64,000 bases of DNA, from the NCBI RefSeq assembly GCF_014235875.1, contig NZ_JACJUK010000006.1, forward strand, positions 62,001 through 126,000, read 5' to 3'. The position numbers and the translations under genes are program-made. The first letter of the stretch is position 1; each line of letters starts with the position of its first letter. A model generated the notes under the pieces. It was not told where the DNA came from, did not search any database, and saw only the letters and a list, made by a program, of their open reading frames with translations. This stretch comes from Croceivirga lutea (lineage in GTDB: Bacteria; Bacteroidota; Bacteroidia; Flavobacteriales; Flavobacteriaceae). Below, piece after piece: positions 1-64,000 of this stretch.

Positions 1-238
1 CTGCAATCTCAACTGTGTAAGGAAACTGAATTGCAAAACAGCTAGCTTCATCTACAATATTATCATAGGAACCATCATTAGCAGATGTATTCACAATTAA
101 GTTGGCTGTAGTAGAACCTGCTTCAATGGTTTCTTGTTCTTGTCCTCCAATTTCTTCAAATTCTTCTTGACAAGAAGCAAACGTTAAAAGCGCAAAAAAG
201 AATGCCGCTCTAAAAAGTTTAGTAATACTATTTTTCAT
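1..238 (-). CDS. Putative lipoprotein, N-terminal part (gene runs off the window)
   Basis: The reading frame opens with ATG at 236-238 on the minus strand and stays open to base 1, giving about 79 residues. The start MKNSITKLF is followed by a hydrophobic stretch and the lipobox LTFASC, so the product should be an outer-membrane or surface lipoprotein. After the Cys comes an acidic linker, then the segment SCFAIQFPYTVEI. I recall similar segments in uncharacterised flavobacterial lipoproteins but cannot name the family. The gene is divergent from the ECF sigma gene at 360 and may belong to its regulon. The C-terminus is not visible. Confidence 0.7.
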   Translation of the reverse strand, partial: MKNSITKLFRAAFFFALLTFASCQEEFEEIGGQEQETIEAGSTTANLIVNTSANDGSYDNIVDEASCFAIQFPYTVEIA

Positions 239-268
239 ATCGATTTGGATTTATTCGTTATTTACAGC

Positions 269-300
269 CTTAAAACAACCTACTTTTAAAAAACCCTACC
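269..300 (-). promoter_or_regulatory. Possible ECF-type promoter of the divergent lipoprotein
   Basis: On the minus strand, GGTAGGGTTTTTT (300-288) is followed by GTTGTTTTAAG (279-269), about 30 nt upstream of the lipoprotein ATG. The two-block layout does not fit the housekeeping TAnnTTTG consensus and lies next to an ECF sigma gene. Assignment to that sigma factor is inference. Confidence 0.25.
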
Positions 301-359
301 TAACGATTAATTTTTTTAAAATATCTTTAGAGAAATCAACCTAAGAAAGTAGCCTAAAC

Positions 360-860
360 ATGAACAATGTTTGTGAAGAGCAACAGTATAGCTCAATTTT
401 CTCAACCCATTCTAAAACGGTTTTCAATTTCATCTATTATAAATTTGGTAATGAAGAAAAAGCTCATGACGCTGTTCAAGAAGCTTTTGTAAAGCTTTGG
501 GAGAATTGTAGTAAGGTAACACCAGATAAAGCTAAATCTTATTTATTTACTGTTGCCAACAACTTGTACTTAAATGTACTTAAGGCAGAAAAGGTGAAAC
601 TTAAATACGCCGATAGGCATACACATACTACTACCTACGAGTCTCCAGAATTTGTTTTAGAGGAAAAACAATTTGAAGATAAACTCAACAATGCTCTAAA
701 TAGCTTGCCTGAAAATCAAAGAACCACTTTTTTATTAAATAGAATTGACGGTAAAAAATATGCAGAAATTGCTGAAATGGAAGGGGTAAGCGTAAAGGCT
801 ATTGAAAAAAGAATGCATTTGGCGCTAAAATATTTGAGAGAACATATTGATGGAATATAA
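360..860 (+). CDS. ECF RNA polymerase sigma factor (sigma-70 family)
   Basis: The product is a 166-residue sigma factor of the extracytoplasmic-function type. Region 2 is visible at about residues 10-75, including the helix NEEKAHDAVQEAFVKLWEN. Region 4 lies at about 115-160, with LPENQRTTFLLNRIDGKKY followed by a helix-turn-helix (YAEIAEMEGVSVKAIEKRM). There is no region 1 or 3, as expected for ECF factors. It is followed by a FecR anti-sigma factor and a FecA-like receptor, the standard Bacteroidota trans-envelope signalling cassette. Ligand binding at the receptor should release this sigma to activate the cassette and perhaps the divergent lipoprotein. A weak -7 match (TATCTTTA, 322-329) precedes it. 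Confidence 0.9.
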   Translation: MNNVCEEQQYSSIFSTHSKTVFNFIYYKFGNEEKAHDAVQEAFVKLWENCSKVTPDKAKSYLFTVANNLYLNVLKAEKVKLKYADRHTHTTTYESPEFVLEEKQFEDKLNNALNSLPENQRTTFLLNRIDGKKYAEIAEMEGVSVKAIEKRMHLALKYLREHIDGI

Positions 861-933
861 ATATGAAATAAAATGAGATTTGAAGTAGGGTTTACAAAAA
901 GTTAGTTGTTATAAAATTGAAAGAAAAGATATT

Positions 934-1848
934 ATGCAAGAAAATTACTTAGCAAAATGGTTGAACAACGAGCTCACAGAAGAGGAGTTGGCGACTTTTA
1001 AAAAGTCTGCTGAGTATGCTTCTTATGAGAAAATAGCCAAAGCTTCTAACAAGCTTAAAGCTCCAGAATTTGACCAAAACAAAGCTTGGGAACAACTAAA
1101 AGACAAAACAAAAACCAATAGAGCATCTAAAGTGGTTGTTTTAAATCCGTTTAAGAATTTCCTTAGAGTTGCTGCGGTTATTGCTATACTTCTAACAGGC
1201 TCTTATTTCTTTTTAAATTCTTTAGACCAAACGTATGAGTCTCAACTGGCACAACAGACCGAGTTGGTCTTACCTGATAATTCAGAAATTGTTTTGAATG
1301 CGGCATCAAAAGTTTCGTTTAGTGAGAAAAAATGGGACAAAAAAAGAGCCGTTGCCCTAGATGGTGAGGCCTTTTTTAAAGTTGCCAAAGGAAAAAAGTT
1401 CACGGTAACCACCTCTTCTGGAAAAATAGCAGTTTTAGGTACGCAGTTTAATGTAAAAAATAGAGATGGCTTATTTACGGTTTCATGTTTTGAAGGTCTT
1501 GTAAGTGTTACCTATAATTCTAAAGAAATTAAATTGCCTGCTGGTAATTCTTTTACCGTAATTAACGGCAATGTTAGTAAGGGTACAGCACAACGCAATG
1601 GACAGCCATCTTGGCTAAATAAAGAAAGTAGCTTTACTAGCACACCTTTAGAATATGTTTTAGCTGAATTTGAAAGACAATTTAATATTAAAGTAGAAAC
1701 CCAAAATATTAATACTAATAAGCTATTTACAGGTACTTTTAGTAATAGCGATATTAATTTAGCGTTGAAAAGTATAAGCACTCCTACCCAAATTCGTTTT
1801 AAATTAGGCAAGGAAAAGGTACTTTTCTATGACGAGAATACACCTTAA
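934..1848 (+). CDS. FecR-family anti-sigma factor
   Basis: The product is 304 residues with one membrane segment at about 76-94 (FLRVAAVIAILLTGSYFFL). The N-terminal 75 residues would bind the sigma factor in the cytoplasm. The periplasmic part carries a FecR domain at about 108-205, with ELVLPDNSEIVLNAASKV, GEAFFKV and VLGTQFNV. The C-terminal DUF4974-like domain (about 230-300) is where such proteins contact the STN domain of the partner receptor. It lies 73 bp after the sigma gene and its last 20 bases overlap the receptor start, so translation is probably coupled. Confidence 0.92.
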   Translation: MQENYLAKWLNNELTEEELATFKKSAEYASYEKIAKASNKLKAPEFDQNKAWEQLKDKTKTNRASKVVVLNPFKNFLRVAAVIAILLTGSYFFLNSLDQTYESQLAQQTELVLPDNSEIVLNAASKVSFSEKKWDKKRAVALDGEAFFKVAKGKKFTVTTSSGKIAVLGTQFNVKNRDGLFTVSCFEGLVSVTYNSKEIKLPAGNSFTVINGNVSKGTAQRNGQPSWLNKESSFTSTPLEYVLAEFERQFNIKVETQNINTNKLFTGTFSNSDINLALKSISTPTQIRFKLGKEKVLFYDENTP

Positions 1849-4375
1849 GTTTCTAATTCTTTTTGTGGGGCTAATTTTTGTCCCTAGGCTATCATTGGCG
1901 CAAGAAACCAAATCTTTGCGTGAGGTAATAGTGCAGGCCGAAGAAAAATTCAATGTAAAGTTTTCTTTTGCAGATGAATCTATTACAAATCTGCAAGTAA
2001 CCGTTGAGGAAACAGATTCTCTTACCAATTTTATTGCTCAAATTAAAGCGCAAACAGCTTTAGAGATTTCTACTATTAGTGAGCGTTATTATGCCATTGT
2101 GTTAACAAAAACAGTTTCTATTTGTGGTTTTGTACTCGACAATTATGCAAAAAATTCTATACCCGGTGCATCAATTGAACTATTAGGAACAGAAAAGGCT
2201 TTGGTTACCAATTTAGATGGTAGCTTTTCATTAGAAAACCTCTCAAGAGATGCTTCGCTACGTTTTCGATATCTGGGTTATGAAACTAAAATTGTACCCG
2301 TTTCTGACTTTCTTCAAACTAAAGAATGTGTAAAAATTTTATTAGCTGAACGTAGAGAACAATTACGAGAAGTTGTTGTTTATCAGTTTTTAACTTCAGG
2401 AATTACTCGCGAAAAAGATGCCAGTATAGCCTTAGACTTAAGTAAACTCGGGGTTTTACCTGGGGTTATTGAGCCAGATATTTTACAAAGTGTTCAAGCG
2501 TTGCCTGGCATTAAAAGTATTGATGAAACCGTTTCAGATATTAACGTAAGAGGTGGCACTAATGACCAAAACCTAATTCTATGGAATAATATTAAAATTT
2601 ATCAGTCCGGACACTTTTTCGGACTTATATCAGCCTTTAATCCTTACTTAATTAAAGACGTTTCTATTTTTAAAAACGGGACACCCTCAAATTTTGGTGA
2701 TGGCGTAAGTAGTGTAATTAGTATGAAAACTAACAATGAGCTTAGCGGTTATTTTACAGGTGGAGGCGGTATCAATTTTATTACGGGTGATATGTATGGT
2801 CAATTTCCGATTAACGATAAAACAGAATTACAATTCTCAGCAAGGCGCTCAGCTACTGATTTTTTAAACACCCCAACTTATAACAGTTTTACAGAACGAG
2901 CGTTTCAAGATTCTGAGGTTCAAAATGAACAAGGACAAAATACTACCGAAGATTTTGAGCGTAATGAAGATTTCTACTTCTATGATTTTTCTGGAAAGGT
3001 TTTATACAATTATAATGAAGACCATAAATTACGCTTGAGTTTTATTGTAATGGACAACGATTTGGATTATTTAGAAACCAATCTAAACACCAATGAAACC
3101 ACACAAAGCTTTTTAGACCAAACCAATATTTCGGCAGGCTTGCAATGGCTTGCACAATGGTCTTCTAATTTTAGTTCAGAGGCCAATGTATATTTTTCAA
3201 ACTATGACCTCAATGCTATTGGTATAGAGGCCAATCAAATTCAACGACTAAATCAAAAAAATCAGGTTGATGAACGTGCATTAAAAATAAATACTTTGTA
3301 CAAAGCCCATAAAAGAATTAATTGGCAAAATGGGTTTCAATATGTAGAAACAGGTATCACAAACAAAGCTTTTGTTACCCAACCACCTTTTGATACTAAT
3401 AGAAAAGGAGTTATAAGAATATACGCCCCATTTACCTCGATTACCTACAATTCTTTTGAAGATAATTTTATTACGACTATTGGTTTAAGAGCTAATTATA
3501 TTGATAACCTAGGTACGTTTACAGCATTACTTTTTGAGCCTAGATTAAATATGAATTTTAAAATTGCTCGCAACCTAAGAGGGCAAATATTAGGTGAATT
3601 TAAAAGTCAGACCACCAATCAGGTAATTGATTTAGAGCAAAATTTTTTAGGGGTTGAAAAAAGACGATGGATACTTTCTGATGATGCTGATTTACCAATT
3701 ACCAAAAGTAAGCAAGGCTCAATTGGAATAAATTACGACTATAATGGCCTGTATCTTGGAGGCGAAATATTTTATAAAAAAGTTGATGGCATAAGTGTAC
3801 TAACACAAGGTTTCCAGAATGAAAATCAGTTTAATGGCGATGAAATTGGCGGCTATGATGTTAAAGGATTTGAGTTTTTAATTAACAAAAAAACTGGCCT
3901 ATTTAGCAATTGGTTAAGCTATACGTACAATACCAATAATTACACTTTTGAACACATACCTCCAAATTCTTTTCCAAACAATTTAGATGTACGGCATAGT
4001 ATTACAGCAGCAACTACATTTCAAAAGAAAAATTTAGGATTAGCATTGGGTCTTAATTACCGCACCGGAAAGCCTTTTACTAAACCTAATGAAGATAATC
4101 CACTTAATGTTCAAGTTTTTCCGGCTGAAATTAATTATGAAGAACCCAACAGCAGCAGACTGCCAGAATACTTAAGGTTAGATGCCTCGGCAACTTACAA
4201 TTTTCAGCTTAGTAGAAGCATCAAAGCAAAAGCAGGCGTATCACTATTAAACATTACGAACAGAAAAAACATTTTAAACACCTATTACCGCGTAAATAGT
4301 TCTAATGAAATTGAGACTATAGAAAATAAATCGCTAGGTCTTACCCCCAATTTAACTTTCAGAATTAGCTTTTAG
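1829..4375 (+). CDS. TonB-dependent transducer receptor with STN domain
   Basis: The product is an 848-residue outer-membrane receptor. A signal peptide (MTRIHLKFLILFVGLIFVPRLSLAQ) is followed by an STN signalling domain at about 25-95. A CarboxypepD_reg-like beta-sandwich (about 97-180, with VTNLDGSFSL) and a TonB plug (about 205-310, with DINVRGGTNDQNLILWNN) come next, then a beta-barrel ending in Phe (LTFRISF). The STN domain marks it as a transducer that reports ligand binding to the FecR protein. The ligand cannot be read from sequence; siderophores or other scarce nutrients are usual. The start overlaps fecR by 20 bases. Its 3' end overlaps the convergent blh gene by 24 bases. Confidence 0.92.
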   Translation: MTRIHLKFLILFVGLIFVPRLSLAQETKSLREVIVQAEEKFNVKFSFADESITNLQVTVEETDSLTNFIAQIKAQTALEISTISERYYAIVLTKTVSICGFVLDNYAKNSIPGASIELLGTEKALVTNLDGSFSLENLSRDASLRFRYLGYETKIVPVSDFLQTKECVKILLAERREQLREVVVYQFLTSGITREKDASIALDLSKLGVLPGVIEPDILQSVQALPGIKSIDETVSDINVRGGTNDQNLILWNNIKIYQSGHFFGLISAFNPYLIKDVSIFKNGTPSNFGDGVSSVISMKTNNELSGYFTGGGGINFITGDMYGQFPINDKTELQFSARRSATDFLNTPTYNSFTERAFQDSEVQNEQGQNTTEDFERNEDFYFYDFSGKVLYNYNEDHKLRLSFIVMDNDLDYLETNLNTNETTQSFLDQTNISAGLQWLAQWSSNFSSEANVYFSNYDLNAIGIEANQIQRLNQKNQVDERALKINTLYKAHKRINWQNGFQYVETGITNKAFVTQPPFDTNRKGVIRIYAPFTSITYNSFEDNFITTIGLRANYIDNLGTFTALLFEPRLNMNFKIARNLRGQILGEFKSQTTNQVIDLEQNFLGVEKRRWILSDDADLPITKSKQGSIGINYDYNGLYLGGEIFYKKVDGISVLTQGFQNENQFNGDEIGGYDVKGFEFLINKKTGLFSNWLSYTYNTNNYTFEHIPPNSFPNNLDVRHSITAATTFQKKNLGLALGLNYRTGKPFTKPNEDNPLNVQVFPAEINYEEPNSSRLPEYLRLDASATYNFQLSRSIKAKAGVSLLNITNRKNILNTYYRVNSSNEIETIENKSLGLTPNLTFRISF

Positions 4376-5236
4376 ATTTTCTAGTTTAGACATCAATACT
4401 ATGTGCGGAAAAGATATTGCTGCGAGTAAATATAGAATAAGGGTGATAAAATAATCTGTGCGCTCTTTAAATACTAAATACAGTATAAGCAAGCCAAATA
4501 TTGAAATACTGTAGTAAAGCCAAGAAGACTTTAAGTAAGACAACCAAGTTTTTTTATTGTAATCACCATATAACAAATAAAGTTGATCTTTAATAGAGGG
4601 AAAACTATGCCAGAAAATAAAATAAATTGCGAATGCCCAAGAGAGGGAGGCTACTTCAAAAACCACATATAAAACACCGAGTAACAAGACCTCAGCAAAC
4701 CAATTTAGCTGTATTTTTTTTAAAATAGCATAGGCAGTTATAACACCAAAAAAAAGACCGGCCGAAACCCAAAATATGAGCTCAATATTTAACGTGTTAT
4801 TTCCTGTGAACTCAACTATTATCATTTCTACTTTGTTTATTTTTTTGTAAAATAACATAAACAATATTAATGAACCGTAAGAAACAAATAAAGCCCAATC
4901 AAATTGAGATTTAACTTTGATTTTTTGAGCAAAATGTTGCTCACCAAAATGATAAGCGCTTATAATCAAGAAAAAATAAAAAGCCCATTGAGCGGATACC
5001 AAAAACAAAAGTGATACGCCTACTATCGCAGCCACATACATATATAAGTAATTGTTTTTCTTTTGTTTATCTTTTTTAACCTTGTTTATGAGTTGTATGT
5101 CATTTGCACCGTGTAAAACCCCAAACGTTAATATTAAAAAATACGCAAGGCTATTCTGTATACTTTCTGGTAGTTGCGTAGACAACCATAAACAAAAAAA
5201 CGTAGCAACAATTAACCAATTTCGCATTTTAACCAT
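4352..5236 (-). CDS. blh: Brp/Blh-family beta-carotene 15,15'-dioxygenase
   Basis: This membrane enzyme splits beta-carotene into two retinal molecules, the chromophore of the neighbouring proteorhodopsin. The 294-residue protein has about eight hydrophobic helices. The family's iron-binding His positions are visible: H42 in LHGANDI, H96 in YHFGEQH (with H101), H210 in FWHSFPSIKDQ and H278 in SFPHIVLM. It is divergent from the rhodopsin gene across a 99-bp spacer rich in inverted repeats. ATG at 5236 is used here; an ATG at 5227 (MRNWLIV) is equally plausible because a repeat arm lies 4 bases upstream of the first. Beta-carotene synthesis genes are not in the window. Confidence 0.92.
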   Translation of the reverse strand: MVKMRNWLIVATFFCLWLSTQLPESIQNSLAYFLILTFGVLHGANDIQLINKVKKDKQKKNNYLYMYVAAIVGVSLLFLVSAQWAFYFFLIISAYHFGEQHFAQKIKVKSQFDWALFVSYGSLILFMLFYKKINKVEMIIVEFTGNNTLNIELIFWVSAGLFFGVITAYAILKKIQLNWFAEVLLLGVLYVVFEVASLSWAFAIYFIFWHSFPSIKDQLYLLYGDYNKKTWLSYLKSSWLYYSISIFGLLILYLVFKERTDYFITLILYLLAAISFPHIVLMSKLENLKANSES

Positions 5237-5239
5237 TCA

Positions 5240-5271
5240 TTGTTTAAATATATCTCAAAATTTTTAAACAA
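5240..5271. promoter_or_regulatory. Inverted repeat 1 in the blh-proteorhodopsin spacer (candidate operator)
   Basis: TTGTTTAAA (5240-5248) and TTTAAACAA (5263-5271) are perfect 9-bp complements separated by 14 bases. The repeat ends 4 bases before the blh start codon, so a bound protein would cover the blh promoter or leader. Confidence 0.55.
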
Positions 5272-5285
5272 ATATTATGATTTAA

Positions 5286-5317
5286 TTGTTTAACTTTTAT
5301 TTATATTCGTTAAACAA
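5286..5317. promoter_or_regulatory. Inverted repeat 2 in the blh-proteorhodopsin spacer (candidate operator)
   Basis: TTGTTTAAC (5286-5294) and GTTAAACAA (5309-5317) are perfect 9-bp complements, again separated by exactly 14 bases. The repeat lies 46 bp from repeat 1 and 18 bases before the rhodopsin ATG. A possible -7 box for the rhodopsin (TATATTCG, 5302-5309) lies in its spacer and touches the right arm. Confidence 0.55.
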
Positions 5318-5335
5318 ATTGCTAAAACTAATTTC

Positions 5336-6073
5336 ATGAAAACATTATTATTTAATTTACCGTTGTTTGCAGACGTAACTAAAATTGCAAATGACGACTA
5401 TGTAGGCTTTACCTTTTTTGTTGGTTGTATGGCCATGATGGCAGCTTCTGCCTTTTTCTTTTTATCAATGAATGATTTTGATAAAAAGTGGAAAACTTCA
5501 ATTCTGGTTTCAGGATTAATCACATTTATTGCTGCAGTACATTATTGGTACATGAGAGACTATTGGGGAAGCGTTGGTGAATCTCCAACATTTTTCAGGT
5601 ATGTTGACTGGGTATTAACGGTACCATTAATGTGTGTGGAGTTCTATTTGATTCTTAAAGTAGCCGGAGCTAAGAAATCATTAATGTGGAAACTTATTGG
5701 ATTATCTGTAGTAATGCTAGTTACAGGCTATTTAGGTGAGGCCGTGTACAGAGACCAAGCATGGTTATGGGGTCTAATCTCAGGTATAGCTTATTTTGTT
5801 ATTGTTTATGAGATATGGCTTGGTAGTGCTAAAAAACTGGCTGTTGAGGCTGGAGGCGCAATACTTAAGGCACACAAAATGTTATGCTGGTTTGTACTTG
5901 TAGGCTGGGCTATTTATCCTATTGGTTATATGGCAGGAACTCCTGGATGGTACGACGGTATTTTTGATGGTTTAGCTATGGATGTTGTTTACAATATAGG
6001 TGATGCTATTAATAAAATTGGATTTGGTTTAGTGGTTTACAGTGCAGCAGTTGCCGCACGTGCAAAAGCTTAA
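5336..6073 (+). CDS. Green-absorbing proteorhodopsin, proton-pump type
   Basis: The product is a 245-residue seven-helix retinal protein that pumps protons out of the cell in light. Key residues are visible: H69, R88, proton acceptor D91, T95 and proton donor E102 (the DTE motif in RYVDWVLTVPLMCVEFYLI), D223, and the retinal Schiff-base lysine K227 (GDAINKIGFG). Position 99, equal to residue 105 of the SAR86 protein, is Met, which in flavobacteria goes with green absorption. DTE separates it from the NDQ sodium pump and the NTQ chloride pump. It is monocistronic, ends in a strong hairpin terminator, and is divergent from blh. Confidence 0.96.
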   Translation: MKTLLFNLPLFADVTKIANDDYVGFTFFVGCMAMMAASAFFFLSMNDFDKKWKTSILVSGLITFIAAVHYWYMRDYWGSVGESPTFFRYVDWVLTVPLMCVEFYLILKVAGAKKSLMWKLIGLSVVMLVTGYLGEAVYRDQAWLWGLISGIAYFVIVYEIWLGSAKKLAVEAGGAILKAHKMLCWFVLVGWAIYPIGYMAGTPGWYDGIFDGLAMDVVYNIGDAINKIGFGLVVYSAAVAARAKA

Positions 6074-6111
6074 TCCAATATATTTGTTCGCTTAACTTAG
6101 TTAGTTAGATT

Positions 6112-6140
6112 AAAGGCTTCATTTTCATGAAGCCTTTTTT
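6112..6140. terminator. Rho-independent terminator after proteorhodopsin (two-way)
   Basis: AAAGGCTTCAT (6112-6122) pairs perfectly with ATGAAGCCTTT (6127-6137) around a 4-nt loop, followed by a T tract. The mirrored A run lets it also serve the minus-strand peptidase gene ending at 6139. Confidence 0.85.
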
Positions 6141-6939
6141 ATTGATTCAACATTTTTTCTAAATAACTATGCATTTCAGAATACTTTGATTTTAACTCAC
6201 TTCTACTTTCAAAAAAACTTTCAACCAGAACAGCAAAGAATTCAAAAAAGTTAGTGGTGGCATAGGTTCTAAAATAGGTGTCGTTTGCTAGTTTATTTTG
6301 AAAAGCTGCACTGTTATAGATTTCACTCAATTTACGTAAACCCACCTTAAAACGCTTGGCCTCCCAACTACCTCTTTTTCTTGTTTCAATCATTAAAGCA
6401 TGGGCAATCTCATGTAATCCAAGATTTACATTATCATTTGGAATTCTAAAACCTTCCTTTACATCTTCCGCAGAGAACACCAATGTTTTAAGTCTAGGAT
6501 TGTACTCTCCAATATGATGCCTTTTAGCAATTTTAGAGTAATATTTTGAGGGGTAAACTACCACTCTTTTAATAGCGTTCTCAAACTTGTATGACTTTAA
6601 GCCCATGGTTACCAAAACCGCAGAAGCAGCCACATAAGACTTTATCTCCTCTTTGTTTTGTATATCACCGTAAAAAACAAAAGGTTTTTTAGAAATAAAC
6701 CATGCAAACCTTTTTAAGAAAGTCTTTTTCTGCGCTGAATTAAAATCTTGGAAAGGAATAATATTTTCAGCTATGAAATGGCGTTCAGCTATTGTTAGTT
6801 TTTTTACGGGATGTAGAAGGTTATAAATAGAAAATTTCTCTTCTTGATGCCACTCATAAAACGCTTTTAGAAAAACAATTAGTAAACCTGCAACTAAAAG
6901 AACTGCGTAAACTTGTTTTTCTTCTTCTGTATAGCCCAT
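6139..6939 (-). CDS. M90-family (MtfA-like) zinc metallopeptidase
   Basis: The product is 266 residues with an N-terminal membrane helix (about 10-28), then a soluble domain. The zinc motif HEIAH is at 176-180 within LGLHEIAHAL. E233 in FFEFFAVLVESFFE is the likely third zinc ligand, as in MtfA. E. coli MtfA is a peptidase that binds the repressor Mlc; this protein differs by its membrane anchor, and its substrate is unknown. Its ATG shares one base with the argS stop (TAATG, 6937-6941), so the two genes are translationally coupled. Confidence 0.82.
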   Translation of the reverse strand: MGYTEEEKQVYAVLLVAGLLIVFLKAFYEWHQEEKFSIYNLLHPVKKLTIAERHFIAENIIPFQDFNSAQKKTFLKRFAWFISKKPFVFYGDIQNKEEIKSYVAASAVLVTMGLKSYKFENAIKRVVVYPSKYYSKIAKRHHIGEYNPRLKTLVFSAEDVKEGFRIPNDNVNLGLHEIAHALMIETRKRGSWEAKRFKVGLRKLSEIYNSAAFQNKLANDTYFRTYATTNFFEFFAVLVESFFESRSELKSKYSEMHSYLEKMLNQ

Positions 6940-8717
6940 TACATACGTTCTGGAACCTCTACTCCTAAAAGTCTAAATGCCAACTGAATGGTTTCTGCTA
7001 CTTTTTTACTTAGTTGAATTCTAAAATGACGTTTATCTTGATTCTCTTCTCCCAAAATTGAAACCTGCTGGTAAAAAGAGTTAAACTCTTTTACCAAATC
7101 GTATACATAGTTTGCTATTAAGGCTGGACTATAATTATTTGCAGCTTCTTGCACTTTTTCTGGAAATAACTGAATGGTTTTTAGCAGTTCTTTTTCTTTT
7201 TCGTGTAGTTCTAATGTGGTTGAAACCGTTGCAACTTCAATATTTTCTGCTTTTCTTAAAATGGATTGAATTCTGGCGTATGTGTATTGTATAAACGGCC
7301 CCGTATTGCCTTGAAAATCTACAGATTCTTCCGGATTGAATAAAATTCGCTTTTTAGGGTCAACTTTTAAGATATAATATTTTAATGCCCCAAGGCCTAT
7401 TGTACGATACAATTCTTTCTTCTCTTCATCAGAATAACCATCTAGTTTGCCTAATTCTTTTGAGATTTCTTCCGCCGTTTCTTCCATGTTCTTTATTAAA
7501 TCATCGGCATCAACAACGGTACCTTCTCTACTTTTCATTTTACCTGAAGGCAAATCAACCATACCATAACTTAAATGATACAATTTTTCGGCCCACTTAT
7601 AACCCAGTTTTTTCAGAATTAAGAACAACACTTTAAAATGATAGTCTTGCTCATTACCAACTGTATAGACCATACCGTTAATATCCTCAAAATCTGTTAC
7701 TCGCTGAATTGCTGTACCAATATCTTGAGTCATGTAAACTGCTGTACCATCTGCACGAAGCACAATTTTCTCATCTAATCCATCATCGGTTAAATCTATC
7801 CATACACTTCCATCATCTTTTTTAAAGAAGATGCCCTTGTCTAACCCCTCTTTTACAACATCTCGGCCCAATAAATAGGTGTTACTCTCATAATATAACT
7901 TGTCAAAATCTACCCCTAAATTTTTATAAGTTGTTTCAAAACCAGTATATACCCAAGAATTCATGGTTTTCCATAATTGCACTACTGCTTGGTCACCAGC
8001 TTCCCATTGGCGCAACATTTCTTGAGCTTCTAAAAGAATCGGTGCTTCTTTTTCGGCCTGCTCTTTTTCTTTACCTTGTTTAACTTGCTCCTCTATCTGA
8101 GCTTTGTAAGTTTTATCAAAAGCTACATAATACTTACCTACCAAATGGTCTCCTTTTAAACCTGAAGATTCTGGAGTTTCACCTTCTCCAAATTTTTGCC
8201 AAGCCAACATACTTTTACAAATATGTATACCGCGGTCGTTTATAATTTGTGTTTTGTACACTTTATGACCGGCAGCCTTTAAAATTTCGGCAACAGAATA
8301 CCCTAATAGGTTGTTTCTTATATGACCCAGATGCAGAGGTTTGTTAGTATTAGGAGAAGAATACTCCACCATAATGGCATCTTTTGAGTTTGGTTTTTCA
8401 TAACCAAAAGTGGCAGAGGTGTTTATACTATTGAAAAAATTAAGGTAATACACATTGCTTACCACCAGGTTCAAAAAACCTTTTACCACATTAAATTTTG
8501 CTATTTCGTCTACATTCTCCTCTAAATAGGCTCCTATCTTTGTGCCTATTTCAATAGGATTTCCTTTTACAGTGCGTAACATAGGAAAAACAACCACGGT
8601 GATATCTCCTTCAAAGTCTTTTCTAGTAGGTTGAAATTCTACTGAAGGTAGCTCCGCATCGTAGACTGCCTTAACAGCTTCTTTAACCTTTTGCTCCAAA
8701 ACCAACTGTAACTCCAT
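6939..8717 (-). CDS. argS: Arginyl-tRNA synthetase
   Basis: This class I synthetase (592 residues) charges tRNA-Arg. An N-terminal additional domain (about 1-100) is followed by the catalytic core. The HIGH motif appears as HLGH at 129-132 in SPNTNKPLHLGHIRNN, and the KMSKS-equivalent is KMKSREGT at 393-400. The C-terminal anticodon-binding domain (about 470-592) ends in the usual Met (VEVPERM). Length is normal. It is first in a two-gene unit with the M90 peptidase, and a consensus -7 box sits 22 bases upstream. Confidence 0.97.
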   Translation of the reverse strand: MELQLVLEQKVKEAVKAVYDAELPSVEFQPTRKDFEGDITVVVFPMLRTVKGNPIEIGTKIGAYLEENVDEIAKFNVVKGFLNLVVSNVYYLNFFNSINTSATFGYEKPNSKDAIMVEYSSPNTNKPLHLGHIRNNLLGYSVAEILKAAGHKVYKTQIINDRGIHICKSMLAWQKFGEGETPESSGLKGDHLVGKYYVAFDKTYKAQIEEQVKQGKEKEQAEKEAPILLEAQEMLRQWEAGDQAVVQLWKTMNSWVYTGFETTYKNLGVDFDKLYYESNTYLLGRDVVKEGLDKGIFFKKDDGSVWIDLTDDGLDEKIVLRADGTAVYMTQDIGTAIQRVTDFEDINGMVYTVGNEQDYHFKVLFLILKKLGYKWAEKLYHLSYGMVDLPSGKMKSREGTVVDADDLIKNMEETAEEISKELGKLDGYSDEEKKELYRTIGLGALKYYILKVDPKKRILFNPEESVDFQGNTGPFIQYTYARIQSILRKAENIEVATVSTTLELHEKEKELLKTIQLFPEKVQEAANNYSPALIANYVYDLVKEFNSFYQQVSILGEENQDKRHFRIQLSKKVAETIQLAFRLLGVEVPERM

Positions 8718-8738
8718 TAATTCTGCATTTTAAGTGGG

Positions 8739-8746
8739 CAAAACTA
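8739..8746 (-). promoter_or_regulatory. -7 promoter element of argS
   Basis: The minus strand reads TAGTTTTG here, a full match to the Bacteroidota consensus TAnnTTTG, 22 bases before the argS ATG. No convincing -33 TTG is present at the usual 19-20 nt spacing. Confidence 0.45.
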
Positions 8747-8811
8747 CGTTTTTATGACAAGATTAAGAACCTAAATGCTCGTTCAATCTTAATTTTAAAG
8801 AAAACCATTGC

Positions 8812-9171
8812 ATGAATCATTTACAGGTTGCCAAACCCATTTTGGCTTCATCAAATATTTCTAAAACAGTTGAATTTTACCACAATATCCTAGGTTTTTC
8901 TATTGTTAGTTGGAAAAATAAACAATATGCTACCGCGCATAAAAACAACATTTGTATTCGTTTTTGGAAGCGCAACAGCAAGATTCACACTAAAAACACC
9001 AGCTGCTATATTAGCCTCAAAGCCGTAAAAACTCTTTTTGAGGAGTTTAAAAAGCAATGCGTAAAACATGCTAATGCGCTATTAAAAGACCAACTCTAGA
9101 GAATGCAAGAATTTGCCATTTCGGGTAGTAATAACATGATAAAATTTGGAGAACCTATAATTACAAACTAA
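8812..9171 (+). pseudogene. VOC-fold (glyoxalase/bleomycin-resistance-like) gene broken by one TAG
   Basis: The first 95 codons encode a vicinal-oxygen-chelate fold (AKPILASSNISKTVEFYHNI, LGFSIVSW). The frame then meets TAG at 9097-9099. The same frame continues without another stop for 23 codons, RMQEFAISGSNNMIKFGEPI, which is the normal last strand of this family (usually PWGMREFAV..NLIRFGE). It ends at TAA 9169-9171, overlapping the next gene's ATG. Without the TAG the product would be 119 residues, the normal family size. The stop stands where the family has Trp, so a single TGG-to-TAG change explains it. Suppression or a sequencing error remain possible. Confidence 0.75.
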
Positions 9172-9596
9172 TGTTAGTAAACGTATCTTACAACGATAAA
9201 AAAATAAGAGAAAAAATTGATAGCGAGGTGGGTAAACCGTTTACGCTCAAAGAACGCATTAAATTAGCAGGTATTGGTTCCCCTAAATTAGAAATAACCG
9301 AAGCTAGCGTTGAAATTAGAAACCTTTTAATCTTAGATAACAACGCAGATTGCTGTAATATTGAAATGCGCCCCAACGGCATAATACTTGGTTTTAGGTC
9401 ATTATTAGAGTCTTACGCACTAATTATTCCTTTTTACAAACTAACCATTTATAAAGGAGATTTGGCTGTTTACAGTATTTACAAAGACCACTACTTTGTT
9501 AAGGTTAAGGCAGACACTAAAGCGGTACAAAAGTTTTTTAAAAAACTATTAGACTATAAAACCGATAATAGACCAACTTCAATTGAAGATTTATGA
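9171..9596 (+). CDS. Conserved-looking protein of unknown function
   Basis: The product is a 141-residue soluble protein with no signal peptide or membrane helix, and I do not recognise the family. Its middle has alternating strands (NIEMRPNGIILGFRSLLESY, LTIYKGDLAVYSIYKDHYFV) and a Lys-rich helical tail, resembling a small alpha/beta domain. Its ATG overlaps the restored end of the VOC gene (TAATG) and its own stop overlaps the following SDR start (ATGA). It was therefore the middle gene of a coupled three-gene operon, and loss of the VOC reading frame could lower its translation. Confidence 0.7.
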   Translation: MLVNVSYNDKKIREKIDSEVGKPFTLKERIKLAGIGSPKLEITEASVEIRNLLILDNNADCCNIEMRPNGIILGFRSLLESYALIIPFYKLTIYKGDLAVYSIYKDHYFVKVKADTKAVQKFFKKLLDYKTDNRPTSIEDL

Positions 9597-11017
9597 AAAT
9601 TCTACTTACCGGGGCTAACGGTTATATAGGAATGCGAATTTTACCGCAACTACTAGATATGGGCCATGATGTGGTTTGTGCAGTACGTGACCAAAATAGA
9701 TTGTCTATTGATAAAGAAACTCGTGAAAAAGTTGAAATAATTGAAATCGACTTTTTAGACGAAATTCCTAAAAATCCTATCCCAAAAGATATTGAAGCGG
9801 CCTATTATTTAATTCATTCTATGACCTCATCAATTTCAGATTTTGATGAGAAAGAAGCTAAAGCTGCCAAAAAGTTTAATGAGTTGGTTTCAAAAACCCA
9901 ACTTAAGCAAGTTATTTACTTGAGTGGAATAGTTAATGATGAACAATTATCTAAACATTTATCGTCTAGAAAAAATGTTGAAGATATCTTATATCAAGGT
10001 GAATTTAGCCTTACCGTTTTAAGGGCTGGTATTATTGTAGGTTCTGGTAGTTCATCGTTCGAAATTATTAGAGACCTGTGTGAAAAACTTCCTTTAATGA
10101 TTACTCCTAAATGGGTACTTACCAAAACCCAGCCCATTGCCATAAGAGATGTAATAGCTTTTTTGTCTGGAGTTTTGGGAAATAAAGATACCTACAACCA
10201 ATCTTTTGATATCGGTGGTCCAGACGTGCTTACTTATAAAGAAATGCTGCATAAATATGCAAAAGTAAGAGGGTTTAAAAATTACATTTTCACTGTTCCA
10301 GTAATGACGCCAAAGCTATCTTCATACTGGTTATATTTTGTAACGTCTACCTCATATAAATTGGCAGTGAACCTCGTGGATAGTATGAAAATGGAGGTGA
10401 TTGCCAAAGACAATAAACTGCAACAATTACTTAATATTAAAACACACTCGTACGAACAAGCTATTGATTTAGCATTTAAAAAAATTGAGCAAAATCAAGT
10501 AATAAGTAGTTGGAAAGATAGTATTGCTAGCGGACAGGTAAAAAAGAATTTAGAAAAATACATTCAAGTTCCCAAATATGGTGTTTTAAAAGATGTTCAA
10601 ACTCTTAAAATCGAAGATTCAGAAAAAACGCTAGAAAATATTTGGCGAATTGGTGGCGAAACTGGCTGGTATTATGGTAGCTGGCTTTGGAAAATTAGAG
10701 GGTATCTAGACAAACTCAATGGAGGACCAGGATTACGAAGAGGCCGAACCAACCCAGATAGAATTTTTCCTGGTGATGCTTTAGACTTTTGGCGTGTACT
10801 ACTAGCGGACAAAAAGGCAAAACGTTTGTTACTTTTTGCTGAAATGCGATTACCAGGTGAAGCATGGTTAGAATTTAAAATTGACGATAACAATGTTTTA
10901 CATCAAACTGCAACGTTTAGACCAAAAGGATTAAAAGGCCGCTTATATTGGTACAGCGTATTACCATTTCACTTTTTTATTTTTAATGGAATGATTAAAA
11001 ATATAGCCCAAGCATAA
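9593..11017 (+). CDS. NAD(P)-binding SDR-like protein with DUF2867 (YbjT type)
   Basis: The product is 474 residues in two parts. Residues 1 to about 300 form an atypical short-chain dehydrogenase/NmrA-like Rossmann domain with the nucleotide loop TGANGYIG at 6-13. DIEAAYYLIHSMTSSISDF and LSGIVNDEQLSKH are typical of the YbjT group. Residues from about 325 match DUF2867, with WRIGGETGWYYGSWLWKIRG, GGPGLRRGR and a Trp-rich end. Substrate and reaction are unknown. The start overlaps the upstream stop by four bases (ATGA), so translation is coupled. Confidence 0.82.
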   Translation: MKILLTGANGYIGMRILPQLLDMGHDVVCAVRDQNRLSIDKETREKVEIIEIDFLDEIPKNPIPKDIEAAYYLIHSMTSSISDFDEKEAKAAKKFNELVSKTQLKQVIYLSGIVNDEQLSKHLSSRKNVEDILYQGEFSLTVLRAGIIVGSGSSSFEIIRDLCEKLPLMITPKWVLTKTQPIAIRDVIAFLSGVLGNKDTYNQSFDIGGPDVLTYKEMLHKYAKVRGFKNYIFTVPVMTPKLSSYWLYFVTSTSYKLAVNLVDSMKMEVIAKDNKLQQLLNIKTHSYEQAIDLAFKKIEQNQVISSWKDSIASGQVKKNLEKYIQVPKYGVLKDVQTLKIEDSEKTLENIWRIGGETGWYYGSWLWKIRGYLDKLNGGPGLRRGRTNPDRIFPGDALDFWRVLLADKKAKRLLLFAEMRLPGEAWLEFKIDDNNVLHQTATFRPKGLKGRLYWYSVLPFHFFIFNGMIKNIAQA

Positions 11018-11123
11018 ATTTTGGCCTAAATTTTGAATAACTCTAAAAAGTAAACAAAATACCAAGCAACCATTTAGCTAAAATTGATGTCTTTAAGATA
11101 TCATAGCAATCAAAAAACTAAAT

Positions 11124-12605
11124 ATGAAACCAACAACCTTTTTACTATTTGGGTTTTTATTATTGGCATTTAAAGTTTCGGCTCAATCCTATTCTGGTAA
11201 ACTAATAGACGCTAAAACCAAAAATCCTATACCGTATGCTACTATTCAGTATAACATAAATGAAGGTGTTGTTACCAACGAAGAAGGTAACTTTAGTTTT
11301 TCATTAGCCTCCAACTCTAAACTAGACTCCATTTATATTTCTAGTATGGGCTATGAGAAAACTGGTTTTTCTTTTTCACAATTCAATGATAGTATTATCG
11401 CACTCAAACCAAAAGCTATAAACCTAAGCGGAGTTTACGTTTTTGATAAGAATTTAGAAGTTGATGAAATTATTGAAAAAACAATTGAAAACTTAGAAAA
11501 AAACCACTCCCCAACTACCACTAAAAAACGTTTCTTTTTAAGACAGTCTGACCATACTGTTATGCAAAAGGTTACTGTAGATTTTGAAAAATCAACCATT
11601 GCTGAAATTAATAAAGCTTTTATAGACAGTGCTATCAGCACTTTTCCAAGAAAATATGCCTATTACACAGAAACGTTAGGAGATTACTATCAAAAGAAAG
11701 ATGACGACTTTAGCGCTAAGCTTGAGGTTGTAAAAGCGGCAGAACTTTACGATAAAAGTCAAGAAATATCCTTCGAAAGTTTCGGAGAACGCATGGAAGA
11801 AATCTTAGAAAAGCGATTAAAAAAAGATTCGTACTTAAAAATAAAATCAGGTTGGTTTGGCACTAAAGTTCAGGTTGACTCTATTTTTGAAGCCTCAGAT
11901 ACCACCAATACTGAAGAACGGGTTACCGACACGTATTTACTAGACAATAGAAAACAAAATCTAAAAAACTTACATGAACGCTTGTTCTCAAAAGATTACG
12001 CCCTAGATGTTTTACAAAAACACAAACGCTATGATTTTGAAATTGTAGGTTTTACAGATATCGAAGATTTAGGGGTGTATGTTATAGATTTTAAAAGCAA
12101 AGGTAAGGGCGAGTTTAACGGAACTCTTTACATAAATGTTGACGATTTTGGTGTTGTTAGAATCGACTACGAGAATATAAAGTCTGTAAAAAAATTCAAA
12201 CTATTAGGATTCTCTTTTAATCAGCACACTTATAATGGTAGTATGGTTTACACCAAAACACCTTCTGGAACGTATACCCTAAAATTTGCGAGACACAATA
12301 ACGGTTCAAAATTTGGTGTAGATAGACCTTTAAAAATTGTAGAGAAAAATAAGTTCGTAAAAGGTAGAAGAAAACAAAACGAATTAAAACTAAATCTAGA
12401 TATTATTCAAACCCAATATTCCACTAATGAATTAGTAGTTTTCGCGGTAGAGAATAGCAATTTAGAACTATATAATGGTGTTATTGAAGACAAAAATATT
12501 GAAGCAGTTTACCTACCTGCTTATGACCCAAATTTTTGGAGCGGATATAACATTATTGAACCCAATCAGGCCATTAAAGAATTCACGATTGAAGACGCTG
12601 AATAG
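11124..12605 (+). CDS. Exported CarboxypepD_reg-like protein, first tandem copy
   Basis: The product is 493 residues. A signal peptide (MKPTTFLLFGFLLLAFKVSAQ) is followed by a carboxypeptidase regulatory-like beta-sandwich at about 22-105 (IPYATIQYN, VVTNEEGNFSF, ISSMGYEKTGF). The remaining 390 residues form a uniform unknown region with many charged helices and strands. No plug or barrel pattern is present, so it is not a TonB receptor. It is paralogous along its whole length to the next gene: KKRFFLRQSDH matches KKFFLRQSTY, GRRKQNELKLNLD matches GRRKQNEINIELY, and WSGYNIIEPNQAI matches WKGLSIIAPTSAL. It probably acts at the outer membrane or periplasm; the role is unknown. Confidence 0.75.
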   Translation: MKPTTFLLFGFLLLAFKVSAQSYSGKLIDAKTKNPIPYATIQYNINEGVVTNEEGNFSFSLASNSKLDSIYISSMGYEKTGFSFSQFNDSIIALKPKAINLSGVYVFDKNLEVDEIIEKTIENLEKNHSPTTTKKRFFLRQSDHTVMQKVTVDFEKSTIAEINKAFIDSAISTFPRKYAYYTETLGDYYQKKDDDFSAKLEVVKAAELYDKSQEISFESFGERMEEILEKRLKKDSYLKIKSGWFGTKVQVDSIFEASDTTNTEERVTDTYLLDNRKQNLKNLHERLFSKDYALDVLQKHKRYDFEIVGFTDIEDLGVYVIDFKSKGKGEFNGTLYINVDDFGVVRIDYENIKSVKKFKLLGFSFNQHTYNGSMVYTKTPSGTYTLKFARHNNGSKFGVDRPLKIVEKNKFVKGRRKQNELKLNLDIIQTQYSTNELVVFAVENSNLELYNGVIEDKNIEAVYLPAYDPNFWSGYNIIEPNQAIKEFTIEDAE

Positions 12606-12700
12606 TTCAGCTCAGAAAATGTTGTGAAAAGCTTGATTTTTGATGTCATTTAAGACAAGAATTTAACTGAATTTCAGTTATTTATAATACCAATCTTACT

Positions 12701-14194
12701 ATGAGCTGGATGAAAAATACCATTCTTAGCCTTTTGTTGCTTTTGCTAGGTGGCACAATTACCACCTACGCACAAACCTATTCTTCGACCTTATTGGATG
12801 CAGAAACAGAACAGCCAATACCTTATGCAGCTGTTGTTTATGGTAAAGAACAAGGCGTTATTACCAATGAAGAAGGCAAATTTTCTTTTACTATTGATCA
12901 TACCATAAAACCTTTAGACACCATACAAATTTCCTGTATGGGTTATGAAAGCAAGGGTTTATTACTCAATCAACTCAAAAAGCCAACTATCCATTTAACT
13001 CCAGGTGGATTTTCATTAATAGGTGTTGATTTAATGGGTAGAGGATTAACTGCAGAGGAAATTGTAGAACGTATGGTTGATAGTATACCAGTGCGCTACA
13101 ATCAAATGCCCGTGCAAAAGAAATTCTTCTTAAGACAATCTACTTACGACCAATTAGACGAAGCCAAAATTGTCTTAATAAATAGCACGATACCTTACGT
13201 GAATCCTGCTAGCATAGACACCTTAGTTAGTCAATTACCAAAATCATCTGAATACCATACTGAAACACTGGGTACACTTTATAAGGTAGAAGAAGATATC
13301 AAAATTAAAGTAGATAAGGCTACAGAAATCTATGACAAAGAAAGACAAGCTACATTTAACAATGTTAGTCACCAACTTGAAAAAATGTTGAGTAAGCATG
13401 TAAAAGAAGACTCTTATTTTAAGTTGAAAACCGGTCCTGTTAGCGCTAAACTCGATTTAGATACTATCATTGGAAGACCATCTTTAGCGGTTGATTTAAA
13501 CGATAGTATTCGAGGTTCTATTAAAAGAAACTATCTAGCTAGTAGAGAGAACCGTTTAAAAGATATTGAGACCCAAGTTTTTGGAGAAAACTCGCGTCTT
13601 GAAGTAATTGAAAAACGAAAAAAGTATGCCTTTACCAAGCATGAAACCATTGAAAAGGATGATCAACGCTATTATGTAATTACTTTTGAACCTAAAAAGA
13701 ATGCAAAACTACAAGGCAAAATGTACATAAATGCCTTAGACTTTGCATTAACTAGAATTGAATACACAAATCTAGAACCATTAAAGGCTGTTAAGTTTTT
13801 GGGTGTAAAATACAATGAACCCGTTTATGAAGGTGTCGCAGAATATACCAAAATGAAAAATGGCAAATACGAGTTGAACTTTTCTAGATTGCAACACATT
13901 ATCTTTATTAAAGCTGCTAGACCTGTAAAGATTGCAGAGAAAAACAAAAATGTTGCTGGCAGAAGAAAGCAAAATGAAATTAATATAGAGCTTTACTTAA
14001 CCGCCAAAAGTACAAATGTTTTTGAATGGGCTGCATTAGAAACCAAAGGCTCTAGCAAAAGTATGTTTGATATGGTGCCTCAACGAAAAATTTTAGAGGT
14101 AACCTATAAAACCAAATATGATAAAGAGTATTGGAAAGGATTATCAATTATAGCCCCTACCTCTGCATTAGAAGATTTTACTACAATTAAATAA
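12701..14194 (+). CDS. Exported CarboxypepD_reg-like protein, second tandem copy
   Basis: The product is 497 residues, a full-length paralogue of the gene 95 bp upstream. The signal peptide ends in TTYAQ, the regulatory-like sandwich spans about 26-110 (IPYAAVVYG, VITNEEGKFSF, ISCMGYESKG), and the long unknown C-terminal part follows. Order and length match the first copy, but identity looks moderate, so the duplication is old. There is no terminator between the copies. Its stop codon abuts the stop of the convergent CtlX gene (14194/14195). Confidence 0.75.
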   Translation: MSWMKNTILSLLLLLLGGTITTYAQTYSSTLLDAETEQPIPYAAVVYGKEQGVITNEEGKFSFTIDHTIKPLDTIQISCMGYESKGLLLNQLKKPTIHLTPGGFSLIGVDLMGRGLTAEEIVERMVDSIPVRYNQMPVQKKFFLRQSTYDQLDEAKIVLINSTIPYVNPASIDTLVSQLPKSSEYHTETLGTLYKVEEDIKIKVDKATEIYDKERQATFNNVSHQLEKMLSKHVKEDSYFKLKTGPVSAKLDLDTIIGRPSLAVDLNDSIRGSIKRNYLASRENRLKDIETQVFGENSRLEVIEKRKKYAFTKHETIEKDDQRYYVITFEPKKNAKLQGKMYINALDFALTRIEYTNLEPLKAVKFLGVKYNEPVYEGVAEYTKMKNGKYELNFSRLQHIIFIKAARPVKIAEKNKNVAGRRKQNEINIELYLTAKSTNVFEWAALETKGSSKSMFDMVPQRKILEVTYKTKYDKEYWKGLSIIAPTSALEDFTTIK

Positions 14195-15130
14195 TTAGGC
14201 CCTAGGAAGAAATACCTCAGCCATCATACATCTTGCTGAACCACCACCACAGGTTTCAATAGTATCTAAAGGACTGTGAATTATTTCACAGTGCTTTTCA
14301 ATAGCATTAACCTGGTCTTTACGCAAACTCTTATATGCCTGAGAACTCATAACCATAAACCGCTGACCATTAGCACCAATCACTTGTAACATATTACCAG
14401 CAAAGGAATGCATTTGTTCTTCTGTAATTGTTATAATTTCTTTACCGTCTTTTTTAAGATGGTCAATTACATTTTTACGTTCCTTTTTATCATCAATAGT
14501 ATCTAAACATATTACAGCAAAAGTTTCTGCCATAGCCATCATTACATTGGTATGATAAATAGGTAGGCGCTTACCATCAACAGTTTGATTGGCAGTAAAA
14601 ATCACCGGAAAACAGTCAAAATCTTCACAGAATTCAATGAATAACTCTTCATGAGCTCGCTCTGATAATGCGCAATACGCCTTTTGATGAACTCTATCTT
14701 TTAGAATGCTGCCCGTACCTTCTAAAAAAACACCTTCTTCTTCGGCTGCTGTGTAATCTTGAATAGAATTGATAACGAATCCTTGTTGCTCTAAAAGCTC
14801 AAAAATATCTTCTCTGCGCTCTCTTCTTCTGTTTTCGGCAAACATTGGATACACAGCAACTGTTCCGCTTACATGAAAAGAAACCCAATTATTAGGAAAA
14901 ATAGAATCTGGCGTATCTGTTTCTAATCTATCATCAACAACTATAACTTCAACTCCGTTAGTACGCAATACGGCTACAAAATCATCAAATTCTTTTTTAG
15001 CTTTTGTATTTACTTCATCATTTTTAATTTTAAGTTCTTCCTGAAAATAATTATTAACTGCAGTTTGCTCGTTCATTCTAAAAGCAACTGGTCTAACCAT
15101 TAAAATGGTATTGGTGATTTGTATTGACAT
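14195..15130 (-). CDS. ctlX: CtlX-type citrulline/arginine deiminase-related hydrolase
   Basis: The product is 311 residues of the guanidine-modifying (pentein) fold. It opens like the CtlX group (TNTILMVRPVAFRMNEQT) and keeps the family motifs SIFPNNWVSFH, EGTGSILKDR and HTNVMMAM. The probable nucleophile C301 is in GGGSARCMMAEVF. CtlX proteins are annotated as citrulline-utilisation hydrolases, but their substrate range is poorly documented. It lies 3 bp after the DDAH-like gene, forming a two-gene operon of related hydrolases. Confidence 0.85.
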   Translation of the reverse strand: MSIQITNTILMVRPVAFRMNEQTAVNNYFQEELKIKNDEVNTKAKKEFDDFVAVLRTNGVEVIVVDDRLETDTPDSIFPNNWVSFHVSGTVAVYPMFAENRRRERREDIFELLEQQGFVINSIQDYTAAEEEGVFLEGTGSILKDRVHQKAYCALSERAHEELFIEFCEDFDCFPVIFTANQTVDGKRLPIYHTNVMMAMAETFAVICLDTIDDKKERKNVIDHLKKDGKEIITITEEQMHSFAGNMLQVIGANGQRFMVMSSQAYKSLRKDQVNAIEKHCEIIHSPLDTIETCGGGSARCMMAEVFLPRA

Positions 15131-15133
15131 AAA

Positions 15134-16048
15134 TTAATCTCTTATTAATGGTAACGTACTACAACGTAAAAGTCCTTCTTGTTTTGCTATTTCAGCATAG
15201 GGTATCTCTTCTACAGTAAAACCCTGTTCTCTTAGCCAATTATTTAATCTAGTAAAGTTCTGTTCAGAAACCACTACCTCTGGTGAAATGGAAAAAACAT
15301 TACTATACATTTGATACATTTCATCTTTAGTTATCTCAAAGACATTCTGCTTACCAAAAAAATCAACCAACCAGGTATACTCGTCTTCTATTAAAAAGCC
15401 ATTTTTATGTAAGATAGCTTTGCCCTTACCCAAAGGTTGAAAACAACAGTCTAAATGCAATGCATTTTCTTTTGCGTTTGTATTAGATTTTCGCAATTCA
15501 AAAGACCTAACCTTTTTTTGCGGAAATTGTTTCTTTAAAAAAGCAACAGCTTCTTTATTTGTTCTGGCTGTTATAAATGAAGCATAATCCTCTCCAGTAT
15601 AAGTGCCTACAAAAATATAATCGTGCCAAGGCATTACATCTCCACCTTCTATATGTACTTCTTCTGGAGGTCTTATTATATGTTTTGCATCTATCTTATT
15701 TAAAACATGTTGAATAGCCTCATATTCACGCTCTCTATCAGGTAAAATGTTCGAATGAAAAATCTTGTCTTCAATAACAAATGCAATATCTCTAGCAAAA
15801 ATCTGGTTACAATCTTTAATAATTGTGGGTCTAAAAACCTGAACATCGTACTTTTTGAGTACTTTCTCAAAAGCATCCATTTCTAGAATCATATCAGCTT
15901 CTTTTGGATATGTACCCGCTAAAATGTGTTCTAAAGATTTTGGGTCATAGGTGTCTTCTGGCTTTGGTATTGGGCCTATTTCTTTTGCAATGCCTAAAAC
16001 CACAGCTTTTAACGTGTTTACTTCATTAATAACATTCAATTTCAACAT
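15134..16048 (-). CDS. DDAH/arginine deiminase-family amidinohydrolase
   Basis: The product is 304 residues, again of the pentein fold. Visible active-site landmarks are EGGDVMPWHDY (substrate-binding Asp), the general-base His in ALHLDCCFQPL, and the C-terminal nucleophile C296 in GLLRCSTLPL. The N-terminus (NEVNTLKAVVLG) matches the amidinotransferase/DDAH superfamily. It could hydrolyse dimethylarginine, arginine or a related guanidine; the substrate cannot be set from sequence. It is the first gene of the operon with CtlX. Confidence 0.8.
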   Translation of the reverse strand: MLKLNVINEVNTLKAVVLGIAKEIGPIPKPEDTYDPKSLEHILAGTYPKEADMILEMDAFEKVLKKYDVQVFRPTIIKDCNQIFARDIAFVIEDKIFHSNILPDREREYEAIQHVLNKIDAKHIIRPPEEVHIEGGDVMPWHDYIFVGTYTGEDYASFITARTNKEAVAFLKKQFPQKKVRSFELRKSNTNAKENALHLDCCFQPLGKGKAILHKNGFLIEDEYTWLVDFFGKQNVFEITKDEMYQMYSNVFSISPEVVVSEQNFTRLNNWLREQGFTVEEIPYAEIAKQEGLLRCSTLPLIRD

Positions 16049-16182
16049 ACCTTTTTAATTAGAACAAATCAACCGCTTTATTTTACCATTCATATTTTAT
16101 AAATGACATTTCATTTAATTTTTTAAACATTTCAAAGTTGTTTTTTCGCAACTATTTATTATATTAGTAAGAAATAACCTAC

Positions 16183-16644
16183 ATGAAAACAACTACCCCC
16201 GTATTCCCAGTTATTTTAATTGTATTTATATATGCAACATTTAGCTTGCTGATTGTTAAAAATCAAAATTATAAACTTTTTAAGTTTAATAGAAATGAAT
16301 CACTATCGGAAATTCAAAGGGTATCTTATGACTCTAATTATCTAGTTGTAGATGACCATAAACACGACCTAGTAAGTAATTCGTCTGCGCAATTGGTCTC
16401 ACAAATATTATTACAACAAACCACTATTATTAGTGAAGCCTACACCAACAAAATTAAAGCACATTTATCACAACTAGATTTTTCTGGCAAACACGAATTA
16501 TTAAATACTATTCTAGAGGAAAATATGCATGCGCTTTTAAAAATAAATGATGGTAATACACATCAAGCATATTACCATCAACATTGTATAACTTTTGCTA
16601 AAAAAGAATTAGCAGCATTAGGTTCAATTCCTAGCGTTCATTAA
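16183..16644 (+). CDS. Small membrane-anchored protein of unknown function
   Basis: The product is 153 residues and I do not recognise it. An N-terminal hydrophobic segment (about 7-26, PVFPVILIVFIYATFSLLIV) is a membrane anchor or uncleaved signal. The rest is a polar, mostly helical domain with many His residues (DDHKHDL, NTHQAYYHQH). It lacks a Cys pair or lipobox. Its 3' end overlaps that of the convergent citrate synthase gene by 14 bases. It is divergent from the DDAH-like gene. Confidence 0.55.
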   Translation: MKTTTPVFPVILIVFIYATFSLLIVKNQNYKLFKFNRNESLSEIQRVSYDSNYLVVDDHKHDLVSNSSAQLVSQILLQQTTIISEAYTNKIKAHLSQLDFSGKHELLNTILEENMHALLKINDGNTHQAYYHQHCITFAKKELAALGSIPSVH

Positions 16645-17914
16645 TTTTTTTGAATGATCTATGGTTTTCACCGGTATAAATTTGTCGTGGTCTTCCAATA
16701 GGTTCTTTTTTAAGCCTCATTTCTCTCCATTGCGCAATCCAACCTGGCAATCTTCCTAATGCAAACATTACGGTAAACATTTCTACTGGAATACCTAATG
16801 CTCTATAAATAATACCAGAATAAAAGTCCACATTAGGGTATAGTTTTCTATCTACAAAATACTTATCCTCCAAAGCTTCTTTTTCTAGTCCTTTAGCAAT
16901 ATCTAGAATAGGATCATCTATTCCTAAATCTCCTAATACTTCGTCTGCCGATTTTTTAATTATTCTTGCTCTTGGATCAAAGTTCTTATAGACTCTATGA
17001 CCAAAGCCCATTAATCTAAATGGATCATTCTTATCTTTAGCTTTTGCCATGTACTTTTTGGTATCACCACCATCTTCTTGTATAGCTTCTAACATTTCTA
17101 ACACGGCCTGATTGGCCCCACCGTGCAATGGCCCCCATAATGCAGAAATACCAGCAGATAATGATGCAAATAATCCAGCGTGAGAAGAGCCAACAATTCT
17201 CACTGTTGAGGTTGAACAGTTTTGTTCATGATCGGCATGCAAAATCAAAAGCTTATCTAAGGCCTCGATTACTAAAGGATTTCTCTTATACTCTTGATTA
17301 GGTCTTTTAAACATCATTTTATGAATGTTTTCTACATAACCTAAGCTATCATCTCCATAATCTAATGGCAGCCCCATTTTTTTGCGCATTGCCCATGCAA
17401 CTAATACGGGAAATTTTGCTAAAATACGTACGATTGAAGTATACATTTTTTCTTCTGAAGAAACGTCTACTGCACTCGGGTTAAAAGCAATTAAAGCACT
17501 TGTTAATGAAGATAGAACACCCATGGGATGTGCTGATTTTGGAAAACCATCCAAAATCTTTTTCATTTCCTCATCTACATGAGATTCTGCCTTAATATCA
17601 GCGTCGAACTTTTCTAATTGTTCTTTGTTGGGTAACTCACCAAAAATTAATAGGTAAGCAACTTCTAAAAAATCTGCATGCTCAGCAAGCTCTTCTATAG
17701 AATAGCCTCGATAGCGTAAAATACCTTTTTCTCCATCTAAAAAGGTAATTGCACTCTCACAGGAACCAGTATTTTTATATCCGGGATCTAAAGTTACTAG
17801 ACCTGATGCGCCCCGTAACGTTTTAATATCTATCCCCATTTCTCCTTCTGTGCCTTCTGTTACCGGAAATTCATACTTTTTTCCTTGAAATTCTATTGTT
17901 GCTGTTAGTGACAT
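16631..17914 (-). CDS. gltA: Citrate synthase
   Basis: The product is 427 residues and condenses acetyl-CoA with oxaloacetate to start the TCA cycle. The active-site signatures are present: LHADHEQNCSTSTVR, GPLHGGANQAVLEML and GFGHRVYKNFDPRARI, which together hold the catalytic His residues and the Asp region. The N-terminal extension (TATIEFQGKKYEFPV and the segment after it) is that of the hexameric, NADH-sensitive type found in Gram-negative bacteria. Length is normal. A candidate promoter lies at 17947-17977. Confidence 0.97.
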   Translation of the reverse strand: MSLTATIEFQGKKYEFPVTEGTEGEMGIDIKTLRGASGLVTLDPGYKNTGSCESAITFLDGEKGILRYRGYSIEELAEHADFLEVAYLLIFGELPNKEQLEKFDADIKAESHVDEEMKKILDGFPKSAHPMGVLSSLTSALIAFNPSAVDVSSEEKMYTSIVRILAKFPVLVAWAMRKKMGLPLDYGDDSLGYVENIHKMMFKRPNQEYKRNPLVIEALDKLLILHADHEQNCSTSTVRIVGSSHAGLFASLSAGISALWGPLHGGANQAVLEMLEAIQEDGGDTKKYMAKAKDKNDPFRLMGFGHRVYKNFDPRARIIKKSADEVLGDLGIDDPILDIAKGLEKEALEDKYFVDRKLYPNVDFYSGIIYRALGIPVEMFTVMFALGRLPGWIAQWREMRLKKEPIGRPRQIYTGENHRSFKKINER

Positions 17915-17946
17915 TTATTTTGAACTATTTTTTTTGAATAAGATTG

Positions 17947-17977
17947 TAAAGTTAAGGATTCAGCAAGGGTTTAACAA
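17947..17977 (-). promoter_or_regulatory. Candidate gltA promoter
   Basis: On the minus strand, TTG (17977-17975) is followed by 20 bases and then TAACTTTA (17954-17947), which matches TAnnTTTG at seven of eight positions. The leader to the gltA ATG would be about 25 nt. Confidence 0.4.
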
Positions 17978-18032
17978 TTGAAATACGCAATTTTGAATAC
18001 TTCTTAACAGATTGTCTTAAAAGATGAAAAAA

Positions 18033-19571
18033 TTACAACTCGTAAAGATCTTTGTAATACCCATCAACGGATTTTTTCCACGTAAATCGTTTTCTTTTGG
18101 CTGCTTGTTGAATTTTTTTCCATCGCGGCTTATCATCTTTAAAAACAGTAATGGCTTCGTCGAAAGCTAAAAGCATATTCTCTATTTTTTCATCGAAAGT
18201 TTTACCGTCAAAAGAAAAGCCCGTTTGCATATGACTTACCGTATCTTTTAAGCCACCTGTATTATGAACCAAACATGGATTGCCATTTCTCATGGCTAAC
18301 ATTTGACTTATTCCGCAAGGTTCAAATAAACTTGGCATAAAATACAAATCGCACTCTAAATACATAGAGTCGATTAAGTTTTCTGATTGCCCGTTAGTAA
18401 ATATAAAATTGCAATTTTCGTAGCTAATTTTTCTAAACAATTCTTCATATTCTGGAGCACCCGTACCCAACAACATAAATATACCGTCTACCGCTTTTAA
18501 CTTCTTTAAAATCTCAACGAATGCCTCAGGATTTCTTTTAAAGAAGTAAAATTTTTGTTCTGTTAACCGGGCAATGCTTGCTACAATAAATTTTGGCTTA
18601 TTCTTTCCTACATACTTCATTATTTTTTCACCGGTATGGGCTAAGAAATCAGCTTTGTACTTTTTGTTTTCATCTTGCAACCATTTAAACAGTGCTTTTA
18701 CCGTATTGCGATAGATTTCACCTTTGGCCTCTGTATTAATATTAGTGTAGTTACATCCATTTAAAATTCCGAATAATCTACCTTCCTTATGAGCTTGTTG
18801 TAAATCTTTTTCTAACCCTTCTCCTCCTATAAATTCTGGTGGTGAACTGGCTTTCATTACATCTTTCATATAAGATGGTGAAACGGTATGAACTGCGTCT
18901 GCAAAACGAATACCTACTGCCATTAAATTAATACAATCTTGGTAGCGGTAATCCATTAATCCTTTGGTATCAATGGCCATATCTGGAAACCAATTTCTTA
19001 TAGAAGAATAATTATCTGAAAAAGGTCTTATACCCTGTATAGCCAAATTATGAATACTATAAACAAACCTAATATCTTTTAGGAGCTTATAATCGGCATG
19101 GTATTCTCTTAAAAACAATAATAGGCTTGAGTGCCAATCGTGCAAATGAATTACATCTAACTTACCAAAAGCTCCTTGTTTTATTGCTGCAGCAAGTGCC
19201 GTATTAAAAATGATGTATTTTATAGCATCTGTAAAGAAGGGTTCCTCAGGATCATCATGATATATATGTGCTATACCACCTGCCTCAATTTCTGGGTGAT
19301 GAATTACATAATGGTGTATGTTTTCATAACTTTTTTTACCGGGAACTTCATATAAATCAGCATGGTAAGTGGTACCTCTTAATTCAAAATTTAAAGAGGT
19401 TTTAAAAGTACCATTTAAATGAAGTCTTGAGTAAGAGGGTACAACTACATGAACTTTATCTCCTCTTTCTGAAATTTGTCTAGGTACATCTCTAACGACA
19501 TCACCCATACCCCCAGCTTTACATTTAGGTATGCCATCATTTTCGGCTGCGGCAAATAAAAAAGTATTCAT
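18033..19571 (-). CDS. glgA: Glycogen/starch synthase (GT5 family)
   Basis: The product is 512 residues and should extend alpha-1,4-glucan chains from a nucleotide-glucose donor. The GT5 N-terminal signature KAGGMGDVVRDVPRQI is present, then HLHDWHSSLLLF and IHNLAIQGI. The C-terminal GT-B half has SIARLTEQKFYFF, LLGTGAPEYEELF and the donor-site LFEPCGISQMLAMRNG. It is slightly longer than many bacterial GlgA proteins. No glgB or glgC is nearby, so which glucan it makes, and whether the donor is ADP- or UDP-glucose, is open. It follows eno, with a terminator between. Confidence 0.85.
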   Translation of the reverse strand: MNTFLFAAAENDGIPKCKAGGMGDVVRDVPRQISERGDKVHVVVPSYSRLHLNGTFKTSLNFELRGTTYHADLYEVPGKKSYENIHHYVIHHPEIEAGGIAHIYHDDPEEPFFTDAIKYIIFNTALAAAIKQGAFGKLDVIHLHDWHSSLLLFLREYHADYKLLKDIRFVYSIHNLAIQGIRPFSDNYSSIRNWFPDMAIDTKGLMDYRYQDCINLMAVGIRFADAVHTVSPSYMKDVMKASSPPEFIGGEGLEKDLQQAHKEGRLFGILNGCNYTNINTEAKGEIYRNTVKALFKWLQDENKKYKADFLAHTGEKIMKYVGKNKPKFIVASIARLTEQKFYFFKRNPEAFVEILKKLKAVDGIFMLLGTGAPEYEELFRKISYENCNFIFTNGQSENLIDSMYLECDLYFMPSLFEPCGISQMLAMRNGNPCLVHNTGGLKDTVSHMQTGFSFDGKTFDEKIENMLLAFDEAITVFKDDKPRWKKIQQAAKRKRFTWKKSVDGYYKDLYEL

Positions 19572-19613
19572 TTACGTGTTGATTGTTTTCTAAAAGATAG
19601 GATAATAATAGGG

Positions 19614-19644
19614 CAAAAAAAAGCCTTTCCGAATAGGAAAGGCT
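19614..19644 (-). terminator. Terminator after eno
   Basis: On the minus strand AGCCTTTCC and GGAAAGGCT (19644-19636 and 19630-19622) form a perfect 9-bp stem with a 5-nt loop, followed by a run of eight T (19622-19615). Confidence 0.85.
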
Positions 19645-19651
19645 AAATTTT

Positions 19652-20962
<1,311 letters not shown>

Positions 20963-20989
20963 TTAATTAACTGTAAATATACAAAAGCT

Positions 20990-21026
20990 AAAAATGCCAG
21001 TAACACATTAAAGTGTATCACTGGCA
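20990..21026 (-). terminator. Terminator after carA
   Basis: TGCCAGT and ACTGGCA arms (20995-21001, 21020-21026) pair, with a bulge and a further ACAC/GTGT match inside. On the minus strand the stem is followed by five T. It sits directly upstream of eno. Confidence 0.7.
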
Positions 21027-21054
21027 TTCATAACAAAAATATAAACTAATGTTC

Positions 21055-22167
21055 TTAATTTCTACTGGCCTTTATTGCATCGAAGAAATTATCGAACAAA
21101 TAATCGGCATCATGCGGACCAGGACTTGCTTCCGGATGATATTGAACTGAAAACACATTTTTGTATTTCATCTTAATACCAGCCACCGTACCATCATTTA
21201 GATGCGTATGTGTTACCTCCAAATCTGGATTAGCCTCTGTCTCTTCTCTATTGATTGCAAAACCGTGATTTTGAGAAGTTATTTCACCTTTACCGGTTAT
21301 CAGATTTAATATTGGATGATTGATTCCTCTATGACCATGATGCATTTTATATGTAGAAACTCCATTTGCCAAAGCCAAAACTTGATGACCCAAACAAATA
21401 CCAAATAAAGGTTTATTGGTTTTCAAAATATCCTTTGTAGCTTCTATAGCTTCGGTTAAAGGTTCTGGATCACCTGGCCCATTAGATAGAAAATAACCAT
21501 CTGGGTTAAATTCAGCCATTTCATTTTGTGTAGCATTATAGGGGAATACTTTAATGTAAGCTCCACGTTTAGCTAAATTTCTAAGAATATTCTTTTTTAT
21601 ACCGATGTCTAAAGCAGAGATACGGTATTCTGCATTTTCATCACCAAAATAATAGGGCTCTTTTGTTGACACCTTAGAAGCCAATTCTAAACCTTGCATG
21701 CTAGGAACTTTTTTTAATTCCTCTTTTAAAGTTTCTACATCATTTACGCTAGTAGAAATAACAGCGTTCATGGCACCATTATCTCTTATGTAACACACCA
21801 ATGCTCTTGTATCTACATCAGAAATGGCGAATAAACTATTTTCCTCTAAAAACCCGAGCAAACTTTTATCTGCTGCAGGTCTTGAATAATTATAACTAAA
21901 ATTTTTACAGATTAAACCTGATATTTTTATTGAATCAGATTCAATTTCATCATTATTAGCGCCATAATTACCAATATGCGCGTTTGTAGTTACCATTAAT
22001 TGACCAAAATAAGAAGGGTCAGTAAAAATTTCTTGGTAACCTGTCATACCCGTATTAAAACATACTTCTCCGAAGGCAGTACCTTCTTTATCACCAACAG
22101 CTTTACCGTAAAAAATGGTGCCGTCTTCTAATAATAAAATTGCTTTTTTCTTTTCCCGATATTTCAT
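21055..22167 (-). CDS. carA: Carbamoyl-phosphate synthase small subunit
   Basis: The product is 370 residues, the glutaminase subunit that feeds ammonia to CarB for pyrimidine and arginine synthesis. The N-terminal CPSase domain (LLLEDGTIFYG, FNTGMTGYQEI) is followed by a class I glutamine amidotransferase. FLSNGPGDPEPL, the nucleophile Cys in GICLGHQVLAL, and the His/Glu pair in QYHPEASPGPHDADY are visible. carB is not in the window, so the subunits are encoded apart. It follows rplQ after a strong terminator. Confidence 0.96.
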   Translation of the reverse strand: MKYREKKKAILLLEDGTIFYGKAVGDKEGTAFGEVCFNTGMTGYQEIFTDPSYFGQLMVTTNAHIGNYGANNDEIESDSIKISGLICKNFSYNYSRPAADKSLLGFLEENSLFAISDVDTRALVCYIRDNGAMNAVISTSVNDVETLKEELKKVPSMQGLELASKVSTKEPYYFGDENAEYRISALDIGIKKNILRNLAKRGAYIKVFPYNATQNEMAEFNPDGYFLSNGPGDPEPLTEAIEATKDILKTNKPLFGICLGHQVLALANGVSTYKMHHGHRGINHPILNLITGKGEITSQNHGFAINREETEANPDLEVTHTHLNDGTVAGIKMKYKNVFSVQYHPEASPGPHDADYLFDNFFDAIKASRN

Positions 22168-22194
22168 TGTGCCGTAAAATTTTACAAAAAAACA

Positions 22195-22226
22195 TAAAAA
22201 AAAGGATACGTATTAACGTATCCTTT
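22195..22226 (-). terminator. Terminator of the ribosomal superoperon
   Basis: AAAGGATACGT (22201-22211) and ACGTATCCTTT (22216-22226) form a perfect 11-bp stem with a 4-nt loop. On the minus strand it is followed by a T run. It closes the array that began at rpsL, 17 kb upstream. Confidence 0.88.
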
Positions 22227-22253
22227 TAATATTATTAATGAATAATCAACATG

Positions 22254-22754
22254 TTATTCTTCTGAATCATCATTCGCAGTTTCAGCAACAGGTGGCGTTT
22301 GAGTAGTCTCTTTAGAACCTCCTCTACTTCTTCTACTTCTTCTTGTTGATTTCTTTTTACCTGTTTCGTAAGTATCATTGAAATCAACTAACTCAATCAT
22401 TGCCATATCGGCATTGTCACCTAAACGATTACCTAGTTTAATAATTCTAGTATAACCCCCAGGTCTATCACCTACCTTTTCAGCAACAGTACTAAACAAC
22501 TCTGTAACCGCATACTTGTCTCTTAATTTGCTAAACGCTAATCTTCTGTTGTGCATACCTTTCTCAGTAGTCTGGTTATTTTCAACCTTAGACTTAGTAA
22601 TAATAGGTTCTACAAATTGCTTCAAAGCTTTTGCCTTTGCTACAGTTGTATTAATTCTTTTGTGCTCAATTAATGAACAAGCCATATTGGCAAGCATTGC
22701 CTTACGGTGTGCAGATTTTCTGCCTAAATGATTGAACTTTTTTCCGTGTCTCAT
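22254..22754 (-). CDS. rplQ: 50S ribosomal protein L17
   Basis: The product is 166 residues. The core ([51 protein letters not shown]) is that of L17, which lies near the peptide exit tunnel. A 35-residue tail beyond the usual end begins with a basic run ([12 protein letters not shown]) and finishes acidic (ETANDDSEE). Such tails are common in Bacteroidota L17. It is the last gene of the array. Confidence 0.97.
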
Positions 22755-22817
22755 TTTTCTAGTTTATCATCTTGCTACCAAATCCTACAATATTTTAGGA
22801 GAGCAAAATATGATTAA

Positions 22818-23810
22818 TTAATCTTTATCTAACTTATATTTTGAAAGATCCATACCAAATTGAAGACCTTTATTAATAACAAGTTCTTCTAACTCGGTTA
22901 ATGATTTTTTACCGAAGTTTCTAAACTTCATTAAATCATTTTTATTGAAACTTACCAAATCACCTAAGGTGTCTACTTCTGCTGCTTTTAAGCAATTAAG
23001 TGCTCTAACTGACAAGTCCATATCAACCAATTTTGTTTTTAATAATTGGCGCATATGTAAAGATTCTTCATCATAAGTCTCTGTTTGAGCAATCTCATCA
23101 GCCTCAAGGGTGATGCGTTCATCAGAGAATAACATAAAGTGATGAATTAAAATCTTAGCCGCTTCAGTTAAAGCGTCTTTAGGATGTATAGAACCGTCTG
23201 AAACGATCTCGAAAATTAACTTCTCAAAATCAGTTTTCTGCTCAACCCTAAAGTTTTCAATACTATACTTAACATTTTTTATAGGAGTAAAAACAGAATC
23301 AACTGCAATTGTTCCTAGAGGAGCGTTAGACTTTTTATTTTCTTCTGCTGGCACATAACCACGACCCTTCTCAATGATAATTTCTAAGTTGATTTCAACT
23401 TTAGGATCCATGTTACAAATAACCATATCTGGGTTCAATACTTGAAAACCAGAAATGAATTTTTGAAAATCACCAGCGGTAAGTTGTTCTTTACCTGAAA
23501 CAGAAATCGTTACAGTTTCACTCTCAACATCATCTATCTGTCTTTTGAATCGAACCTGCTTTAGGTTCAATATCATTTCTGTAACATCTTCTACTACTCC
23601 AGGAATTACTGAAAACTCATGCTCAACACCATTCATTCTAACAGACGTAATTGCAAAACCTTCTAAAGAAGAAAGCAATACACGTCTAAGCGCGTTCCCA
23701 ACAGTTAAACCGTAACCAGGTTCCAAAGGACGAAATTCAAATTTCCCTTCGAAATCTGTAGATTCAATCATTATAACTTTATCGGGCTTTTGAAAATTAA
23801 GTAATGCCAT
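22818..23810 (-). CDS. rpoA: RNA polymerase alpha subunit
   Basis: The product is 330 residues. The N-terminal domain (about 1-230) dimerises and nucleates assembly, with [20 protein letters not shown] and [17 protein letters not shown] visible. The C-terminal domain (about 245-320) binds promoter DNA and regulators ([35 protein letters not shown]). The ATG at 23810 ([11 protein letters not shown]) is chosen. A TTG 12 bases upstream is in frame but unlikely, since Bacteroidota alpha subunits begin at this ATG. It lies between rpsD and rplQ. Confidence 0.97.
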
Positions 23811-23828
23811 AATTTTAGACAAATAGTT

Positions 23829-24434
23829 TTATTTAGAGTATAACTCGACGATTAATTGTTCTTTGATATTCTCAGGAATTTGAAGTCGTTCTGGAGTTGT
23901 TACAAAAGTACCTTCTTTTGTGTCATTGTTCCAGGTTAACCACTCGTACACTGAGCTATTGTTTGCCAAAGAATCGTCGATTACTTGTAAAGACTTTGAC
24001 TTTTCACGAACACCTATAACATCTCCTGGCTTTAAAGCATAAGATGGTATGTTCACTAACTCTCCATTAACTGTAATATGTCTGTGAGATACTAATTGGC
24101 GAGCACCTCTTCTAGATGGTGCTATACCTAAACGATATACTACATTATCTAATCTACCTTCACATAATTGTAAAAGTACTTCACCAGTTACACCTTCTTT
24201 TCTTTTTGCTTCAGCAAATAAATTTCTAAACTGACGCTCTAAGATACCGTAAGTGTATTTTGCTTTTTGCTTTTCAGCTAACTGAACTGCATATTCTGAT
24301 TTTTTACCTCTTCTACGATTATTACCGTGTTGTCCTGGAGGGTAATTTTTTTTCTCGAAAGACTTATCGTCTCCGAAAATTGCTTCGCCGAACTTTCTAG
24401 CGATTTTTGTTTTTGGTCCTGTATATCTTGCCAT
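23829..24434 (-). CDS. rpsD: 30S ribosomal protein S4
   Basis: The product is 201 residues. A basic N-terminal domain without the zinc-binding Cys cluster (the C-minus form) is followed by the S4 RNA-binding domain ([35 protein letters not shown]). S4 nucleates 16S folding and in many bacteria represses its own operon. The 107-bp gap upstream with its hairpin fits such control here. Confidence 0.97.
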
Positions 24435-24541
24435 TTTCTAAGTTTTTGAAAGTACGATTATGAATTAAGGCTTATCCTTCGATAATCTAAACTGCACCTT
24501 CGTAAAAATCCGCCATAGGGCGGATTGTTATAAAATATTAA
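24435..24541 (-). promoter_or_regulatory. Candidate rpsD leader with attenuator-like hairpin
   Basis: This is one of only two long gaps in the array. On the minus strand AATCCGCC and GGCGGATT (24526-24519 and 24514-24507) form a perfect 8-bp, GC-rich stem with a 4-nt loop. Five T follow, counting the two at the end of the arm. The hairpin lies right after the rpsK stop and about 70 nt before rpsD. It could trim transcription into rpsD-rpoA-rplQ, respond to S4, or protect the upstream message end. Confidence 0.5.
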
Positions 24542-24943
24542 TTAAACTCTTCTTCTTTTTGGAGGTCTACAACCATTATGAGGAATTGGTGTTACATCGA
24601 TAATCTCTGTAACTTCAATACCTTCATTATGTATTGTACGTATTGCAGACTCTCTACCGTTACCTGGTCCTTTTACGTATACTTTCACTCTTCTTAGACC
24701 AGCTTCCATAGCTACTTTTGCACAATCTTCTGCTGCTACCTGAGCTGCATATGGAGTATTCTTCTTAGAACCTCTGAAGCCCATTTTACCAGCTGAAGAC
24801 CAAGAAATAACATCACCTTTCTTATTTGTTAAAGAGATAATGATGTTGTTAAAAGATGCTACAATATGTGCTTCACCAGTTGCATCAACAACTACCTTAC
24901 GCTTTTTAGCAGCAGTTTTTGTATTTGATTTTCCTTTTGCCAT
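24542..24943 (-). CDS. rpsK: 30S ribosomal protein S11
   Basis: The product is 133 residues of the platform protein S11. The segments [35 protein letters not shown] and [11 protein letters not shown], and the tail [18 protein letters not shown], are diagnostic. It lies 10 bp after rpsM. A long gap with a hairpin separates it from rpsD. Confidence 0.97.
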
Positions 24944-24953
24944 CTGCTAATTA

Positions 24954-25328
24954 TTATTTAGTAGCTTTTTTCTTATTAGCTACTGTCTTACGTTTTCCTT
25001 TTCTAGTTCTAGAATTATTCTTTGTGCGTTGACCTCTTAACGGTAAACCTGCTCTATGACGTATTCCTCTTTGACAACCAATATCCATCAAACGCTTGAT
25101 GTTTAATTGAGTCTCTGAACGTAACTCACCTTCAATTGTGAACTCTCCTACGGCTTCACGAATTTTACCAATTTGGTCATCATTCCAATCAGACACTTTA
25201 ATGTCTTCATCTACACCTGCCTTAGCTAATATTTCTTTAGCTCTGCTATTACCGACACCATAAATGTAAGTCAATGAAATTACACCACGCTTTTGTTTAG
25301 GTATATCAACCCCTGCAATTCTTGCCAT
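24954..25328 (-). CDS. rpsM: 30S ribosomal protein S13
   Basis: The product is 124 residues of S13, the small-subunit head protein that contacts the P-site tRNA and the large subunit. [20 protein letters not shown], the helix-two-turn-helix ([14 protein letters not shown]), and [20 protein letters not shown] with a Lys-rich tail identify it. It follows rpmJ by two bases. Confidence 0.97.
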
Positions 25329-25330
25329 AA

Positions 25331-25447
25331 TTACCCTTGTCTTTGTTTAAATCTAGGATTCTTTTTGTTGATTACGTACAGTTTGCCTTTTCTGCGAACA
25401 ATCTTGCAGTCTGCACTTCTTTTTTTAATGGATGCTCTTACCTTCAT
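25331..25447 (-). CDS. rpmJ: 50S ribosomal protein L36, zinc-free form
   Basis: A 38-codon gene lies between infA and rpsM. It reads [20 protein letters not shown] at the start and ends NPRFKQRQG. Only one of the four zinc ligands of the classical form (C11, C14, C27, H32) is kept, the Cys at 14, so this is the C-minus, zinc-independent type. Its place between infA and rpsM is the usual one. Confidence 0.96.
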
Positions 25448-25457
25448 CTTTATGTTC

Positions 25458-25673
25458 TTAATATCTGTAAGTAATTCTAGCTTTTGTTAAATCGTATGGA
25501 CTCATTTCAAGCTTCACTTTATCTCCTGGTAGTAATTTAATATAGTGCATACGCATTTTACCAGAGATATGAGCTGTTACAATATGTCCGTTTTCTAATT
25601 CTACACGAAACATAGCATTTGACAATGCTTCGATAATTGAACCGTCTTGTTCTATTGCTGCTTGTTTGGCCAT
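25458..25673 (-). CDS. infA: Translation initiation factor IF-1
   Basis: The product is 71 residues with an OB fold ([48 protein letters not shown]). IF-1 covers the A site during initiation. It lies four bases after secY and ten before rpmJ, the standard spc-alpha junction order. Confidence 0.97.
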
Positions 25674-25677
25674 AGAT

Positions 25678-27021
25678 TTAAGCTACTTTTCTGTTTTTTC
25701 CAGTTTTCATTAAACCATCATAATGTCTGTTCAATAAATAAGAATTTACTTGCTGAACAGTATCGATAGCTACCCCAACCATAATTAATAGTGAAGTACC
25801 ACCGTAGAACAATGCCCAACCTGCCTGTACGTCCATTAACTTAACTACTATTGCAGGTAAAACTGCTAGTGCTGCTAAGAAAAGAGAACCTGGAAAGGTT
25901 ATTAATGACATAATCTTATCTAAATAATCACCTGTTTCTTTACCTGGTCTAATACCTGGTATAAAACCACCACTGCGTTTTAAGTCATCAGCCATTTTGT
26001 TAGTAGGTACTGTGATAGCGGTATAGAAATAGGTGAAAATAATAATCAGTAATGCAAATAATAAGTTGTACCAGAATCCAAAAATATCTGCAAACTGAAC
26101 TTCCATCCACTGTCCTGCTTCTGTATTATTAAATGTTTTACCTATTAAACTTGGTGCGAACATTATTGCTTGTGCAAATATAATTGGCATTACACCAGAA
26201 GCATTTAATTTAAGTGGAATGTACTGTCTTGAGCCCATTGCATTTTTTTCATAACCACCAGATGCGCTTCTTCTTGCATATTGAACTGGTATTTGGCGCA
26301 CAGCCATTACCAATAAAACACTTGCCAGTATAACCAAGAACCAAATTATAACCTCAATAAGAATAAACATTATACCCCCAGTATTATTTGTAGTTCTAGA
26401 CACAAATTCTTGTAAAAAAGATTGTGGCATAGTTGCTATTATACCAATCATAATTAAGAGTGATATACCATTACCAATTCCTTTATCAGTAATTTTCTCT
26501 CCTAACCACATGGCAAAAACACACCCAGTTACCAAAATAATAACCGACGGCACTATAAAATCGAGACCTTTTCCTAAAACAAAGGCACTATCTGGAACAC
26601 CTAGCGCGCCTAAACCATATAAATAAGCTGGTGCTTGCACAATACAAATTGCGATAGTCAACCATCTTGTTATCTGATTTTTTGTTTTACGACCACTCTC
26701 TCCTTCTTTATCTAACTTTTGAAGATAAGGTATTGCTATACTCATTAGTTGAACCACAATAGAAGCAGAGATATAAGGCATAATACCTAATGCAAAAACA
26801 GATGCGTTAGCAAAAGCTCCACCTGTAAATGCGTTTAAAATACCAAGTATACCTTGTTCTGTATTTGAAGTTAATTCAGCTAATTGAGCTGTATCAATAC
26901 CAGGAAGCACAACCTGTGCACCAAAACGATACACTAACAACAAACTTAAGGTAACGATAATACGTTGCCTAAGTTCATCTATCTTCCAAATATTTGATAT
27001 GGTCTCAATAAATTTTTTCAT
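25678..27021 (-). CDS. secY: Protein translocase subunit SecY
   Basis: The product is 447 residues with ten membrane helices and forms the SecYEG export channel. [20 protein letters not shown] opens helix 1. The plug region follows ([20 protein letters not shown]), and [20 protein letters not shown] is a cytoplasmic loop near the SecA/ribosome contact. [16 protein letters not shown] marks the last large loop. It lies between rplO and infA, as in most bacteria. Confidence 0.97.
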
Positions 27022-27031
27022 TGTAAAATGA

Positions 27032-27484
27032 TTACAGCGTTATTGCTTCACCTCCTGCTTTTTCAATCGCCTCTTTTGCTGAAGCACTGAATTTGTGAGC
27101 TGAAACTTTAATCTTCGCTTTTAATTCTCCATTACCTAAAACTTTAACTAAATCGTTTTTACCAACTACACGATTTTCAATTAAAGCATCTAAAGTAACT
27201 TCATCTTTAACAATCTTGTTATCAACCAATTCTTGAAGCTTAGCTAGATTCACAGGTTGGTATTCTTTTCTATTAAAGTTTTTGAAGCCAAACTTAGGTA
27301 CTCTTCTTTGTAGTGGCATTTGACCACCTTCAAAACCAATTTTCTTTGAATAACCTGATCTTGATTTTGCACCTTTATGACCTCTAGTGGCTGTACCACC
27401 TTTACCTGAACCTTGTCCTCTACCTACACGTTTACCGTGTTTATGAGTAGAACCTTCTGCTGGTTTTAAATTGCTTAAATCCAT
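27032..27484 (-). CDS. rplO: 50S ribosomal protein L15
   Basis: The product is 150 residues. The Gly-rich basic N-terminus (MDLSNLKPAEGSTHKHGKRV, GRGQGSGKGGTATRGHKGAK) threads into 23S rRNA. The C-terminal globular half (VLGNGELKAKIKVSAHKFSA) is typical of L15. It sits between rpmD and secY. Confidence 0.97.
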   Translation of the reverse strand: MDLSNLKPAEGSTHKHGKRVGRGQGSGKGGTATRGHKGAKSRSGYSKKIGFEGGQMPLQRRVPKFGFKNFNRKEYQPVNLAKLQELVDNKIVKDEVTLDALIENRVVGKNDLVKVLGNGELKAKIKVSAHKFSASAKEAIEKAGGEAITL

Positions 27485-27497
27485 CCTTAATTATCGT

Positions 27498-27674
27498 TTA
27501 GGCTTCAGTAGAAACCAAGTGTTTTACTTTATCTATCATTCCAAGGATTGCTGGTGAGTCATCATGCTCAACAACCTGACCAATTTTACGAAGACCCAAA
27601 GCTTCTAATGTTCTCTTTTGGTCTTGCGGCCTTTTAATGGCACTTTTTACTTGCTTAACTTTAATCTTCGCCAT
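27498..27674 (-). CDS. rpmD: 50S ribosomal protein L30
   Basis: This is a 58-codon gene between rpsE and rplO. It reads MAKIKVKQVKSAIKRPQDQK, then RTLEALGLRKIGQVVEH, the typical L30 core of two strands and two helices. The spacing to rpsE is five bases and to rplO 13 bases. The length is normal for L30. Confidence 0.96.
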   Translation of the reverse strand: MAKIKVKQVKSAIKRPQDQKRTLEALGLRKIGQVVEHDDSPAILGMIDKVKHLVSTEA

Positions 27675-27679
27675 TGTAA

Positions 27680-28204
27680 TTATCCTTTAAATACTTTTTC
27701 CATACTAATGCCACGTTGTTTTGCTACAACCTTAGCATCTCTTAATTGTAATAATGCATCAAAAGTTGCTTTAACCACGTTGTGTGGGTTAGATGAACCT
27801 TGTGATTTTGAAAGTACATCATGAATACCTACTGATTCTAATACCGCACGTACAGCACCACCAGCAATTACTCCTGTACCCTCTGAAGCAGGTTTCATAA
27901 ATACTTTTGCACCACCATACTTACCCTTTTGCTCGTGTGGTAATGTTCCTTTGTTTAAAGGAATTCTTACAAGATTCTTCTTGGCATCTTCGATAGCTTT
28001 TGCTATGGCAGTTGCAACATCTTTAGATTTTCCAAGACCATGACCTACAACACCATTTTCATCACCAACCACAACGATTGCAGAAAAACCAAATGCTCTA
28101 CCACCTTTAGTTACTTTTGTTACACGTTGTACGCCAACTAAACGGTCTTTTAATTCTAAACCTCCTGGCTTAACAATTTCTACATTTTTATACTTCTGGT
28201 ACAT
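27680..28204 (-). CDS. rpsE: 30S ribosomal protein S5
   Basis: The product is 174 residues of S5, a decoding-fidelity protein at the mRNA entry channel. The S5 double-stranded-RNA-like domain ([40 protein letters not shown]) and the ribosomal fold of the C-terminal half ([20 protein letters not shown]) are clear. Confidence 0.97.
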
Positions 28205-28209
28205 ATGAT

Positions 28210-28563
28210 TTAGAATTTAAGTCCACCTTCTCTGGCACCTTCTGCTAAAGCTTTAACACGACCATGGTAAAGGTTACCTCCACGATCAAAAGCTACAGTT
28301 TCAATACCTGCTTTAATTGCCTTCTCTGCAATTGACTTTCCAACTGCGTTTGCTATTTCTGATTTGGTTCCTTTTGAATCCAAACCCTTGTCTCTTGACG
28401 ATGCAGATGCCAATGTTTTACCATTGTTGTCATCAATCAATTGCACATATATTTCTTTATTGCTTCTGAACACAGACAGCCTTGGACGCGTTTCAGTTCC
28501 GAATGAAACCTTTCTAATCCTTCTTCTAATCCGTTGTTTTCTTTCAGATGTTGATAATCCCAT
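28210..28563 (-). CDS. rplR: 50S ribosomal protein L18
   Basis: The product is 117 residues of L18, which binds 5S rRNA together with L5. A basic N-terminus ([20 protein letters not shown]) precedes [19 protein letters not shown]. The C-terminus [20 protein letters not shown] with GLKF is characteristic. It sits between rplF and rpsE. Confidence 0.97.
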
Positions 28564-28574
28564 TGTTCTGCTTA

Positions 28575-29117
28575 TTAAGCTGATTTACCTGCTTTTCTTC
28601 TAATTTGTTCTCCAACGAACTTGATACCCTTTCCTTTGTACGGCTCAGGTTTTCTGAAGGAGCGAATCTTCGCTGCCACAGCACCAACAAGTTGTTTGTC
28701 GTGAGATGTCAATTTAACTATTGGATTTTTACCTTTCTCAGAAACAGTTTCTATTTTCACCTCTGGGGCAATATCCATAACAATGTTATGAGAAAAACCA
28801 ATTGCTAAATCTAATTTTTGTCCTTGGTTGCTAGCTCTATAACCAACACCAACTAACTCTAATTCTTTGGTCCAACCTTTAGTTACACCTTCAATCATAT
28901 TATTAACAAGAGCTCTATATAACCCGTGTTTAGCTTTATGATCCTTAGAATCTGAAGGTCTTTCCACAGAAATAGTACCTTCTTCTACTTTAAAAGACAC
29001 ACTATCAAAATCTTGGGCTAATTCTCCCAACTTTCCTTTTACAGTGATAGTTTGGTCTTTGATATCAATTGTAACTCCTTCTGGAATTGAAATTGGATTA
29101 TTTCCTATTCTTGACAT
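28575..29117 (-). CDS. rplF: 50S ribosomal protein L6
   Basis: The product is 180 residues with the two repeated L6 domains, [20 protein letters not shown] at the start and a C-terminal half with [18 protein letters not shown]6 lies near the factor-binding centre, where EF-G and EF-Tu act. Length and order (rpsH, rplF, rplR) are normal. Confidence 0.97.
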
Positions 29118-29135
29118 CTCTTTATCTTTTATCTC

Positions 29136-29534
29136 TTAGTATACGTAACACAATACTTCACCACCAACCTTTTCAGCTTTAGCTTGCTTACTTGTCATAA
29201 CACCATGTGATGTAGAGACAATTGCAATACCAAGACCATTTAAAACTCTTGGCAACTCTTCAGAGCCGGCGTACTTTCTTAAACCTGGTTTACTTACTCT
29301 CTGCAATTTTTTAATAATTGGCTCTTTAGTAAACTTGTCATATTTCAAGGCAATTTTAATGTTACCCTGTGCTGAATCCTCTTCAAATTTGTAGCTCAAT
29401 ATATAGCCCTGATCAAAAAGGATTTTAGTCACCTCTTTTTTCAAGTTAGATGCTGGGATATCTACCACTCTATGACCAGCTCTGCTGGCATTTCTAATAC
29501 GGGTCAAATAATCCGAAATTGGGTCTGTTACCAT
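29136..29534 (-). CDS. rpsH: 30S ribosomal protein S8
   Basis: The product is 132 residues of S8, a central-domain 16S binder that in E. coli also represses the spc operon. DPISDYLTRIRNASRAGHRV, KPGLRKYAGSEELPRVLNGL and the end ISTSHGVMTSKQAKAEKVGG identify it. The gene lies between rpsN and rplF. Confidence 0.97.
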   Translation of the reverse strand: MVTDPISDYLTRIRNASRAGHRVVDIPASNLKKEVTKILFDQGYILSYKFEEDSAQGNIKIALKYDKFTKEPIIKKLQRVSKPGLRKYAGSEELPRVLNGLGIAIVSTSHGVMTSKQAKAEKVGGEVLCYVY

Positions 29535-29554
29535 TTCTCTTCTTTATTATCAGT

Positions 29555-29824
29555 TTACCAACTTGCTTTTTTAACTCCAGGAATCAAACCTTGGTTTGCC
29601 ATCTCACGAAAAGTTACCCTTGAAATTCCAAAAGTTCTCATGTAACCTCTAGGTCTTCCTGTTAACTTACAACGGTTACGCATACGTACCGGTGAAGCGT
29701 TTTTTGGAAGTTTTTGTAATGCTTCGTAATCACCAGCTTCTTTTAAAGCTTTTCTTTTCTCAGCATATTTGGCTACCGTTTTTGCCCTTTTTCTTTCGCG
29801 GGCTTTCATTGATTCTTTTGCCAT
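29555..29824 (-). CDS. rpsN: 30S ribosomal protein S14, zinc-free form
   Basis: The product is 89 residues. [20 protein letters not shown] and the end [11 protein letters not shown] identify S14. Only one Cys is present, so it is the longer C-minus form without the zinc ribbon. It starts one base after the rplE stop region and lies upstream of rpsH. Confidence 0.97.
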
Positions 29825-29825
29825 C

Positions 29826-30377
29826 TTAATTCTTTTTAAAAGGTAATCCTAGTTCGCTCAACAATGACTTTGCTTCCTGATCCGTATCGGCTGAAGTCAC
29901 AAATGTGATATCCATACCATTAATACGGTTTATCTTATCTATATTAATCTCAGGAAAAATGATTTGCTCAGTAATTCCTAAATTATAGTTTCCTCTACCA
30001 TCAAAACCTGTAGCTTTTACTCCGTTAAAATCTCTAACACGTGGTAAAGCTGTGGTTATTAATCTGTCTAAGAATTCATACATGCGCGCTCCACGTAAAG
30101 TTACTTTTGCCCCAATTGGCATACCCTTACGTAATTTGAACGCTGCAACATCTTTTTTAGACATTGTAGCTATTGCCTTTTGACCGGTAATCATAGTTAA
30201 TTCATCAACTGCATGGTCAATTAACTTTTTATCTGCAACAGCAGCTCCAACTCCTCTACTTACAACAATTTTCTGCAATTTTGGAACCTGCATTACATTT
30301 TTATAACCAAACTCTTCTGACAAGGTCTTGATTACGCGTTCTTTATACTCTGTTTTTAGTCTTGGAATGTAACTCAT
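29826..30377 (-). CDS. rplE: 50S ribosomal protein L5
   Basis: The product is 183 residues of L5, which anchors 5S rRNA and contacts the P-site t[43 protein letters not shown] and [20 protein letters not shown] are diagnostic. It is two bases from rplX and one from rpsN. Confidence 0.97.
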
Positions 30378-30379
30378 GA

Positions 30380-30685
30380 CTAGATAATTTCTCCTGATTT
30401 TTTAGAAACTCTAACTTTCTTTCCATCTCTCATTTCAAAACCTACTCTAACAGGTTTACCACCCTCAACTAAGGAAAGATTTGATATGTGTATTGGAGCT
30501 TCTTTTTCAACTATACCACCTTGAGGGTTTTGTGCACTTGGCTTTTCGTGTTTTTTTACAACATTTACACCTTCAACAATAGCCTTATTTTTTTCACTAT
30601 CAACACTCACTACTTTACCTTCTGAGCCTTTGTGGTCTCCAGCAACTACAGTAACGGTATCTCCTGATTTAATCTTCAACTTCAT
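30380..30685 (-). CDS. rplX: 50S ribosomal protein L24
   Basis: The product is 101 residues with an N-terminal KOW motif ([20 protein letters not shown]). [20 protein letters not shown] and the conserved IHISNLSLV follow. L24 initiates large-subunit assembly. It sits between rplN and rplE. Confidence 0.97.
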
Positions 30686-30698
30686 TTTACTTAAAATT

Positions 30699-31067
30699 TT
30701 AAAGTACCTCAGGGGCTAATGAAACAATTTTCATGTATTGCTTATCTCGCAATTCTCTGGCAACAGGACCAAAAACACGGGTTCCTCTCATCTCACCAGT
30801 TGGATTTAATAATACACAAGCATTATCATCAAATCTGATGTAAGAACCATCTGGTCTTCTTACTTCTTTCTTAGTACGTACTACTACCGCAGTAGAGACC
30901 GCACCTTTTTTTACCGCACCATTTGGAGCAGCTTCTTTCACACTCACTACGATTTTATCTCCTAGCGATGCGTACCTTCTTTTGGTTCCTCCAAGTACAC
31001 GAATAGTTAGTACCTCTTTGGCACCAGTATTATCCGCAACTTTTAATCTTGATTCCTGTTGTACCAT
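30699..31067 (-). CDS. rplN: 50S ribosomal protein L14
   Basis: The product is 122 residues. It begins [20 protein letters not shown] and carries [20 protein letters not shown] and [21 protein letters not shown]14 lies at the subunit interface and forms bridges to 16S rRNA. The spacing to rpsQ is two bases. Confidence 0.97.
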
Positions 31068-31069
31068 GA

Positions 31070-31339
31070 TTATTTAGCTCTTTCTAAGATTTCAACTAAC
31101 CTCCAGCATTTTGTTTTGCTTAAAGGTCTAGTTTCCATTATTCTTACCGTATCGCCCTCGTTACAGTCGTTCTTCTCGTCGTGGGCAACATACTTCTTTG
31201 TCTTTAAAACGAACTTACCATACATGGGATGTTTCACCCTTTTTACTTCTGAAACTACAATGGACTTTTCCATTTTGTTACTAGTAACAACGCCGATACG
31301 TTCTTTTCTTAAATTTCTTACTGTTGTGTTTTCTTCCAT
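31070..31339 (-). CDS. rpsQ: 30S ribosomal protein S17
   Basis: The product is 89 residues with an OB fold. [40 protein letters not shown] and [20 protein letters not shown] identify S17. The ATG at 31339 (MEENTTV) is chosen over an in-frame TTG nine bases upstream. Confidence 0.96.
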
Positions 31340-31352
31340 AAGGCACAATCGA

Positions 31353-31544
31353 TTATTGTTGTTCCCTTTTAGTTAACTCTGTTGCCAATCTTGCTACTGT
31401 CCTTCTAGTGGATCTTATTTGCAATGGATTTTCTAATGGTGTCACCGAGTGCGCCATTTTTAAATCTTCATATTCTTTCTTAACCTCAGCTAGTTTTTGC
31501 TGTAGTTCTTCAACCGATAATTCTATAATTTCAGCTTGTTTCAT
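31353..31544 (-). CDS. rpmC: 50S ribosomal protein L29
   Basis: The product is 63 residues forming two long antiparallel helices ([39 protein letters not shown]). L29 sits at the tunnel exit, where trigger factor and SRP dock together with L23. It lies between rplP and rpsQ. Confidence 0.97.
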
Positions 31545-31561
31545 CTTTCTATCAGTTTTTA

Positions 31562-31981
31562 TTATTCAGCAAAATCTCTTGCTACAACAAACTTTGTTCT
31601 AACTGGTAGTTTCTGAGCTGCTAAACGCAAAGCTTCTTTTGCCACATCATGCGGAACACCACCCACTTCAAACATAATTCTACCAGGTTTTACCACTGCT
31701 ACCCAATATTCTGGAGCACCTTTACCTTTACCCATACGTACTTCTAAGGGTTTTTTGGTAATTGGCTTGTCTGGAAAAATCTTTATCCATAGCTGACCCT
31801 GTCTTTTCATGTAACGGGTTGCTGCAATACGAGCCGCCTCAATTTGACGGGAGTTAATGAATTTTGAGTCCAAAGATTTTATACCAAACATTCCGTTAGA
31901 AAGTTGGTGACCTCTCTGAGAAATCCCTTTCATTCTCCCTTTCTGGGCTTTACGATATTTTGTTCTTTTCGGCTGTAACAT
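31562..31981 (-). CDS. rplP: 50S ribosomal protein L16
   Basis: The product is 139 residues. [60 protein letters not shown] and KLPVRTKFV are typical of L16, which helps place A-site tRNA. It sits between rpsC and rpmC. Confidence 0.97.
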
Positions 31982-32000
31982 CTTCGCTGTCTTTACCTAG

Positions 32001-32714
32001 TTATTTTCTTCTACGTCTTTTACCACCTTCTTTTTTTCCACCTTTAGAACCTCCTTTTGAAAGTCCAACCAATGGAGAAAGCTCTCTTTTTCCGTAAACC
32101 TCGCCTTTCATAATCCATACTTTGATACCAAGTCTACCATAAGTAGTATGCGCTTCATAAAGTGCATAATCAATATCTGCACGAAAAGTAGATAAAGGAA
32201 TACGACCTTCTTTGTAAGTTTCTGTACGTGCCATTTCAGCACCATTTAACCTACCAGCAATCTGAATCTTTATTCCTTCTGCATTCATTCTAATTGCTGC
32301 AGCTATAGCCATTTTTATTGCTCTACGGTAAGAAATTCTACTTTCTATCTGTCTAGCAACACTAGCAGCAACCAAATTAGCATCCAGTTCTGGTCTTTTA
32401 ATCTCATGAATGTTGATTTGAACCTCCTTATTGGTGATTTTTTTCAACTCTTCTTTAAGCTTATCTACTTCTTGACCTCCTTTACCAATAATAATACCTG
32501 GTCTAGCAGTAGTTATTGTAATGGTAATAAGTTTAAGCGTACGCTCAATGATAACTCTTGAAACACTAGCTTTTGCTAAACGAGCGTGAACATACTTTCT
32601 GATTTTATCATCTTCGGCTAATTTATCGCCGTAATCATTTCCGCCATACCAGTTAGACTCCCATCCTCTGATGATGCCCAAACGATTTCCTATCGGATTG
32701 GTCTTTTGTCCCAT
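32001..32714 (-). CDS. rpsC: 30S ribosomal protein S3
   Basis: The product is 237 residues. The KH RNA-binding domain carries the GxxG loop in [18 protein letters not shown], and the C-terminal domain has [20 protein letters not shown] and [21 protein letters not shown] Gly/Lys/Arg-rich tail ends the protein. S3 lines the mRNA entry channel. Confidence 0.97.
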
Positions 32715-32718
32715 ATGC

Positions 32719-33135
32719 TTATGCCGTTGTTTCTGTTACGTTATTTTTTGAGCCCAAAACCAATGTAACATGGTTTGAACGCTTTCTAATTCTATGAGCA
32801 CGACCTTGAGGTGCTGGTCTTAATCTTTTTAACATGCTTCCGCCATCTACACGAATTTCTTTTACAAACAAATCCGCATCTTCAATGCTAGCATCTTCAT
32901 TTTTTGCTTCCCAATTAGCAATTGCTGACAACAACAATTTCTCTAACCTTCTAGAAGCCTCTTTTTGATTAAAACGTAAAATAGCTAAAGCCATTTCTAT
33001 TTGCTTACCACGCACCAAATCAGCAACGAGCCTCATTTTTCGTGGAGAAGTAGGGCAGTTGTTCAATTTTGCGAAAGCTAAATCTCTTTTTTCAGCTTTT
33101 ATGCGTTCTGCCATTTTTCTTTTTCGAACTCCCAT
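32719..33135 (-). CDS. rplV: 50S ribosomal protein L22
   Basis: The product is 138 residues of L22, whose hairpin reaches into the exit tunnel. [20 protein letters not shown] opens the core and the loop [20 protein letters not shown] is the tunnel hairpin, with a normal macrolide-site context. An internal ATG at codon 8 (MAERIK) is an alternative start. Confidence 0.96.
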
Positions 33136-33141
33136 CGCTTA

Positions 33142-33420
33142 CTACTTTTTTCCTTTATTTTTTGCACCTGCGTGACCACGGAATGAACGCGTTGGTGAAA
33201 ATTCTCCTAATTTATGCCCCACCATGTTTTCTGTTACATAAACTGGAACAAATTGTCTTCCGTTATGCACAGCAATAGTTTGCCCAACAAAATCTGGTGT
33301 TATCATCGAAGCTCTTGACCATGTCTTAATCACGGTTTTCTTACCTGACTCCACATTGGCAATTACTTTTTTCTCTAAACTGTGATGAACGAAAGGTCCT
33401 TTTTTTAATGAACGTGCCAT
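33142..33420 (-). CDS. rpsS: 30S ribosomal protein S19
   Basis: The product is 92 residues. [39 protein letters not shown] and the end [20 protein letters not shown] identify S19, a head protein that partners S13. It lies between rplB and rplV. Confidence 0.97.
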
Positions 33421-33430
33421 TTTCTTCTAA

Positions 33431-34255
33431 TTATTTCTTTCTTCGTTCTACAATAAATCTATTACTATCCTTAGTCAAAGAACGTGTTCTGTATCCTTTT
33501 GCAGGAATACCGTTTCTTGATCTTGGGTGACCACCAGATGATCTACCTTCACCACCACCCATTGGGTGATCTACGGGGTTCATAACTACTGGTCTAGTTC
33601 TAGGTCTTCTTCCTAACCATCTACTTCTACCTGCTTTACCAGACACCAATAATTGGTGGTCAGAATTGGAAATTGCTCCAATTGTAGCCATACAAGTAGC
33701 TAAAATCATTCTAGTCTCCCCAGAAGGAAGTTTTATGGTAACATACTTACCATCTTTAGCCATAAGCTGTGCAAACGTTCCAGCACTACGTGCCATTACT
33801 GCTCCTTGCCCTGGACGCAATTCAATACATGAAATTACAGTTCCTAAAGGAATTTGACTTAAAGGCATTGCATTACCTATTTCAGGAGCTGCACTTTCAC
33901 CAGAAACTATTTTCTGACCAACTTGCAAGCCATTCTGAGCGATAATGTATCTTTTTTCACCATCTGCATATTGCACTAAAGCAATAAATGCAGTTCTATT
34001 TGGATCGTATTGGATGGATTTTACTTCCGCATCAGCATCAAATCTATCTCTCTTAAAATCTATTACACGATACCTTCTCTTATGACCACCACCTCTATGG
34101 CGCATAGTCATTTTACCTTGACTATTTCTACCTCCTGATTTTTTTAACGGAGCAAGCAAGCTTTTCTCCGGCTTATCAGCAGTAATCGCATCAAATCCGT
34201 TTACTACTTTAAAACGCTGTCCAGGAGTTATGGGTTTTAATTTTCTAACTGACAT
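33431..34255 (-). CDS. rplB: 50S ribosomal protein L2
   Basis: The product is 274 residues. L2 supports the peptidyl-transferase centre and subunit joining. [20 protein letters not shown], the SH3-like core ([20 protein letters not shown]), and [20 protein letters not shown] with the conserved His region are visible. Length is normal. Confidence 0.97.
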
Positions 34256-34264
34256 TACCCTATA

Positions 34265-34555
34265 TTATAGATTACTATAAAAATCAATGATATCTCCTTC
34301 TGCTACATCAACTATAGCTTTCTTCAAGGAGTTAGTCTTACCGTGCTGAATACCAGTTTTGGTATATCTAGTTCTACGGTTAGGACCATAATTTAAAGTT
34401 CTTACCTTGTTCACTGAAACCCCGTAAGTTGACTCTACAGCCTCTTTAATTTGCAATTTATTTGCAGCAGGATCTACGTAAAAACCGTACCTGTTAAACA
34501 ACTCACTGTCAGCGGTCATTTTTTCAGTTATAATTGGTTTTATCAAAACACTCAT
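34265..34555 (-). CDS. rplW: 50S ribosomal protein L23
   Basis: The product is 96 residues. VLIKPIITEKMTADSELFNR, YGFYVDPAANKLQIKEAVES and the loop with KVRTLNYGPNRRTRYTKTG are typical. L23 is the docking site for trigger factor and SRP at the tunnel exit. Confidence 0.97.
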   Translation of the reverse strand: MSVLIKPIITEKMTADSELFNRYGFYVDPAANKLQIKEAVESTYGVSVNKVRTLNYGPNRRTRYTKTGIQHGKTNSLKKAIVDVAEGDIIDFYSNL

Positions 34556-34562
34556 CTCAACT

Positions 34563-35192
34563 CTATTTACTTAGGTTTGACTGAATTTCTTTTAAAGCAC
34601 CTTCTAAAACTACTACGCTTTTGGCGTTAACAATTTTATAAGTATTTAATTCTGTGTTCATTACAACTTCAGAACCCTTTAAATTTCGGGACGACAAATA
34701 TACGTTATTAGCCTCTCCACCCAAGACAATCAATGATTTTTTATCTTGTATACCTAATGAAGCTAAAAATTGCACAAAATCTTTAGTTTTCGGAGCTTCA
34801 AAATTGAAATCTTCAACAACGTACAACTCTTTCTCCTTAGATTTTAAACTAAGTGCTGACTTACGAGCTAGACGCTTTACGCCTTTATTCAATTTTTGAG
34901 TATAATCTTTTGGCCTAGGACCAAAAATTCTACCACCACCTCTAAAAACAGGAGACTTTATACTACCCGCACGAGCTGTTCCAGTTCCTTTTTGTTTTTT
35001 AATCTTTCTTGTACTACCAGCAATTTCCCCACGCTCTTTAGCCTTGTGAGTTCCTTGTCTCTGGTGTGCCAAATATTGCTTAACATCTAAATAAATAGCA
35101 TGTTCGTTTGGCTCAATTGCAAATACATCATCAGAAAGCTCAACCTTTCTGCCTGTATCTTTACCTTTTACATCTAATACTGCTACCTTCAT
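34563..35192 (-). CDS. rplD: 50S ribosomal protein L4
   Basis: The product is 209 residues. KQKGTGTARAGSIKSPVFRG and GGRIFGPRPKDYTQKLNKGV form the long loop that reaches the exit tunnel; the C-terminal globular half follows. In E. coli L4 represses the S10 operon by binding its leader. The leader-like gap before rplC makes a similar role worth testing here. The ATG at 35192 is used; a GTG one codon upstream is in frame. Confidence 0.97.
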   Translation of the reverse strand: MKVAVLDVKGKDTGRKVELSDDVFAIEPNEHAIYLDVKQYLAHQRQGTHKAKERGEIAGSTRKIKKQKGTGTARAGSIKSPVFRGGGRIFGPRPKDYTQKLNKGVKRLARKSALSLKSKEKELYVVEDFNFEAPKTKDFVQFLASLGIQDKKSLIVLGGEANNVYLSSRNLKGSEVVMNTELNTYKIVNAKSVVVLEGALKEIQSNLSK

Positions 35193-35196
35193 CACC

Positions 35197-35814
35197 TTAC
35201 TTTTCTATGGTTACGTAAGCATTTTTATGACCAGGAATTGCGCCTTTCACAACTAACAAATTCTTCTCTGGCACAACTTTCAAAATTCTTAAGTTTTGAA
35301 CAGTTACACGTTCACCACCCATTCTACCAGCCATTCGAAGACCTTTCACAACCTTTGAAGGCGTAGAGGCAGCACCAATAGAACCAGGTGCTCTTAATCT
35401 GTTGTGCTGACCATGTGTTGCTTGACCAACTCCAGCAAAACCGTGTCTTTTTACAACACCAGCAAATCCTTTACCTTTAGATGTACCTACCACATCAACA
35501 AATTCACCTTCTGCAAACAAGTCAACACCAACGGTGTCTCCTAATTTATACTCTCCTTCAAAATCACGGAATTCAACGACTTTCTTCTTAGGCGCAGCAC
35601 CAGCCTTTTTAAAGTGACCTTGTTCAGCCTTACTAGTGCGCTTTTCTGCCTTGTCATCGAAACCTAACTGAAGGGCACTATACCCGTCAACCTCATCGGT
35701 TCTGACTTGGGTAACCACACATGGTCCAGCTTCGATTACAGTACATGGAATGTTTTTTCCATTTTCATCGAAGATGCTGGTCATGCCGATTTTTCTTCCT
35801 ATTAACCCAGACAT
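35197..35814 (-). CDS. rplC: 50S ribosomal protein L3
   Basis: The product is 205 residues. [40 protein letters not shown] and [20 protein letters not shown] identify L3, whose loop approaches the peptidyl-transferase centre. The Gln that PrmB methylates in E. coli (SIGQNQTP) is Ala here (SIGAASTP), so that modification is absent. It is the first gene after the 169-bp gap. Confidence 0.97.
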
Positions 35815-35983
35815 ACTATTTAATTATTATTAATTATTGTTTCTTATCTAATTCGCTATCTCTAGAGCAAAAAAATTGGGCCAAAGAAAACATTCTGTGA
35901 CCCAGATTTTTTTCTTTTTTCCGTTTTTCCTTAGCACGCAGCTAAAGACATGTTAATCTCTTTTTTCTAAAGAGCGTGCAAAT
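35815..35983 (-). promoter_or_regulatory. Candidate structured leader of the S10 block, upstream of rplC
   Basis: This is the longest gap inside the ribosomal array. On the minus strand TAAATTTG (35986-35979), a full -7 match, includes the rpsJ stop codon. GCACGC (35979-35974) and GCGTGC (35939-35934) are complementary and enclose a CTCTTT/AAAGAG hairpin (35974-35969 with 35963-35958). Then TGGGTC (35904-35899) pairs with GGCCCA (35882-35877), allowing one G-U, and seven T follow at 35875-35869: a terminator-like hairpin 55 nt before rplC. No coding is seen. The layout suggests an internal promoter plus attenuator. Confidence 0.5.
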
Positions 35984-36289
35984 TTACACTTTTATTTCGA
36001 CTTCTACACCACTTGGAAGCTCTAATTTCATTAAAGCGTCAATAGTTTTTGAAGAAGAACTATAAATATCTAGCAATCTCTTGTAAGAACTTAGCTCAAA
36101 CTGTTCTCTAGACTTCTTATTTACGTGTGGCGAACGCAACACTGTAAATATTTTTTTATTTGTTGGCAAAGGAATTGGACCAGTAACTACTGCCCCAGTT
36201 GTTTTTACCGTCTTCACAATTTTTTCAGCAGACTTGTCCACCAAATTGTGGTCGTATGACTTTAATTTAATTCTAATTTTTTGACTCAT
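35984..36289 (-). CDS. rpsJ: 30S ribosomal protein S10
   Basis: The product is 101 residues. [40 protein letters not shown] and the C-terminal [11 protein letters not shown] identify S10 (NusE), also a part of antitermination complexes. It sits 10 bp after fusA with no tuf gene between. Confidence 0.97.
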
Positions 36290-36299
36290 CTTCTGAAAA

Positions 36300-38429
36300 T
36301 TAAGCTGTTACTCCTTTAGCTGCCTTGATAACCTCTTCTGCAATGTTAGATGGTGTTTCTGCATAATGAGAAAACTCCATTGTTGATGTTGCTCTACCAG
36401 AACTTAAAGTTCTTAAAGATGTTACATAACCAAACATTTCTGATAATGGAACTTCTGCTTTAATAACTTTTGAACCTGATCTATCAGACATATTATTAAC
36501 CTGCCCTCTTCTTCGGTTTAAATCACCTACAATATCACCCATGTTTTCTTCTGGAGTTAGAACTTCCAATTTCATAATTGGCTCCATTAACACGGCTTTT
36601 GCTTTTCTAGCAGCTTCTTTATAACCTAATTTTGCAGCTAATTCGAATGACAGCGAATCGGAATCTACAGGGTGGAATGAACCATCCTTTAGCGTAACTT
36701 TCATACTATCCATTTCAAATCCTGCCAAAGGACCATTCTTCATTGCTTCTTTGAAACCTTTTTCTACAGACGGAATGTATTCTCTAGGAATATTACCACC
36801 TTTGATAACATTCACAAATTCAAGACCTTCCTTAGTTTCCTCTCCTGCAGGTTCCATTGTAAATACAATATCCGCGAATTTACCACGACCACCAGTCTGT
36901 TTCTTATAAGTCTCTCTATGATCAGCAGATGCTGTAAGCGCTTCTTTATATTCAACCTGAGGTTGACCTTGATTTACTTCAACTTTAAATTCTCGCTTTA
37001 AACGGTCAACAATAATATCTAAGTGTAGCTCACCCATACCAGATATAATAGTTTGACCAGAAGCTTCATCAGTCTTAACTTGGAAAGTAGGATCTTCTTC
37101 AGCTAATTTTGCTAAAGCCATACCCAACTTATCCACATCAGCTTTAGTTTTAGGTTCTACCGCAATACCAATTACTGGATCCGGGAAAACCATACTCTCT
37201 AAAACAATAGGATGCTTTTCATCTGACAATGTATCACCAGTCTTAATATCTTTAAAACCAACAGCCGCTCCAATATCACCAGCAGAAATACTCTCAATGG
37301 CATTTTGCTTATTAGAGTGCATTTGGTAGATACGAGATATACGTTCTTTGTTACCTGATCTATTATTTAAAACATAGGAACCAGCTTCTAACGTACCAGA
37401 ATACGCTCTAAAGAAAGCTAATCTACCAACAAAAGGATCGGTTGCAATTTTAAATGCTAATGCCGAAAATGGCTCTTTTGGATCTGGCTTTCTTGCCTCT
37501 TCTTTATCAGTATTAGGATTAGTTCCGACAATTGCTTCCTTATCTAAAGGTGAAGGCAAATAACGACAAACACAATCTAATAAAAATTGTACTCCTTTAT
37601 TTTTAAAGGCAGAACCACATACCATTGGTATGATACTCATATCCATAACAGCAGCACGCAAAGCAGCGTGTACTTCATCTTCAGTGATTGAATCTTCATC
37701 TTCGAAGAATTTCTCCATAAGATTTTCATCATACTCTGCAACCGCCTCAATTAATGCCGCACGATATTCTTTTACTTCATCCTTCATTTCTTCAGGAATA
37801 TCCACAACATCGAAAGTTGAACCAAAATTATCCTCGTGCCAAACAATAGCCCTGTTCTTAACTAAGTCAACAATACCTTTGAAATCAGCCTCGTCACCAA
37901 TTGGTAATACAATTGGCACCGCATTTGACTTCAACATATCTTTTACTTGTTGACATACTGCCAAGAAGTTAGAACCTTGACGATCCATTTTATTAACAAA
38001 GCCCATTCTTGGTACCTTGTAATTATCTGCAAGTCTCCAGTTAGTTTCTGATTGCGGCTCAACACCATCAACAGCACTAAATAAGAATACTAAACCATCT
38101 AATACACGCAAAGAACGGTTAACTTCCACAGTAAAATCAACGTGACCAGGAGTATCAATTATATTAAAATGATAACCTTTAGCATCAGCCGTTGGCTTAC
38201 CTTGCTCTGTTGGAAACTGCCATGTACAAGTTGTTGCAGCAGAAGTAATGGTAATACCACGCTCTTGCTCTTGCTCCATCCAGTCCATAGTTGCAGCACC
38301 GTCATGCACCTCACCTATTTTGTGACTTACACCAGTATAAAAAAGAACACGCTCAGTTGTTGTTGTTTTACCAGCATCAATGTGAGCTGCAATTCCAATG
38401 TTTCTCGTAAATTTTAAATCTCTAGCCAT
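36300..38429 (-). CDS. fusA: Elongation factor G
   Basis: The product is 709 residues and drives tRNA-mRNA translocation with GTP. The G domain has the P-loop AHIDAGKT (15-22), DTPGHVDF and NKMD. Domain II ([20 protein letters not shown]), domain III ([18 protein letters not shown]), domain IV ([20 protein letters not shown]) and domain V ([14 protein letters not shown]) follow in order. Length is normal. It lies between rpsG and rpsJ. Confidence 0.97.
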
Positions 38430-38434
38430 TATAA

Positions 38435-38911
38435 TTAAAATCTAAAGTGTGAGAATGCTTTATTGGCCTCAGCCATTTTGTGTGTATCAACTCTTTTCTT
38501 AACAGCAGCACCCTCCTCTTTAGCCGCAGCTAAAATTTCAGAGGCTAATTTTTGCGCCATTGATTTTTCGTTACGCTTACGCGCATAACTAATTAACCAC
38601 TTCATAGCGGTAGAAATTTTTCTATCTGGACGAATCTGCATAGGAATTTGAAAAGTTGCACCACCAACACGTCTACTTCTTACTTCAACATGTGGCATAA
38701 CGTTAGACAACGCATCCTTCCATAATTCTAAAGCAGTTTTTTCCTCGTCCGTTTTCTTTTGATCTACGATATCAATTGCGTCATAAAATATTTTGAAAGC
38801 AACGGATTTTTTACCATCCCACATCATCATATTAACAAAACGCGTCACCAATTGGTCATTAAACCTTGGATCTGGCAACAACGGTCTTTTTTTCGCTTGT
38901 CTTTTTCTCAT
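38435..38911 (-). CDS. rpsG: 30S ribosomal protein S7
   Basis: The product is 158 residues. [40 protein letters not shown] and [20 protein letters not shown] are the family segments. S7 organises the 3' domain of 16S rRNA and in E. coli represses the str operon. It is six bases after rpsL. Confidence 0.97.
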
Positions 38912-38917
38912 CGAATC

Positions 38918-39292
38918 TTACTTTTTAGGTTGTTTAGCACCATACTTTGATCGACGTTGCGTTCTACCTGCTACACCAGCAGTATCCAAAGCACCACGTA
39001 CAATGTGATACCTAACACCTGGTAAATCTTTTACCCTTCCGCCTCTTACCAATACTATCGAGTGCTCTTGTAAATTGTGACCTTCTCCAGGGATGTACGC
39101 GTTAACTTCTTTACCATTAGTCAACCTTACCCTAGCTACTTTTCGCATAGCTGAGTTTGGTTTCTTTGGCGTAGTAGTATACACACGAGTACACACCCCT
39201 CTTCGTTGAGGACACGAATCCAAAGCAGCCGATTTACTCTTCTTAGTAATTGTGGCCCTTCCTTTTCGTACTAATTGTGAAATTGTTGGCAT
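38918..39292 (-). CDS. rpsL: 30S ribosomal protein S12
   Basis: The product is 124 residues of S12, the decoding-centre protein. [20 protein letters not shown] and [20 protein letters not shown] are present, with Lys at both positions (43 and 88, counting Met) where streptomycin-resistance changes usually fall. The allele therefore looks sensitive. It is the first gene of the 17-kb array, preceded by a near-perfect promoter. Confidence 0.97.
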
Positions 39293-39315
39293 TATAAATC
39301 TATATAATTTCTTAA

Positions 39316-39330
39316 CCCTCTTTTTGAGGG
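39316..39330 (-). other. Hairpin in the rpsL leader
   Basis: CCCTC and GAGGG (39316-39320, 39326-39330) form a 5-bp GC-rich stem with a 5-nt loop, starting a few bases after the expected transcription start. No T tract follows on the minus strand, so it is not a terminator. It may stabilise the transcript. Confidence 0.4.
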
Positions 39331-39333
39331 CTG

Positions 39334-39364
39334 CAAATGTAGAAATAATTAGTTACAAATCAAA
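39334..39364 (-). promoter_or_regulatory. Promoter of the ribosomal superoperon
   Basis: On the minus strand TTTG (39364-39361) is followed after 19 bases by TACATTTG (39341-39334). Both elements match the Bacteroidota housekeeping consensus exactly, with the preferred spacing. It is the best promoter found in the window. Confidence 0.8.
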
Positions 39365-39833
39365 TGCTGCAAGAAATTTATTTTCTAATTGATTTTGAAC
39401 CGATTTTTACTATTCTTAAAAACCCTATATATAAGGTATAGAATAGAAAAAACTTTCCCTCAAGTATCCTCATTCATATTAGATTCTAAAACTAAAAAGA
39501 CTCGCAAATCGATAAAATTCTCAAACAAAGATTTTTAAACAATCTATTCCATAAATCCTAAATATCAACATTGTTAAAACCATTAACATAAATCTCAACC
39601 TCCTATCCCTAGTGGTGTTCCCCATTTATTATCCAATAAATACCGTAACAAGCTTTGTTTTTTAAGGGATTTGCAATAAAACAACCTCTTTTTAAGAATA
39701 CTATTATTTAGCATACCTTGAATTACCATTTTAATAAACTCTAAATAAAAAGTGAATGTTTTATTAAAATTATTTTGGATTATTAACATGATTTTATCAC
39801 TTTCGTGCATAGCTAATTCAAATAATTTTACAA
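39365..39833. other. Gene-free spacer between the ribosomal promoter and susC
   Basis: This 469-bp AT-rich stretch separates two divergent units. I see no tRNA, no hairpin terminator and no believable gene; the one 82-codon minus-strand frame has no family character and overlaps the susC start. Upstream of susC, TTTG (39774-39777), a 19-base gap, and the weak -7 match TCACTTTC (39797-39804) could be the promoter. The function of the rest is unknown. Confidence 0.5.
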
Positions 39834-42800
39834 ATGAAAACAAGATTTAATGGAATCTTAACGCTTTTGTTAGCGTTTCTGGTGCATTTGTCGTATGCCC
39901 AAGACAAGACCATTACTGGTACTGTGACTGACCAAAGTGGTCTTCCTTTACCTGGGGTGAATATTGTCGTTGAGGGTACTACAAATGGAACACAATCTGA
40001 TTTTGACGGAAACTATGCTATAAATGCTAGTGAAGGTCAAACTCTTTTATTTACCTACATTGGTCAAAAAGCCGAACGAAGAACAGTTGGTGCTGGAACC
40101 ACTATCAATGTTCAGATGGCTGAAGACGCTCAAGCTCTTGAAGAGGTTGTTGTAACTGCCCAAGGTATTAAGAGAGAAAAAAAGGCACTTGGTTATGCTG
40201 TTACATCTGTAGGGTCTGAAGCCCTTGAAGATAGAGCAGAAGGTGACGTTGCAAGGGTGCTTTCTGGTAAAGCCGCTGGTGTAAACATTACAGCCGCTGG
40301 TGGTGCCTCTGGTTCTGCCACAAATGTTGTTATTAGAGGTTTGAACTCTTTTAGTGGTAACAACCAAGCTCTTTTTATTGTAGATGGTGTTCCTTTTAGT
40401 AATGACACTAACCAACAAGGAAATTTTATATCTGGTAATACTGGAAGTTCAAGATTCTTAGATCTTGACCCTAACAATATTGCTAATATTGAAGTTTTAA
40501 AAGGGTTATCTGCTGCTACCTTATATGGTACGCAAGGTAGAAATGGTGTAATTCTAATTACCACCAAATCAGGGTCTGCCTCAACAGGGCCTAAAAAAAC
40601 TGAAATTACAGTAACACAATCTTTCTTTTCGAACGAAATGGCTTCTTTGCCAGATTACCAACAACAATATGGTAATGGCTTTGACCAGTCTTTTGGTTGG
40701 TTTTTTAGTAACTGGGGACCAAGTTTTGACAGAGGCGGAACTGCTGGATGGGGAGCTCAATCAGCTATTGATGACGCCGGAACACTTGCACACCCTTACT
40801 CAACTGCTTCCCCTGCAACTGGAATTCCACAAGCATTTCCTGAGTTTCAAGGTGCGCGTTACGAATGGAGACCGTACAACTCTGTAGAAAATTTCTTTAG
40901 AACAGGTAGAACTTTAAATACCAATATTAATATCGCTGGCTCAAGCCAAGATGGTAAAACATCTTTTAATGCAAACGTTGGTTATTATAATGATGAAGGT
41001 TTTACACCTGGAAATAAATTTGATAGAGTAAACATTTCTCTTGGTGGTGTTTCTGAACTTAGCAATAAATTCACAATTCGTGGAACTATGAACTTTGCTA
41101 AATCAAATGTATTTACGCCACCTATTGCATCAAGTAGAGGTAATGGTACTGATGGTTTATCTGTTTATGGTAATGTATTCTTTACTCCTTTAAGCGTGGA
41201 TTTAATGGGCTTACCTTTCGAAAATCCAATTGATGGGTCTAGTGTTTATTATCGTCAAAATAATAGTATTATTAATCCAAGATGGACGGCCAAAAACGTA
41301 GTTTACAATCAAAATACCAACCGTTTTTTCTGGAATCTTTCTGCTAACTATGCCTTAACAGATAATTTAGATTTAAACTGGAGAACTGGTTTAGACTTCT
41401 ATAATGAAAGAAACACAAATAGTTCCAATAAAGGAGGTGTTGAATTTAATGATGCCATCTTTGGTTTCTTAGATACATACGATAATAACAATACCATTTG
41501 GGATCACTTTGTGTCTATAAATGGAAATTATGATATTTCTGAAAAATTAGGTCTTAGTTTTACCGCTGGTGCTACTGCTAGATCAGATTCTTATGATAGA
41601 AATGGTGTTGCAAGTACAGGCCAAATTGTATTTGGTGTTAAAAGACATTTTAACTACGAAAACCAATTGCCTATCCAATTTTCTAGAAAAAGAAATATCA
41701 TTGGTCTTTTAGGACAGGCTACTTTAGATTATGATGACTTCTTATTTTTAAATTTAAGTGCTCGTAAAGACTGGGTATCTAATTTCCAAAGTGCAAATAA
41801 TAGCATAACCTACCCAGGAGCTAGTTTATCGTTCCTACCAACAAATGCTTTTCCTGAGTTAAAATCTGAAAACGGTTTGAATTTCTTGAAAATTAGAGCA
41901 AGTTATGGTACATCAGCGAACTTTGATACTGATTCTGCTTACCCAACAGTTGGTTTTACAGAACAAAATACTCAAGTATTTAATGACCCTCTTTCAGGAA
42001 CATCTATAACTGCTAATCAAGTAGCTAATTTTAGAGCTAATCCAGATTTAAAACCTGAGCTTTTAGAAGAAGTTGAACTTGGTTTTGAATCTAAGTTCTG
42101 GAAAAATAGAGTTTCTTTAGATTTCACCTATTTCCTAAAAACCACTAATGACTTAATTGTTGAAGAACCACTTGCACCCTCAACTGGTTTTACTTTAACA
42201 CAGAGTAATATTGGTGCTATTGAAAATAAAGGTATTGAAGCTGATTTAGGAGTAGATATTTTTAATAGCGAAAATTTCTCTTGGAATTCAAGAGTTAACT
42301 TCTTTACTAATGATGTTATTGTTACTGAACAAGATCAAGAACAAATATTTTATTCTGGCTCCATACCTGCGGGTGGCGGCCTGTTCAGAGGTGGTAACGT
42401 TGCTCAAGAAGGTGAATCTTTAGGTTCTATCTATGGTACTGCCATTGCTAGAGATGATAATGGTAACTTTTTAGTAAATAGTGCAGGTAATTACATTGTT
42501 GCAGAACAAGATGAAAATGGTTTAGCACCAATCGTTGGTGATGCAATTGCAGATTACTCAATGAACTTCATTAACACTATTCGCTATAAAAACTTAAGTT
42601 TAAACTTTCAAATTAACCATACTAAAGGTGGTGACATACTTTCTAGTACTGTAGCAACTTTATTAGGTAGAGGTTTAATTGTTGAAACTCAAGATAGATT
42701 AGGCACCTATATTTTACCTGGTGTAAAGGCAGATGGTTCTGCAAACAACACGCAGATTAATAACTCTACTTATTACTTTAGTAACTTACTATTTGGCCCA

Positions 42801-43076
42801 ACAGAAACAAGAATTTACGATGCATCAGTGCTTCGTTTACAAGAGGTATCTTTATCTTACAGGATGCCTTCTAAATTTTTGGATAAAACTCCATTTGGAC
42901 AATTAACCTTTACCGTACAAGGATTTAATTTATGGTATGATGCTTATAACACTCCAGATGGTGCAAATTTTGATCCAAACGTACAAGGTGTTGGTGTAGG
43001 TAATGGACAAGGATTTGATTTCTTAAATGGTCCAAGTGCGAGAAGATATGGATTTAGCATAAAAGCATCCTTCTAA
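39834..43076 (+). CDS. SusC/RagA-family TonB-linked outer-membrane transporter
   Basis: The product is 1080 residues. A signal peptide (MKTRFNGILTLLLAFLVHLS, then YAQ) leads to a CarboxypepD_reg-like domain at about 24-105 (GTVTDQSGLPLPGVNIVVEG, QSDFDGNYAINA). The plug spans about 110-250, with RIKREKKALGY-like opening, NVVIRGLNSFSGNNQ, FIVDGVPFSND and GRNGVILITTKSG. A large beta-barrel ends in Phe (RRYGFSIKASF). It imports a bulky nutrient, glycan or peptide, with the SusD lipoprotein as lid. The substrate is unclear, since no degradative enzyme is linked. It is the first gene of a three-gene operon. Confidence 0.95.
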   Translation: MKTRFNGILTLLLAFLVHLSYAQDKTITGTVTDQSGLPLPGVNIVVEGTTNGTQSDFDGNYAINASEGQTLLFTYIGQKAERRTVGAGTTINVQMAEDAQALEEVVVTAQGIKREKKALGYAVTSVGSEALEDRAEGDVARVLSGKAAGVNITAAGGASGSATNVVIRGLNSFSGNNQALFIVDGVPFSNDTNQQGNFISGNTGSSRFLDLDPNNIANIEVLKGLSAATLYGTQGRNGVILITTKSGSASTGPKKTEITVTQSFFSNEMASLPDYQQQYGNGFDQSFGWFFSNWGPSFDRGGTAGWGAQSAIDDAGTLAHPYSTASPATGIPQAFPEFQGARYEWRPYNSVENFFRTGRTLNTNINIAGSSQDGKTSFNANVGYYNDEGFTPGNKFDRVNISLGGVSELSNKFTIRGTMNFAKSNVFTPPIASSRGNGTDGLSVYGNVFFTPLSVDLMGLPFENPIDGSSVYYRQNNSIINPRWTAKNVVYNQNTNRFFWNLSANYALTDNLDLNWRTGLDFYNERNTNSSNKGGVEFNDAIFGFLDTYDNNNTIWDHFVSINGNYDISEKLGLSFTAGATARSDSYDRNGVASTGQIVFGVKRHFNYENQLPIQFSRKRNIIGLLGQATLDYDDFLFLNLSARKDWVSNFQSANNSITYPGASLSFLPTNAFPELKSENGLNFLKIRASYGTSANFDTDSAYPTVGFTEQNTQVFNDPLSGTSITANQVANFRANPDLKPELLEEVELGFESKFWKNRVSLDFTYFLKTTNDLIVEEPLAPSTGFTLTQSNIGAIENKGIEADLGVDIFNSENFSWNSRVNFFTNDVIVTEQDQEQIFYSGSIPAGGGLFRGGNVAQEGESLGSIYGTAIARDDNGNFLVNSAGNYIVAEQDENGLAPIVGDAIADYSMNFINTIRYKNLSLNFQINHTKGGDILSSTVATLLGRGLIVETQDRLGTYILPGVKADGSANNTQINNSTYYFSNLLFGPTETRIYDASVLRLQEVSLSYRMPSKFLDKTPFGQLTFTVQGFNLWYDAYNTPDGANFDPNVQGVGVGNGQGFDFLNGPSARRYGFSIKASF

Positions 43077-43102
43077 TAAAAATTGTTAATACGATTAAGA
43101 TT

Positions 43103-44824
43103 ATGAAAAATATATTTAAACATATTACACTAGTCTTATTAGCGGGCTTTAGTTTTTTGGCCTGTGAAACGACTGAATTGGACTTGACAGTGAGTCCGAA
43201 TGAACTCTCACCAACACAATCTGATCCAAATTTGTTGTTAAACGCTATTCAATTAGCGTATGCTTCAAATCAATATGTTCTTTCAGAGCAAGTTGGCGAA
43301 TTAACCAGAATTGAATATTTTGGAAACAGAGATTACTTTGCTGGTCTACCGGGTAGTACCTTAAACGCAGTATGGGCAAGAGTTTACAGTTCTGATTTCA
43401 CAGTTCCTGGAAATGGCGCCGTAGATGTAGGTATCTTAACTAATCTGCAAGCATTGGAAGCTATAGATGCTGAAACAGATGTAGATTACTCATTCCACAT
43501 CGCCCTTGGAAAGATAATGTATGCACATTCATTATTCCAATTAGTTGATGTTTTAGGTGAAGCTGTATTTTCTCAGGCTGGTAACCCAGCAGAATTCCCT
43601 GCACCTTTATTAGATAGCGGCGAAGATGTGTATGCTGGTGCTTTTGGTTTATTAACTGAAGCTCAAACATTGTTAGCCGCCGCGCCTGGCACACAAGGTG
43701 CAACAGATATGTTCTACGGTGGAGATACTGAAAAATGGATAAAAGTAATTAACTCTATTCGTCTAAGATCATACAAGAACACAGGTAATACAGCTGCATT
43801 TAACGCCATCGTTAATGCTGGAAACTATATTACCTCTGCTGATGATGATTTTCAATTTGGATACGGTGTAAGTGAACTACAACCTAGTGATAGACATCCA
43901 CTTTATGAAACTAGTTATACTCCAACTGGAGTTGGTCCTTACAGATCAAACTGGTTAATGGATTTGATGTTGCAAAATGATGATCCAAGAATACGTTATT
44001 ACTTCTATCGTCAAGCAGATGGAACTCCTGGTGCTATTGACGTAAGTGGTAATCCAGTTCCACCTAATGAAGAAACTATTTCTTGTTCTTTATTTACACC
44101 TCCTGCACATTATGCTGGTTTTGTGTATTGTAGTGTTGACAATGGGTATTGGGGTAGATCTCATGGTAACGATGAAGGTGGACCACCAGACGGATTCTTA
44201 AAAACAGCTCCTGGTGTATACCCAACTGCAGGACGCTTTGATGATAGCCAATTTAATTCTGTAGATCAAATAACTGGAGTAAATATCGCTCCTGGTGTAG
44301 GTCTAGGTCAAGGTGGCGGTGGAGCAGGTATTACACCTATAATTTTATCATCCTATGTTGATTTTTGGATTGGTGAAATGGCTACATCAGATGCTGATAA
44401 AGCAACAGCTTTAAGAGATGGTTTAGAAAAATCAATTGCTAAAGTGCAAGCTTTTGGTGCATTAGATGGTTCTGCTGATTTATCAGTAGCTCCTACTGAC
44501 ACTGAAGTTACTTCGTACATAGACGATATTGTTGCTGCTTACGAAGCTGCCTCAGGTGATGACAAAGAAAACATCTATGCTGAGCAATATTTTACAACTT
44601 TATATGGTGGAGCATTTGAGTCTTATAACTATTATAGAAAGACAGGATTCCCAACAACAGTATTCCCTAACTGGGAACCAGATCCAGGAGCTTTTCCTAG
44701 AACATACTTATTACCTCAAAATGAGGTGTTAAATAATCCAAACTTATCACAAAAAGCGGATTTATCAACACAAGTATTTTGGGATACTAATCCGGCTGGC
44801 CCTACTTTCCCACCTGCTAATTAA
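43103..44824 (+). CDS. SusD/RagB-family lipoprotein
   Basis: The product is 573 residues. The signal peptide ends in a lipobox (FSFLACET), so it is tethered to the outer membrane, where it caps the SusC channel and binds substrate. Helical TPR-like segments typical of this group are spread through the protein (HIALGKIMYAHSLFQLVDVL, GDTEKWIKVINSIRLRSYKN). EQYFTTLYGGAFESYNYYRK near the end recalls the RagB/SusD C-terminal part. It lies 26 bp after susC. Confidence 0.92.
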   Translation: MKNIFKHITLVLLAGFSFLACETTELDLTVSPNELSPTQSDPNLLLNAIQLAYASNQYVLSEQVGELTRIEYFGNRDYFAGLPGSTLNAVWARVYSSDFTVPGNGAVDVGILTNLQALEAIDAETDVDYSFHIALGKIMYAHSLFQLVDVLGEAVFSQAGNPAEFPAPLLDSGEDVYAGAFGLLTEAQTLLAAAPGTQGATDMFYGGDTEKWIKVINSIRLRSYKNTGNTAAFNAIVNAGNYITSADDDFQFGYGVSELQPSDRHPLYETSYTPTGVGPYRSNWLMDLMLQNDDPRIRYYFYRQADGTPGAIDVSGNPVPPNEETISCSLFTPPAHYAGFVYCSVDNGYWGRSHGNDEGGPPDGFLKTAPGVYPTAGRFDDSQFNSVDQITGVNIAPGVGLGQGGGGAGITPIILSSYVDFWIGEMATSDADKATALRDGLEKSIAKVQAFGALDGSADLSVAPTDTEVTSYIDDIVAAYEAASGDDKENIYAEQYFTTLYGGAFESYNYYRKTGFPTTVFPNWEPDPGAFPRTYLLPQNEVLNNPNLSQKADLSTQVFWDTNPAGPTFPPAN

Positions 44825-44838
44825 AATTTTATAGAAAA

Positions 44839-45789
44839 ATGAAGAAAATTAATTTTATAAATAAAGTCTTTTTAGCTGGTATAGTTGTACTATTCGCGGC
44901 TTGTGAAGATAGTGATAAGACAATCGATCAAATTTTTGATGCAGAAACTAGAGGTTCTACCCTAAGAACGATTGAAATCACTGAAAGTGAAATTGAGTAC
45001 GACGTTGTTACTAGTAGTTTACTAAGCGGTGGTTTTAGCGCTACTGTTGAAGTTCAAGATCAAGAAAATGGCGATTTACTGCAATCTTTAGATGTATATT
45101 TAGGATATAGTGACAATACCTCTGATAAAGGAAATTCTACCATCGGAGACGCTGAAGTTCTTGTACAGTCTTTTTCATTAAGTGATGGAACAATTGGCGA
45201 ATTTGGTTTACCTAGATTTACTTATACAACCACTGCTGCTGAAATGCAATCGGCTTTGGGATTAACTGGAGACGAAATCTTTGGTGGAGATGCTTTTACT
45301 ATTAGATTTGAAATAGTAAGAACTGATGGAGCCGTGTATTCTGCTGCAGATAACTCAGGAACAATTACTGGATCTTATTTTAGTTCTCCATTTGAATATT
45401 CTTCTGTATTAGTATGTGCGCCAAAACCAACTCAGGCTGGTACTTGGACAATTGATATGCAAGATTCTTATGGTGATGGATGGCAGCCAACCACGGCAGA
45501 TGGTGGTGGTCCTGGTATTATTATCACTTTAAGTGATGGTACTGTTTTTGAAATTGGTTTATGTACTCCATACGAAGACCCAGGTTATGATTGTACTGAT
45601 GGTACAAGTGAAGGCACTGCTACTTTTGACGTACCTGCAGGGCAAACTGCCGAAGCTTCAATTGAATTTCAAGGTGATTTTTGGGGAGAAATGTCTTTTC
45701 AGATTTACACACCCGAAGGAAATTTAGTTGCTAGTGTTGGTTCAGGTACTGCTGCTGGTCCAGTTGCAATAGACTATTGTGCAGACTAA
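44839..45789 (+). CDS. Lipoprotein of the SusCD operon, unknown function
   Basis: The product is 316 residues. A signal peptide ends in the lipobox VLFAAC, followed by an acidic linker and a beta-rich middle (TVEVQDQENGDLLQSLDVYL). The C-terminal third has Cys-containing strands and the motif DMQDSYGDGWQPTTADG, a pattern seen in secreted beta-sandwich domains. It holds the position that SusE/SusF-like surface binding proteins hold in other loci, 14 bp after the susD-like gene. A role in substrate binding is inferred from position only. Confidence 0.7.
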   Translation: MKKINFINKVFLAGIVVLFAACEDSDKTIDQIFDAETRGSTLRTIEITESEIEYDVVTSSLLSGGFSATVEVQDQENGDLLQSLDVYLGYSDNTSDKGNSTIGDAEVLVQSFSLSDGTIGEFGLPRFTYTTTAAEMQSALGLTGDEIFGGDAFTIRFEIVRTDGAVYSAADNSGTITGSYFSSPFEYSSVLVCAPKPTQAGTWTIDMQDSYGDGWQPTTADGGGPGIIITLSDGTVFEIGLCTPYEDPGYDCTDGTSEGTATFDVPAGQTAEASIEFQGDFWGEMSFQIYTPEGNLVASVGSGTAAGPVAIDYCAD

Positions 45790-45846
45790 GCACAATGAAA
45801 ATATTAGTTCAACTTATTTGAATTAACTATATAATTAGTCGAAACT

Positions 45847-45875
45847 AAAGGGGTTGCATTGCAACCCCTTTTTTT
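45847..45875 (+). terminator. Terminator after the SusCD operon
   Basis: AAAGGGGTTGC (45847-45857) pairs perfectly with GCAACCCCTTT (45861-45871) around a 3-nt loop, followed by further T. It separates the operon from the FG-GAP lipoprotein gene. Confidence 0.88.
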
Positions 45876-45915
45876 ATCTTTATTAAACACTTTTATACAA
45901 ATTAATCATCCTCCA

Positions 45916-48900
45916 GTGATCACGTATTATATTAAAAGATTCCTACTATTTTTATTGATGTTTTTACCATTTTTATCCTGTAAAAATGAAAAATCAAAAG
46001 CAACAAAAAAAGCAACAAATCAGTCTGTTTTTCAAAAAATAGAATCAAGTTATAGCGGAATTAATTTTGAAAATAGAATTACCGAAAATGTAGAAACCTT
46101 AGAAAACTTATTTAACTATGACTATTTCTATAATGGAGCAGGTGTTGGTATAATTGACTTTGATAACGATGGTTTACAAGATATTTTTTTCTGTGGAAAT
46201 CAGGTTGAGAACAAACTCTATAAAAACTTAGGTAATTTTAAATTCGAAGACGTATCCAATTCAGCTAAAATTAACACCAATAAACATTGGAGTAATGGCG
46301 TAAGTATAGTGGACCTTAACAATGATGGTTGGCAAGACATCTACATATCACAAGGTGGTCCATATCAAAGAATTGAAAGGGGTAATCTTCTATTTATCAA
46401 TCAAAAAGATGGCACTTTTAAAGAAGAGGCTGCTAACTACGGATTAGCTGATCAAGGTATTAGTACTCAGACTGTCTTTTTTGATTTTGATAACGACAAT
46501 GACCTTGATTGTTTTGTAATGAACGAGAATGAATTTTATGGAGTTGATCCTATCAATCTAGTTAAACTTGTCTCTGAAAATGAAGAATCAAAATATTATA
46601 ATAGTTGTCATTTTTATGAAAACCAAAATGGCTTTTTTGAAGACATCACCAAAAAAGCTGGGTTAGAACGACCACTATTTGGTCTAGGAGTTACCGTTTC
46701 TGACATAAACAATGATAACCTTCTAGACTTTTATGTAGCAAGTGACTATTATATACCAGATGCGCTTTTTATTAATAATGGAGACGGCACTTTTTCAGAC
46801 AAAATAAAATCGTATACACAACAAATATCATTTTATGGTATGGGAATGGATATTGCTGATATTAATAATGATGGTCTTCAAGATATTTTTGTTCTAGACA
46901 TGGCAGCAGATGACCATGTACGCTCAAAAACGCTAATGGCTTCAATGAATACCGCCAGATTTGATTATCTAACCCAAAAAGCGGGTTATCATCATCAATA
47001 TATGTATAACTCCTTACAGTTAAATTTGGGTAACAATAAGTTCTCTAACGTTGTTCAACAAACCAATTTAGCAAATACAGACTGGAGTTGGTCTATTCTA
47101 ATGGCAGATTATGACTTAGACGCTGACAAAGATATTTTTGTCACCAATGGGTACCGTAGATATGCCTTAGACAATGATTTACAACAAGAGGTGTATAGGG
47201 CTAAAGTAAAATACAATGGTAATGTTCCGTTAGAAGTAAAAAAACGACTTTATGAGTCTATGCCTTCTGAAAAATTGCCCAATATTTTATATGAAAATAA
47301 AGGCAACCTAAATTTTAAAGAAAATGCTAAAGATTGGGGTCTAGCAGATTTTTCATTCAGTAATGGTGCTGCGATAGCAGATTTTGATAACGATGGAGAT
47401 TTAGATGCTGTTGTAAATAATATGGATGATGTGGCTTTTTTATATAAGAATACTGCTGTCGAAGATAAAAAAGGAAACTATTTAATTGTTGAAGCAAAAA
47501 GTACCCTTAGCGAAGCTTACCCTAAAATTCAAATTTTCTACGATGGTAAACAATCTCAACTTATAGAATCAAGAACCGTAAGAGGTTATCGCTCTTCCCA
47601 TCAAAATATTGCTCATTTTGGGTTAGGTAACATTTCAACAGTGGACTCGGTTTTTGTTTCTTGGCCAAACGGCAAAAAACATATTTCATATAACATTGAA
47701 GTTAATTCCACACTGAATATTACAGATTCTAAGGCCAATGTTGATATAACTTCAATACCAAAAAGTAAAGATTTATTTACAGCACTTGATACTAAAAGGC
47801 TTGGTTTAAATTATTCTCATAAAGAAAATTTTTACGACGATTTTGAAAAAGAAATCCTTCTCCCCTACAAACAATCTACTCAAGGTCCTTTTATTGAGAA
47901 AGCAGATGTAAACGGTGATGGTTTATCAGATGTTTTAGTTGGTGGAGCATCTGGTCAATCAACAGCTTTATTTATTCAAAATAAAAATGGAACTTTTATT
48001 AATAAAATAGTTCCTGCATTTACGAATGATAAAAATTACGAAGATACAGCTGCCCATTTTATTGATATAGAAAACGATGGTGATCAAGATGTATATATCG
48101 TAAGTGGTGGAAATGAATTTTTAGAACACTCATCTCTGTATACAGATAGATTGTATTTGAATGATGGTAATGGAAATTTTAGTAGAAATCAACAAGAAGT
48201 CTTAAACAGTTTTCCAAAATCAGGTAAAACTATTGCTAGTTTAGATTATGATAATGATGGTTATTTAGACATTATTGTAGGCAATAGAATAAAACCCCAA
48301 AACTATCCTAGATTTTCCCCATCAGTAATTTATAAAAATACCAAAGGAATACTTACAGATGTTACCAATAAAATAATACCCGATTTCGCAAGCTTTGGAA
48401 TTATAAATGATCTTGTTGTAACTGATTTTAACGGAGACAACCAAGATGATTTTATTGCCGTGGGGGAATGGACAAATATTGGGTTTTTTCAAAATAATGG
48501 TAATTCATTTGAACTTCTTAAAGACTACAGTTTTGATAATGAGAAAGGATGGTGGTACTCCATTAATGAAACTGATGTTAATAATGATGGAATGCCAGAT
48601 TATGTGGTTGGCAACGTAGGTCAAAATCTAAAATTTAAAGCAAGTAAAAAGAAACCGTTCAAAATCTATGCTAATGATTTTGATGATAACGGAACTCCAG
48701 ATATTGTATTAAGTAAAAAATATAAAGGTGAATTTGTTCCTGTTAGAGGCCGAGAATGCTCTTCTCAACAAATGCCTTTTATAAAAGAAAAGTTTAAAAC
48801 ATACGATGAATTTGCTAACGCTAAATTGATAGATGTTTATGGAGAAAAGTTAGATACCGCATATGAAAATGAGGTTACTAATTTTAATTCTATCCTACTT

Positions 48901-49254
48901 GTAAATAGAGGCCAAGGTAATTTTGAAGTTATTTATTTACCTAAAGAAGCTCAGTCTACACCAATTTTATCGGCTGTTTTTAAAGATTTAAATGCAGACG
49001 GATTTGAAGACTGTATACTTGCTGGCAATATCTACGAAACCGAAGTAGAAACCCCAAGATTAGATTACATTTCTGGTATTGTTTTACTATCTAACACTAA
49101 GGATGGTTATAATATATTACCAAGAAGCCAGACAAATCTTTATTTAGAGGGCAACGTTAAAGACTTAATTTGGGTTAAAACCGCTACTAATGAAGAATTT
49201 TTGATAACTACAATAAATGATGGCATTTTAATTGCCAATTCTTTAAATAAGTAA
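45916..49254 (+). CDS. Large FG-GAP/VCBS-repeat lipoprotein with ASPIC/UnbV domain
   Basis: The product is about 1112 residues. From GTG at 45916 the protein begins with a good lipoprotein signal (RFLLFLLMFLPFLSCKN). Repeated Ca-binding loops of the form DFDNDGLQDIF, DLNNDGWQDIY, DINNDGLQDIF and DFDNDGDLDAV mark FG-GAP/VCBS beta-propeller blades. Mid-protein, RTVRGYRSSHQNIAHFGLG followed by VFVSWPNGK matches the ASPIC/UnbV domain, and a second set of repeats follows (DVNGDGLSDVL, DYDNDGYLDII). Such proteins are thought to sit at the cell surface beside SusCD systems; the ligand is unknown. An upstream in-frame TTG (45859) lies inside the terminator and is rejected. Confidence 0.85.
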   Translation: MITYYIKRFLLFLLMFLPFLSCKNEKSKATKKATNQSVFQKIESSYSGINFENRITENVETLENLFNYDYFYNGAGVGIIDFDNDGLQDIFFCGNQVENKLYKNLGNFKFEDVSNSAKINTNKHWSNGVSIVDLNNDGWQDIYISQGGPYQRIERGNLLFINQKDGTFKEEAANYGLADQGISTQTVFFDFDNDNDLDCFVMNENEFYGVDPINLVKLVSENEESKYYNSCHFYENQNGFFEDITKKAGLERPLFGLGVTVSDINNDNLLDFYVASDYYIPDALFINNGDGTFSDKIKSYTQQISFYGMGMDIADINNDGLQDIFVLDMAADDHVRSKTLMASMNTARFDYLTQKAGYHHQYMYNSLQLNLGNNKFSNVVQQTNLANTDWSWSILMADYDLDADKDIFVTNGYRRYALDNDLQQEVYRAKVKYNGNVPLEVKKRLYESMPSEKLPNILYENKGNLNFKENAKDWGLADFSFSNGAAIADFDNDGDLDAVVNNMDDVAFLYKNTAVEDKKGNYLIVEAKSTLSEAYPKIQIFYDGKQSQLIESRTVRGYRSSHQNIAHFGLGNISTVDSVFVSWPNGKKHISYNIEVNSTLNITDSKANVDITSIPKSKDLFTALDTKRLGLNYSHKENFYDDFEKEILLPYKQSTQGPFIEKADVNGDGLSDVLVGGASGQSTALFIQNKNGTFINKIVPAFTNDKNYEDTAAHFIDIENDGDQDVYIVSGGNEFLEHSSLYTDRLYLNDGNGNFSRNQQEVLNSFPKSGKTIASLDYDNDGYLDIIVGNRIKPQNYPRFSPSVIYKNTKGILTDVTNKIIPDFASFGIINDLVVTDFNGDNQDDFIAVGEWTNIGFFQNNGNSFELLKDYSFDNEKGWWYSINETDVNNDGMPDYVVGNVGQNLKFKASKKKPFKIYANDFDDNGTPDIVLSKKYKGEFVPVRGRECSSQQMPFIKEKFKTYDEFANAKLIDVYGEKLDTAYENEVTNFNSILLVNRGQGNFEVIYLPKEAQSTPILSAVFKDLNADGFEDCILAGNIYETEVETPRLDYISGIVLLSNTKDGYNILPRSQTNLYLEGNVKDLIWVKTATNEEFLITTINDGILIANSLNK

Positions 49255-49294
49255 ACGATATACCTTTTAATTGGTATTTTTGAGTGGTTTTAAC

Positions 49295-49331
49295 ATTGTT
49301 TAACTTTAAAATAAAATATTATCTAAACAAT
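49295..49331. promoter_or_regulatory. Inverted repeat upstream of the 49362 gene
   Basis: ATTGTTTA (49295-49302) and TAAACAAT (49324-49331) are perfect 8-bp complements separated by 21 bases, 30 bp before the start codon. The half-site resembles those between blh and proteorhodopsin (TTGTTTA/TAAACAA, spaced 18 there). Confidence 0.35.
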
Positions 49332-49361
49332 ATTTTTAGATTTCGTTAAATTTTAAATTTC

Positions 49362-50102
49362 ATGAAAATATTCACTTTCACTTTTATTGGTTTGGCTTTT
49401 ACTTCAATGGGTATTTCACAAACTTTTGGTACTGTAACTTCAAGTCAAGTTTCTGGAACTTATGGAAATAGTGCGGCTATTTCATACCTATTAGGAGATG
49501 TATCATCTCAAAAAGATAAAAGATCTGAATTAAACTCTAATATCCAAGGTTCTGCTTATACAACTGATACGTTTCTATTTGGTAAATTATATTATAAGGA
49601 AAATTATGAATCAGATGTATATTATAGATACAACGCTTACGCCGAGGAAATTGAAATAAAAAGTATTAATGTACCTGAAGCACCTGTTAGTGGTTTAAGT
49701 AGAGACAAATCAATTGAATTAGTAACCTTAGATGGAAAAACATTTAGTTTTAAAACTTTTATAGACAAGCAAGGACTAACTCAAAACGGTTACCTGACCT
49801 TACTTTCTGATGGTGACTATAAACTTTACAAGCGAGTTGATGTAAAATATACTGAGGGTCAAAAAGCACAAAATTCATTTGTAAAAGCCATTCCACCAAG
49901 ATTTTCTCAATTTACTGAGTACTATTTAGAAGTGCCGGGTGTAAACAGAATAGATGAATTAGAAATTTCTAATAGAAAGCTTATTAAACTTTTACCAGCT
50001 GATAAAAAAGAGCTTGTAAAATCGTATTTGAAAGAAAATAAAATAAAGATTAAAGATGAAGCAGATGTAATTGCGATTCTTAAATGGATAGAACAGCAAT
50101 AA
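49362..50102 (+). CDS. Exported protein of unknown function
   Basis: The product is 246 residues and I do not recognise it. The N-terminus is a signal peptide (MKIFTFTFIGLAFTSMGISQ) with no lipobox Cys. The rest is soluble and basic, with strands in the middle (YYRYNAYAEEIEIKSI, GYLTLLSDGDYKLYKRVDV) and a helical Lys-rich tail ending IAILKWIEQQ. It is a single-gene unit with its own terminator. Periplasmic location is inferred. Confidence 0.7.
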   Translation: MKIFTFTFIGLAFTSMGISQTFGTVTSSQVSGTYGNSAAISYLLGDVSSQKDKRSELNSNIQGSAYTTDTFLFGKLYYKENYESDVYYRYNAYAEEIEIKSINVPEAPVSGLSRDKSIELVTLDGKTFSFKTFIDKQGLTQNGYLTLLSDGDYKLYKRVDVKYTEGQKAQNSFVKAIPPRFSQFTEYYLEVPGVNRIDELEISNRKLIKLLPADKKELVKSYLKENKIKIKDEADVIAILKWIEQQ

Positions 50103-50124
50103 CAAAGTATTCTTGATAATATTC

Positions 50125-50152
50125 AAAAGCACTCTAAACGAGTGCTTTTTTT
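50125..50152 (+). terminator. Terminator after the 49362 gene
   Basis: AAAAGCACTC (50125-50134) pairs perfectly with GAGTGCTTTT (50140-50149) around a 5-nt loop, continuing into T. It lies 18 bases before the rlmB start. Confidence 0.87.
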
Positions 50153-50169
50153 ATGTCTAAATTTGCCGC

Positions 50170-50907
50170 ATGAAAAACCAAAACGTCATTTACGGTATAA
50201 GAGCAATAATTGAGGCCGTTGAAGCAGAACAACCTATTAATAAAGTTTATTTACAAAAAGGTTTACAAGGTGAATTATTTCAACAGCTAGAAGGTATTTT
50301 ACGAAAAAATAAGGTGAGTACTTCTTATGTTCCGCATCAAAAATTGGATAAACTTTCATCTGGCAATCATCAAGGAGCGGTAGCCACAATATCTAGCATT
50401 GCTTTTCAAGACTTTGAGCCTGTAATTGAGTCTATTTTAGAAATTGAAGAAAAACCGATATTTCTTCTATTAGACCAAGTAACTGATGTAAGAAACTTTG
50501 GAGCAATAATTCGCACAGCAGAATGTACAGGTGTTCACGCTATTGTTGTTCCTAAAAGTGGTTCTGCACCTCTTAATGACATTGCTATTAAAACTTCGGC
50601 TGGGGCTGCCTTTAATATTCCTATCACAAAAGTTGACCATTTAAAAGATGCTGTTTACTACTTGCAATCAAGCGGTATTCAAATTGTAGCAGCTTCTGAA
50701 AAGGCTAAAAATAACCTGTACGATATTGACTTTACTATCCCTACAGCGATTATTATGGGTTCTGAAGAAAAAGGTATAAATCCTTCAACTTTAAAAATAG
50801 TTGACCATGAAATTAAGCTACCTATTTTAGGTCAAATAGAATCATTAAATGTTTCTGTTGCTTGTGGAGCAATTTTGTATGAAGCCGTTAGACAACGTCT
50901 TAATTAA
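50170..50907 (+). CDS. rlmB: TrmH-family rRNA 2'-O-methyltransferase (RlmB-like)
   Basis: The product is 245 residues. A short N-terminal substrate-binding domain (about 1-75, NVIYGIRAIIEAVEAEQPIN) precedes the knotted SPOUT domain. Its three motifs are LLDQVTDVRNFGAIIRTAEC, AIIMGSEEKGIN and LPILGQIESLNVSVACGAIL. RlmB methylates G2251 of 23S rRNA; a close relative with another rRNA or tRNA target is possible. Its stop overlaps that of the convergent rhomboid gene by four bases. Confidence 0.88.
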   Translation: MKNQNVIYGIRAIIEAVEAEQPINKVYLQKGLQGELFQQLEGILRKNKVSTSYVPHQKLDKLSSGNHQGAVATISSIAFQDFEPVIESILEIEEKPIFLLLDQVTDVRNFGAIIRTAECTGVHAIVVPKSGSAPLNDIAIKTSAGAAFNIPITKVDHLKDAVYYLQSSGIQIVAASEKAKNNLYDIDFTIPTAIIMGSEEKGINPSTLKIVDHEIKLPILGQIESLNVSVACGAILYEAVRQRLN

Positions 50908-51647
50908 TTGTCTAAGTCTTCATTTTTTTTGTAATGATATTTAATTTCAACCTCAGGGTTATTTAAAGTTTCTTCATTTAGAGGAAGATTAGGAATAAAA
51001 TTACCTTCTTCATCAAAATGTTTCATAAACTCATCATCTTTATCATTAAAATCATCTTTTTCCCAAGCGTATTTTGGTATCTCTGGTAATTCGGTTTTAT
51101 ATATAAGTGCTAAAAGTAGTCCCGTAACAAAACCACCTAAATGACCTTCCCAAGAAATACCTTCCTCTATAGGAAATATATACCAAATCATGCTTCCATA
51201 AATAAAAACTACACTTAACGAAAGTGCTATTAATCTAAAATGTTTTGTTAGCACACCTTTAAAGAAAATAAAACTAACCAATACATAAATTAACCCACTA
51301 GCGCCAATGTGGAAAGAAGGTCTGCCTATTATCCAAGTACTAATACCAGACAGCAAAACACCTAGTAGTAACACCCTCCAAGCTATAGGTTTATAAAAAT
51401 AAAACAGTGCTGCTGACAAAACCATGAATGGTATAGTATTGTTATATAAATGCTCTAGAGAACCATGAATAAACGGACTGAATACTACGCCTTTTAAGCC
51501 GGATAAATTTCTTGGATAAACACCCCAGCTATTTAAATTAAACCCATATTTTATTTCAAACCAATAAACAACCCACAGTAACAATGCACCAAAAAAAGGA
51601 ACATAAACAACGGTATTGGTAAACTTAAAATTGGTATTCTCATTCAT
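50904..51647 (-). CDS. Rhomboid-family intramembrane serine protease
   Basis: The product is 247 residues with about six membrane helices and a polar C-terminal tail. SPFIHGSLEHLYNNTIPFM carries the HxxxN oxyanion-helper region. The nucleophile Ser is in FHIGASGLIYV and the catalytic His is in EGHLGGFVTGLLLA. The ATG at 51647 (MNENTNFK) is preferred; an in-frame TTG at 51677 overlaps a -7-like sequence and would fall outside the transcript. The substrate is unknown. Confidence 0.88.
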   Translation of the reverse strand: MNENTNFKFTNTVVYVPFFGALLLWVVYWFEIKYGFNLNSWGVYPRNLSGLKGVVFSPFIHGSLEHLYNNTIPFMVLSAALFYFYKPIAWRVLLLGVLLSGISTWIIGRPSFHIGASGLIYVLVSFIFFKGVLTKHFRLIALSLSVVFIYGSMIWYIFPIEEGISWEGHLGGFVTGLLLALIYKTELPEIPKYAWEKDDFNDKDDEFMKHFDEEGNFIPNLPLNEETLNNPEVEIKYHYKKNEDLDN

Positions 51648-51741
51648 ACACCACTGCAATTTCAATTTACTTGCCAAACTATAATAACGGTTAAATTGTC
51701 ATCTTTTTACACAAACAAATTATACTTTCTATTTTTACAGA

Positions 51742-53019
51742 ATGAACGCTCCACTTGCAGAACGAATTCGCCCTAAATCTCTTGAGGAATATATAGGACA
51801 ACAACATTTAGTAGGACCAACAGGTTCACTTACTACTCAGATTAAATCTGGAGTAATACCTTCCTTATTATTTTGGGGACCTCCTGGAACAGGTAAAACT
51901 ACCCTTGCAAATATAATTGCCACTGAGAGTGATAGACCGTTTTTTACATTAAGCGCTATAAGTAGCGGAGTTAAAGATGTTAGAGAGGTAATAGAAAAAT
52001 CAAAACAAAGTGGCGGGTTATTTACTTCTAAAAATCCTATTCTTTTTATTGATGAAATACATAGATTTAGCAAATCTCAACAAGACTCGTTGCTTGGAGC
52101 TGTTGAGAAAGGATGGGTTACCTTAATAGGTGCAACTACTGAAAATCCGAGTTTTGAAGTTATTCCGGCCCTACTCTCTCGATGCCAAGTTTACATATTA
52201 AAACCATTTGATAAAGACACTCTAATAGCTCTTTTAAAGCGTGCTATTACAACAGATGTTCTTCTTAAAAAGAAGAAAATTGAATTAAAAGAAACGGAAG
52301 CCCTACTGCGTTTATCTGGGGGAGATGGAAGAAAGCTTCTTAATATTTTTGAACTTGTTGTTACTTCTGAAAGTACTGACACTATTATGATTACCAACGA
52401 TATGGTTATGCAGAAAGTTCAGAAAAACACTGTTTTGTATGATAAGACAGGGGAGCAACATTATGATATTGTATCAGCTTTTATAAAATCTATAAGAGGT
52501 AGTGACCCTAATGCAGCGGTTTACTGGCTTGCTAGAATGATAGAAGGTGGTGAAGATGTAAAATTTATTGCACGCAGAATGGTGATTCTTGCTTCAGAAG
52601 ATATTGGAAATGCCAATCCGACCGCGCTAGTTTTAGCAAATACTACCTTTGAGGCAGTAACCACTATTGGATATCCTGAATCTAGAATTATTTTAAGTCA
52701 GTGCGCAACTTACCTAGCCAGTTCTCCCAAGAGTAATGCAAGTTATTTAGCCATTGGTAAAGCTCAAAAAGTAGTACAAGAATCTGGTGATTTATCTGTG
52801 CCATTAGCTATACGTAATGCTCCCACAAAACTTATGAAAGACCTTGGCTACGGCAGTGGTTATGCATATGCGCATGACCATAAAGATAATTTTGCAAAAA
52901 TGGAATTTTTACCTGAGGAAATTAGAGGAACTACGTTTTATAAACCAGGTGAAAATCCTAGAGAAAATGCTATGCGAGACTTTTTAAAAAAACGTTGGAA
53001 AGACAAGTATGATTTCTAA
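51742..53019 (+). CDS. rarA: Replication-associated recombination protein A (MgsA/RarA ATPase)
   Basis: The product is 425 residues of an AAA+ clamp-loader-like ATPase acting at stalled replication forks. It has [20 protein letters not shown], Walker [13 protein letters not shown], Walker [16 protein letters not shown], and sensor 1 [19 protein letters not shown]. The C-terminal tetramerisation part shows [20 protein letters not shown]. It overlaps the convergent gene at 53016 by four bases. Confidence 0.95.
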
Positions 53020-53930
53020 AATTTAATAATGAGCTCTTCCAATTTTTTGCCATCTTCAGCATTAAGCTCAACAAACCATTTACCATCTTTTTTAAATACT
53101 AAACCTGAAGTTTTATCTACAGATTCAGCCAAAAATACATCTGGTACCGATGTTTTTGTTAATTGATACATCACTTTTGGCGTAGTATCTACTAATTGAT
53201 AACCATTAGTTGTTGGTTGGGCATATAATGTTGAGACCATCATTTTATCTGTCATACCCTCCATTTTCTTTACTGCCATATCTGTATTCTCCCCCATAAT
53301 CATATCTGGTGAAGTCTCGGTTGCTGGTTGCTCTTTTTTAGAAGCAAGAGCAGATTCTTCAATTTCTTCAGTAACATCTTCTTCTGCAGATACTACGACA
53401 GCTTCTGTAATTTCTTCCGTTTTTTCAACTTTTGGTACTGGCATTTGCTTAACATCATCCTTAAAATTCAAAGTAACACTAGTTGCGTCATCTTCACTAG
53501 TTGATTGGTTATAGCTATATTCTATTTTTTTAATTGGAGTTAAAGCTGCCGAAAGTGCTTTTTGATAGGAAGAAACGTATTCTTTTTCTTTACTCTTACC
53601 TGTTATTGTTCTATATATTTCATTGCCTTTACAATCTTTAAAAACAACTGTAGTTTTTGTAGTAAATAAAGAGGAGTCATCAATTAAATCTATAAACAAC
53701 CCCAAACAGTTATTAGCAGCCAAATCTTCTGGAAGATTAGTATCATAAGTAGCCTGGTAACCATTAGTAGTAAAAAAGTGTTTAATGTAGGTACTGGTTT
53801 TGTACTCATTTTGATTTTTAAACGCGTCAAACTTAACTGGTACAACTATATATTTATAACTATTAAACTGTGCAACGGTATTACTAATTACAGTAAAAAA
53901 AAGTACGACTACTAAAAGGTTCTTTATCAT
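53016..53930 (-). CDS. Exported protein of unknown function, third gene of an envelope operon
   Basis: The product is 304 residues and I do not recognise it. A signal peptide (MIKNLLVVVLFFTVISNTVA) is followed by a conserved-looking domain to about residue 145 (YKYIVVPVKFDAFKNQNEYK, VVFKDCKGNEIYRTITGKSK). An acidic, low-complexity linker (about 165-215, rich in Glu and Val) and a C-terminal beta-rich segment (YQLVDTTPKVMYQLTKTSVP) come after. The linker suggests a periplasmic spacer between two globular parts. It lies 12 bp after the beta-barrel gene. Confidence 0.7.
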   Translation of the reverse strand: MIKNLLVVVLFFTVISNTVAQFNSYKYIVVPVKFDAFKNQNEYKTSTYIKHFFTTNGYQATYDTNLPEDLAANNCLGLFIDLIDDSSLFTTKTTVVFKDCKGNEIYRTITGKSKEKEYVSSYQKALSAALTPIKKIEYSYNQSTSEDDATSVTLNFKDDVKQMPVPKVEKTEEITEAVVVSAEEDVTEEIEESALASKKEQPATETSPDMIMGENTDMAVKKMEGMTDKMMVSTLYAQPTTNGYQLVDTTPKVMYQLTKTSVPDVFLAESVDKTSGLVFKKDGKWFVELNAEDGKKLEELIIKF

Positions 53931-53942
53931 GTTTCTTGAGAA

Positions 53943-55388
53943 TCAATAATTGTTCCAAGATATGATATTAAGCCCAAACTGAAAAGATGCAAACTGACTG
54001 TCTGTAATATTCCTGTAAGCCAATAAATTATCTCCGAGCACAAATAAATTTACAGGCCCAAATTGAAAGTTTAACCCGAGGCCAATATTAGATAATGTAT
54101 ATTTATCTACACTATAGGTAGTTTTTAAGGCCAAAACATTTCCTATTCTTCTTTGATAAAAACCTGTAAGAGCAAGGTACGGTCCCCTTGGCCTATACAT
54201 TGCAAATAATTGTGCACCAGCTGCATTTACATAGTCTAAATCATTTGTTCTAGGTACCATATTAGTGCTACACTCACAAGATTTTGTGCTAAATCCTCTT
54301 TCTCCCCAATTGTGCCTAATTGAAGCATTAATTTTTGTTGGTCTTAAGGATATGTAAGAATTGGTATTAGTTTCAAATGGGATTAAGGTTTCAATTTCAT
54401 CCACCAAATCTTGCCAAAATTCAGTAGTAGTATTTTGTAAGTCTTCTGGTAATCTTATCTCAATGCCTTCATTAATTGCCGCACCATTGAGGGTATAGTT
54501 TTTTACATCATTTGAATGATAAATAAACCCTACGTCTTGTATACTACCTGTAATAAAGGTTTGTTGATTAAGACTATAGGTGAAGCCAGCATCAAAACCT
54601 AAACCTAAATTACCACCTAATAATGCTCTTTTTAAAATATGGCCTGGCATTTCTTCTGTAGTAGCATCACTAGAAAATACATCGAATAATGATTCTATGC
54701 CCGATGTTCTAACCTGTATATCTGCAACCAGCGTATTTCTGAGAATATTATTTTCACCTTCGGTTGTTACAAAATAACCGCTATTTCTTGTAGATTTAAT
54801 TTCGAAAACACTAGAATACAACTTTGCGCGAGCACCAATTTGCCATTTGGCGTTTACTTTCTTATTAATGCCAAAATGAAACACCCCTACCCCTTCTCCG
54901 CGAGCTGCGATATGATTTAAATCAAACCTTCTACCTAATGCATTGGCGTTACCGTCAAAAGTTAGCTGCGCAATATCTTGAGGCCAATACCCTAAAAGAT
55001 AGCCTTCACCATACAATCCAAAAGAATAATAGTTATTTGGATTATTCTTACCTCTAAAACCACCATACAACACATCGTAAAACTGGCCAACACTTACATC
55101 ATCTCTAAAATTCATTCCGTAAATAACCTCATCAGCAAACTTGGTGGTAAAGTCTACACCATCATCAGCTAACAAATCTGCAGCACTTACGCCACTAGAA
55201 CCTGCATAGAATGAAATTCTTGAAAGTGCTGGAAAACCAACGTGCCAATTTTGTGGGGTTTTAACGCCGGGGTTTAAAAGTAAACTGTGAGGTATCTCAT
55301 ACAAATCGTATAACAATTGCTGTTTTTGAGCACACACAGTTGCCACACCGTGCAGTATGCAAATAAAAACTAAGGCTACTTTCTTCAT
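53943..55388 (-). CDS. Probable outer-membrane beta-barrel protein (DUF5723-like)
   Basis: The product is 481 residues. The signal peptide ends in ATVCAQ. The first mature segment (LLYDLYEIPHSLLLNPGVKT) and the repeated amphipathic strands (YYSFGLYGEGYLLGYWP, VGVFHFGINKKVNAKWQIGA, RGPYLALTGFYQRRIGNVLA) point to a barrel of the DUF5723 or PorP/SprF-like kind; I prefer DUF5723. PorP/SprF proteins serve type IX secretion, but nothing else of that system is here. It overlaps the upstream lipoprotein gene by four bases (ATGA). Confidence 0.65.
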   Translation of the reverse strand: MKKVALVFICILHGVATVCAQKQQLLYDLYEIPHSLLLNPGVKTPQNWHVGFPALSRISFYAGSSGVSAADLLADDGVDFTTKFADEVIYGMNFRDDVSVGQFYDVLYGGFRGKNNPNNYYSFGLYGEGYLLGYWPQDIAQLTFDGNANALGRRFDLNHIAARGEGVGVFHFGINKKVNAKWQIGARAKLYSSVFEIKSTRNSGYFVTTEGENNILRNTLVADIQVRTSGIESLFDVFSSDATTEEMPGHILKRALLGGNLGLGFDAGFTYSLNQQTFITGSIQDVGFIYHSNDVKNYTLNGAAINEGIEIRLPEDLQNTTTEFWQDLVDEIETLIPFETNTNSYISLRPTKINASIRHNWGERGFSTKSCECSTNMVPRTNDLDYVNAAGAQLFAMYRPRGPYLALTGFYQRRIGNVLALKTTYSVDKYTLSNIGLGLNFQFGPVNLFVLGDNLLAYRNITDSQFASFQFGLNIISWNNY

Positions 55389-55936
55389 CGTATTTTTATC
55401 CTAAAAGCAGCACTAGATTTTAAAATTATTTTTGGATTCTCTTGCGTAGAGGTACTGGTACCATCACCTAGGTTTATACCATTAACTCGTATTTGTGAAG
55501 TATTTCTAAGTATTTGAATACTCTTACCGCCATTACCGTAGGCTACCTGAATCTCTGTTTCTGGAGCAGGGTTTGCCTCAATAGAAAATTGTTCTGAGTC
55601 TAGTGTATTGCCAGATGCATCGAAAAACTCTATTTGTAATTCAATGGCCTTGCTTGTGGTGTTACTAATTTGATATGTGATAATTCCATCTAAAACTTTA
55701 TCATTTATAAACGATTCTGAAAAAGCTTCAAAAACAAATTGCTCTGAATAAAAACCACCAGTACCCGCTAGATTTATTACTTCTTCTGTAGATTCAAAAT
55801 AAAATATGCTCGAGGCCACAGTGGGTTCTATGGCTAAATCATCTGCCTGATTTACATTTAAATCTTCTGAACATGAAACAAAAGTCAATACTATGACCAT
55901 TAACAAAGTATAATATGTTCTCATGTTTTTAAGCAT
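55385..55936 (-). CDS. Small lipoprotein of unknown function, first gene of the envelope operon
   Basis: The product is 183 residues. A signal peptide with lipobox LTFVSC predicts a lipid-anchored protein. The body looks like a single beta-sandwich (IIYTYQ-type strands: GIITYQISNTTSKAIELQIE, SIQILRNTSQIRVNGINLGD). I cannot name the family. An in-frame ATG at 55924 (MRTYYTLL) is an equally good start. It is translationally coupled to the barrel gene, so the pair likely works together at the outer membrane. Confidence 0.7.
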   Translation of the reverse strand: MLKNMRTYYTLLMVIVLTFVSCSEDLNVNQADDLAIEPTVASSIFYFESTEEVINLAGTGGFYSEQFVFEAFSESFINDKVLDGIITYQISNTTSKAIELQIEFFDASGNTLDSEQFSIEANPAPETEIQVAYGNGGKSIQILRNTSQIRVNGINLGDGTSTSTQENPKIILKSSAAFRIKIR

Positions 55937-55982
55937 CTTACTACTTTATAACACTTTAAACAAAGTGTACCCTACTATAACT

Positions 55983-56672
55983 TTATAAATATTGATTTAT
56001 TTCGCTCAAATGCATTATAATTGGAGCGTGTTCATGATTTTCTTCATTATTGGTATTGTAATGAATGGCTTTCATACCAACCCGCTGAGCACCAAGAACA
56101 TCTGCCTCTAAATTATCACCTATCATCACTGATTTTGTTGGTGAAGCATTTGCGGCTTCTATTGCTGTATTAAATATTAAAGGATTAGGTTTTTTTACAC
56201 CGGCGGTTTCAGAATCCATCACTACATTAAAGTAATCTGACAACCCTGAGTTTTTTAATTTTCTTCCTTGAATTTCTCGAAACCCGTTAGTTATAATGTG
56301 TAATCGATAATTCTTTCTTAAATACGATAGAATTTCAAAGGAATGCGGCATTAGATTTTCGTAAAACGATAAGTTATCAATATACGCATCTGAAAGACTA
56401 TTTATAGTAGCATCTTCTACAAAAACTTCAAGCCTATCAAAGGTTTGTTTTAATCGTTGGTACCGTAAGTCTTCTTTGTTTATTTTTTCTTCTCTGTAAA
56501 GTTTCCAAAAAGAAGCATTTAACGGCTCGTATATATTGATAAAATCTTGTATAGAAACAGTTACATCATGAGCTGGTAGTATTTTTTCAAATGTAAGTTT
56601 TGAGTTGGTATTAAAATCCCACAACGTATGATCTAAGTCAAAAAAAACATCAGTAACTTCACCTTTATACAT
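55983..56672 (-). CDS. HAD-family YjjG-type nucleotidase/phosphatase
   Basis: The product is 229 residues. HAD motif I is FFDLDHTLWDF with D12 and D14, motif II is LHIITNGF, motif III is the Lys of GVKKPNPLIF, and motif IV is MIGDNLEADVLGA. Overall it matches YjjG, which removes phosphate from non-canonical pyrimidine nucleotides (house-cleaning). The first eight bases overlap the end of the deacetylase-like gene, so the two form an operon. Confidence 0.85.
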   Translation of the reverse strand: MYKGEVTDVFFDLDHTLWDFNTNSKLTFEKILPAHDVTVSIQDFINIYEPLNASFWKLYREEKINKEDLRYQRLKQTFDRLEVFVEDATINSLSDAYIDNLSFYENLMPHSFEILSYLRKNYRLHIITNGFREIQGRKLKNSGLSDYFNVVMDSETAGVKKPNPLIFNTAIEAANASPTKSVMIGDNLEADVLGAQRVGMKAIHYNTNNEENHEHAPIIMHLSEINQYL

Positions 56673-57960
56673 AATAACGTCTTAACAATTTTTGGTACAA
56701 ATCTAACCAGTTTAATCGATGCTTTTTTCCAAAAAGTTCATTTGAAAATACTATGGTAAATGTTCCGTTAAGTTTTTTTACTTCTCTATAAATATCATCT
56801 AATTTGTCAAAGACTTGTTGCTGTTGTTTGTAGTTGACCAAACTATAATCAAACAAAACAAAAGGATGCACTTTTAAGGGTTGTTGCATTTCTAAATTAA
56901 TGTCATAGAAAAAATGAGATGTGCAAGTTCCTGCTCTAAAACCTATTTGATGCGTATAGCCCATACTATAATCATCTGTTATTTCGAGGGTTATTAGCTT
57001 TCTGTACGAATCTGGCACGTTTACTTTATTGTAGCGCAAACGCACGCTATTAACAGGCCTTTTTATTAAATTGGATAATTGTTCTTTTTCTTTTTTTAGC
57101 ACTTCTGAGTCATATGCAGACTGATATGATGCACTTAATCCAACTTTACTATAATCTGCAATAGACTTTATTAGATGTCTAAACTTGTTTTTAAAAATAG
57201 ACACATTTTTATCGTGTCTACTATAGGCCGCAAACTGAAAAAAGAAATAGCTTTTCACCTTAAACTTTTGATGTAGCTCTAGTAGTTCTGCATAATTATT
57301 ATAAGGATCCTTTTCGGGGTTAACCCATGTAGCAATTCTTTTTACTATGCTTGAAAACTTAAATCTACTTGCATCTATTGCTAGCCCTCCAATATTTCTA
57401 AATACCCCTCTATGAGCGTAACAATGAGATGTTGTTACGTTGATTATAGATTGAAATTGAAATTTTCGTTGTTTTGAAACCAATTCTGGAAACCTTTCTT
57501 TTAGTAATCCTAAAAATTTAAATGCCCATAAATCAACTAAAGGCCTGTGTAAAATACTTTCTTTGTAAAGAAAACTAGATTTTGCAGGAAATCTTCCTAC
57601 CTCATCTTTTACGTGTGGTAAATATTCCTCGTATCTAGATAACAAATAAAAACTCGCAGAAAAAATATCAAACGGGATTACACTCTGTTCTCCCGCTCCA
57701 AAAAAACAAGGTAATTCATCCCATTCTTGAATTTTTATGGCTATATCGTTAATGCCCTGTTCAAATAGCAAATCGTTACTTCTAATGAAAAACTCATTTT
57801 GTAGCGGCTGTTTGGTATAGGTGATTTTAGGACCACTGTGTTTAATAAAATCTTCAACCTTAGTTGCAAAGCTATGTTCAATACCTAATATTTCACCAAA
57901 CATTTGACGCATGGTGTAAGTAAAACGTTTGGTTATTTTGTGCGTATATATAAGTAACAT
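56665..57960 (-). CDS. Polysaccharide deacetylase-family-like protein
   Basis: The product is 431 residues and cytoplasmic by sequence. The N-terminal 190 residues (IPFDIFSASFYLLSRYEEYL, ILHRPLVDLWAFKFLGLLKE) match a group found before deacetylase-like NodB domains in Bacteroidota. The C-terminal half has SYFFFQFAAYSRHDKN, VGLSASYQSAYDS and RAGTCTSHFFYDI, a divergent deacetylase barrel in which the usual metal-binding Asp and His residues are not obvious. Activity is therefore uncertain; cell-wall or capsule modification is the usual guess. Confidence 0.65.
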   Translation of the reverse strand: MLLIYTHKITKRFTYTMRQMFGEILGIEHSFATKVEDFIKHSGPKITYTKQPLQNEFFIRSNDLLFEQGINDIAIKIQEWDELPCFFGAGEQSVIPFDIFSASFYLLSRYEEYLPHVKDEVGRFPAKSSFLYKESILHRPLVDLWAFKFLGLLKERFPELVSKQRKFQFQSIINVTTSHCYAHRGVFRNIGGLAIDASRFKFSSIVKRIATWVNPEKDPYNNYAELLELHQKFKVKSYFFFQFAAYSRHDKNVSIFKNKFRHLIKSIADYSKVGLSASYQSAYDSEVLKKEKEQLSNLIKRPVNSVRLRYNKVNVPDSYRKLITLEITDDYSMGYTHQIGFRAGTCTSHFFYDINLEMQQPLKVHPFVLFDYSLVNYKQQQQVFDKLDDIYREVKKLNGTFTIVFSNELFGKKHRLNWLDLYQKLLRRYYV

Positions 57961-58026
57961 AGCTCGTTAAATTTCAAAATTACGAATACCCTAGATATTG
58001 CTTTTTTTTGAAGACTAGGCTTGCTT

Positions 58027-58725
58027 TTAAAGATAACCTTCATCAGCAAAACTCAAATAGGCATTTTGAGTAATGATTAAATGGTCTAGAACTTTTACAT
58101 CTAAAACATCTGCAGCTTGTTTTAACTTCTGAGTTAATTGCTTGTCGGCCGAGCTAGGTTTTAAGGTGCCTGACGGATGATTATGTGCCAAAATTAAACC
58201 AACAGCACCTTGTTCTAAAGTATTTTTCATCACCAATCTAACATCAACTAATGTACCTGTAATGCCCCCTTTAGAAAGTTGTTCTTTAAAGAGAACCTTA
58301 TTTGCATTGTTTAAGTAAATTATCCAAAACTCTTCATGTGGTAGTTCCCCTAAAATTGGTTGAAGTAATTCAAAAACATCTTTACTACTGGTAATCTTAC
58401 TAATTATGGTAGCTTCTTCTCCTCTTCTACGCCTACCTATCTCAAGGGCTGCGGCAATACTTACAGCTTTGGCTTCACCTATACCCTTAAACTGCATTAA
58501 TTGTTTTACGCTTAGTTTTCCTAATTCGTTCAAATTATTATTTGCTGAAGCCAAAATTCTTTTACTTAAATCAACTGCACTTTCTGCTCTGCTTCCTGAA
58601 CCTATTAGAATAGCAATTAATTCAGCATCAGATAAAACAGACCTTCCTTTTTGCAATAGCTTCTCGCGAGGTTTATCGTCATCTGACCAATTTTTTATAG
58701 AAAATGAGGTTTGTGTGTTTTGCAT
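58027..58725 (-). CDS. radC: RadC-family JAB-domain protein
   Basis: The product is 232 residues. The N-terminal helix-hairpin-helix region (KLSVKQLMQFKGIGEAKAVS) is followed by the JAB/MPN domain with the metal motif LAHNHPSGTLKPSSADKQLT. Despite its name, a direct DNA-repair role is doubted and the function is unknown; JAB domains bind zinc and often act as peptidases. It is a single gene, divergent from the DUF1569 gene. Confidence 0.92.
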   Translation of the reverse strand: MQNTQTSFSIKNWSDDDKPREKLLQKGRSVLSDAELIAILIGSGSRAESAVDLSKRILASANNNLNELGKLSVKQLMQFKGIGEAKAVSIAAALEIGRRRRGEEATIISKITSSKDVFELLQPILGELPHEEFWIIYLNNANKVLFKEQLSKGGITGTLVDVRLVMKNTLEQGAVGLILAHNHPSGTLKPSSADKQLTQKLKQAADVLDVKVLDHLIITQNAYLSFADEGYL

Positions 58726-58820
58726 GTTTTAAAGATAACCCGATTTTATTTTTTTACGCTTTAAACCTTTTTATCGAATTTTAAAATCTACTTATTGTAA
58801 TTTTATACAAAGCCTTTTTT

Positions 58821-59264
58821 ATGAAATCTATTTTTAATGATGCTGATTACGATACTCTCGTAAAAAGACTACACAAACTAACTCCAGAATCTGAAAGACA
58901 ATGGGGTAAAATGAGTGTTGGTCAAATGCTATGGCATTGCCAATTTCCCTTAAAAATTGCAATTGAAAATAAAGACCAAGGCATTAAGGGAAATCCATTA
59001 ATTCGTTGGTTTTTTAAAAAATCGCTTTACAGCGACAAACCTTGGCGTAAAAATCTACCTACAGCACCACAGTTAAAGGCAACTGAAGAAAAAGATTTTA
59101 AACCTGAATTTGATGTATTACTTTCTCTAGTTGAAGAATGTCATGCTAAGAAAAAAAGAGATAAATGGAATCCGCATCCGCTATTTGGTCATTTTACTCA
59201 CGACCAATGGGGCCAACTTGAGTATAAACACCTAGATCATCATCTAAAACAATTTGGCGTATAA
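58821..59264 (+). CDS. DUF1569 (DinB-like) protein
   Basis: The product is 147 residues. The segments WGKMSVGQMLWHCQFPL, NPLIRWFFKKSLYSDKPWRK and HPLFGHFTHDQWGQLEYKHL with the final DHHLKQFGV match DUF1569, a four-helix DinB/YfiT-like fold. The His residues (WHC, GHF, HLDHH) are those that bind metal in the superfamily. The substrate is unknown; thiol transfer is the role of some relatives. Confidence 0.82.
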   Translation: MKSIFNDADYDTLVKRLHKLTPESERQWGKMSVGQMLWHCQFPLKIAIENKDQGIKGNPLIRWFFKKSLYSDKPWRKNLPTAPQLKATEEKDFKPEFDVLLSLVEECHAKKKRDKWNPHPLFGHFTHDQWGQLEYKHLDHHLKQFGV

Positions 59265-59348
59265 TTACTCGTAATATTTATCTGAACTATAAAGTTTTTA
59301 GACTATAGATAATTGTATTTTAAAGGGTTATCAAAATACAGATAGGTT

Positions 59349-59383
59349 TAACAAGTTACTTTAGTACTATCAAAAACTTGTTA
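59349..59383. promoter_or_regulatory. Inverted repeat before the DoxX-like gene
   Basis: TAACAAGTT (59349-59357) and AACTTGTTA (59375-59383) are perfect 9-bp complements separated by 17 bases. The right arm ends 3 bases before the ATG at 59386, so it could be an operator or a hairpin that hides the start codon. Confidence 0.4.
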
Positions 59384-59385
59384 TT

Positions 59386-59781
59386 ATGAAAACTAATCTA
59401 CTTTATTACCGTATTATTTTAGGTGTTTTTTGTATGGCCATGATTGGTGTAGTACTCAATAGTTTTATTAATTATGAATCAGTTTCTGAAACTATTCTAA
59501 ACTTGGGTTACCCACCTTATTTACTTTACATAATAGGAGCTGCCCAAACACTTGGAGTACTATTGCTTATAACTAATAAAGCAGGAGATTTTACTGAATG
59601 GATTTATGCTGGATTCTTTTTTAATCTTACTCTTGGTTTCATTGCGCATTTGGTATCTAACTTGGGTAACGGGGCTTCGGCAATATTATGTTTAATTCCG
59701 CTATTTATGAATTACTTTTTATATCGAAAAATTACAACTAACCCTGCTTACTCAGAAAAAACAGAAAGCTTATTATTTTAA
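59386..59781 (+). CDS. DoxX-like four-helix membrane protein
   Basis: The product is 131 residues with about four membrane helices (IILGVFCMAMIGVVLNSF, YLLYIIGAAQTLGVLLLI, WIYAGFFFNLTLGFIAHLV, AILCLIPLFMNYFLY). The pattern and the Gly-Ala-Gln segment in helix 2 are those of the DoxX/DoxD-like family. The function is unknown; relatives take part in thiosulfate or redox chemistry, but no partner is adjacent. A 9-bp inverted repeat abuts its start. Confidence 0.75.
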   Translation: MKTNLLYYRIILGVFCMAMIGVVLNSFINYESVSETILNLGYPPYLLYIIGAAQTLGVLLLITNKAGDFTEWIYAGFFFNLTLGFIAHLVSNLGNGASAILCLIPLFMNYFLYRKITTNPAYSEKTESLLF

Positions 59782-59802
59782 AATAAGTATACTATCACTA
59801 AA

Positions 59803-59831
59803 AAAAGCCGCTACAAATTGTAGCGGCTTTT
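59803..59831. terminator. Two-way terminator between the DoxX-like gene and Mpl
   Basis: AAAAGCCGCTACA (59803-59815) and TGTAGCGGCTTTT (59819-59831) form a perfect 13-bp stem with a 3-nt loop. A and T runs on both sides allow use from either strand. It ends two bases before the mpl stop. Confidence 0.88.
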
Positions 59832-59832
59832 C

Positions 59833-61185
59833 TTATAATAGCTCTTGAATTTCATCAAAATTTAATCCTCCGTAATTACCAGAACTCATTAAAAGCAGTG
59901 CTGTTTGATGTAAGTCTTTTTGAAACAAGTAGGTTCTAAATGCTTGTGGGTTTGTAAATACATTTAAGTCTTTTCTATTAAAGCTATCCATAATTTGCTG
60001 GTTTGTAACTTCATCTAGCTTTTTAATCTTAACCGCTTCTGGAGAAAAGAATACAGCTGCCTCATCTGCCACTTCTAATGCACCTTTATATTCATTTAAA
60101 AACTCAGCATTTAAACTACTGTAAGAGTGCAGTTCTAAACATGCTAATAATTTTTTATCAGGAAACTGATTCTTCAATGCTTGAGTTGTTGCTTTTACTT
60201 TACTTGGAGAGTGCGCAAAATCTTTAAAAGCAATGCTCGTTTTACCTTCCCCAATTTTTTCCATGCGTTTACTCGCCCCTTTAAAAGAGGAAATAGCCTC
60301 ATAAAATTCTTCTTCATCAACCCCTAATTGTTGACAAATCCATTTAGCACCAGCAAGATTACTAAGATTATGTGCACCAAAAATTTCTAATGGCATTGGA
60401 CCATCCATTGTTTCGATATAGGTTACACCGTCTTCTACATAGTGCTCTGGAATCTGATATGGAAACTTTCTAATGGTGTTTTCAGAGTTCTCAACAACTT
60501 TTTGAACTTCAATATCTTCAGCATTGTAAGTGATGCTGCCACCATTAACAATACCATCTACGAAAATTTTAAATTGCTCAACATAATTTTCGAAAGTTGG
60601 AAACACATTAATATGGTCCCACGCTATGCCGCTTAAAAGGGCAATGTTTGCATTATACAAATGAAACTTAGGTCTTCTATCAATAGGTGAACTTAAATAC
60701 TCATCACCCTCCAATACAATAAAATCATTTTCATTGGTTAGGTGAACCATTCTATCAAAACCTTCTAGTTGAGCACCAACCATATAATCTACAGAGATAT
60801 TGCAATAACTAAGTACATGTAAAATCATACTTGTTATTGTTGTTTTACCATGACTGCCACCAATAACAACTCTAGTTTTATTTTTAGATTGTTCGTATAA
60901 AAATTCTGGATAAGAGTAAATTTTTACACCCAGCTCCTGAGCTTTTAGTAGTTCTGGATTATCTGGTTTGGCGTGCATACCTAATATTACAGCGTCAATA
61001 TCTTCTGTAATTTTTTCTGGAAACCAACCAAATTCTTGAGGAAGTAAACCCTTTTTGCTCAATCTACTTTTAGAAGGTTCAAATATTACATCGTCACTCC
61101 CGGTAACGGTATAGCCTTTATACTCAAGGGCCAAGGCCAAATTATGCATAGCACTGCCACCTATGGCAATAAAATGGATTCTCAT
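59833..61185 (-). CDS. mpl: UDP-N-acetylmuramate tripeptide ligase Mpl
   Basis: The product is 450 residues of a Mur ligase that joins recycled tripeptide (Ala-Glu-DAP) to UDP-MurNAc. The N-terminal Rossmann domain (HFIAIGGSAMHNLALALEYK) is followed by the ATP loop GGSHGKTTITSM and then FIVLEGDEYLSSPIDRRPKF. The third domain starts near KRMEKIGEGKTSIAFKDFAH with the loop SPSKVKATTQAL. These features separate Mpl from MurC. It is monocistronic. Confidence 0.9.
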   Translation of the reverse strand: MRIHFIAIGGSAMHNLALALEYKGYTVTGSDDVIFEPSKSRLSKKGLLPQEFGWFPEKITEDIDAVILGMHAKPDNPELLKAQELGVKIYSYPEFLYEQSKNKTRVVIGGSHGKTTITSMILHVLSYCNISVDYMVGAQLEGFDRMVHLTNENDFIVLEGDEYLSSPIDRRPKFHLYNANIALLSGIAWDHINVFPTFENYVEQFKIFVDGIVNGGSITYNAEDIEVQKVVENSENTIRKFPYQIPEHYVEDGVTYIETMDGPMPLEIFGAHNLSNLAGAKWICQQLGVDEEEFYEAISSFKGASKRMEKIGEGKTSIAFKDFAHSPSKVKATTQALKNQFPDKKLLACLELHSYSSLNAEFLNEYKGALEVADEAAVFFSPEAVKIKKLDEVTNQQIMDSFNRKDLNVFTNPQAFRTYLFQKDLHQTALLLMSSGNYGGLNFDEIQELL

Positions 61186-61255
61186 TTAAAATAATTTCAA
61201 TTTCAAAGATACATTGAAAATTACCTACCTTTTGGCGAATAAAACTTTAATAAAA

Positions 61256-61567
61256 ATGAACTTAGCTAACATAAGCTCAAAAGAAATTATGCCAGGTTAT
61301 CACGGAAAATTAATACATGGCGATAAAATAAGTTGGGCCTTTTGGACAGTTGAAAAAGGTGCCGAAGTTCCAGAGCATCATCACCATCACGAACAAATAA
61401 TGCATGTAGTTAAAGGCGATTTTGAATTTACCCTTGGTAACGAAACCAAGGTTTATAAAGCTGGTGATGTGGTTGTAATTCCTTCTAACACCCCGCATTC
61501 TGGTAAAGCAATTACTTCTTGTGAATTAATGGATGTTTTTAGTCCCGTGAGAGAAGAATACCGCTAA
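61256..61567 (+). CDS. Cupin-domain protein
   Basis: The product is 103 residues with one conserved cupin barrel. Motif 1 is PEHHHHHEQIMHVVKGDFEF with several His metal ligands and the Glu, and motif 2 is YKAGDVVVIPSNTPHSGKA. The ATG at 61256 (MNLANISSKE) is used. An in-frame TTG at 61214 is rejected because a -7-like sequence (TACCTTTT) lies between the two. It could be a small metal-dependent dioxygenase, an isomerase or a binding protein. It may form a unit with the SDR 57 bp downstream. Confidence 0.85.
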   Translation: MNLANISSKEIMPGYHGKLIHGDKISWAFWTVEKGAEVPEHHHHHEQIMHVVKGDFEFTLGNETKVYKAGDVVVIPSNTPHSGKAITSCELMDVFSPVREEYR

Positions 61568-61624
61568 CTATTTACAGAAATAAGATTTGTAAAGAACTTA
61601 AAAAAGACTTAGAAAAACTGAACA

Positions 61625-62410
61625 ATGAATATTAGTCTCAAGGGAAAAAATGCTTTAGTTGGTGGTAGTAGTGGTGGTATTGGCAAAGGTATTGCCGAAC
61701 AATTAGCAGAAAGTGGTGCTAGTGTTACCGTAATGGCTAGGAGTGAAAATAAACTGAAGCAATTAATTAACAACCTACCCACAGAAGACGGCCAAAAACA
61801 TGAATACCTGGTAGTTGATTTTTCAGACTTTGATTCTTATTCAACTATTATTTCTACTTACTTCAAAAAAAACACTGTAGATATTCTAGTCAACAACACT
61901 CAAGGTCCCGAGGCAGGAGGAGCATTAGAAAAAAAAGTGGACGACTACCAAACAGCATTTGATTTGCTTTTTAAAACAATAGTTTTTACCACAGAATTAG
62001 CCGTAGAGCAAATGCAAAAAAACGGTTGGGGAAGAATAATTAATGTAGCTTCAATTTCGGTTAAAGAGCCTTTAAACTATTTGGCTCTTTCTAATACTAT
62101 TAGAGCAGCTGTGGTTACTTGGGCTAAAGGTTTAGCATCAGATGTGGGTCAATTTGGAATTACAGTAAATAGTATTTTAACTGGTTATTTTGATACTGAA
62201 CGTATTGCACAATTAAACGCCAAAAAAGCGGAAAAAATGGGTGTCTCTCAAAATAAAGTTCGTAAAACCATGGAAGAAATGGTTCCTGTAAAACGTATTG
62301 GTCAACCAATAGAATATGGCTACCTAGTGGCATTTTTGGCATCAGAAAAAGCTGCTTTTATTACCGGTATTAATATGCCTATAGATGGTGGATTATTAAA
62401 ATCATTGTAA
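61625..62410 (+). CDS. SDR-family protein lacking the catalytic Tyr and Lys
   Basis: The product is 261 residues with the Rossmann nucleotide site intact in outline (LVGGSSGGIGKGIAEQL, NNTQG in place of NNAG). The active-site Ser is present (VASIS, S143), but the YxASK motif reads LALSN at 153-157, so Tyr and Lys are replaced by Leu and Asn. The end (FITGINMPIDGGL) is typical of FabG-like SDRs. It matches a known SDR subgroup with an imperfect catalytic tetrad. The reaction, if any, is unknown. Confidence 0.85.
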   Translation: MNISLKGKNALVGGSSGGIGKGIAEQLAESGASVTVMARSENKLKQLINNLPTEDGQKHEYLVVDFSDFDSYSTIISTYFKKNTVDILVNNTQGPEAGGALEKKVDDYQTAFDLLFKTIVFTTELAVEQMQKNGWGRIINVASISVKEPLNYLALSNTIRAAVVTWAKGLASDVGQFGITVNSILTGYFDTERIAQLNAKKAEKMGVSQNKVRKTMEEMVPVKRIGQPIEYGYLVAFLASEKAAFITGINMPIDGGLLKSL

Positions 62411-62489
62411 CCTATAAAGTTTCTAACTAGTTGTTTGTAAGCAAGAAAAATTGTTAATTTGAAAAAACCAACTACAAACCCAACAATTA

Positions 62490-62870
62490 ATGCCTCCGAT
62501 ATTATTTAAAGTTACCAGGGTTTTATTAGCAATTATCTTACTGATTTTTGGTTCGAATAAAATGCTACATTTTCTACCTATGAATATTGAAGCTATACCT
62601 ACTGCGGCTTTAGATTTTACTTCATCATTAAAGAATACCTATGCGCTATATCTGATTTCAATACTAGAAATTTTGGCAGCTATAGCATTTTTAACAAATC
62701 GCTACGGGGCTTTAATGGCTCTTATTTTAATGAGCATTTCTATTAATGCTTTTCTGTACCATTTATTTTTATTACCACAAGGTTTGGCGCTATCAATAGT
62801 ATTTTTAGTTTTTAATATTGTTATATTAATTGGGTATAAAGAGCGGTATACAGAACTATTAAAAGCTTAA
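62490..62870 (+). CDS. DoxX-family-like membrane protein
   Basis: The product is 126 residues with four membrane helices (FKVTRVLLAIILLIFGSNKM, LYLISILEILAAIAFLTNRY, ALMALILMSISINAFLYHLF, LSIVFLVFNIVILIGY). The motif GSNKMLHFLPM after helix 1 and the hydrophobic pattern suggest a DoxX-like protein. The function is unknown. It is a second DoxX-like gene in the same 4 kb; sequence similarity to the 59386 gene is not obvious. Confidence 0.7.
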   Translation: MPPILFKVTRVLLAIILLIFGSNKMLHFLPMNIEAIPTAALDFTSSLKNTYALYLISILEILAAIAFLTNRYGALMALILMSISINAFLYHLFLLPQGLALSIVFLVFNIVILIGYKERYTELLKA

Positions 62871-62881
62871 GTACCTAACAG

Positions 62882-62931
62882 AAAACATCCATTAACTCAA
62901 TGTAAACATTGTTTTACGAGATGGTTGTTTT
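62882..62931. other. Nested inverted repeats downstream of the DoxX-like gene
   Basis: Outer arms AAAACATCCA and TGGTTGTTTT (62882-62891, 62922-62931) pair with one mismatch. An inner CAATG/CATTG hairpin (62898-62902, 62907-62911) sits in the loop. There is no long T run, so it may be a weak terminator or a binding site. Confidence 0.3.
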
Positions 62932-62984
62932 AAATTTTAGTTTACTCCATTAGTTTGGCTTCATAACTTTTTAATCTAAATATT

Positions 62985-63413
62985 ATGAAAACTACTACGA
63001 ACTTTACGTCATCTCAATTTGTAATTGCCAAACAACCTATTTTTAATACCTGCCTTATTTTTATTTTTTTACTGTTTTCAAGCTATAGTTTTGCTCAAGA
63101 GAGCTATACGGTTAAAGGTAAAGTGTTAGATGAGCTTAATTCTCCATTAAATGGAGTAAATGTGGTTTTAAAGAATAGCGACGAAGGTGTTGTTACTGAT
63201 ATTGATGGCAATTTTGAATTCTTAAAACCACTACAACTAAATGATGTTTTGGTATTTAGTTATTTGGGTTACGAACCCAAAGAGTATAAGATTCAATCTC
63301 AAAATGAAAAAGAACTAAACATTACCATCCAATTTGAAGTTTCTGATGTTATTTTAATGGGTGCAATTTCCACTGATGAATTATTTTCATCAACAAAAAG
63401 CAAGCAAAATTGA
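62985..63413 (+). CDS. Exported CarboxypepD_reg-like domain protein
   Basis: The product is 142 residues. After a 38-residue N-terminal extension and signal (FIFLLFSSYSFAQ) there is one regulatory-like beta-sandwich (KVLDELNSPLNGVNVVLKN, GVVTDIDGNFEFL, LGYEPKEYKIQ). It stops soon after, with no plug or barrel. The domain matches the N-terminus of TonB receptors and of the tandem pair at 11124-14194. Its stop overlaps the TTG start of the next gene, so the two are translationally coupled. Confidence 0.78.
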   Translation: MKTTTNFTSSQFVIAKQPIFNTCLIFIFLLFSSYSFAQESYTVKGKVLDELNSPLNGVNVVLKNSDEGVVTDIDGNFEFLKPLQLNDVLVFSYLGYEPKEYKIQSQNEKELNITIQFEVSDVILMGAISTDELFSSTKSKQN

Positions 63414-64000
63414 ATTTTGTTTTTTCTAAAAAACTAAAGCTCTTTTTAATTCTATTGAATTTACATAGTATAATGTACGCTCAGCATGAGGAAAAAACCA
63501 ATACGGTTTTTGCTCGTGCTGATAGTATAGCCGCTACCTATGAGGCTTCTGCGATTGAAAACCTGCCAGTTTTAGTTCATAATTTAACTGCTAACCTTGC
63601 CTCAAAAAAAGAAAAATTTAGAGCAATATATATGTGGGTAAGTACTCATATAAAAAATGACTATTACGCTTATGAAAGAGTCAAGAAAAATCATCAAAAA
63701 TTTTCTGAGGATACTACAGCATTTTTAAAGTGGAATAGCAAACAATTTTTTAAAGCCTTAAGAAATATTAGAAAACACCAGAAAGCGAGCTGTACTGGTT
63801 ATGCCTACTTAATACAACATATGGCACAGCTAGCTAATATTGAGTGTGTAATAGTAAATGGCTATGGTAAAACAGCAACTACCTTAACGTACGAGAATAG
63901 TCTACCTAACCATTCATGGAACGCCGTTTTCTTAGAAAACAAATGGTACTTATGTGATGCAACTTGGTCTGCCGGAAAAGTGGTATTCGACGAAGGACTA
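63410..64000 (+). CDS. Exported transglutaminase-like protein (3' end outside window)
   Basis: The frame from TTG 63410 codes for a signal peptide (NFVFSKKLKLFLILLNLHSI, then MYAQ) and a domain with the papain-like triad: Cys in KASCTGYAYL, His in NHSWNAVFLE and Asp in YLCDATWSAG. The TTG overlaps the upstream stop (ATTGA). An ATG at 63473 would cut off the signal peptide and is less likely. It is probably a periplasmic protease or transglutaminase-fold protein. The reading frame is open at the window end. Confidence 0.75.
   Translation, partial: MNFVFSKKLKLFLILLNLHSIMYAQHEEKTNTVFARADSIAATYEASAIENLPVLVHNLTANLASKKEKFRAIYMWVSTHIKNDYYAYERVKKNHQKFSEDTTAFLKWNSKQFFKALRNIRKHQKASCTGYAYLIQHMAQLANIECVIVNGYGKTATTLTYENSLPNHSWNAVFLENKWYLCDATWSAGKVVFDEGL

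Follow-up and report, generated by a model that had tools for sequence, protein, structure and literature searches.

Introduction

Between the divergent genes for retinal synthesis (blh) and proteorhodopsin in Croceivirga lutea lie two inverted repeats of the same build, which raises the question of what these repeats do, which protein reads them and which other genes share them. Light induction of proteorhodopsin in marine flavobacteria has already been reported (PMC9040609), and in Dokdonia MED134 approximately 20% of the genes respond to light, those for proteorhodopsin, retinal, cryptochrome and photolyase included (PMC9040609). A Chryseobacterium is yellow in the light and white in the dark, for which a CarA/LitR-like factor was guessed by the authors (PMC7064467). 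In the open-access literature, taken as titles and the starts of abstracts among the matches listed, no named operator or regulator was found for flavobacterial proteorhodopsin; nor was a LitR/CarH gene set of Flavobacteriaceae named there, the guess in PMC7064467 excepted.

We propose that the two inverted repeats are very probably the operators of a LitR/CarH-like repressor that would occupy them in the dark and, on release by light, would turn its target genes on. The regulator is likely the LitR/CarH-like protein of the MerR type that heads a carotenoid operon of this organism (LitR below). The regulator family is already known, and what would be new is the operator layout together with a bioenergetically important target. 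A candidate regulator protein, a DNA site and a gene set are now on offer across many genera, and if the proposal is true, light energy capture, the supply of retinal and carotenoids, the repair of light damage and possibly vitamin B12 status would all come under one switch in marine flavobacteria.

Two matched repeats in the blh-rhodopsin spacer

In the window (the whole stretch of 64,000 nucleotides that was analysed), blh lies on the minus strand at 4352..5236 and codes for a beta-carotene 15,15'-dioxygenase of the Brp/Blh family (294 aa; PF15461, E 2.3e-34; TIGR03753 above cut-off) for retinal synthesis. The rhodopsin gene lies on the plus strand at 5336..6073, and its product, a proteorhodopsin-type rhodopsin of 245 aa (PF01036, E 1.4e-40), is 78-91% identical to those of the 80 relatives kept for comparison. 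The preliminary description had reported two inverted repeats with perfect 9-bp arms and 14-nt spacers, and both are present, at 5240-5271 and 5286-5317. The predicted operator 1, on the blh side (5240..5271), reads TTGTTTAAA-N14-TTTAAACAA, and it begins 3 nt past the start codon of blh, which lies at 5236 on the minus strand. The predicted operator 2, on the rhodopsin side (5286..5317), reads TTGTTTAAC-N14-GTTAAACAA, and the rhodopsin ATG is 50 nt downstream of its start. Since the gap between the two repeats (5272..5285; unstranded, like the operators) is also 14 nt, the four half-sites follow each other at a near-even pitch, with distances of 24, 22 and 24 bp from one core centre to the next.

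The pattern used for searching was TTGTTTAA-N16-TTAAACAA (8-base arms), of which two copies lie between blh and the rhodopsin gene; operator 1 is an exact match to these 16 bases of the genome-wide pattern. When the gap between the 8-base arms was allowed to vary from 12 to 20, the window held two matches, against a mean of 0.02 after shuffling.

Some other features of this region were also recorded. A third site with intact cores and two mismatches, TTGTTTAT-N16-ATAAACAA, is found within the blh coding sequence (window 4833-4864) and may be a chance match. Convergent with blh, at window 360-4375, are ORFs that from their sequence alone resemble an ECF sigma factor, a FecR-like anti-sigma factor and a TonB-dependent receptor. 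A search of phage DNA with the rhodopsin gene as query gave no matches.

Conservation upstream of rhodopsin genes

The best 80 of 586 confirmed candidate rhodopsin loci were compared, with 200 nt upstream of each gene being scanned. The site at gap 16 was found in 23, 51, 68 and 70 of the 80 spacers at up to 0, 1, 2 and 3 mismatches, against 0, 0, 0.55 and 4.75 loci in dinucleotide-shuffle controls and 0, 0, 2 and 7 spacers for the reversed pattern. Any other gap from 8 to 26 occurred in at most 3/80 spacers at up to one mismatch, and the 200 nt inside the rhodopsin genes held no site at any of the 80 loci. The check suggested in the preliminary description, that arms and spacing be compared in relatives, thus found them conserved in 70/80 spacers at up to three mismatches. 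The best kept part of the arms was TGTTTA/TAAACA, which is partly a matter of selection since the sites were picked by pattern match.

In 78 of the 80 loci blh was the divergent neighbour, the remaining two having too little upstream sequence, and these 78 comprised 36 loci with two sites, 34 with one and eight with none. Across the 38 spacers with two matches, the distance between them was 34-35 bp in 19, 44-46 bp in 17, 31 bp in one and 20 bp in one, where the matches overlap. With 34-35 bp and 44-46 bp as the distances, the spacing of the sites therefore shifts in steps of about one helix turn. Such spacing of the double sites suggests that two LitR assemblies would sit along the same face of the helix, possibly with cooperation between them.

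Ten of the 80 rhodopsin spacers had no site at up to three mismatches. Seven of these ten are labelled Polaribacter, and their genomes have a LitR match at 51-60% identity; five other Polaribacter-labelled rhodopsin loci have the site at 1-3 mismatches. Eight of the site-less upstream regions were inspected by eye (L049, L053, L059, L063, L072, L073, L081 and L088; seven of the eight Polaribacter-labelled, LitR match present). Six of the eight keep TAnnTTTG, and the site seems either to have degenerated or to have moved downstream, past the -7 element.

In the family genomes surveyed below, 20 of the 28 rhodopsin loci (own locus included) had the site and eight did not; L185, one of 29 matches, was not recognised as a rhodopsin and was left out. 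Seven of the eight loci without a site belong to genomes with a LitR match, one of the seven having a broken rhodopsin gene, and the eighth (L159) belongs to G003, a genome without LitR whose weak match is a short MerR protein. A partial rhodopsin frame with one internal stop was seen at L184 (G089).

Promoter-like elements around the sites

Bacteroidota promoters carry TTG and TAnnTTTG motifs. Between the arms of operator 2, at 5302..5309 on the plus strand, is TATATTCG, which is one base off TAnnTTTG and is the probable -7 element of the rhodopsin gene. A sigma-70 promoter and terminator scan of 4800-5800 gave no promoter in the spacer, for which it was uninformative, and a single site inside the rhodopsin gene. 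In the proximal sites of relatives, TAnnTTT is found at offset 15, between the arms, in 40/70, and a repressor on both arms would therefore cover the -7 element. Toward blh, the relatives show no dominant -7 position, with TAnnTTT occurring in at most 10/37 at any offset.

Frequency and neighbours of the site in the own genome

With gaps of 14-18 allowed, four exact copies of the pattern occur in this genome (3,446,719 bases in 19 contigs), all of them at gap 16, against one for the reversed control. The possibility raised in the preliminary description, that the pattern occurs at random frequency in this genome, is excluded for the exact pattern by this count. At up to three mismatches there were 185 sites and 250 for the reversed control, and since this is no excess, only close matches are meaningful in this genome. 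The sites counted towards the gene set were therefore those with at most one mismatch, plus two sites with two mismatches that stand out by position.

The repeats could in principle be promoter architecture, or chance products of AT-rich DNA, as the arms overlap promoter-like elements and the looser matches are no commoner than their control. We give this reading next to no probability, since the 8-mers keep a constant gap of 16, exact copies are scarce across the genome and none occurred in any of the 15 genomes that lack a LitR match. The counts largely refute it, single weak sites excepted.

Outside the blh-rhodopsin spacer there are two more exact sites. One precedes folE (GTP cyclohydrolase I; L001) by 73 nt and has an AraC-like ORF on its other flank. 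The second is upstream of a gene pair, cry-DASH and then a photolyase-related gene (L004, L187), from which a kmo-like gene diverges. Six sites have one mismatch. Two of these stand ahead of fasciclin genes, of which that at L005 is a multi-fasciclin gene and that at L010 is not. The others separate a TetR-like unit from htpG (L006) and bcp from nth (L007), precede an SRPBCC-SDR-photolyase row (L008) and adjoin DUF2237 and DoxX-like genes (L009). The names htpG, nth, kmo, AraC and that of the own photolyase were assigned by eye from the sequence and not by family search. Nine of the ten exact and one-mismatch sites are wholly intergenic, and the one at L009 shares 8 nt with the end of a predicted ORF. 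The two sites with two mismatches are found at C1:117334, near L005, and at C2:19571-19602, where the site overlaps the start codon of a MerR-type gene, litR. One regulator for blh and rhodopsin together, as had been put forward at the outset, is well supported, the same site being found at the litR, crtI, photolyase/cryptochrome and folE operons.

The large multi-fasciclin protein gene has three candidate sites ahead of it (1, 3 and 2 mismatches; L005/L011, G000:C1:117209-117365). To our knowledge, fasciclin proteins have no role in light protection. At window 9593-11017 there is a DUF2867/NmrA-like gene. An exact site marks the start of related genes in two other genomes (L108, L126); no such site was found ahead of the gene in the window.

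LitR and the site at its own gene

The litR gene (G000:C2:19595-20494) is on another contig than the blh-rhodopsin spacer and heads a litR-crtI-crtB row with further carotenoid-type genes, among the later ones, we assume, CrtZ, CrtD and CruF. The statement of the preliminary description that no regulator gene is adjacent is correct in that none lies beside the spacer, but incomplete, as the likely regulator is on contig C2 next to crtI. Its guess at a MerR/LitR-like class fits what was found, since the site marks litR itself in 29/30 homologues and the crtI start beside litR in relatives.

A LitR match was obtained in 134 of 149 genomes, and the best 30 homologues (own included) were compared. 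In 29 the site is at exactly -24, so that its right arm is the start codon region ATGAACA (ATGAACAA in 26), and the 30th has an exact site just past its stop codon. The left arm was found at -24 with at most one mismatch in 29/30, compared with 17 among the 5,040 other positions between -200 and -33. The site at -24 supports a possible autoregulation of litR. The predicted litR operator is also partly encoded in the first codons, with ATGAACA both starting the protein and forming the right arm in 29/30 (L127-L156), and residues 1-2 of LitR, Met-Asn, are invariant in 30/30.

LitR has an N-terminal DNA-binding domain of the MerR type (PF13411, E 1.6e-13), with a recognition-helix motif RxWEKRY (RIWEKRY columns) that is invariant in 30/30 homologues, and a B12-binding four-helix bundle (PF02607, B12-binding_2, E 2.4e-10). 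It has matches at E 4e-10 to two LitR/CarH structures from Thermus, 3whp and 5c8d, and the Wx9EH (adenosyl-capping) and ExHxxG (lower-ligand) motifs are found in 30/30 homologues. We say that LitR would work like a LitR/CarH light repressor. CarH homologues are defined by Wx9EH and the B12 motif together (PMC8156234). In LitR the SxT/GG part of the B12 motif D/ExHx2G/P-x41-SxT/V-x22-27-GG is partly kept: a nearly invariant Ser follows after 40 residues, and a single invariant Gly, not GG, stands farther away than the motif asks. The residue after the Trp of Wx9EH is Gln, not the His found in many CarH proteins, PF02310 gave no match in LitR at E 0.01, and LitR missed the cut-off of NF052513 (TransRegCarH, NCBIfam) with 61.3 vs 400 bits. 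For these reasons, and because of the inverted-repeat operator, LitR is not filed as a CarH equivalog.

The partly degenerate Rossmann motif, the missing PF02310 hit and the missed equivalog cut-off would also suit a LitR that binds these sites and is no B12 photoreceptor, in which case light would act through another signal such as a LOV partner or singlet oxygen, or LitR would be an activator. A class II LitR under the control of a LOV protein has been described (PMC9758184). Against this stand the Wx9EH and ExHxxG motifs, intact in every one of the 30 homologues, and we consider such a LitR unlikely, though a good deal more credible than the other alternatives.

Sites and LitR across the family

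The family survey covered 149 genomes from 148 genera, which together held 227 exact sites, against five for the reversed control. Exact sites were present in 108/134 genomes with a LitR match and in 0/15 without (Fisher p 4e-10, relatedness ignored), and with a stricter line for LitR (E below 1e-50) in 106/123 vs 2/26 (Fisher p 1e-14, relatedness likewise ignored). There were 26/134 genomes with a LitR match and no exact site, and G022 and G006 have four and one exact sites despite having only a distant LitR match (34-35%). Four of the 80 rhodopsin genomes (L026, L064, L067 and L085) had no LitR match, and each shows the site at 0-3 mismatches; the site of L026 is exact and that of L067 has one mismatch, both being in rhodopsin-bearing metagenome assemblies. 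In the rhodopsin genomes behind L057 and L090 a LitR fragment was all that was found. By their titles, all six genomes with missing or fragmentary LitR come from metagenome assembly and might have gaps.

The own genome encodes two MerR_1 proteins, LitR and one short MerR, and another regulator such as this second MerR or a redox/stress regulator might use the sites, with bcp/nth and htpG, general stress genes, among the targets. The short MerR was present in 18/18 genomes tested, 17 of which have neither LitR nor exact sites, and it was rejected as the binder since all 17 LitR-less genomes that carry it have zero exact sites. The site at the litR start codon in 29/30 is also not so simply explained by another regulator, and we regard this alternative as distinctly improbable. 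LitR remains the preferred reader of the sites.

Outside the own genome, 71 of 223 sites (among the matches listed) were read with their neighbours. Fifty adjoin a fasciclin gene (18, the commonest neighbour), crtI (16), htpG (6, two of which also adjoin a TetR-like gene), an SRPBCC-SDR-photolyase row (5), folE (2), blh/rhodopsin (2) or bcp/nth (1). Seven of the other 21 precede DUF2867 genes, members of the folE row or an ORF followed by cry-DASH. The remaining 14 of the 71 had no placement in the gene set; at one of them (L116) a nearby fasciclin gene points toward the site, and four were searched against Pfam, giving two Porph_ging proteins and two proteins with nothing over the cut-off. 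The htpG site was found in 5/15 genomes with LitR and in 0/14 without.

As a universal direct target, folE was rejected, as 30/30 folE loci in other genomes had no close upstream site while three known positives were detected. At 6/6 loci with the folE type most like the own gene, folE is inside a row whose head carries the site (two exact, four with one mismatch), and this type was found in 6/15 genomes with LitR and 0/15 LitR-less genomes searched. The row itself (L288-L293), with the site at its head, consists of genes for a protein of approximately 142 aa, a DUF2805 protein, a second-type FolE, a protein of 71-75 aa and an SDR, not all of which were found at each locus.

Proposed mechanism

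We infer that LitR binds the sites, that it represses, that it depends on light and B12, and that it binds the phased pair cooperatively. In the dark, LitR, probably with AdoB12, would occupy both operators. Since the arms of operator 2 straddle the -7-like element of the rhodopsin gene and operator 1 abuts the blh start, both divergent promoters would be blocked. LitR would at the same time shut the carotenoid row including its own gene, as well as the repair and cofactor genes. In the light, the bond to the chromophore would be broken and LitR released from the DNA, whereupon retinal synthesis, rhodopsin, carotenoids, photolyases/cryptochrome and the folate-cofactor genes would come on together.

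It is somewhat better than an even chance, in our estimate, that flavobacterial rhodopsin phototrophy is directly gated by a B12-dependent dark repressor acting through CarH-like operators of a new class, built as inverted repeats, in which phased double copies would co-regulate two divergent promoters. If this B12-gated reading is true, light and the supply of B12 would both set the cellular levels of proteorhodopsin and retinal. The candidate target set resembles the known LitR regulon of P. putida, with phrB, cryB and folE (PMC9758184).

Comparison with known systems

The closest model is CarH of Thermus thermophilus and Bacillus megaterium, the AdoB12-dependent repressor of carotenoid genes that is released by light. 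LitR shares with it the MerR DNA-binding domain, a domain of the B12-binding type with Wx9EH and ExHxxG, and a gene position beside carotenoid genes, and in both cases the operator, here a predicted one, overlaps a target promoter. The half-site TAAACA fits the CarH half-site motif TnnACA (PMC9304148). However, the predicted operator is a 32-bp inverted repeat, whereas CarH uses three or four tandem 11-bp direct repeats, and in 0/96 sites was a second TnnACA (nnnnTnnACAn repeat) found at offset 11 from either arm on either side. A direct-repeat operator of the CarH type was rejected, as the half-sites fit TnnACA but are arranged as an inverted repeat. The targets here also differ in including rhodopsin and blh, LitR is without the GG and the His after Trp, and the identity between the proteins is 33% over the short stretch of DNA-binding domain compared. 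CarH leaves the DNA on illumination (PMC8156234). Characterised CarH proteins act as tetramers or pairs of dimers (PMC9304148); the single regulator first suggested for the spacer is well supported, and it may or may not be dimeric.

The class II LitR proteins PplR1 and PmlR2 of Pseudomonas share a two-part spaced site (TGTACA-N12-TGTACA), two sites per promoter and a regulon with phrB, cryB, folE and an SDR (PMC9758184). LitRs of P. putida take part in the light induction of phrB, cryB and folE according to the same report, in whose available description the regulon has no rhodopsin. PplR1 and PmlR2 differ in having their own half-site and spacing; class II proteins retain a single B12-binding domain out of two, and PmlR2 is under the control of a LOV protein. 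For CarA of Myxococcus xanthus, an operator with two inverted repeats is described (PMC9304148), the likeness being one of description and not base by base; unlike LitR, CarA has no Trp at the Wx9EH motif, and it depends on CarS as antirepressor.

The light-responsive set of Dokdonia MED134 shares rhodopsin, retinal synthesis, cryptochrome and photolyase with the gene set proposed here, but regulator and operator are unnamed in the available part of that report (PMC9040609). Both Dokdonia rhodopsin loci that were fetched (L035 and L084) carry the site. MliR is a MerR-like regulator without an effector domain (PMC9478572), and the short MerR of the own genome is similar to it in size.
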